A stretch of DNA of 21,736 bases from a virus, in the IMG/VR virus record IMGVR_UViG_3300032360_000055, positions 1 to 21,736 of that record. One strand, 5' to 3'. The notes under the pieces were generated by a model, which saw only the letters and a program-made list of their open reading frames with translations, had not been told where the DNA came from and searched no databases. The position numbers and the translations under genes were made by a program. Each line of letters opens with the position of its first letter. Position 1 is the first letter of the stretch. Positions 1-21,736 of the stretch are shown here, piece by piece.

Positions 1-256
1 CATAATCTTTACTCCATGCATTTTCTTCAGTTAAATGTTTAGGCTCGGTCAATCTTCCGAAGTGGTCTATTGCTAAATCTCCGAAATCATTAAACCAATC
101 ATTCTGACACCACAAAGAACAAAAGTTTCCATTGCCATAATAAAAAGAACTTCTTCTTCTAGTTTGGAAAGTTTTATTTCCTTTAACTCCTTTTAATCTG
201 TCCTTTGTATTATGAGTATGGCATTTAGTACCTTGACACAATTTTAATTCACTCAT
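1..256 (-). CDS. Small Cys-rich phage protein, C-terminus cut by window edge
   Basis: The reading frame starts at the ATG at 256 and stays open to base 1, giving 85 visible residues; the C-terminus lies outside the window. It carries two cysteine pairs, C7/C12 (C-x4-C) and C46/C50 (C-x3-C), with a basic stretch (TRRRSS) between them. This arrangement suits a single structural zinc site. The ATG overlaps the end of the 249-401 gene, so the two are probably translationally coupled. No enzyme motif is visible and the function is unknown. The zinc site is inferred only from cysteine spacing. Confidence 0.7.
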   Translation of the reverse strand, partial: MSELKLCQGTKCHTHNTKDRLKGVKGNKTFQTRRRSSFYYGNGNFCSLWCQNDWFNDFGDLAIDHFGRLTEPKHLTEENAWSKDY

Positions 257-401
257 CTTTATTCTCTCTTATTTCTCCAATTACTTTTGCGTGGCTTTGC
301 AAAACTTTTTCAAGTGTTGAAATTCTTTGTTCTAACTTGTCAACTACTTTAAATAATATCTTTGTCTGTTCTTTACATTCTTCAATTTGTTTTGATTTCA
401 T
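249..401 (-). CDS. Small coiled-coil protein, unknown function
   Basis: A 50-residue frame runs from the ATG at 401 to a TGA at 249-251. The sequence is highly charged with regularly spaced hydrophobic residues (ILFKVVDKLEQRISTLEKVL), typical of a short coiled coil, and has no signal peptide or membrane segment. It overlaps the gene before it (382-549) by about 20 bases and the gene after it (1-256) by 8 bases. These tight overlaps are the main evidence that it is translated. Function unknown; it may be an oligomerisation or adaptor peptide. Confidence 0.55.
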   Translation of the reverse strand: MKSKQIEECKEQTKILFKVVDKLEQRISTLEKVLQSHAKVIGEIRENKDE

Positions 402-549
402 TCCCTTTTGCTTTCATAAATGATTTATGTAATTGCTGTTGTTTAAATAACTCTCGGTCTATTCTTCTTAAGTTCATTTCTGAAACTATAAAAAGAATAA
501 ATCCGAAAGCCATTAAAAATATTCCAATGTATAAAATAATATTATACAT
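382..549 (-). CDS. Small single-pass membrane protein
   Basis: A 55-residue frame begins at the ATG at 549, whose T is shared with the TAA of the preceding gene (TAATG coupling). Residues 4-23 form one strongly hydrophobic segment (ILYIGIFLMAFGFILFIVS), followed by a charged, Gln-rich cytoplasmic-type tail (NLRRIDRELFKQQQ). It is probably anchored in the inner membrane with a helical tail. The size and topology would fit an accessory lysis or membrane-remodelling peptide, but nothing specific supports that. Confidence 0.6.
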   Translation of the reverse strand: MYNIILYIGIFLMAFGFILFIVSEMNLRRIDRELFKQQQLHKSFMKAKGNEIKTN

Positions 550-833
550 TAAAAGGGCATTTCTTCTTCAATTGGTTTTTTTACTTCTGGATGTTTTTCA
601 TAATAACTTCCATTTTCAACTGACTTGTTATGATGTGTGCATACTGATTCAAGAACAGTATCTATATCACTTGCTAGAAAATAACTTTGATTATCTCTAT
701 CATTAAGTTTTTCAAGATAGACTTTAAAAGTCATAGCTTTTTCTATTGTGTCGGCATTTTTAATAACTGAAAAACTTTGACTATCTCCATAAGTATTTTT
801 TTCAATTACTAACCAAACTTTTTTTGTGTTCAT
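549..833 (-). CDS. Hypothetical protein with SSB-like acidic C-terminal tip
   Basis: First gene of the minus-strand unit behind the promoter at 871-899. The start at 833 (MNTKKVWLVI) is preceded by AAAGGA at good spacing and gives 94 residues. An in-frame ATG at 863 lies almost at the predicted transcription start and would add ten residues if read leaderless. The body is a mix of short strands and helices with no catalytic motif that I recognise. The last six residues are EEEMPF, which mimics the acidic Pro-Phe tail that single-stranded DNA-binding proteins use to recruit repair and replication partners. No OB-fold pattern is obvious, so an SSB assignment is not justified. Confidence 0.7.
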   Translation of the reverse strand: MNTKKVWLVIEKNTYGDSQSFSVIKNADTIEKAMTFKVYLEKLNDRDNQSYFLASDIDTVLESVCTHHNKSVENGSYYEKHPEVKKPIEEEMPF

Positions 834-865
834 TTTACTTTTTCCTTTCATTAAATTAAACATAA

Positions 866-890
866 GTGGGATTATATGTTATAATCCCAC
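866..890. promoter_or_regulatory. Perfect inverted repeat over the -10 box (candidate operator)
   Basis: GTGGGATTATA (866-876) and TATAATCCCAC (880-890) are exact reverse complements separated by three bases. The repeat covers the -10 and most of the spacer of the promoter at 871-899, where a bound dimer would block RNA polymerase. The half-site resembles the TGGGATATTATA word found at other promoters in the window. Confidence 0.65.
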
Positions 891-899
891 CCAAGTCAA
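871..899 (-). promoter_or_regulatory. Sigma70-like promoter for the 833->1 unit
   Basis: On the minus strand, TTGACT (894-899) is followed after exactly 17 bases by TATAAT (871-876), a near-perfect vegetative promoter. Transcription should start near 864, so the ATG at 863 would be leaderless and the one at 833 would have a 30-base leader. The -10 box lies inside the inverted repeat at 866-890. Confidence 0.8.
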
Positions 900-904
900 G
901 AAGT

Positions 905-1894
905 TTAATTTACAACTCCAGATTGTTGCCTTTCATACAATATTCTAGCTTTTATTTTATCCTCTCTACTGAAATTTTTATTTTTCATTCCTTTAATCCT
1001 TTCAGCAAGATTTTTAGGATTGTAGATTACAAGACCAGTAGAATTACATCTAATAACTTCATCTTCTTGAACATTTAATCCAAGTTCAGAACAAAGTTCC
1101 AATGCCTCATCTAAATATCTATAACCTTTTAAACCCATTTTGATTTCTTTCATTTGTTCCAAAACAGATTTAATCCATTTAAAATGTGCCATGATTAATT
1201 GTCCTTTTTTCTGTTGCCACATTTCAAAAGTTTTAAATTCCTCTCTTGAAACTGCAATCTGTCTATCACGACAATATTCACGACCAATTAAATCTAACTC
1301 ATATTCCTTATCCCATTTGTCAGCATAAGAAGTTAGATTATTTTTACCACTTGTTGTTCCAAGATATTTATCGTTTGCGTCTTGGTATTTTGTCCAATGT
1401 GGATTGTTATCTTTTCCCTCCATTTCAATAGTAATATCTGGATTACATTGGTCTTGTGCTTTTAGTTCATCACGAAAATAAGCATAGCCAAAATCTCTAC
1501 TTTGTGGTCTATAACTTTCCTCATTTTCTTGTCTATCAACTCCATCTAAATCTCCATTTAAACGAAAATCAAAATGTTTAGTGATGTACTTATCTTCTTC
1601 ATCTTTTTCTTCTGGTTTTCCCATGTAGCCAAAATGAAAGCAACTATCTTTCGCAATAGTATTTACATTAGGATATTTGGCTTGAAGATAATGTGCCATG
1701 TCAACATCTTCTTTTGGATATTGTCTTTCAACACACACTTTCGCAAGTTCCCAAGTTTTATCTTGGTGTGCTTTAAAGTTTTCTCTCTCTTGAAAAAACT
1801 TTTCTTTTTCTTGAGTATCTTCTTGCTCAATGTGAACTTTCATTCTATTGGCAACTTTATTCCGATACTCTTGGTTTAGTCTTATTCTACTCAT
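905..1894 (-). CDS. Conserved-type phage protein of unknown function, 329 residues
   Basis: The chosen start is the ATG at 1894 (MSRIRLNQEY), which has GGAG eight bases upstream; a longer frame reaches 1993 but runs back through the promoter. The protein is hydrophilic, rich in Glu, Lys and aromatic residues, without signal peptide or membrane segment. The first 60 residues are strongly helical and charged. The middle contains acidic loops (DGDLDGVDRQENEESY is an example), and the last 100 residues are helical again. I recognise no catalytic motif. It has its own promoter (1918-1945), suggesting independent early expression. It stops just before the next unit's promoter, with no terminator hairpin visible. 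Confidence 0.75.
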   Translation of the reverse strand: MSRIRLNQEYRNKVANRMKVHIEQEDTQEKEKFFQERENFKAHQDKTWELAKVCVERQYPKEDVDMAHYLQAKYPNVNTIAKDSCFHFGYMGKPEEKDEEDKYITKHFDFRLNGDLDGVDRQENEESYRPQSRDFGYAYFRDELKAQDQCNPDITIEMEGKDNNPHWTKYQDANDKYLGTTSGKNNLTSYADKWDKEYELDLIGREYCRDRQIAVSREEFKTFEMWQQKKGQLIMAHFKWIKSVLEQMKEIKMGLKGYRYLDEALELCSELGLNVQEDEVIRCNSTGLVIYNPKNLAERIKGMKNKNFSREDKIKARILYERQQSGVVN

Positions 1895-1917
1895 TTTTAT
1901 TCTCCTTTTTTTATGGG

Positions 1918-1945
1918 ATATTATATGAAATAAAAAACAAGTCAA
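1918..1945 (-). promoter_or_regulatory. Sigma70-like promoter for the 1894 gene, overlapped by TGGGATATTATA
   Basis: Minus-strand TTGACT (1940-1945) precedes TAATAT (1918-1923) by 16 bases; an overlapping TATAAT (1920-1925) has a 14-base spacer. The leader would be about 17 bases and contain the GGAG ribosome site. The plus-strand word TGGGATATTATA (1914-1925) covers this -10 box in the opposite orientation to transcription. Confidence 0.65.
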
Positions 1946-1961
1946 GGAAAAATTTTTCTTT

Positions 1962-1987
1962 TTTTTAGGGTGGGCCCTCCCTAAAAA
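1962..1987. repeat. GGGTGGGCCC hairpin, copy 1 (terminator-like)
   Basis: TTTTTAGGG (1962-1970) pairs with CCCTAAAAA (1979-1987) around an 8-base loop; A and T tracts on both sides make it look like a bidirectional terminator. It sits between divergent units with no gene ending into it, so termination is doubtful. The core GGGTGGGCCC recurs at 2367-2376 and 2961-2970. Confidence 0.5.
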
Positions 1988-2017
1988 TTTCAAGCCATCA
2001 AGCAGAAAATTTTTTTC

Positions 2018-2044
2018 TTGACTTTAGTTATGGGATATTATAAG
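2018..2044 (+). promoter_or_regulatory. Possible promoter upstream of the structured region
   Basis: TTGACT (2018-2023) is followed by TGGGATATTATA (2031-2042). The spacer to TATTAT (2036-2041) is only 12 bases and to TATAAG (2039-2044) 15, shorter than at the other promoters here. The -10 region is convincing; the -35 fit is not. Confidence 0.4.
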
Positions 2045-2241
2045 ACAACATTGATCAGGTGTTGTTAGCTGAGGGATATTAACCTCTATAACACAGGTCG
2101 CGATTCTGCACGAATGGGATTGTAAAGGGCTTAAGATCTTTACAAGGAAGATCCTCGCCTGCGTAGTACAACAACTGATCCCTGATCCATTGGGCTATTG
2201 GTTTGATCCCGATGTTACTGATGGATCTGGGATCAGGAATT
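2045..2241 (+). ncRNA. Candidate structured RNA or structured 5' leader
   Basis: About 200 bases without a sizeable gene contain three successive stem-loops. In the first, GTGTT (2059-2063) pairs with AACAC (2090-2094) enclosing GAGG/CCTC (2071-2074 and 2083-2086). In the second, TTGTAAAG (2120-2127) pairs perfectly with CTTTACAA (2138-2145). In the third, CTGATCCCTGATCCA (2175-2189) pairs with 2222-2236 at 14 of 15 positions around a 32-base loop. The right arm of the last stem runs into the AGGA ahead of the ATG at 2242, so folding could mask that ribosome site. It could be a regulatory leader or a small RNA; it fits no tRNA, tmRNA or riboswitch class that I recognise. Confidence 0.4.
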
Positions 2242-2319
2242 ATGGATGATGAATGGACTTACTGTGAAGGGTGCCAAGATTGGTTTCTGGATAATGAAGA
2301 TTGTAACTGCGAACAATAA
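2242..2319 (+). CDS. Tiny CxxC protein (possible zinc-binding peptide)
   Basis: A 25-residue frame, MDDEWTYCEGCQDWFLDNED plus a short Cys-x-Cys tail, has two Cys pairs (C8/C11 and C21/C23) and many acidic and aromatic residues, like a minimal zinc knuckle. AGGA lies three to four bases before the ATG; in-frame ATGs further upstream (at 2221 and 2212) would lengthen it by up to ten residues. The C-x2-C...C-x-C order is the main reason to believe it is real. The function is unknown. The 160 bases after it (2320-2482) contain CAAGC repeats and one hairpin but no gene that I can support. Confidence 0.5.
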   Translation: MDDEWTYCEGCQDWFLDNEDCNCEQ

Positions 2320-2364
2320 AAAAAATAAAAAATGATAATAAGGTCTCAAGCTACAAGCGCTCAA

Positions 2365-2378
2365 GCGGGTGGGCCCGC
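2365..2378. repeat. GGGTGGGCCC hairpin, copy 2
   Basis: GCGGG (2365-2369) pairs with CCCGC (2374-2378) around a TGGG loop, directly after three CAAGC words. No T tract follows, so it is a weak terminator candidate. It shares its core with the hairpins at 1962-1987 and 2957-2973. Confidence 0.5.
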
Positions 2379-2482
2379 CCAGTATATATTAACCGCCATC
2401 CCCAACCACCGGCCAAGGATATAGGATTTTCTGAGATAAGTCAAATCACAAATTGTTACAAGAATAATTAAAAATAATAAGG

Positions 2483-2511
2483 TTGACGGGCTCAGGCGTC
2501 TGGGATATACT
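2483..2511 (+). promoter_or_regulatory. Sigma70-like promoter with TGGGATAT motif
   Basis: TTGACG (2483-2488), a 17-base spacer ending in TGGGA, and TATACT (2506-2511) precede the 2533 gene. Start of transcription is expected near 2518, leaving a leader of about 15 bases that includes AAAGGAG. The spacer is similar to that of the 3004-3032 promoter. Confidence 0.7.
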
Positions 2512-2532
2512 GGGATTAACAAAGGAGAAATA

Positions 2533-2799
2533 ATGAAGTTCGAAAAACCCAAAAAGAAAAAAATCGATTGGTATGGTAAACAGGTGAGCGTCCCATTTGA
2601 TTGTCAAATATATCCAGAAAAAAAAGTTGTTATAGCTAATCGCTTCAGCGGTCAGGAGACAACGATGCCCGGCTACGCCGCAGCTGTTTACGATACCATC
2701 ATCGGGGCCGAGCGCTTTGAAGACTGGGACACGGTCAGAGCTGGTCTGGATTGGTTCAAGCAATATTTTGCTGCCCAATACATGGTGGTCCTGGACTGA
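2533..2799 (+). CDS. Small conserved-type phage protein, unknown function
   Basis: The 88-residue frame has AAAGGAG seven bases before its ATG and its own promoter. The start is Lys-rich (MKFEKPKKKKIDWYGK). It is followed by a compact alternating pattern with conserved-looking aromatic and Gly residues (VSVPFDCQIYP, GYAAAVYDTI, DWFKQYF). It is soluble, with no signal peptide. Its TGA overlaps the ATG of the next gene (TGATG), so the two are coupled. Codon use is more GC-rich than in the minus-strand operons, in keeping with the whole 2050-3880 island. The lysine-rich start could contact nucleic acid, but that is a guess. Confidence 0.75.
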   Translation: MKFEKPKKKKIDWYGKQVSVPFDCQIYPEKKVVIANRFSGQETTMPGYAAAVYDTIIGAERFEDWDTVRAGLDWFKQYFAAQYMVVLD

Positions 2800-2978
2800 T
2801 GGAGCTAGAATATAAAATAATTTACCGGATTGGTGGGGACATCCCCATCAATCCTGCCTGGATCGGGGAGCAGCTGGACCTGAGCGTCCAAGCTCTTCAA
2901 AAACAAATAGATAAAAAAAATTTAGATGGAACTCACAAGCTAGTGATCAAGCTTCCGGAGGGGTGGGCCCTCCCGTAA
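2799..2978 (+). CDS. Small hypothetical protein coupled to the 2533 gene
   Basis: It starts at the ATG at 2799, which shares its A with the TGA of the previous gene, and gives 59 residues. A GTG or TTG start further upstream would run antiparallel to nothing useful, so the coupled ATG is preferred. The protein has a short strand region (YKIIYRIGGDIPI), a helix (GEQLDLSVQALQKQIDKK) and a Pro-rich end. The stop codon lies just after the third GGGTGGGCCC hairpin, so the last seven codons are part of that repeat. Function unknown. Confidence 0.6.
   Translation: MELEYKIIYRIGGDIPINPAWIGEQLDLSVQALQKQIDKKNLDGTHKLVIKLPEGWALP
2957..2973. repeat. GGGTGGGCCC hairpin, copy 3
   Basis: GGAGGG (2957-2962) pairs with CCCTCC (2968-2973) around a 5-base loop, at the end of the 2799-2978 reading frame and followed by CAAGC words. 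No T tract follows. Third copy of the element in about 1 kb. Confidence 0.5.
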
Positions 2979-3003
2979 AGAATCAGGGTTCAAGCCTTCA
3001 AGC

Positions 3004-3032
3004 TTGACAGGTCTCAAGCCATGGGATATTAT
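3004..3032 (+). promoter_or_regulatory. Sigma70-like promoter for the 3040 gene
   Basis: TTGACA (3004-3009), a 17-base spacer ending in TGGGA, and TATTAT (3027-3032) make a strong promoter. Transcription should begin at about 3039-3040, i.e. at the ATG itself, so the mRNA is probably leaderless. TGGGATATTATA occupies 3022-3033. Confidence 0.75.
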
Positions 3033-3039
3033 AGGATTT

Positions 3040-3645
3040 ATGTTTAAAAAAGAAGCTAACAAAATAACCGGAGGGCTGTCAGCTCCAGGCAAGATGCCTG
3101 AGGGCTCGTATAACCTGCCGGCCAGAGCGTGTCAGACTGGAGCTAAGCTGCGCCAGATCCCGGGCACGCCGTGCTATGGCTGTTATGCCTTCAAGGGCCG
3201 TTACAATTTTTCCAATGTTAAGGACGCCTTAACCAGGCGGCTGGAATCATTAACACATCGAGACTGGATTCCCGCTATGGTTGCACTCATTAAAGGCAAG
3301 AAGCATTTCCGCTGGCATGACTCCGGGGACCTGCAGAGCGTGCAACATCTCATTAATATATTCGAAGTGTGCAAGCTTACGCCTGACACCCTGCACTGGC
3401 TGCCAACTCAAGAGCGCAAATTTTTGCCATTAAATACTGATAGTATACCAAAAAATTTAATTATAAGATTAAGCAATGCAAAGAATGACACGAAGCCCGG
3501 CCGAAGCTGGGACCACTGGTCAACCGTGGTGACGACGCCTAGAGCTGGTCACGTGTGCCCGGCGCCTAAACAAGGCAATGTTTGCGGCAGCTGCCGCGCG
3601 TGCTGGTCTAAAGATGTAAAAGAAATTCAATATAGAATTCACTAA
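3040..3645 (+). CDS. Cysteine-rich phage protein, possible metal or Fe-S binding
   Basis: The start is the ATG at 3040 (MFKKEANKIT); a TTG at 3004 in the same frame lies inside the promoter -35 box and is rejected. Of 201 residues, seven Cys fall in clusters: one in ACQTG, two in TPCYGCYAFKGRY, one in HVCPAP and three in VCGSCRACW. Between them is a conserved-looking block, HFRWHDSGDLQS, followed by HWLPTQE. The pairing of a central HDSGD loop with Cys clusters near both ends suggests a metal- or iron-sulphur-bound fold, possibly enzymatic. I recognise the overall pattern as a recurrent phage hypothetical family but know no tested function. The product is soluble. It is followed by a coupled small gene at 3645. 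Confidence 0.8.
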   Translation: MFKKEANKITGGLSAPGKMPEGSYNLPARACQTGAKLRQIPGTPCYGCYAFKGRYNFSNVKDALTRRLESLTHRDWIPAMVALIKGKKHFRWHDSGDLQSVQHLINIFEVCKLTPDTLHWLPTQERKFLPLNTDSIPKNLIIRLSNAKNDTKPGRSWDHWSTVVTTPRAGHVCPAPKQGNVCGSCRACWSKDVKEIQYRIH

Positions 3646-3821
3646 TGGAATTTAAACACCCGAAATATTATGCAGAGATCAGGAAGCAGCGAAGGCTGCA
3701 AGCTCTCAAGCAACAAGCCTACAAGCCCTCAAGCAGGGTCACGGAAGGGGCGAGGCCACAAGCTAAGGGTTCAAGCTTCAATCCTAAGTCAACAAGCTCA
3801 AGGATCCGGGAGCCCGAATAA
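3645..3821 (+). CDS. Small basic protein encoded in CAAGC repeats
   Basis: The ATG at 3645 overlaps the TAA of the Cys-rich gene (TAATG). The product has 58 residues. The N-terminal half looks genuine (MEFKHPKYYAEIRKQRRLQA), a basic helix. The second half is low-complexity Ser/Gln/Ala/Lys/Arg encoded by the CAAGC repeat and is probably disordered. From 3719 on it lies antisense to the end of the 3719-4090 nuclease. A longer frame at 3670-3885 is just another reading of the same repeat. A nucleic-acid-binding role would suit the charge but is not shown. Confidence 0.5.
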   Translation: MEFKHPKYYAEIRKQRRLQALKQQAYKPSSRVTEGARPQAKGSSFNPKSTSSRIREPE

Positions 3822-4090
3822 AGTCGGAAGTGCCCAAGCTCCCGGGAGCAGGCAACAAGCACATAGGAATTTCTGGGATGCTTAATGTGAAAGGATATTT
3901 GGTGCGGGGATAGACGCACAAAATAGGGTTTTTTAGGGGAGGTTACTTTTAATTCTACTGTAAAAAAGGTGCCACTAGGAGAGTAGCCCAAAAGATCAGG
4001 AGTGCCGAATAAAGCCCAATTTTCCAGCCTTGTCCACGTAATTCTTTTAGACTCATTTTTTAATTTCTTCCAAAGTTGTCGCTCTAACAT
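3719..4090 (-). CDS. VRR-NUC-like PD-(D/E)XK nuclease
   Basis: The 123-residue protein shows the small nuclease core found in Holliday-junction-resolvase-like and VRR-NUC enzymes. It has an acidic residue at E23, GTPD with D32, and the E-x-K pair at E46/K48 (FTVELKVT). These are followed by the LSPHQ motif (Gln64) that typically closes the active site. It should cut DNA in a metal-dependent way, probably branched or replication intermediates. Family members are about 90-120 residues. The last 30 residues here (from about LELVDLGLKLEPLACG) are Leu/Ala-rich, derive from the antisense CAAGC repeat and are likely an add-on. It lies 28 bases after the 4118-4342 gene and shares that unit's promoter. 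No good ribosome site is visible before its ATG. Confidence 0.8.
   Translation of the reverse strand: MLERQLWKKLKNESKRITWTRLENWALFGTPDLLGYSPSGTFFTVELKVTSPKKPYFVRLSPHQISFHIKHPRNSYVLVACSRELGHFRLYSGSRILELVDLGLKLEPLACGLAPSVTLLEGL
3806..3845. repeat. Inverted repeat at the end of the plus-strand island
   Basis: CCGGGAGC (3806-3813) and GCTCCCGG (3838-3845) are perfect complements with a 24-base loop, spanning the stop codon of the 3645-3821 gene. No T tract follows, so intrinsic termination is doubtful. Confidence 0.35.
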
Positions 4091-4117
4091 AGGTGGTCTA
4101 ACTACCCCTAGAGAGAG

Positions 4118-4342
4118 CTACAGTTTTCCAATTATTTTATTCATCCTAGCTCTTTCTGGTTCGGCTACGAGAACTAATCTGTGAGTCTCATGGTCTCCAA
4201 CTAATCTATTTTCTAACAAATTAATTTCCTTAATGTCCATCATCTGGCCATTAGGAAGCTGAATTTGCACCCTTGCGTTACCGCTAACAGGGCTCATAAA
4301 AAACTTATCTAAAGCTTGTCTGAAGTGCTTTCCATTTATCAT
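4118..4342 (-). CDS. Small hypothetical protein, leaderless start
   Basis: The start at 4342 (MINGKHFRQALDKFF) gives 74 residues. An earlier in-frame ATG at 4354 lies within the -10 box of the promoter at 4353-4381, so it cannot be transcribed from there. The predicted transcription start is within a few bases of 4342, implying a leaderless mRNA. The sequence pattern is an N-terminal helix, a beta hairpin (ARVQIQLPNGQMMDIKEINLLEN) and a C-terminal strand-helix with HETHRLVLVAEPE. No known domain is recognised. It is cotranscribed with the nuclease at 3719-4090 and divergent from the terminase small subunit, so it may belong to a DNA-processing or packaging set. Confidence 0.7.
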   Translation of the reverse strand: MINGKHFRQALDKFFMSPVSGNARVQIQLPNGQMMDIKEINLLENRLVGDHETHRLVLVAEPERARMNKIIGKL

Positions 4343-4348
4343 TCTAAT

Positions 4349-4376
4349 TTGCATTATACAAGAAATATTATATAAT
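4349..4376 (+). promoter_or_regulatory. Promoter for the terminase small subunit
   Basis: TTGCAT (4349-4354), a 16-base spacer and TATAAT (4371-4376). Transcription should start near 4383, three bases before the ATG at 4386, so the message is effectively leaderless. It overlaps the oppositely directed promoter at 4353-4381. Confidence 0.65.
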
Positions 4377-4381
4377 CGCAA
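4353..4381 (-). promoter_or_regulatory. Promoter for the 4342->3719 unit
   Basis: Minus-strand TTGCGA (4376-4381), a 17-base spacer and TATAAT (4353-4358). It shares nearly all its bases with the divergent promoter at 4349-4376, so the two are likely mutually exclusive. Confidence 0.65.
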
Positions 4382-4385
4382 GATT

Positions 4386-4862
4386 ATGTCAGGACCAAAA
4401 AAGAGATTAACACCAATGCAAATAAAGTTTTCCCAACTCATAGTCTATGGAGTTGACGGCGCTCCTGTTACCAAAACAGAAGCAGCCAGACTGGCAGGCT
4501 ACTCTGACGCTGCAAATGAAGGGTCTAAAATGACCAATCCAAATAAATACCCGCTCGTATGCGCCCACATAAGCAATTTAAGAGATGAAGTAAGAGAGAA
4601 ATACGGCATCAGCTTTGAAAAACATTTAGAAGAACTCGGAAACATTAGAGATAGAGGTAAAAAAGACAATAGGAATCTGGCAGCTGCAGCCACTACTGAA
4701 ATAGCCAGAGGCAAAGTAGCTGGATATTATATAGATCAAAAGATTATTAGACACGGAAAGATTGACGACCTCAATCTCGATCAACTGTATGAAAGAATGA
4801 AGACAATCAAACAGAAGAACGAGAAAGTGATAGCAGCTAAAAAACTACTATCTAAAGATTAA
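4386..4862 (+). CDS. terS: Terminase small subunit
   Basis: The 158-residue protein begins with a basic segment followed by a helix-turn-helix-like region, TKTEAARLAGYSDAANEGSK, the usual DNA-recognition part of small terminase subunits. Next come a long helical core with VREKYGISFEKHLEELGNIRD and a GKVAGYYIDQKI block often seen in this family. The charged C-terminal helix (residues 130-158) would contact the large subunit or portal. It would recognise packaging sites on concatemeric DNA and assemble as a ring. No large terminase gene follows; the next gene is on the other strand. Transcribed alone from a divergent promoter with an almost leaderless start. The family assignment is by motif. 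Confidence 0.85.
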   Translation: MSGPKKRLTPMQIKFSQLIVYGVDGAPVTKTEAARLAGYSDAANEGSKMTNPNKYPLVCAHISNLRDEVREKYGISFEKHLEELGNIRDRGKKDNRNLAAAATTEIARGKVAGYYIDQKIIRHGKIDDLNLDQLYERMKTIKQKNEKVIAAKKLLSKD

Positions 4863-4871
4863 TTATCTTTA

Positions 4872-5159
4872 CTAGACATCCCTCTTCTCTAACTTCAACA
4901 CACATCCCATCGGCATAACATTTCTATCTGAAAATACTTCGTCTTTCGTATCAAAACTACTAAAGGTCCAAATAAACTTTTTATTTTTCTTATACACATA
5001 CGCAAAGGTAATCATCGTAGCGCACTCAAACTTATTAAATTCCTCCGCTGTAGCATGACCTGCGTCGCCAGTTATATCGATCCACTGGATCTTATAGAAA
5101 TAATATTTTTTCTTATTAATAACTATGTGTTTGTACTTAGACTTTTTTCTTTTTGGCAT
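4872..5159 (-). CDS. Small basic phage protein, unknown function
   Basis: The 95-residue frame starts at the ATG at 5159 with a purine-rich ribosome site (GGAGGGAGGG) about 11 bases upstream. It opens with a strongly basic stretch (MPKRKKSKYKHIVINKKKYY) and continues with an alternating strand pattern (FYKIQWIDITGDAGH, CATMITFAYVYKKNKKFIWTF) ending in CVLKLEKRD. It resembles a compact beta protein with DNA- or RNA-binding charge, but no named domain. It ends ten bases from the convergent terS gene, with no terminator hairpin between. Its promoter is probably in the repeat block 5160-5443 but is not clear. Confidence 0.7.
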   Translation of the reverse strand: MPKRKKSKYKHIVINKKKYYFYKIQWIDITGDAGHATAEEFNKFECATMITFAYVYKKNKKFIWTFSSFDTKDEVFSDRNVMPMGCVLKLEKRDV

Positions 5160-5227
5160 ATCTATGTATACCCTCCCTCCTATAAATTATAAATTAAAAA
5201 GAGTGAATCATGTGCGCGCGTCCCTTA

Positions 5228-5422
5228 AAGTGTTGGTATTGCTTGCTTTTTTGCATAATTGTATCTTTTGTATCCAATTGTATCCTGACCAAAGATACAA
5301 TTTTGAGCGAATAAGTGTTGGTATATAACAATTCTAGCTTTTGTACCAATTGTAACCACTTTTAAAAAAAAATAAAAAAAATATTTTTATTTTATAGAGA
5401 AAAAGGTATACATAGGGTACAA
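5228..5422. repeat. Gene-free repeat block, candidate origin or operator array
   Basis: Between 5160 and 5443 I find no gene. AAGTGTTGGTAT occurs twice as a direct repeat (5228-5239 and 5313-5324). TTGTATC or a close variant occurs about seven times: within 5257-5265, 5266-5274 and 5276-5284 in tandem, inverted as GATACAATT at 5294-5302, then TTGTACC at 5341, TTGTAAC within 5348-5356, and inverted GTACAA at 5417. The stretch 5363-5397 is almost pure A/T. Tandem sites plus an A/T-rich segment resemble an iteron origin or a multi-site repressor region upstream of the 5159 gene. The A/T tract could also end transcription from the exonuclease operon. Confidence 0.55.
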
Positions 5423-5443
5423 ATGCAATTAATGGCTAATTTA

Positions 5444-6163
5444 CTATACTTTTTGATCATTTTTTGTATCTTTTGCGTTTGGATTCTGGCTACAATTTTT
5501 ATAATATTCGTCAACTTTGCGAAGGAATGCATGTTGATGACCTACAAATTCCTTATCCGACACTTCAAACTTCTGAAAGAAGCCATCTTTTGAGCACATT
5601 AGAATTATTCCAGACTGTATCTTCGTACGGTAAATATAGTTATGGGCCATCGCATAGGCCCCAAGTTGGATGAAGTAGTCCTCTATCCATTCTCTTCTTT
5701 TGGGCTTGTTGGTTTGTTTGAAGTCTATTATACTTTCGCGCCCGTTATAAATTCCCACTACATCAGTCGCACCAGCGTACAAATCTGGGTAATATAGGGT
5801 AACCTCACTGCCCCATATTTCATTTAAGTCAATTAAACCGTCACTAATAATCTTTTTGGCCATGGGTTCTGCTTCCTTGCCCACTGACGTCAGGTCCTTG
5901 TGCCCTGTTCCCCGAATATAAGCGTCCAGATACGTGTGCATGGCTGTACCGCGTAGGGCTGCTACATCTCTAACTCTATCAGCTGCCTGAGCCCCGAGTC
6001 TTGCCTTCCAATCCGCTAATGATTTCTTCTTCTCCTCCGACTGGGTTGCGCCAATGATCGTTGTAACACTTGGTAACTTTGTTTGTTCAATATCATAGTG
6101 ACGTTTTCCATCGATCAGGGACCGTTGAGACTTCGGGTATATAAATTTTTTATTCCACTTCAT
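5444..6163 (-). CDS. RecB/Cas4-like PD-(D/E)XK exonuclease
   Basis: The start at 6163 (MKWNKKFIYP) shares ATGA with the stop of the upstream tiny gene and gives 239 residues; a longer frame to 6235 would run back over that gene. The family signatures are all present: LPSVTTIIGAT (30-40), LADWKARLG (49-57), LRGTAMH with H76, WGSE with E120, YAGATD with D134, and DFK with D147/K149, followed by EDYFIQLGAYA. This is the metal-dependent core of phage and RecB-type exonucleases, which process double-stranded ends for recombination, replication restart or host DNA breakdown. It is last in the halogenase operon. The C-terminal 25 residues are polar and probably disordered. Confidence 0.85.
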   Translation of the reverse strand: MKWNKKFIYPKSQRSLIDGKRHYDIEQTKLPSVTTIIGATQSEEKKKSLADWKARLGAQAADRVRDVAALRGTAMHTYLDAYIRGTGHKDLTSVGKEAEPMAKKIISDGLIDLNEIWGSEVTLYYPDLYAGATDVVGIYNGRESIIDFKQTNKPKRREWIEDYFIQLGAYAMAHNYIYRTKIQSGIILMCSKDGFFQKFEVSDKEFVGHQHAFLRKVDEYYKNCSQNPNAKDTKNDQKV

Positions 6164-6279
6164 CCACCCCATCCTAACGCAGCACCGAGTACTATTCCAA
6201 TAAGCATAAGCGGTATCACTATAGTTAGAGGCCAAAAGTCTAAAAATTCTAATATAAATTTTTTAGTTTTCTTTTTCAT
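6160..6279 (-). CDS. Tiny single-pass membrane peptide
   Basis: A 39-residue frame begins with MKKKTKKF and continues with a hydrophobic segment through about residue 36 (FWPLTIVIPLMLIGIVLGAA), ending in GWGG. The basic start and single span predict the N-terminus inside. Both ends are ATGA overlaps, with the gene before (6276-6386) and with the exonuclease after. Function unknown; size and topology would allow a lysis-accessory role. Confidence 0.6.
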   Translation of the reverse strand: MKKKTKKFILEFLDFWPLTIVIPLMLIGIVLGAALGWGG

Positions 6280-6386
6280 TTCCAATACTGCTCCTTCATG
6301 CATTTATTCACAGCTATCATCAGCAGAATCCATCGGCCACGTGGCCAGATAGACAGAGACAAAGAGGTTACTAAAGCTGTCCTCAT
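6276..6386 (-). CDS. Tiny amphipathic or membrane-active peptide
   Basis: A 36-residue frame (beginning MRTALVTSLSLSIWPRGRWI) links by ATGA overlaps to the 6383-6478 gene before it and the 6160-6279 gene after it. It has two short hydrophobic stretches (ALVTSLSLSIW and WILLMIAV) separated by PRGR, then a charged tail (NKCMKEQYWK). The first stretch is too short for a classical signal peptide. The double coupling is the main evidence of translation. Function unknown. Confidence 0.55.
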   Translation of the reverse strand: MRTALVTSLSLSIWPRGRWILLMIAVNKCMKEQYWK

Positions 6387-6478
6387 AGAACCACCACCAG
6401 CATGTAAATTGATAACAGAGTCATCAAACCTAAAAAGGTGAAGATGAAAACAAATATTTTATCTCTGGGATCTTTCAT
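6383..6478 (-). CDS. Tiny single-pass membrane peptide
   Basis: A 31-residue frame starts two bases after the halogenase stop codon. After a charged start (MKDPRDK) almost all of it is hydrophobic (IFVFIFTFLGLMTLLSIYML), one membrane span with a very short tail. Its TGA overlaps the next ATG. No ribosome site is visible, so it may depend on ribosomes finishing the halogenase. Function unknown. Confidence 0.55.
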   Translation of the reverse strand: MKDPRDKIFVFIFTFLGLMTLLSIYMLVVVL

Positions 6479-6480
6479 AT

Positions 6481-8049
6481 TTAATAAATTTTATTGGTTA
6501 GAAAATTATAATACGTAGGCATTTGTTTAACCACTCTCATTTGTTTTTTAATCTTATCCAAAATTTGTTTTTTACCTCGCTCCCAACCAGAATGCATAGA
6601 GGTAGTATCCCCTCCACATTTTGAATGTTTAAGGCTCATCCAATCTGTTGGGAACCAGTGCATACCATGAGCAATACAATCTAATCCTCCTGGAGTAGGT
6701 TCGTAATAAAATTTATTAAATTTTTTATCGCATGCATCCATAAAGCCCTTGTAAATAGTAGGCTCCCCTGTATACAAACCCTTACAATATTCTCTTTCTT
6801 GAACATCTTTCCAATATTGCGTATCGTCTCTTTGAGTTAAGGCAAAGTGTATGGCGACAAATTCAGCAAAACTTCTAAACATATCCTTACATTTATAATT
6901 AAATGCATCTCTATCGAATCGAGAAACTGTATCTCTTTGTAGTATTCGTGAGAGTTGTAATAGAAATTCATGGACAGTGTACAAACCATTACTCTCTAAG
7001 GGTTCAATAAATCCTGCAGCTAGACCAATAGCACATACGTTTTTAACAAAGGGTCTTTGGTGTATACCTACCCTCATTTTAATAGTTTTAAACTCCGAGT
7101 TTTTTATTTCATGATTACCTTTTTTTAAGTACTCTTTAAAATCTATAATAGCCTGTTCATCAGAAATATATTTATCGGAATAAACATAACCTGTTCCAAT
7201 TCTACTCCATAAAGGAATTTCCCAAATCCAACCATTGTCATAAGCGACACAGTTAGTATAGGGCACCACTTCTTTTCTATGATTTTTATATGGAACTTTA
7301 GTTGTAACAGCTGAATTATTAGGCAGGATATCTTCATAGCTTTCAAAAGGTTCTTTCAAAGCTTTGTCTATAAGAAGAGCCTTGAATCCTGTACAATCTA
7401 TAAACAGATCCGCACTAATAGGTTTATGGCCATCCACCATAATCTCTTTGATTCCAGTACTGTCTACGACTGTATTGGTCACATCTCCGACAATATGTTT
7501 AACCCCTTTATTTAAAGCATGATTAGATTTTAAATATTGACCAAATTTAATGGCATCAAAGTGATAAGCCACATCTCGTTTAAAATTAAAGCCTAGAAAT
7601 TTGTTATCTTGATTATCAGTCATTTTATTATTATTGACTAACAACATATTTTTATAATACCATTCTGCATAAGTATGAGCCGGCTCCGTGTCCCCTTCTT
7701 TAATTCTATTAAGAACCCAGTCATTGGCTCCCACTACACTTACTCCTGTGTCAGGTTTACCGAACGGGTAGTGAAAGTATTCTCCTTTTTTATAAAAGTC
7801 TTGAAAACGAATACTTAGTTTATAAGTAGCATCACATACTCTCATAAAATCTTCGTCTTCAATCTCCAATATACCAAGCCAATTATTAATTTGACCAATA
7901 GTGCTTTCCCCTACACCAACCGTTGGAGTGTTTGGACTTTCAATAAGTGTGATATCTTTATTAGGACAAGTTTTAGCCAACGTTGCTGCTGTCATCCACC
8001 CGGCTGAACCTCCTCCTACAATAACTATTTTAAAACGCTCCTCATTCAT
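6481..8049 (-). CDS. Flavin-dependent (tryptophan-type) halogenase
   Basis: The 522 residues match the flavin-dependent halogenase family in length and motif order. Visible motifs are the FAD Rossmann loop GGGSAGWMTA (12-21), GVGEST (45-50) of the FAD loop, and a Lys at position 77 where PrnA has its catalytic Lys79 (TYKLSIRF). Next are the hallmark WxWxIP as WIWEIP at about 274-279 and GLAAGFIEPLES at about 342-353 with the conserved Glu. Such enzymes use FADH2, O2 and halide to make a hypohalous acid that is channelled to the Lys and halogenates an electron-rich substrate, usually an indole. A separate flavin reductase is needed and none is seen here, so host FADH2 is presumed. All key residues are intact. 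It sits between a SET gene (4-base overlap) and tiny membrane peptides. Halogenases are known from cyanophages; the substrate is unknown. Confidence 0.92.
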   Translation of the reverse strand: MNEERFKIVIVGGGSAGWMTAATLAKTCPNKDITLIESPNTPTVGVGESTIGQINNWLGILEIEDEDFMRVCDATYKLSIRFQDFYKKGEYFHYPFGKPDTGVSVVGANDWVLNRIKEGDTEPAHTYAEWYYKNMLLVNNNKMTDNQDNKFLGFNFKRDVAYHFDAIKFGQYLKSNHALNKGVKHIVGDVTNTVVDSTGIKEIMVDGHKPISADLFIDCTGFKALLIDKALKEPFESYEDILPNNSAVTTKVPYKNHRKEVVPYTNCVAYDNGWIWEIPLWSRIGTGYVYSDKYISDEQAIIDFKEYLKKGNHEIKNSEFKTIKMRVGIHQRPFVKNVCAIGLAAGFIEPLESNGLYTVHEFLLQLSRILQRDTVSRFDRDAFNYKCKDMFRSFAEFVAIHFALTQRDDTQYWKDVQEREYCKGLYTGEPTIYKGFMDACDKKFNKFYYEPTPGGLDCIAHGMHWFPTDWMSLKHSKCGGDTTSMHSGWERGKKQILDKIKKQMRVVKQMPTYYNFLTNKIY

Positions 8050-8348
8050 ATTTTATAAAAAGTATAGGTTATTGTTAGTTCGTCTCCAGACTCAATGTCT
8101 TCAATAGCAAAGAGTCTCCACGTTTTGTAACTGGTCCCATTGTTGATACGAAACACACTCTTAGTACAATTGGGGTCATCCGAATGATTAATGAATCCTC
8201 CAAGTGGAGTTCTATATAATTCTTTTCCTATCTGGATATGAGAGATACCAAAGTCATGGCCTCTCTTAATATCTTTCTTAGCAAAGAGTCCAATGTCGTG
8301 AATCTCTGATTCTCCGAGTGTAAGTTCTTTAGGGAGTGGATTATACAT
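8046..8348 (-). CDS. SET-domain protein (putative lysine methyltransferase)
   Basis: The 100 residues form a minimal SET fold. GLFAKKDIKRG (20-30) is the N-terminal strand signature and PLGGFINHSDDPNC (48-61) contains the NHSxxPNC knot that binds S-adenosylmethionine. GDELTITYTF near the C-terminus holds the Tyr region of the active site. This is shorter than most SET enzymes (about 130) but includes the core. It would transfer methyl groups to a lysine of a host or phage protein; the target is unknown. Start and stop overlap both neighbours (TAATG before, ATGA with the halogenase after). The post-SET Cys cluster is absent, as in many bacterial versions. Confidence 0.85.
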   Translation of the reverse strand: MYNPLPKELTLGESEIHDIGLFAKKDIKRGHDFGISHIQIGKELYRTPLGGFINHSDDPNCTKSVFRINNGTSYKTWRLFAIEDIESGDELTITYTFYKI

Positions 8349-8566
8349 TAATGTAGGGTTCCTTTTCTTATGTCATAAGGTACAACTTCTATTTCAGCGG
8401 CGACTTTCATAATTTTCTTATAGTCTTTCTCACTTAAATGAGTCTTGTAGAGTCTCTGAGAGATAACCATTAGACAGGCTGCAATCATTTCAATAGGGTG
8501 CTTCTCACTGAGTAATCGTATCACATGTTCTAAAACTTCATGATAAACTTTATCTTTTATATTCAT
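8348..8566 (-). CDS. Small helical protein, unknown function
   Basis: The 72-residue frame starts at an ATG overlapping the stop of the LAGLIDADG gene (ATGA) and ends at the SET gene's ATG. It is predominantly helical (EVLEHVIRLLSEKHPIEMIA, LSEKDYKKIMKVAAEI), soluble, with no catalytic motif. The overlaps on both sides argue that it is real. Function unknown; a partner for the SET protein is possible from position only. Confidence 0.65.
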   Translation of the reverse strand: MNIKDKVYHEVLEHVIRLLSEKHPIEMIAACLMVISQRLYKTHLSEKDYKKIMKVAAEIEVVPYDIRKGTLH

Positions 8567-8970
8567 TTAACTCCAAAGCCTCCCTTTCCAAAAACTTTTT
8601 TAGAAAAAATTTTGTCATAGTGATCAATAACAAGTTGTGATTTTTCCTTTTTTACAATTAAATATTTGTGAATCTGTTTTAGGACTCGGTAAACGCCTCG
8701 ATATCCGACGCGCCATCGATGCTGGTCTTGCCAGGTTTTCTGGTTTGGATAATGTTTCATGTCCCTGACCCCTTCTGCCGTAGTCGTCATCAAGTAATCA
8801 ATAAGTCTACCATCAACTTGGGGAACTTCCATACGAATGTTCCAAACCTTATGAACTGGTTTTCCTGGTCTGTCATGACGGATTCGATCGCGTTGTACAA
8901 ACTCAATACTTCCTTCACCGTCTATAATACCTGCAACATAAGACCGTTCGGTCGGAGTCATGTCTCTCAT
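8563..8970 (-). CDS. Free-standing LAGLIDADG-type homing endonuclease
   Basis: Starting at 8970 (the ATG overlaps the previous TGA), the 135-residue product has the dodecapeptide-like YVAGIIDGEGSIEF near residue 11. This is the LAGLIDADG signature whose acidic residue binds the catalytic metal. Further on, GVYRVLKQIHKYLIVKKEKSQLVI matches the conserved second helix region of these enzymes. A single motif means it would act as a homodimer, cutting a pseudo-palindromic site of about 20 base pairs. It is not inside a visible intron or intein and is coupled on both sides to operon genes, so it may be domesticated or carried as a selfish free-standing gene. Confidence 0.8.
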   Translation of the reverse strand: MRDMTPTERSYVAGIIDGEGSIEFVQRDRIRHDRPGKPVHKVWNIRMEVPQVDGRLIDYLMTTTAEGVRDMKHYPNQKTWQDQHRWRVGYRGVYRVLKQIHKYLIVKKEKSQLVIDHYDKIFSKKVFGKGGFGVK

Positions 8971-9158
8971 CAACCACTTCCATCCAGTTTAAATAATTTT
9001 TCTAACTCTTGCTTGTGCACTAAGTTATCGTATTGTCGGTCCTCTTTTTCTCGAGCCAGTTCCGCTTTAACGTCTTCAATTTCTTTTTGCAAATCCTTGA
9101 TTTTTTCGGATAACGCTTCGTAGTTCTTTATTCTTTTCATATCTACCTCAGTCAGCAT
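8970..9158 (-). CDS. Small coiled-coil protein
   Basis: The start at 9158 (MLTEVDMKRI) has AAAGGG upstream and gives 62 residues; a further in-frame ATG at 9140 also has GAGG in front. From residue 7 the sequence is a continuous charged helix with heptad-spaced Leu/Ile (YEALSEKIKDLQKEIEDVKA), a typical coiled coil. It overlaps the end of the lipoprotein gene and the start of the endonuclease gene. Function unknown. Confidence 0.6.
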   Translation of the reverse strand: MLTEVDMKRIKNYEALSEKIKDLQKEIEDVKAELAREKEDRQYDNLVHKQELEKLFKLDGSG

Positions 9159-9351
9159 GTCGAACCCTTTCATATAAATGAGTTTTAATATCTTTCTCTG
9201 TTTTAATAATAGTTAAAACATCTATCCCGCCGTATGCTTTTGCATAAGCGTTCTGACTAATAGCTACACTGCCACCGCTTGCTAGTAAAGCAAGCTCACT
9301 GCAACCTGTGCATGCCCCTAGAATCAATAATAATATCATCACTCGGATCAT
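9148..9351 (-). CDS. Small phage lipoprotein
   Basis: The start at 9351 has AAGGAG at ideal spacing and gives 67 residues; a longer frame to 9372 adds a polar N-terminus that spoils the signal. Residues 2-13 are a short hydrophobic signal (IRVMILLLILGA) ending in the lipobox LGAC, so Cys14 should be lipidated. The mature part is small and Ala/Gly-rich at first (SELALLASGGSVAIS), then charged and helical (KTEKDIKTHLYERV). It would be anchored to a membrane facing the periplasm. Rz1-like spanin subunits have this format but are Pro-rich, which this is not; superinfection exclusion is another possibility. Confidence 0.7.
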   Translation of the reverse strand: MIRVMILLLILGACTGCSELALLASGGSVAISQNAYAKAYGGIDVLTIIKTEKDIKTHLYERVRHAD

Positions 9352-9502
9352 TAATTTCTCCTTCTGATTCACACAGAGGACATTGTACCACTTTGTCCAA
9401 TGGTTGATCTACACTTTCTTTAACTGTAAAATAACCATTTCCTTTACAGCGTGGGCAAATCTTAATGTTATTTTTGTTTGTCTTTGGATCTCGCTTTACC
9501 AT
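9296..9502 (-). CDS. DnaJ-type zinc-ribbon protein
   Basis: The 68-residue frame has two zinc knuckles, CPRCKGNGYF and CPLCESEGEI, that follow the CxxCxGxG pattern of DnaJ central domains and pair into one zinc site. The start is basic (MVKRDPKTNKNN), the end acidic. It probably binds protein or nucleic acid partners rather than acting catalytically. It overlaps the regulator gene by 35 bases and the lipoprotein by 56 bases. GAAAG precedes the ATG. Exact role unknown. Confidence 0.7.
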   Translation of the reverse strand: MVKRDPKTNKNNIKICPRCKGNGYFTVKESVDQPLDKVVQCPLCESEGEINDPSDDIIIDSRGMHRLQ

Positions 9503-9653
9503 TTTGTCTTTCTATTTCTTTATTAACTAAAATATTAATAGTCCCACTTCGACTTTGAATTATGTGCGGAGTGATGACTTTACGAATCTTATCTAAATTA
9601 TGATAAGTATCCCTGGCTAGCGAAACATTTTTATATCGACTAATGTCTGTCAT
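9468..9653 (-). CDS. Ribbon-helix-helix-like DNA-binding protein
   Basis: The first gene of the 9653->5444 operon. The 61 residues read as an N-terminal strand (YKNVSLARDTY) followed by two helices with LDKIRKVI and SRSGTINILVNKEI. The SRS-x-x-x-IN turn between helices is typical of CopG/Arc-type repressors, which bind palindromic operators as dimers through the strand. AAAGAGG lies eight bases before the ATG. The promoter just upstream contains the palindrome GGATATATCC, a plausible autoregulatory site. The family call is by pattern and moderate in strength. Confidence 0.6.
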   Translation of the reverse strand: MTDISRYKNVSLARDTYHNLDKIRKVITPHIIQSRSGTINILVNKEIERQNGKARSKDKQK

Positions 9654-9671
9654 GTGTTATACCTCTTTCTG

Positions 9672-9699
9672 TTGGTTTCATATATCTGTAGGATATATC
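9672..9699 (+). promoter_or_regulatory. Possible promoter for the secreted-protein gene at 9728
   Basis: TTGGTT (9672-9677), a 16-base spacer and TATATC (9694-9699). The -10 box shares the palindrome GGATATATCC (9691-9700) with the divergent promoter at 9692-9720. A TATAAT at 9706-9711 has no matching -35. Confidence 0.45.
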
Positions 9700-9720
9700 C
9701 CATAATATAATAGCTGTCAA
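9692..9720 (-). promoter_or_regulatory. Promoter for the halogenase/SET operon
   Basis: Minus-strand TTGACA (9715-9720), a 17-base spacer ending in TGGGA, and TATATC (9692-9697). The architecture is the same as at 2483-2511 and 3004-3032, although this unit lies 6 kb away. Start expected near 9685, giving a leader of about 32 bases. Confidence 0.7.
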
Positions 9721-9727
9721 TAGTAGT

Positions 9728-9946
9728 ATGAAATATATTTTAATAATCTGGGTGTGTTCTTTTTTAGGGGGTTCACCCGCTTGTTTACCACCCGTGGAAT
9801 ACCCTATACAATTTAATAGTTGGTATGAGTGTTCACGTGGGGCCCACAAAGAGTCCTTACGATTAATGGTTAAAATGGGGTATAAATATGTTAATGAAAA
9901 TAGACTTGCCATGAAGTATATGTGTAGAGCTGTTGAAACAATTTAA
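9728..9946 (+). CDS. Small secreted Cys-containing protein
   Basis: The 72-residue product starts with a signal-type segment (MKYILIIWVCSFLGGSPACL), then PIQFNSWYECSRGAHKES, a helix, and MKYMCRAVETI at the end. The likely mature domain has two Cys (in YEC and YMC) that could form a disulphide in the periplasm. It is the only plus-strand gene of this section and ends in a 4-base overlap with the convergent gene at 9943. The minus-strand frame opposite it lacks domain structure. Function unknown; the layout resembles the convergent protein at 9943-10191. Confidence 0.65.
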   Translation: MKYILIIWVCSFLGGSPACLPPVEYPIQFNSWYECSRGAHKESLRLMVKMGYKYVNENRLAMKYMCRAVETI

Positions 9947-10191
9947 TTACTACAATAGTACCCTTGAACGGTGCCTCGTCCATCATTTAAATACCATCCC
10001 TGTCTCATGGCATCAAATTTAAAATTAGGAGCCCCATGTTGATCGCCCCATCGATGGGTTGAAAAAATTTCTCTGTATGCATCACCCATGGCCGAACACT
10101 CGAAGATGGCAATGGGAGGGCTAAATTCAATAGTGTGTTTTGCTACGGTTCCATTGAAAAGTAATATTATTATTACTAATGTTTTAACCAT
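9943..10191 (-). CDS. Small secreted Cys-containing protein
   Basis: An 82-residue frame with a clear signal peptide (MVKTLVIIILLFNGTVA), then KHTIEFSPPIAIFECSAMGD, a His/Trp-rich middle and an end in VQGYYCSN. Two Cys bracket the mature domain, as in the convergent 9728-9946 protein. The shared order (signal, Pro-Ile-hydrophobic, EC-S, helix, Y-x-C near the end) suggests the two are distant relatives. It starts 8 bases inside the previous gene with GGAGA before the ATG. Expected location is the periplasm. Function unknown. Confidence 0.65.
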   Translation of the reverse strand: MVKTLVIIILLFNGTVAKHTIEFSPPIAIFECSAMGDAYREIFSTHRWGDQHGAPNFKFDAMRQGWYLNDGRGTVQGYYCSN

Positions 10192-10459
10192 TCTCCATTT
10201 CTTTTTCTCTTCTTTTGATAGGAAGTTCCATTACTCTGTGCACATACGCCGGTTCACGACCTGCATACTCACACACTTTTCTGAAATGGAATCCACCTGT
10301 CTTAAACCATGAAATAGCTATACGAGATTCTCTCCAATCCGTACAATAAATTGCGTCATGCGCTGCTTTACTTAAGACAGACACCCAGAGGTCATGCTCT
10401 GGAGTTCCTTCTTCTCTTACTTCAGTCAATGATCTCTGGCTGAATATTCCTTTCATCAT
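10184..10459 (-). CDS. Phage protein with helix-turn-helix-like C-terminus
   Basis: The ATG at 10459 follows CAGGAGAC closely, and a second ATG follows at once. Of 91 residues, the first 60 are helical with conserved-looking aromatics (HDLWVSVLSKAAHDAIYCTD, ISWFKTGGFHF). KVCEYAGREPAYVHRVM (about 62-78) reads like a helix-turn-helix recognition pair, as in small phage regulators. The end is basic (PIKRREKEMENG). A DNA-binding regulator is plausible but not certain. I have the impression that this pattern recurs in marine phages, which cannot be checked here. Confidence 0.7.
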   Translation of the reverse strand: MMKGIFSQRSLTEVREEGTPEHDLWVSVLSKAAHDAIYCTDWRESRIAISWFKTGGFHFRKVCEYAGREPAYVHRVMELPIKRREKEMENG

Positions 10460-10625
10460 GTCTCCTGTTCCCCCACCTAATAATTTTATCTGAGTTAGAT
10501 GAATTTATCTCTATACCCACACCAAATCTTTTCCATGCTTTAGATATATTATTCAGTTCTAAAACTAAAAGAGGATATTGTTTTTTACTTTCTCCGGTAA
10601 TATTTAATGTTATCTTTCTACTCAT
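10422..10625 (-). CDS. Small hypothetical protein, leaderless
   Basis: First gene after the promoter at 10636-10664; its ATG is about three to four bases from the predicted transcription start and has no ribosome site, so leaderless translation is likely. The 67 residues give an alternating strand-helix pattern (RKITLNITGESKKQ, PLLVLELNNISKAWKRFG, VGIEINS). The end is charged and overlaps the next gene by 38 bases. No domain recognised. Confidence 0.6.
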   Translation of the reverse strand: MSRKITLNITGESKKQYPLLVLELNNISKAWKRFGVGIEINSSNSDKIIRWGNRRHDERNIQPEIID

Positions 10626-10635
10626 TCTAAAGGGT

Positions 10636-10664
10636 AATATAAGAAATTATAGGATAAATGTCAA
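10636..10664 (-). promoter_or_regulatory. Internal promoter for the 10625->9943 unit
   Basis: Minus-strand TTGACA (10659-10664), a 17-base spacer and TATATT (10636-10641). It sits just after the last gene of the replication operon (stop at 10671-10673) and would either boost or replace read-through for the next three genes. Confidence 0.7.
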
Positions 10665-10670
10665 GGAATA

Positions 10671-10805
10671 TTATGAACGACCCTGACCAATATATGGCTT
10701 ATATGAACGTTTTTCAGACTTAGTCATATTTTTTTTATGCCGCCCGATCTTCTTTCTGCTTCTTTCGCGATAGCTATTGACGCCGTAGAGGCCTTTTTTA
10801 GCCAT
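10671..10805 (-). CDS. Very small, highly basic phage protein
   Basis: A 44-residue frame, MAKKGLYGVNSYRERSRKKI followed by more Lys/Arg and ending in YIGQGRS. Nearly 40 per cent of residues are basic, with no hydrophobic core, so it is probably disordered and nucleic-acid-binding. Its ATG overlaps the stop of the zinc-ribbon gene by 8 bases. Short proteins starting KKGLY and ending GQGR are a familiar sight next to replication genes in marine phages; function unknown. It is the last gene of the long operon. Confidence 0.6.
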   Translation of the reverse strand: MAKKGLYGVNSYRERSRKKIGRHKKNMTKSEKRSYKPYIGQGRS

Positions 10806-11046
10806 TCTCTTTTCGAGTGCCTCCAGTTAAGATGGAAGTGTTCTTTCCCTCCTTACCGATAGGTATATAACTAATTACCCCATTAACTTTTTGTTCTGTG
10901 TCCCCACCACAATTCATACATCTATAAAAATTTCTATGAAGGGATACAAAAATTGAAGGAGTTTCACATATAGGGCATTTTCCATTAGTAACTTCTGCAC
11001 TCACATTAAATCCCTTTCCAAAAATATCTTTTCCACTGTTGGTCAT
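10798..11046 (-). CDS. Small zinc-ribbon protein
   Basis: The 82-residue frame has CPICE (residues 24-28) and CMNCGG about 20 residues later, a classic four-Cys zinc ribbon with a basic aromatic linker (VSLHRNFYR). AGGA lies seven bases before the ATG. Zinc ribbons of this size usually bind DNA, RNA or a polymerase subunit. It overlaps the 11006-11176 gene at its start and the basic peptide at its end. No further domain. Confidence 0.7.
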   Translation of the reverse strand: MTNSGKDIFGKGFNVSAEVTNGKCPICETPSIFVSLHRNFYRCMNCGGDTEQKVNGVISYIPIGKEGKNTSILTGGTRKENG

Positions 11047-11176
11047 CTGTTTTCCTGTTGTATTTAGTTTTATCTTCTACCACACGTTGATGATAGGGTC
11101 CATCACTTAAATCTTTGGCTATGGGGTTCTTTCTTCTATTTTTTTTTAGGAAAAAAGCATAATGCTTTCTATTCAT
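11006..11176 (-). CDS. Small basic phage protein (KNPIAKDL type)
   Basis: A 56-residue frame shares its ATG with the TAA of the preceding gene (TAATG). The core reads KNRRKNPIAKDLSDGPYHQR, then VVEDKTKYNR. It is strongly basic and probably binds nucleic acid or is a virion or scaffold accessory. I remember short proteins with a KNPIA-x-x-L...RVV core as recurrent in marine phages, without a tested role. Its last 14 codons overlap the start of the zinc-ribbon gene in another frame. Confidence 0.6.
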   Translation of the reverse strand: MNRKHYAFFLKKNRRKNPIAKDLSDGPYHQRVVEDKTKYNRKTDDQQWKRYFWKGI

Positions 11177-11385
11177 TAATTCAATATAAGTTTTTTTATG
11201 GATTTTTCACCCATATAAATTTCAGTTTCTGCTTTAGACTTTATACATTTATAGGAAACAGTCTCGCTGTACTGTCTTTCCGCGTGGCGCTTGCCACGAA
11301 GGCATTCGGACATTGAGGGCTGGATACGATGTTCCTTAATTTCATTATTTACAAACATTAATAAAGCTATCACAATCTCTTCCAT
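11176..11385 (-). CDS. Small hypothetical protein with two Cys
   Basis: The 69-residue frame opens with a weak hydrophobic stretch (EEIVIALLMFVNNEIKEHRI), then PSMSECLRGKRHAERQYSET and VSYKCIKSKAE. Two cysteines 18 residues apart and a possible signal-like start would suit a small exported disulphide protein, but the first residues are acidic, which disfavours export. The start is adjacent to the end of the coiled-coil frame and the stop is TAATG-coupled to the next gene. Function unknown. Confidence 0.6.
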   Translation of the reverse strand: MEEIVIALLMFVNNEIKEHRIQPSMSECLRGKRHAERQYSETVSYKCIKSKAETEIYMGEKSIKKLILN

Positions 11386-11600
11386 TATGGAGTACTCCCG
11401 TTAGTAAAATCTCTTTGTTTATCCTTAAGTTTTTCTACATCTGTTTGTAGTTTTTTTACTTGTTCATCTAAAAATTTTATCATAACTTCATTATGGATTC
11501 CAGCTTCCTGTTGTAATTGCAATTTTTCTACCTGCTTATACAATTCTTCGATAAGCATAAATTGTTCGGAATCAGCGGGGTAAGGATCCAAGAGTACCAC
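11385..11600 (-). CDS. Coiled-coil C-terminal part of a probably frameshifted protein
   Basis: This frame reads PADSEQFMLIEELYKQVEKL followed by a long charged helix to the stop at 11385. Its only upstream initiator is a GTG at 11600 with no ribosome site, and the first eight residues from there do not look like a normal start. The sequence continues naturally from the end of the 11572-11793 frame (LGSLP then ADSEQF) if one base of the CCCC run at 11577-11580 is skipped. Read together they form a membrane-anchored coiled coil of about 135 residues. An independent start at the internal ATG (MLIEELYK) is the alternative. Confidence 0.6.
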   Translation of the reverse strand: MVLLDPYPADSEQFMLIEELYKQVEKLQLQQEAGIHNEVMIKFLDEQVKKLQTDVEKLKDKQRDFTNGSTP

Positions 11601-11793
11601 GGGGCCATCCGATACGGAAAGCTGTGTTCTCTATGAGATCCTTCTCCATTAGTTCTAAGCGATTTAATGCTTTGTTTTGAGTTTCAATTATGCCGAAGTA
11701 AGCCCAGGTCCCGATCGCAACCAGCGCGATGAGGCTGGCTACTGTTTTCATCGGCATTTGAACGGCTGCTTCGTCTGAAATTTTTAGTGCCAT
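11572..11793 (-). CDS. Single-pass membrane protein, N-terminal part, likely frameshifted
   Basis: The 73-residue frame starts MALKISDEAAVQMPMKTVAS, crosses the membrane once (LIALVAIGTWAYFGII, about 20-36), continues as a helix (LNRLELMEKDLIENTAFRIG) and stops with WPRGTLGSLPR. The ATG shares TAATG with the lipoprotein before it. The TGA comes one codon after the CCCC run at 11577-11580; a +1 shift there continues into ADSEQFMLIEELYKQ of the next frame. As I recall, related phage proteins are continuous across WPRG-x-LGSLPADSEQF, which favours one product of about 135 residues. Its role is unknown; a membrane-tethered coiled coil could serve as a lysis or exclusion factor. Confidence 0.7.
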   Translation of the reverse strand: MALKISDEAAVQMPMKTVASLIALVAIGTWAYFGIIETQNKALNRLELMEKDLIENTAFRIGWPRGTLGSLPR

Positions 11794-11951
11794 TAGTTAC
11801 AATTGTTTTTGCTTAAGTCTGTAGGTACTTCTTTAGTAAACCATACATAAGATGAAATCTTAGTTCCTTCTTGTGTATAAGTACATTTTTGCCCGACTGT
11901 GCAGGCACTTAACGCAAATAAAAGTGCTAATAATAAATATAATTTTTTCAT
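11793..11951 (-). CDS. Small lipoprotein
   Basis: The 52-residue frame has GGGGAGG before its ATG and ATGA coupling to the tiny gene upstream. The signal MKKLYLLLALLFA ends in the lipobox LSAC, making Cys17 the lipidated residue. The mature chain is only about 35 residues with two further Cys (in QKCTY and NNCN) that could pair. A small lipoprotein next to small membrane proteins is a common phage lysis or superinfection arrangement, but no motif decides it. Confidence 0.7.
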   Translation of the reverse strand: MKKLYLLLALLFALSACTVGQKCTYTQEGTKISSYVWFTKEVPTDLSKNNCN

Positions 11952-12022
11952 AAATTAGGTCCTCCCCATATTGCTAATAATATTAATAAAATAATTAAAA
12001 TTCCAGTGAAATAATAATTCAT
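11948..12022 (-). CDS. Tiny membrane peptide, 24 residues
   Basis: MNYYFTGILIILLILLAIWG followed by GPNL: one membrane span and almost nothing else. GAGGAAACAG at good distance supports the ATG at 12022, and the TGA is shared with the next ATG (ATGA). The GGGGAGG within its last codons is the ribosome site of the lipoprotein. Function unknown. Confidence 0.55.
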   Translation of the reverse strand: MNYYFTGILIILLILLAIWGGPNL

Positions 12023-12034
12023 ACTGTTTCCTCA

Positions 12035-12199
12035 TTATTGACAACTCTCACATTCTCCAGTGTCGTCTATTACAAGACCACCTTCATTTTCAAAACTTTT
12101 ATCTTCTGCTCTACTGTTACACTCACAGTTGGTACACTCACCTTCCGCGTTTGGACAGTGACACATTTTATTACATTTTTTACAATATCGTTCAGTCAT
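12035..12199 (-). CDS. Metallothionein-like Cys-rich peptide
   Basis: The start at 12199 (MTERYCKKCNKMCHC) has GAGGAAAAG upstream; longer frames would run back through the preceding gene. Of 54 residues nine are Cys (6, 9, 13, 15, 22, 25, 27, 50, 53) in C-x2-C, C-x-C and C-x2-C-x-C groups, with little hydrophobic core. Such density usually means a metal cluster, as in metallothioneins or short tandem zinc knuckles. It might sequester zinc or copper, or bind nucleic acid. It overlaps the 12192-12842 gene by eight bases. The metal role is inferred from composition only. Confidence 0.65.
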   Translation of the reverse strand: MTERYCKKCNKMCHCPNAEGECTNCECNSRAEDKSFENEGGLVIDDTGECESCQ

Positions 12200-12842
12200 T
12201 TTTCTTTTCCTCAATTCCGTAGAAGAACTTATCAGTATCTTCTGTTTTCCATTTACCTGTGTCTTCAACATTCCAATCTGAAGTTTGCACTTTCCAATCT
12301 GGAACTTCATCTTTAACAGTAAAAGATGGAATACTCCATATAATTCTATTGTTTGGTTGTGCTGCATAATTTCCATCCTCTAGAGCGAGAATGTGGGCGC
12401 ACTTATGTTCATGCGGTATTTCAGAATGATCTGTATCTACTATATTACTCTCTGGATGTGCCCAGTCAACGGTAAAGAGATAAGCACCTGGATGCCACTT
12501 CTTGTCTTTTCCAATATATTTACCTGATTGTCCGTCTAGGATATCAAAAGAAGTAACGCTAGGATAGTAACTAAAGCAATTCCACAGCTCCAGCTCGTCA
12601 AGTCTATATCCAGGAACTTCTTTTGCATCATAGCCTCTTTGAACGAAGGCCGAAATAGGGAGACGATAGAAGACAGCACCGTTCTCCATAATAGCATGAA
12701 AGAGGACAGGACGTCCTGTAATAGATGCCAGCCCAAATATAATGCAGTCTTCAACTTCTCCATGATGTTCTTTAAGATCATAGAGATATTCTCTCCTGAT
12801 CTGTGAATACATCACAGGAATGTTCGCATTGAGATAGGCCAT
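12192..12842 (-). CDS. Conserved-type phage protein of unknown function, 216 residues
   Basis: A well-formed globular protein with mixed alpha/beta pattern. Features are an N-terminal helical segment (YSQIRREYLYDLKEHHGEVE), strands (CIIFGLASITGRPVLFHAIM), ELWNCFSYYPSVTSFDIL, and a Trp/His-rich block (KKWHPGAYLFTVDWAHPE, SEIPHEHKCAHILALEDGNYAAQPNNR). The C-terminus is acidic with repeated WxV/WxT elements (DWKVQTSDWNVEDTGKW). Clusters of His, Asp and Cys (HSEIPHEHKCAH) could bind a metal. I recall near-identical patterns beside DNA polymerase in marine phages, without a tested function. It begins eight bases after the tiny membrane gene, with poor ribosome site, so coupling is likely. Confidence 0.8.
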   Translation of the reverse strand: MAYLNANIPVMYSQIRREYLYDLKEHHGEVEDCIIFGLASITGRPVLFHAIMENGAVFYRLPISAFVQRGYDAKEVPGYRLDELELWNCFSYYPSVTSFDILDGQSGKYIGKDKKWHPGAYLFTVDWAHPESNIVDTDHSEIPHEHKCAHILALEDGNYAAQPNNRIIWSIPSFTVKDEVPDWKVQTSDWNVEDTGKWKTEDTDKFFYGIEEKKND

Positions 12843-12849
12843 GCATAAA

Positions 12850-12951
12850 TTATTTTATTAAAGCGATTATCGCAATAACAACTATCACTATAATAACAGA
12901 TTTCTGTTTATTAGCTTTAGCCCATGTTATTACTTTTTTTATATGGTCCAT
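12850..12951 (-). CDS. Tiny membrane peptide, 33 residues
   Basis: AGGAGGAAACT stands directly before the ATG at 12951, one of the strongest ribosome sites in the window. The product has a basic amphipathic start (MDHIKKVITWAKANKQKS) and a membrane span (VIIVIVVIAIIALI) ending in Lys. It follows the polymerase stop by 14 bases. A role is unknown; tail-anchored peptides of this size sometimes act as pinholins, but there is no supporting partner here. Confidence 0.6.
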   Translation of the reverse strand: MDHIKKVITWAKANKQKSVIIVIVVIAIIALIK

Positions 12952-12964
12952 AGTTTCCTCCTGG

Positions 12965-14821
12965 TTAATCGTATATATCACCCCAATTAGACCCGAACTC
13001 ATAGTCTACTTTATTGGGAATTTCAAGTGTAACAGCATTCTCCATAATCTCAACGATTTTTTGGGCATCTTTTTCATTCTCAATAGACAGATCAAGTTCA
13101 TCATGAATTTGAATATGTGCTGTAATTCCTTCTTTATACAACTCTAGCATAGATTTTTTTGTCATGTCAGCCGCTGACCCTTGAATTAATTTATTTAAAG
13201 ATTTGTATGTGTAAGCTCTTCTAATCCCTGGTCCATGTTCCCTGAGTGCATCTTCATGCGACATGGCCTTATGCATACCAAAACTATTGGGTTCCCATAA
13301 ATGGAATCTACAAAGTCTTCCAAGTAAAGTTCTTATCTGTCCCCGATCCTGTGCTCTGTTAGAAGCTTTCTCCATTAGCTGTTTAACAAAGGGAACTTTA
13401 GCGTGGTATTGATTAAATAATTCTGCTGCTTTATCTTTTGTTACTCCTAATTCTGCTTGTAGTTTAGCTTTCCCCATTCCATAAAATAACCCTAAATTAA
13501 TGGTCTTGGCCTGCGTTCTTGGAATTTCTGCCATGTCTGCTACGGTTTGATGGAAATCTGATTTAATATTATTTTTATAGGAATCTACAACATCGTAAAC
13601 TGAAGGTAGTTTATAGAGTGATGCATAATGAACAACGAGTCTTGGTTCTTGCTGATTGTAGTCAAAACATCCCCACTTACATCCTTCTTCAGGTATAAAC
13701 AAACTTCTAATCTTGGGGCCTAGATCTTTGTTTCTTGCAGGAATCTGTTGGAGGTTAGGATTTTGATATGAAAATCTTCCAGTTACAGTTCCACCACCAG
13801 CATTTCTAAGTTGGTTGATCTCTGCGTGTATTCTGCCTTTATGTTCATATCTTAAAATAGAATCTATAAAAGTTGTATGAGCTTTATTAATCTCTCTTGC
13901 TTTGGCAATCATATTAACGACGGGATGTTTGTGTTCTTGTAAAAAATTTTTAGTAAAGCTTGGAGCTGAAGTTTTATCCGTCCGTGGATATTCTAATCTT
14001 AATACATCAAAGACATTCGCAATTGATCTTGCAGCCCATATCTGTGTGTCTATATTTGTTTCTCCTTTTATCTTATGTAATAATTCTTGTTCTGATTTTT
14101 TAAATTCTGTCTTCATCGCTTGAGCTCTTTCAATATCTACACGTACACCTTTGAATCGCATGTCCACAAGACATGGAAATAAATCGGTTTCTAGATCAAA
14201 TATATCTTCTAAATCTTGATGAAGTATTTCTTTTTTCATTTCTTGCCACAGACCCAGGGTTACCTCTGCGTCTCTCTCTGCATACGACCCTACATGCATC
14301 GCTGGAAGTTTATACATCTCAGCTTTGGGATCTATACCCCATTCCTCTGCTGCTTCTGCTAATGCTCTTTCATTTTTACCATATCCTAGATAATGCCAAG
14401 ATAAACTATTAAGGTCATACCTGAATCTATTTTCATCTGTCACGGCTGCAGCCAGCATCGTACACACAATGTTACCATTTATTTTAAAACCCATAGCTCT
14501 TAACCAGCAAACGTCATAGATTGCATTGTGAAATATTTTTGTGGAAGAGGAGTCTAATATATCTTTTAACCACTCCAATACTTTCTTACGATCCATATTA
14601 CCGCCGCCTTCATGGGCAATGGGAAAATATCCTTTGTAAAAAGAAGTAGCGACAGCGATGCCTATAACTTCTCCATTACCAATAATAGAACCAGATCCTT
14701 TTTTAATTAGGTCAGGATCTTTTGTTTCTAGATCGATTGCAATTTCATCTACTTGTCTTAAGTCTGGAAATTCAGTGGGTTTTACCCATTCTGTCTGGGC
14801 TTCAAATTTAGGTATTCTCAT
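12965..14821 (-). CDS. polA: Family A DNA polymerase with 3'-5' exonuclease
   Basis: The 618-residue enzyme has a DnaQ-like proofreading domain: exo I DLE (D30, E32), exo II in FHNAIYD, and exo III in YAERDAEV. The polymerase domain carries motif A FDYNQQEPR (around 385), motif B RTQAKTINLGLFYG (435-448) and motif C QIHDELD (around 568). There is no 5'-3' exonuclease domain, as usual for phage replicative Pol A. The residue equivalent to E. coli Phe762 is Leu443. Schmidt and others linked Leu762 variants in marine viruses to slower, more faithful enzymes and proposed a link to temperate or pseudo-temperate life. All catalytic residues are present. It probably copies the phage genome with the primase and helicases of the same operon. 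Confidence 0.95.
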   Translation of the reverse strand: MRIPKFEAQTEWVKPTEFPDLRQVDEIAIDLETKDPDLIKKGSGSIIGNGEVIGIAVATSFYKGYFPIAHEGGGNMDRKKVLEWLKDILDSSSTKIFHNAIYDVCWLRAMGFKINGNIVCTMLAAAVTDENRFRYDLNSLSWHYLGYGKNERALAEAAEEWGIDPKAEMYKLPAMHVGSYAERDAEVTLGLWQEMKKEILHQDLEDIFDLETDLFPCLVDMRFKGVRVDIERAQAMKTEFKKSEQELLHKIKGETNIDTQIWAARSIANVFDVLRLEYPRTDKTSAPSFTKNFLQEHKHPVVNMIAKAREINKAHTTFIDSILRYEHKGRIHAEINQLRNAGGGTVTGRFSYQNPNLQQIPARNKDLGPKIRSLFIPEEGCKWGCFDYNQQEPRLVVHYASLYKLPSVYDVVDSYKNNIKSDFHQTVADMAEIPRTQAKTINLGLFYGMGKAKLQAELGVTKDKAAELFNQYHAKVPFVKQLMEKASNRAQDRGQIRTLLGRLCRFHLWEPNSFGMHKAMSHEDALREHGPGIRRAYTYKSLNKLIQGSAADMTKKSMLELYKEGITAHIQIHDELDLSIENEKDAQKIVEIMENAVTLEIPNKVDYEFGSNWGDIYD

Positions 14822-14856
14822 ATTTTCCTTAAAAGTAGTTAAAGTTAAGATTAATT

Positions 14857-15033
14857 CTAGCTTGTTGATCCGTACACTTCCTTTCCACCTTTGTAGGGGT
14901 GCCTACATATATATTTAATAACATTTCCTTCTGGAAAAAGCAACTTGTTCTCGATTACGAATTTACTTGGCTGTATTTTCATTTTCCTGTAGTGTGTTCC
15001 GCCGATTTGTTTATTGTAGACTTTCGATGTCAT
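14857..15033 (-). CDS. DUF3310-type small protein, apparently short at the C-terminus
   Basis: Starting at 15033 (MTSKVYNKQIGGTHYRKMKI) with AGGAGG upstream, the 58-residue product contains the DUF3310 core: YNKQIGGTHY, IQPSKFVIENKL and EGNVIKYICRH. Related domains occur in T7 gp1.7, a nucleotide kinase, so a role in nucleotide metabolism is a possibility but not shown. The family usually continues after CRH-x-x-K-G-G-x-E with a helix of the type KAxHYLELL. Here it ends in KEVYGSTS, so the helix is missing. The start overlaps the helicase gene by 23 bases. Confidence 0.75.
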   Translation of the reverse strand: MTSKVYNKQIGGTHYRKMKIQPSKFVIENKLLFPEGNVIKYICRHPYKGGKEVYGSTS

Positions 15034-16498
15034 ATCCTTTATCCTCCTTTTTTGCCGCCATGATATATAAATTTTGTTTAGTACGTGTGACGCCCACATA
15101 CCATACTCTGTTTTCTTCATCCTCTTTGTCTTGACTTTTTTCGATAGCCTCCCTGATAGTTTTAGTATTATCTAAGATAAGAAGAACATTATCCGCTTCC
15201 CCACCTTTAGCTGCATGAATCGTTGATAGTTTAACCCTGGCTTCTTTGGATAATTCTTCATCACTTTGAAGCATATCTCTAATATATAAACTGTCCTCAG
15301 GTTCAGTTTCAAAAATTTCAAACCATGGCACGATTGGGACATAACCAAATTCTTTTAGATCATACATTCGTTCTTCCTTTTGTGGAAAGTCTTTACCTAG
15401 ATATTCAAAAAGATCACGACATTCTGAGATAGAAAGTAATGATCCATTGGTCCAACGCGTGTAGTTTTGTATGGCTGAATAGAGTCTTGTTTTATAACTT
15501 TTTCTATCTTTATATTCGAAATAAATTCCCATCTCCCTAAGAATAGGTTTAAGTTTTATTAGTTTATCATTATATCTAGCTAACACTAACCATTTTCCTT
15601 CATGTAAAGGAACATCTTCGATAGATGTACCAAAATATATTGAGCCGTCTTCATCTCGGGCTTCCCATTTTTTTTTCAGTCTCCGTTCATCTGGTATTTT
15701 ACTTAAAATATTGGCAGCAATGTGTTGGACTAATCTAGGAACTCGATAAGATTGGGGTAATACTATTTCTTTTGCAGGCTCTTGTTGAAATCTTTTAACA
15801 TCTGCTCCGGCCCAACCGTAAATAGCTTGATCATCATCACCAGCTAATATAATATGTTTAGAATTTTTCTTTAAAACATCAAACATTTTCCATTGAATCG
15901 GCGATAAGTCCTGTGCTTCATCAATAAAAACGACGTCATATTTTGGACATAATTCTGCCATAATGAATTTTTCAATCATATCTGTAAAATCTTTAAGGTG
16001 AAAGGACTCTTTATAATTATTTAATTCATCTCTTAAAATATATAATAAATTTTTTTCTAGATCGTAAGAATACATGCCGGTGTTGTACTCTTGCTCAATG
16101 GATATTTCTTTGATTCTTGCCGCATTAATTAAATTAAAATATTCACTGTCTGAATCTACGAAACCTGTTTTTTCTTCTCCATTACTATAAACTGTTACTT
16201 CTATACCTACACTTCTACCTATATCTTCGTAGTGTTCGTCCTGCATCACCTCACTTTTTTTCATTCCCAGTTTCCAGAATGCTAGAGAATGTAAAGTTCT
16301 AAAATGTTTTAAATCTTTTTCCTTGAGTTTTTTATTTTGGTCCAACATTCTTTCCTTAGCTTCTGTGGCAGCTTTTTTTGTAAAAGCAAAATACCCTATT
16401 TTGTCAATTGGAGTTCCTAGTTTAAGAAAAGTTCGGGCGTAATGTAAGAGACGAGTTGTTTTCCCTGTTCCCGGAGGCCCGAGTATTTTTCTCATCAT
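15011..16498 (-). CDS. UvrD/Rep-like superfamily 1 DNA helicase
   Basis: The 495 residues show every SF1A motif in order: Walker A GPPGTGKTT (7-15), Ia FAFTKKAATEA, LRTLHSLAF, motif II VFIDEAQD, and motif III LAGDDDQAIYGWAGAD. Then come IV LPQSYR, V LSTIHAAKGGEADNV and VI VWYVGVTR. It should be an ATP-driven 3'-5' DNA translocase unwinding ahead of the polymerase or removing bound proteins. It is shorter than bacterial UvrD (about 720) because the 1B/2B insertions are reduced, as in phage versions. Its ATG shares ATGA with the primase stop; two ATGs stand in tandem and either may be used. Confidence 0.92.
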   Translation of the reverse strand: MMRKILGPPGTGKTTRLLHYARTFLKLGTPIDKIGYFAFTKKAATEAKERMLDQNKKLKEKDLKHFRTLHSLAFWKLGMKKSEVMQDEHYEDIGRSVGIEVTVYSNGEEKTGFVDSDSEYFNLINAARIKEISIEQEYNTGMYSYDLEKNLLYILRDELNNYKESFHLKDFTDMIEKFIMAELCPKYDVVFIDEAQDLSPIQWKMFDVLKKNSKHIILAGDDDQAIYGWAGADVKRFQQEPAKEIVLPQSYRVPRLVQHIAANILSKIPDERRLKKKWEARDEDGSIYFGTSIEDVPLHEGKWLVLARYNDKLIKLKPILREMGIYFEYKDRKSYKTRLYSAIQNYTRWTNGSLLSISECRDLFEYLGKDFPQKEERMYDLKEFGYVPIVPWFEIFETEPEDSLYIRDMLQSDEELSKEARVKLSTIHAAKGGEADNVLLILDNTKTIREAIEKSQDKEDEENRVWYVGVTRTKQNLYIMAAKKEDKGYDIESLQ

Positions 16499-18135
16499 AA
16501 GATTTCCGTTTTATGTTTTATTTGAGTATGATGAATGGGGACGTTTTCAAATTCTTTTATAGAAATTTTTACAATATTTTTAGTAGGTGTATTATATTTT
16601 CCTTTATCTTTGGCAGGGAATCTTTTTTGATCTAGAAATTCTATTTCACATTTTTTATAGGTCGCTTCCATCATGGTGCCTGTTTTATCTTCACTATATT
16701 TCCAGTTCTTGGACTTTAATTTGTCATAAAATTTATCAAATTTAAAAAAAGCATATCCTTCTTCTATTAAAACTGTTCCTGTCTTGAATCCTGCATCATT
16801 CATAGCTTTAGGACCATTAATTTTGGCATGAAGTACATCATGTAATTTTTCTTTAGAGGATGTTCCTATCGGAGGGTTAACTATTTTTTCAGTTTTCCAC
16901 AAAGCATCCAGAACTATTTGATCTTTATCTCCTTTGATAATTGGAGGAGCAAATCCTGCAGCTTTAGATATTGAGTTTCTTCTTTTACGTTGGTCGTTTA
17001 CATGTTCAACCGAACGACAATGGACGGTAGCTGTGCTTACTCCATCAGATTTAATTACATCGAATTCATATTCTGGCTCAGGATCGAGATCTATTTTTTT
17101 AAGATTAGTTAAGATTGGATAAGTTCCTTTTGATCCTGCTAAAACTCCAAATTTTTTCTTAACACAAATTCCTTTTTTACAATAATCATTGATAGGACTT
17201 TCAGTACAAGTAAATCCTTTTTCAGATTTATTCCACGATCTTATTTTTGCATTAAGAATTCTGTCGTCCCACGCATTAGCATGTTGTTGTTCAAAATATT
17301 TTACTGGTGCATTTTTAACTTTTTGTTTCCAAGTATCTTCATACTTCATCTTCACAAATACATGATAATTATACATAAATCTGTCTTTGCCATCAAAGGC
17401 AGGATTCTTCATAATCTTGCTAAGTGTGGCTAGACAAGGTGGTCCATCTTTAAATTCTTCATCGGCGCCTTCATAAATTGCCTGATCAATGCCTTCAGTA
17501 ATTTTATTTAATTCATCTGGATTTACTAAATTGGATTCGATTAAAGGTATGAAGTGTTCAAAAGTGAATTCGGTTCCGTCTATGTTTAAAGCTCTTCTTT
17601 CTGTTTTATTAAAATAAGGCAAATTAATAAATTGTCCTGGTCTTAAACCACCTCGCTCAAGATCCCGAGTCAGTTGGGTTTGTTTGGGAAAAATTTCTGT
17701 GTCTGCTTTTAGGTTAAAGAGGGGAAGAAGATTACTTAAAAAAGATTTTAATGTGGCTGCATCTACAAACTTTTCCATAAAGATATATAAATGAAGGGCC
17801 CCACTTTTTGATAGAATAGGGATAAGAGGGAGTTTGTATTCTTGAATTTTATCTATAATAAATTTTTTATCAAAATGCTCATAGTGCGATGGATCAATGT
17901 CAATAAGTCCAAATTTAGTTTCGCCTGCTTCATTACATGGCTGAATTCCAATTGATTTAGTTCCGTTTAAGTGATCAATGTAAACTTGATCAGTGAGTTC
18001 TTCATAATTCCAGCGATAGTCTCCTGGTTTTAATCTAAGTTTTCCGCTATCGGGATCACGATAAGCATTCTTGATATTAGCGACACCATACGCTCCGCGA
18101 TAACCATTAAAAATCTGTATATATTTCTTTTCCAT
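16495..18135 (-). CDS. AEP-superfamily primase (TOTE-type) with Cys cluster
   Basis: The 546-residue protein has the archaeo-eukaryotic primase core. FGLIDID supplies the metal-binding D79 and D81, SKSGALHLYIF supplies the SG-x-x-H motif with H115, and a third acidic motif TEIFPKQ is at about 146-152, followed by RPGQFINLPY. This order is typical of TOTE-type and phage/plasmid primases that start chains on single-stranded DNA, sometimes with polymerase activity. Four Cys at 234, 310, 319 and 324 (PCL; FTCTESPINDYCKKGIC) could hold a zinc ion or an Fe-S cluster like that of PriL. The C-terminal 200 residues have no clear domain. It replaces the T7-type primase-helicase, which is absent from the window. 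Confidence 0.85.
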   Translation of the reverse strand: MEKKYIQIFNGYRGAYGVANIKNAYRDPDSGKLRLKPGDYRWNYEELTDQVYIDHLNGTKSIGIQPCNEAGETKFGLIDIDPSHYEHFDKKFIIDKIQEYKLPLIPILSKSGALHLYIFMEKFVDAATLKSFLSNLLPLFNLKADTEIFPKQTQLTRDLERGGLRPGQFINLPYFNKTERRALNIDGTEFTFEHFIPLIESNLVNPDELNKITEGIDQAIYEGADEEFKDGPPCLATLSKIMKNPAFDGKDRFMYNYHVFVKMKYEDTWKQKVKNAPVKYFEQQHANAWDDRILNAKIRSWNKSEKGFTCTESPINDYCKKGICVKKKFGVLAGSKGTYPILTNLKKIDLDPEPEYEFDVIKSDGVSTATVHCRSVEHVNDQRKRRNSISKAAGFAPPIIKGDKDQIVLDALWKTEKIVNPPIGTSSKEKLHDVLHAKINGPKAMNDAGFKTGTVLIEEGYAFFKFDKFYDKLKSKNWKYSEDKTGTMMEATYKKCEIEFLDQKRFPAKDKGKYNTPTKNIVKISIKEFENVPIHHTQIKHKTEIL

Positions 18136-18156
18136 AAGTATCTTTCCATGGGCCCT

Positions 18157-18186
18157 TCAGTCTCCCTCCAGGCCCACGTCATGCAT
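18157..18186 (-). other. Possible leader peptide with hairpin ahead of the primase gene
   Basis: The 71-base gap between the 18207 gene and the primase contains AGGAG seven bases before an ATG that opens a 9-codon frame (MHDVGLEGD) ending at 18157. TGGGCC and GGCCCA (plus-strand 18171-18176 and 18149-18154) can pair around it. This could regulate primase translation or be chance. Confidence 0.3.
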
Positions 18187-18206
18187 GCTTTTCTCCTAAG
18201 AGAAAA

Positions 18207-18980
18207 TTAGAAATGCGATTCAGACCCTTTTGGTTTTTCCTCGCCATGTTTTGCTTGAACATTTCCTTTGGAAATGTTTTCAGAAAACGTTTTGGCTTGT
18301 TGATAGAGTGAACTATCACTGACTGGTCCTACCTTACTTACTTCCCAACCAAACCAAGTGCCCTTGTCATTAGACAATTGAGTTGTTTTTAGTCTGTAAA
18401 TATGGCTAAAAGATGCTGGAGTAAATAATCCATCTTTACCTTTTAGTTTTAAACCACTCATCATTGAGTTCCATTTTCTACTAATTTTTAATTGAGTAGA
18501 CTTCATAGAAATCAAGGCTGTTGAGGGACTATCTCCTAAGACAATCACAAAGTGTGATGCAGTTTTTTCGATGTAATTACCATTAGGTAATCTATCTTTA
18601 TAATTTGCATCTGCCTTTGTTTTTGACATGATGTCGGATGAAGATGGGTAGATGTTAATGGGTGCACCTAGACCTTCTCCTCTATCCTTCCATTCAAGAT
18701 ATTCAAGTTTATAAAAAGCTGGAATAACATTAATGCCTTCCGTCCCATCATATAACTCTCCAGTAACAGAATTGTAAATCATTCCTGCTTCTGCACCTTC
18801 CACATATTTACCATCCCTTTTATTTACTTCAGGAGATAATTGTGCAAGGATTTTTAAGAAAGGCAACGCTAAGTCTTGTTGACCTATACTGCCTAATCCT
18901 TTCCCCATGTCATCTTCAAACACATTGGCTGGAAGAGGAGCATCGGTTTTTTTTGTCATGGTTCCTTGTTCTTTGTTCAT
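18207..18980 (-). CDS. Replication-module protein, possible ssDNA-binding or recombination factor
   Basis: The 257-residue protein has no enzymatic motif. It has a disordered start, a conserved-looking segment (QQDLALPFLKILAQLSPEVN), then KYVEGAEAGMIYNSVTGELY and a beta-rich middle (INVIPAFYKLEYLEWKDRG, HFVIVLGDSPSTALISMKST). A polar tail ends in GSESHF. The strand-rich centre and terminal Phe would suit a ssDNA-binding function, and the position just ahead of primase supports a replication role, but this is inference. Two starts are possible: 18980 (AAGGA ten bases before) and 18959 (AAGGAACC just before). I remember this pattern from marine podovirus replication modules as an unnamed protein. 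Confidence 0.75.
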   Translation of the reverse strand: MNKEQGTMTKKTDAPLPANVFEDDMGKGLGSIGQQDLALPFLKILAQLSPEVNKRDGKYVEGAEAGMIYNSVTGELYDGTEGINVIPAFYKLEYLEWKDRGEGLGAPINIYPSSSDIMSKTKADANYKDRLPNGNYIEKTASHFVIVLGDSPSTALISMKSTQLKISRKWNSMMSGLKLKGKDGLFTPASFSHIYRLKTTQLSNDKGTWFGWEVSKVGPVSDSSLYQQAKTFSENISKGNVQAKHGEEKPKGSESHF

Positions 18981-18982
18981 GA

Positions 18983-19534
18983 TTATTTTTTCCTTGTTAT
19001 TTTTGTTCTGTTGCCCGTGAACAGGTTAAAAAGATCAGAGGGAATCTCTTGTCCAGATTCTAAACGCTCTCTGACCAATGCTTTAAGTGTCATAGGTTCA
19101 ACCTTTAATTTCTGGACAGGTTGATACCCTTGACCTTTTGCAAGGATCGCATATTGCGATGCCTTGGTGTCTTCGTCACGACCAAAAGCAACAGTAACCT
19201 CATTTTTAATAAGATCACCTAGGCCGTTATCTCGAAGCCATTTAAAAGCTTCTTCTCGTTTTGCAACGGGAATTGAAGCTCCGTAGACGGGTTTAACTTC
19301 AACCGAAGATCCGTCTGCGAGTTTTAATGTGGAGATGTTCATTTCCTGCATCATTGTAGGAATGATTTCTCCTGAAACTAATTCCACTTTTCTTTTAAGT
19401 TCTTTTAGTTCCGTTTCTTTGTTAGCTAATTCATCTTCTAGATTCGTTAGCTTAACTACTTGATCAGATAATTTATTAGATTCATTTACTGAATCCAAGT
19501 CCTTTCTCTGGTCTTTTTCAAAATCAATTGTCAT
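18983..19534 (-). CDS. Phage protein with N-terminal coiled coil, unknown function
   Basis: Residues 20-60 of 183 form a coiled coil (VVKLTNLEDELANKETELKE). Then comes a compact domain with STLKLADGSSVEVKPVYGAS and FKWLRDNGLGDLIKNEVTVA. The C-terminus has VEPMTLKALVRERLESGQEI, SDLFNLF and a basic end (RTKITRKK). The layout (coiled coil, small beta-hairpin domain, helical C-terminus) is a recurrent phage type usually next to ssDNA-binding and primase genes. It could be a Gam-like nuclease inhibitor or scaffold; no residue pattern proves either. It overlaps the 19524 gene by 11 bases and ends three bases before the next ATG. Confidence 0.75.
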   Translation of the reverse strand: MTIDFEKDQRKDLDSVNESNKLSDQVVKLTNLEDELANKETELKELKRKVELVSGEIIPTMMQEMNISTLKLADGSSVEVKPVYGASIPVAKREEAFKWLRDNGLGDLIKNEVTVAFGRDEDTKASQYAILAKGQGYQPVQKLKVEPMTLKALVRERLESGQEIPSDLFNLFTGNRTKITRKK

Positions 19535-19907
19535 CTATTTCTCCTTTCTCAAAAATGTTAATAGCAATGGAATAATAAACTTTATCTTGTTTATCCCATT
19601 TGAGTAATTGATATTTACCGTTAGTTATATCAGATACAATAGAACATGCTACTCCAATGATAGCCGGATCCCCGGTTAATAATAAGTAATCCGTTGTCTT
19701 ATAATCTTTTAAAAGATTACGAAGTTTAAATATTAATGGACCTGGCGAAAAGATTATTTGAGAAAACTCTGGTAATAAAAATTTAAATTTTCCATATTTA
19801 GATGCACTCATAATATTTATTTTAGGAGCCCCAGCTTTTGTGCCAGGTATTTCCTGTATAACATATACAATAGGCGAGTTTTCACCGCTTCCTAGTACAC
19901 TAAACAT
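19524..19907 (-). CDS. First gene of the replication operon, unknown function
   Basis: The 127-residue frame follows the promoter at 19935-19963 with a leader of about 20 bases containing AAAGGA. The pattern is beta-rich: MFSVLGSGENSPIVYVIQEI, APKINIMSASKYGKFKFLLP and TTDYLLLTGDPAIIGVACSI. It ends in an acidic tail (FEKGEIDDN). The NSPIVYVIQEI and GDPAIIG stretches look conserved and structural rather than catalytic. Being first in the operon it is expected to be expressed early. Function unknown. Confidence 0.75.
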   Translation of the reverse strand: MFSVLGSGENSPIVYVIQEIPGTKAGAPKINIMSASKYGKFKFLLPEFSQIIFSPGPLIFKLRNLLKDYKTTDYLLLTGDPAIIGVACSIVSDITNGKYQLLKWDKQDKVYYSIAINIFEKGEIDDN

Positions 19908-19925
19908 TTTATATCCTTTCTAACA

Positions 19926-19954
19926 TTGACAAATGTTATAGTTTATCCTATAAA
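19926..19954 (+). promoter_or_regulatory. Promoter for the SNF2-like helicase
   Basis: TTGACA (19926-19931), 17 bases, TATAAA (19949-19954). Start expected near 19961, leaving about 12 bases of leader with only AAGAAAG as ribosome site. It is interleaved with the divergent promoter at 19935-19963. Confidence 0.75.
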
Positions 19955-19963
19955 AGAAGTCAA
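19935..19963 (-). promoter_or_regulatory. Promoter for the replication operon
   Basis: Minus-strand TTGACT (19958-19963), 17 bases, TATAAC (19935-19940). The two divergent promoters share a central inverted repeat, TTATAG (19936-19941) and CTATAA (19948-19953). One regulator bound there could control both directions. Confidence 0.75.
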
Positions 19964-19972
19964 GAAAGAAAT

Positions 19973-21406
19973 ATGAATTATAAGTTTAAGACAAAGCCCT
20001 ATGAGCATCAGTTAAAAGCTTTAGAGGTTTCCTGGGAGAAAACCTATTTCGCATATTTTATGGAAATGGGTACCGGTAAATCAAAAGTTTTATTAGATAA
20101 TATAGCCATGCTGTATGATAATGGAAAAATTAATGGCGCTTTAATTGTGGCTCCTAAAGGAGTTGTAGGAACCTGGTATGATCAGGAAATACCAACCCAT
20201 CTTCCGGATCATATAGAAAATAAGGTAATATTATGGCAAGCAAATATTACTAAAGAACAATCTAGAAAATTAGGCACGTTATTTAAAACAGGGGAAGAAC
20301 TTCATATATTAATTATGAATGTAGAAGCTTTTTCAACTCAGAAAGGCAGAGATTTTGCCACTAAGTTTTTATCTTGTCATAATACTTTATTCGCGATTGA
20401 TGAAAGTACTACGATAAAAAATCCGGATGCAAAAAGAACTAAAAATATTTGTTCATTGGCTCCTCATGCTAAGTATAGAAGAATTCTTACAGGTTCTCCG
20501 GTTACTAAATCTCCCTTAGATCTCTATAAACAATGCGATTTTTTAGAGCCAGAATTATTGGGGCATACTTCTTATTATACATTTAGAACACGCTATGCAG
20601 TGATGAGAACAGCCAACTTTGGAGGACGCTCGGTTCAAATAGTAGTTGGGTATAGCCATCTTGAAGAATTGGCTGAAAAATTAAAAGCTTTTTCTTTCAG
20701 AGTATTGAAAGATGAGTGTTTAGATTTGCCGGCTAAAACTTATATGAAAAGAATTATTAAATTAACGCCTGAGCAAGAAAAAGTTTATAAACAAATGAAG
20801 CATTTAGCATTAGCTCAAATGGAGGGTAAGATGATGACTACTGCTACAGTTTTAACCCAGCTTATGAGACTCCAACAAATTAATTGTGGTCATTTCACTG
20901 CCGATGATGGAACTATTAAACCCATAAAAAATAATCGAATAACTGAACTGCTTGACACGTTGGAAGAGATACACGGAAAAGTTGTTATTTGGGCCCATTA
21001 CCAGTACGATGTAGAAACAATCGTAGAACATCTTAAAAAAGAATACGGAGATAATTCAGTAGTAACTTATTACGGAAAAACTCCTATGAATGAGCGTCAA
21101 GATAATATTCAAAAATTTCAGGATCTCGAAAGTTCTGTAAGGTTTTTAGTTGGAACAACTCAAACAGGTGGCTATGGAATAACACTGACGGCCGCATCTA
21201 CTATGATTTATTATTCTAATGGATATGATTTAGAGAAGCGCCAACAGTCGGAAGCGAGAATTGATAGAATCGGTCAACATTTCCCTATGACGTATATTGA
21301 TCTTATGGTAGAAGATACAATTGATGAAAGAATCGTTAAAGCTTTGAGAAAAAAAATAAATATTGCTACTAAGATCATGGGTGAAGAATTAAAATCATGG
21401 ATTTAA
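19973..21406 (+). CDS. SNF2-like superfamily 2 helicase/translocase
   Basis: The 477 residues carry the SNF2/Rad54-type motifs. YEHQLKAL is the Q-like start, MGTGKSK (32-38) is Walker A, and APKGVVGTW is motif Ia. DEST (143-146) stands in place of DEAH in motif II. Next are LTGSPVTKSP (motif III), VIWAHYQYD (IV), VGTTQTGGYGITLTAA (V) and SEARIDRIGQ (VI) with the arginine fingers. These proteins use ATP to move along double-stranded DNA, remodelling protein-DNA complexes or joints. The Ser-Thr end of motif II is unusual, but Asp and Glu are kept. It is transcribed divergently from the replication operon and overlaps the downstream oxygenase gene by ten bases. Confidence 0.9.
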   Translation: MNYKFKTKPYEHQLKALEVSWEKTYFAYFMEMGTGKSKVLLDNIAMLYDNGKINGALIVAPKGVVGTWYDQEIPTHLPDHIENKVILWQANITKEQSRKLGTLFKTGEELHILIMNVEAFSTQKGRDFATKFLSCHNTLFAIDESTTIKNPDAKRTKNICSLAPHAKYRRILTGSPVTKSPLDLYKQCDFLEPELLGHTSYYTFRTRYAVMRTANFGGRSVQIVVGYSHLEELAEKLKAFSFRVLKDECLDLPAKTYMKRIIKLTPEQEKVYKQMKHLALAQMEGKMMTTATVLTQLMRLQQINCGHFTADDGTIKPIKNNRITELLDTLEEIHGKVVIWAHYQYDVETIVEHLKKEYGDNSVVTYYGKTPMNERQDNIQKFQDLESSVRFLVGTTQTGGYGITLTAASTMIYYSNGYDLEKRQQSEARIDRIGQHFPMTYIDLMVEDTIDERIVKALRKKINIATKIMGEELKSWI

Positions 21407-21736
21407 AAGAATACATTTTACCGAAGAACAGCATGCTGGGGGGATGGTATATTCCTCACGGAATTTGCGATGATCTTATAACCTTGTTTAAAGAGAGTGA
21501 AGAATATCAGCAGCCGGGAGTTGTGGGTCCGCCTTTACGTATTAATCCCGATGAAAAAAGGTCTACAGAAGTTCCTATCCACCCTTCTTACGATAATCCG
21601 ACTATGGTGATATACAGAAGTCTTATAGGAAACATTATTCACCTATATGAAAAGAAATACCCTGAAGTTGAAGAATTTAGTAAATTTGGAATGGTCGAAT
21701 CTTGCCAAATTCAGCATTATAAGCCAGGAGAGGGAT
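21397..21736 (+). CDS. 2OG-Fe(II) oxygenase, prolyl-hydroxylase-like, cut by window end
   Basis: The ATG at 21397 lies inside the end of the helicase gene; 113 residues are visible. After LGGWYIPHGICDDLITLFKE the pattern DEKRSTEVPI and ESCQIQHYKPGEG matches the first half of phage prolyl-4-hydroxylase-like enzymes, where IQ-Y-x-PGEG leads directly to the HxD iron motif. That motif and the 2-oxoglutarate Arg lie beyond the window. It would hydroxylate a protein or small substrate using Fe(II), O2 and 2-oxoglutarate. Such genes are common in marine phages; the target here is unknown. Confidence 0.8.
   Translation, partial: MDLKEYILPKNSMLGGWYIPHGICDDLITLFKESEEYQQPGVVGPPLRINPDEKRSTEVPIHPSYDNPTMVIYRSLIGNIIHLYEKKYPEVEEFSKFGMVESCQIQHYKPGEG

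Follow-up and report, generated by a model that had tools for sequence, protein, structure and literature searches.

A VirX1-type halogenase gene in the replication region of a pelagiphage-type genome, and a glycine-rich tail protein as candidate target of its viral relatives

Genes for halogenases, enzymes that put chlorine, bromine or iodine onto other molecules, turned up already in the first cyanomyovirus genomes and have been known from marine phages ever since. One such enzyme, VirX1 of cyanophage Syn10, with its preference for iodide and its broad substrate range, serves as a biocatalyst; to our knowledge no native substrate of VirX1 and no halogenated phage protein has been described. 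The question of what a phage halogenates is raised again by a gene on a 21,736-base IMG/VR contig, which was analyzed over its full length and is called the window in the following. The initial annotation had described this gene as a complete flavin-dependent halogenase (FDH) that is related to VirX1 and lies in an operon unlike that of Syn10, and had suggested that it acts on a host metabolite, signal or defence compound.

The open reading frame runs from an ATG start to a TAA stop and encodes 522 uninterrupted amino acids. It matches Pfam Trp_halogenase PF04820 (1e-109, 367.9 bits at a cut-off of 21) and PHROG 2928 'tryptophan halogenase' (5e-150, residues 7-516), and the best relative of solved structure in tblastn and phmmer searches is VirX1, with 41% identity over the full length. 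The gene and the residues discussed below are located as follows:

6481-8049, minus strand: VirX1-like FDH, 522 amino acids, assigned by PF04820, phrog_2928, VirX1 homology, clade and fold
7996-8016, minus strand: FAD-binding motif GGGSAGW, residues 12-18, read in the protein
7819-7821, minus strand: Lys77, equivalent of the catalytic K79 of PrnA, invariant in the alignments
7768-7770, minus strand: Tyr94, at the position of the substrate-stacking H101 of PrnA
7213-7230, minus strand: halogenase motif WIWEIP (WxWxIP), residues 274-279, read in the protein
6991-7014, minus strand: GFIEPLES, residues 346-353, with E352 as equivalent of PrnA E346 (alignment; 2jkc E346D entry)

GxGxxG, WxWxIP and the catalytic Lys and Glu, the hallmarks of the FDH superfamily, are thus all found, at the places where they had been annotated. 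An alignment to PrnA, whose sequence was taken from the PDB match and whose E346 position is fixed by the 2jkc E346D entry, identified the second Glu of EPLES (E352) as the catalytic Glu, and the equivalents of Lys77 and E352 are invariant across the bacterial and viral FDHs compared. The dN/dS ratio to the nearest relative, the copy on contig L002, is about 0.18 (0.066/0.363), and therefore the gene is under purifying selection. The evidence that 6481-8049 is a complete FDH far exceeds chance, and sequence and fold together predict an intact enzyme.

An AlphaFold model of the protein (mean pLDDT 92.4) has its best structural match in VirX1 (6qgm; Z 46.6, 2.0 Å over 511 residues), followed by PyrH, SttH and PrnA (Z 40-42), and all top matches are FDHs. 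In the phylogeny, the viral FDH sequences and VirX1 form one clade apart from PrnA and the bacterial FDHs (100% SH-aLRT). The window copy falls inside this clade, grouping neither with PrnA nor with non-halogenating monooxygenases, as sister to the copy on L002 (98-99% support) and nested among copies from late gene regions. One sequence from a bacterial MAG, the only bacterial FDH found in the viral clade, also falls there; it is encoded at 5977-7578 of a Myxococcota/Deltaproteobacteria contig (L263) with no obvious phage genes and is 46% identical to the window copy. An FDH from a gut contig and that of the T4-like pelagiphage HTVC008M were placed outside the VirX1 clade on uncertain branches. 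The latter is likewise an FDH of a SAR11 phage and is located between a dioxygenase gene and a terminase gene, but it shares only 31% identity with the window copy and sits on a long branch in the larger tree.

PrnA, RebH and PyrH share with the window enzyme the superfamily, the WxWxIP motif, the catalytic Lys and Glu and the fold (Z 38-42), but they form a separate clade, and their clamp for tryptophan is not conserved. At the position of PrnA H101 all 77 viral contig sequences shown carry Tyr, whereas nearly all bacterial rows carry His; the segment with Y443, Y444 and E450 is a gap in the window FDH and absent from the viral sequences shown, and W455 aligns with Tyr449. By alignment, the tryptophan-binding features of PrnA (H101, Y443, Y444, E450, W455) thus appear to be missing from an enzyme that keeps the catalytic residues. 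VirX1 resembles the window FDH in clade, in catalytic residues and in the Tyr at the H101 position, in addition to the identity and the fold score given above. The setting differs: in Syn10, a T4-like cyanophage, VirX1 is the second of two FDH genes in tandem, with Gly/His-rich tail genes on one side and a cassette of 2OG-Fe(II) oxygenase genes on the other, whereas the window holds a single copy in a pelagiphage-type replication region, adjoining a SET gene. Both the relation to VirX1 and the different operon, as originally noted, are therefore borne out, and the window FDH extends the VirX1 kind to a new phage group and a new slot.

More than 20 genes of the contig have homologues with conserved order in both Pelagibacter phage HTVC027P and phage 023Pt_psg01. 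These genes include:

12965-14821, minus strand: DNA polymerase A, which marks the phage group, 64% identical to HTVC027P and 60% to 023Pt_psg01
15011-21406, no single strand assigned: helicase, AEP-type primase, Pam3 gp34/33/32-like proteins and SNF2 helicase, in HTVC027P order

Membership in the HTVC023P/HTVC027P type was judged by collinear replication genes and a DNA polymerase A identity of about 60% or more. Since the window shows both, we assign it to the replication region of a pelagiphage of this type and not to a cyanophage. SAR11 as host is suggested by the relative HTVC027P only, which shares the collinear replication region and has a 2OG-Fe(II) gene (gp73) at its late site but differs in having no halogenase. 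The primase at 16495-18135 matches the AEP domain of TOTE conflict systems (PF22548). Within the 21,736 bases of the window we recognised no flavin reductase, no tail gene, no small-molecule pathway or biosynthetic partner genes and no pyrrolnitrin-like genes.

The halogenase is preceded, in transcription order, by an HNH-like gene, a small conserved gene and a SET gene and followed by an exonuclease gene:

8563-8973, minus strand: homologue of HTVC027P gp25 (annotated as putative HNH homing endonuclease), upstream border of the slot, assigned by homology, no Pfam match
8348-8566, minus strand: small conserved protein upstream of SET, with same-order homologues in L018, L021, L023 and L027-L029
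8046-8348, minus strand: minimal SET-domain protein, 100 amino acids (PF00856, 46 bits), directly upstream of the FDH
5444-6235, minus strand: exonuclease (phrog_298; 51% to HTVC027P gp27), downstream border of the slot, true start probably near 6163

The stop codon of the SET gene overlaps the FDH start (ATGA). We fetched 80 related loci with the exonuclease, and 53 of them cover the slot completely, with both the HNH-like gene and the exonuclease in view; here a SET gene occupies the same place in six and a 2OG-Fe(II) oxygenase gene is present in nine, and an FDH in none. Other occupants are a glycosyltransferase-like protein, a relative of recombination endonuclease VII and peptide deformylase. 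The glycosyltransferase-like protein (weak Anp1 match) is frequent in this slot among the closest relatives of the window phage (L021 1821-2561, L028 5094-5792, L033 5307-6023). Relatives of the SET protein, which is lysine methyltransferase-like, are common in viral contigs (253 confirmed matches), and some of them sit between a gene like that at 14857-15120 and the DNA polymerase gene. The stretch is an accessory slot, and an FDH in it is so far unique to the window contig. An exact search with 33 bases found the SET-FDH junction in no other viral contig, although near copies of the window genome may be hidden from such a search. A conserved SET-halogenase pair as a general unit was rejected, as all of the loci fetched with the exonuclease (80) or with SET (80) lack an FDH.

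The nine nearest viral FDHs (L002-L010, 67-87% identity to the window copy) have a different address. None is in the replication slot; all are in a late region collinear with HTVC027P gp64-gp85, with their immediate surroundings corresponding to gp69-gp75, where HTVC027P itself has gp73 and lacks a halogenase. There they lie among 2OG-Fe(II) oxygenase genes, with a Gly-rich tail-type ORF upstream and a phrog_3287 virion protein, the gp75 homologue, downstream; the shorter contigs show this arrangement in part, and the Gly-rich ORF is seen where the contig reaches it. A late tail cassette, defined as an FDH with 2OG-Fe(II) genes on its flanks and a Gly-rich tail gene beside it, is therefore present in L002-L010 and not around the window copy, from which these closest relatives also differ in having a longer, Lys-rich C-terminus. 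The simplest history would be that the FDH moved from the late cassette into the slot of the replication region; the window copy now differs from the nearest late copy by 13%.

The tail address extends beyond the nearest relatives. At least one flanking 2OG-Fe(II) gene was found in 69 of 77 further viral FDH loci, compared with 21/80 and 19/80 in two sets of viral control loci, which are mainly replication regions, and 4/80 bacterial FDH loci (Fisher 1.6e-16, 1e-17 and 4e-30, respectively). After clustering at 80% identity the association persists in 59 of 66 clusters, 42 of them with a directly adjacent 2OG gene. Gly-rich tail-type ORFs, defined by 15% Gly or more, accompany 57/98 viral FDH loci and 0/160 control loci. 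When late modules were picked by their gp75-like gene instead, 2OG genes were present in 43/43 and an FDH in only 3, so that the association of both reflects a shared address: the 2OG genes are constant residents of late modules and the FDH is an optional one. This weakens the association as direct proof of a joint function.

In Syn10, whose Gly-rich tail proteins are CPUG_00134 and CPUG_00135, VirX1 follows the Gly/His-rich tail genes and precedes a long 2OG-rich gene run, and its homologues in S-CREM1, S-WAM1 and S-SZBM1 show the same arrangement with 2OG annotations. Cyanophages S-B64 and S-MbCM6 carry an FDH outside the tail module, next to recombination genes and beside psbA, respectively. 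Tandem FDH pairs as in Syn10 (L175 4473-7578; also L176, L180 and L181) recur in S-RIM44, P-RSM6 and P-TIM40, and the two enzymes may act at different sites. Three further contigs (L254 4485-5618, L255 4484-5944, L256 4498-5568) have a Gly-rich tail-type ORF with 2.5-3.7% His just upstream of the FDH and no 2OG gene in view; this would be the simplest form of the enzyme-target pair proposed below.

A Gly-rich protein that is modified by an FDH encoded next to it would be expected to differ from its counterparts in modules lacking the enzyme. The comparison covered 120 distinct late modules, 36 with and 84 without FDH, whose sequence is complete between the Gly-rich ORF and gp75. In the last 300 residues of the Gly-rich protein His makes up 1.42% with FDH and 0.49% without (p 9e-14), while the smallest p among the other 19 residues is 0.015 for Pro, with Tyr at 0.035 and Trp at 0.07; the comparison was also made in a 280-residue version. 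The idea for this test came from the data themselves, and the first set is part of the larger one used for its repetition. In the phylogeny of the gp75-like protein there were 14 phylogenetically independent pairs differing in FDH; the member with FDH had more His in 12.0 of these and less in 0.7 (median p 0.0018), with no other residue at a median p below 0.1. The tree of the Gly-rich protein itself yielded six pairs only, too few to decide (3.7 versus 0.1, p 0.125). Of the proteins with FDH, 13/29 have a His no more than 14 residues from the first Gly-run anchor, compared with 2/73 of those without (p 5e-7); this motif was picked once the data were known. None of the 2OG families of the cassette predicts His comparably in loci without FDH, and a particular 2OG family as the true correlate of His is therefore unsupported. 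Trp and Tyr were dropped as covarying residues because the comparison that had pointed to them mixed phage types; within one module type Trp is null and Tyr marginal.

Among isolates, the Gly/His-rich tail protein beside VirX1 in Syn10 has 11 His in 272 amino acids; a search of 50,697 phage records detected relatives of it in 12, and every one of these encodes an FDH. The FDH-free pelagiphages HTVC200P, HTVC025P and MedDCM-OCT-S42-C7 have 0.3-0.7% His in their Gly-rich protein. Melnitz-3 is an exception, since it has no FDH match and its Gly-rich ORFs contain 0.9-1.8% His and a GHHSGGGG motif. More generally, His in these proteins could have a role in metal binding. The presence of an FDH predicts about three times more His in the Gly-rich tail protein, which is a correlation in sequence data.

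Taken together, we favour halogenation of a virion tail protein, with His as the leading candidate residue, over a host metabolite as target. That the Gly-rich tail protein of the virion is the native target of the viral clade, halogenated on His and less clearly on Tyr, with the window copy acting in trans, has in our view close to an even chance of being right. More tentative is the extended proposal that VirX1-type FDHs are tail-maturation enzymes which halogenate His of their own Gly-rich adhesin in concert with the 2OG-Fe(II) oxygenases. The imidazole ring can be halogenated chemically. By analogy with the family, reduced FAD would come from a flavin reductase of the host, which is proposed because none was recognised in the window, and FADH2, O2 and halide would give hypohalous acid in the FAD site. 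Lys77 would carry or orient the hypohalous acid and Glu352 would assist at the target ring, which would be rich in electrons and lie in an open pocket devoid of the clamp for free tryptophan. Comparative genomics points to the Gly-rich tail protein encoded beside most copies as the substrate of the viral clade; His side chains, less clearly Tyr, would be the halogenated sites, the peptides around GGGGSGHGESGG would be candidate substrates, and the FDH would work together with the 2OG-Fe(II) oxygenases of the same cassette. For the window FDH one further step of reasoning is needed, because the contig has no tail gene: the enzyme would have to act in trans, on a tail protein whose gene lies beyond the window. 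The active site of VirX1 is large and open, with K79 near the substrate (PMC8407142), and by analogy such a site is compatible with a peptide loop.

The same enzyme modifies many free small aromatics in vitro (PMC8407142), which counts against a tail protein as target and speaks for the reading of the initial annotation, an auxiliary metabolic gene whose product halogenates a free host metabolite, signal or defence compound. That reading gains from the position of the window copy in the replication region, outside the tail module, from the cyanophage FDHs beside psbA or recombination genes, and from the glycosyltransferase-like, peptide deformylase and 2OG genes that share the slot in relatives. 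However, neither a biosynthetic partner nor a dedicated flavin reductase was recognised in the window, most viral FDHs, including the 2OG-associated relatives, lie beside tail genes, and an enzyme for free metabolites does not predict that the FDH covaries with one residue type of a tail protein. We therefore regard a host metabolite as a live rival, though a less probable one, and do not favour it. A narrower version, a PrnA-type halogenase of free L-tryptophan, goes back to earlier papers that named the phage gene prnA and offered antibiotic protection as speculation (PMC2984593, PMC9964418). The superfamily and the catalytic residues are in common, but the separate clade, the Tyr in place of the Trp-stacking H101, the missing Trp lid residues and the lack of pyrrolnitrin-like genes in the window leave this role hardly credible, and a free-tryptophan or pyrrolnitrin function was rejected for reasons of clade and pocket.

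Two other explanations concern the unusual position rather than the chemistry. The FDH is translationally coupled to the SET gene through the ATGA overlap and might act within the replication region together with its neighbours, for example by sharing target proteins, of host or phage, with the SET-domain protein. This seems improbable to us, as the SET gene occupies the slot without an FDH in all six related loci, SET relatives elsewhere have no FDH nearby and the pairing was seen once. It is also conceivable that the position is an assembly chimera or that the gene is decaying cargo, given a junction found in no other viral contig and related slots free of FDH. The clean start and stop junctions, the translational coupling, the divergence from the nearest late copy, the low dN/dS and the fully intact catalytic residues make this very improbable.

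The 2OG cassettes of HTVC023P-type phages have been described with no halogenase mentioned (PMC9599517), and we found no paper proposing halogenation of a tail protein in the literature searched, which covers a minority of subscription papers. The address in the tail cassette and the covariation with His provide a specific and testable candidate substrate. If the proposal is true, phage adhesins are halogenated, and probably hydroxylated as well, by the phages' own enzymes. This would matter for the way in which viruses of bacteria that rank among the most abundant in the ocean recognise their hosts, and it would guide the choice of substrates for VirX1-type enzymes. A receptor-binding surface modified in this way would be a previously unknown post-translational chemistry of virions.
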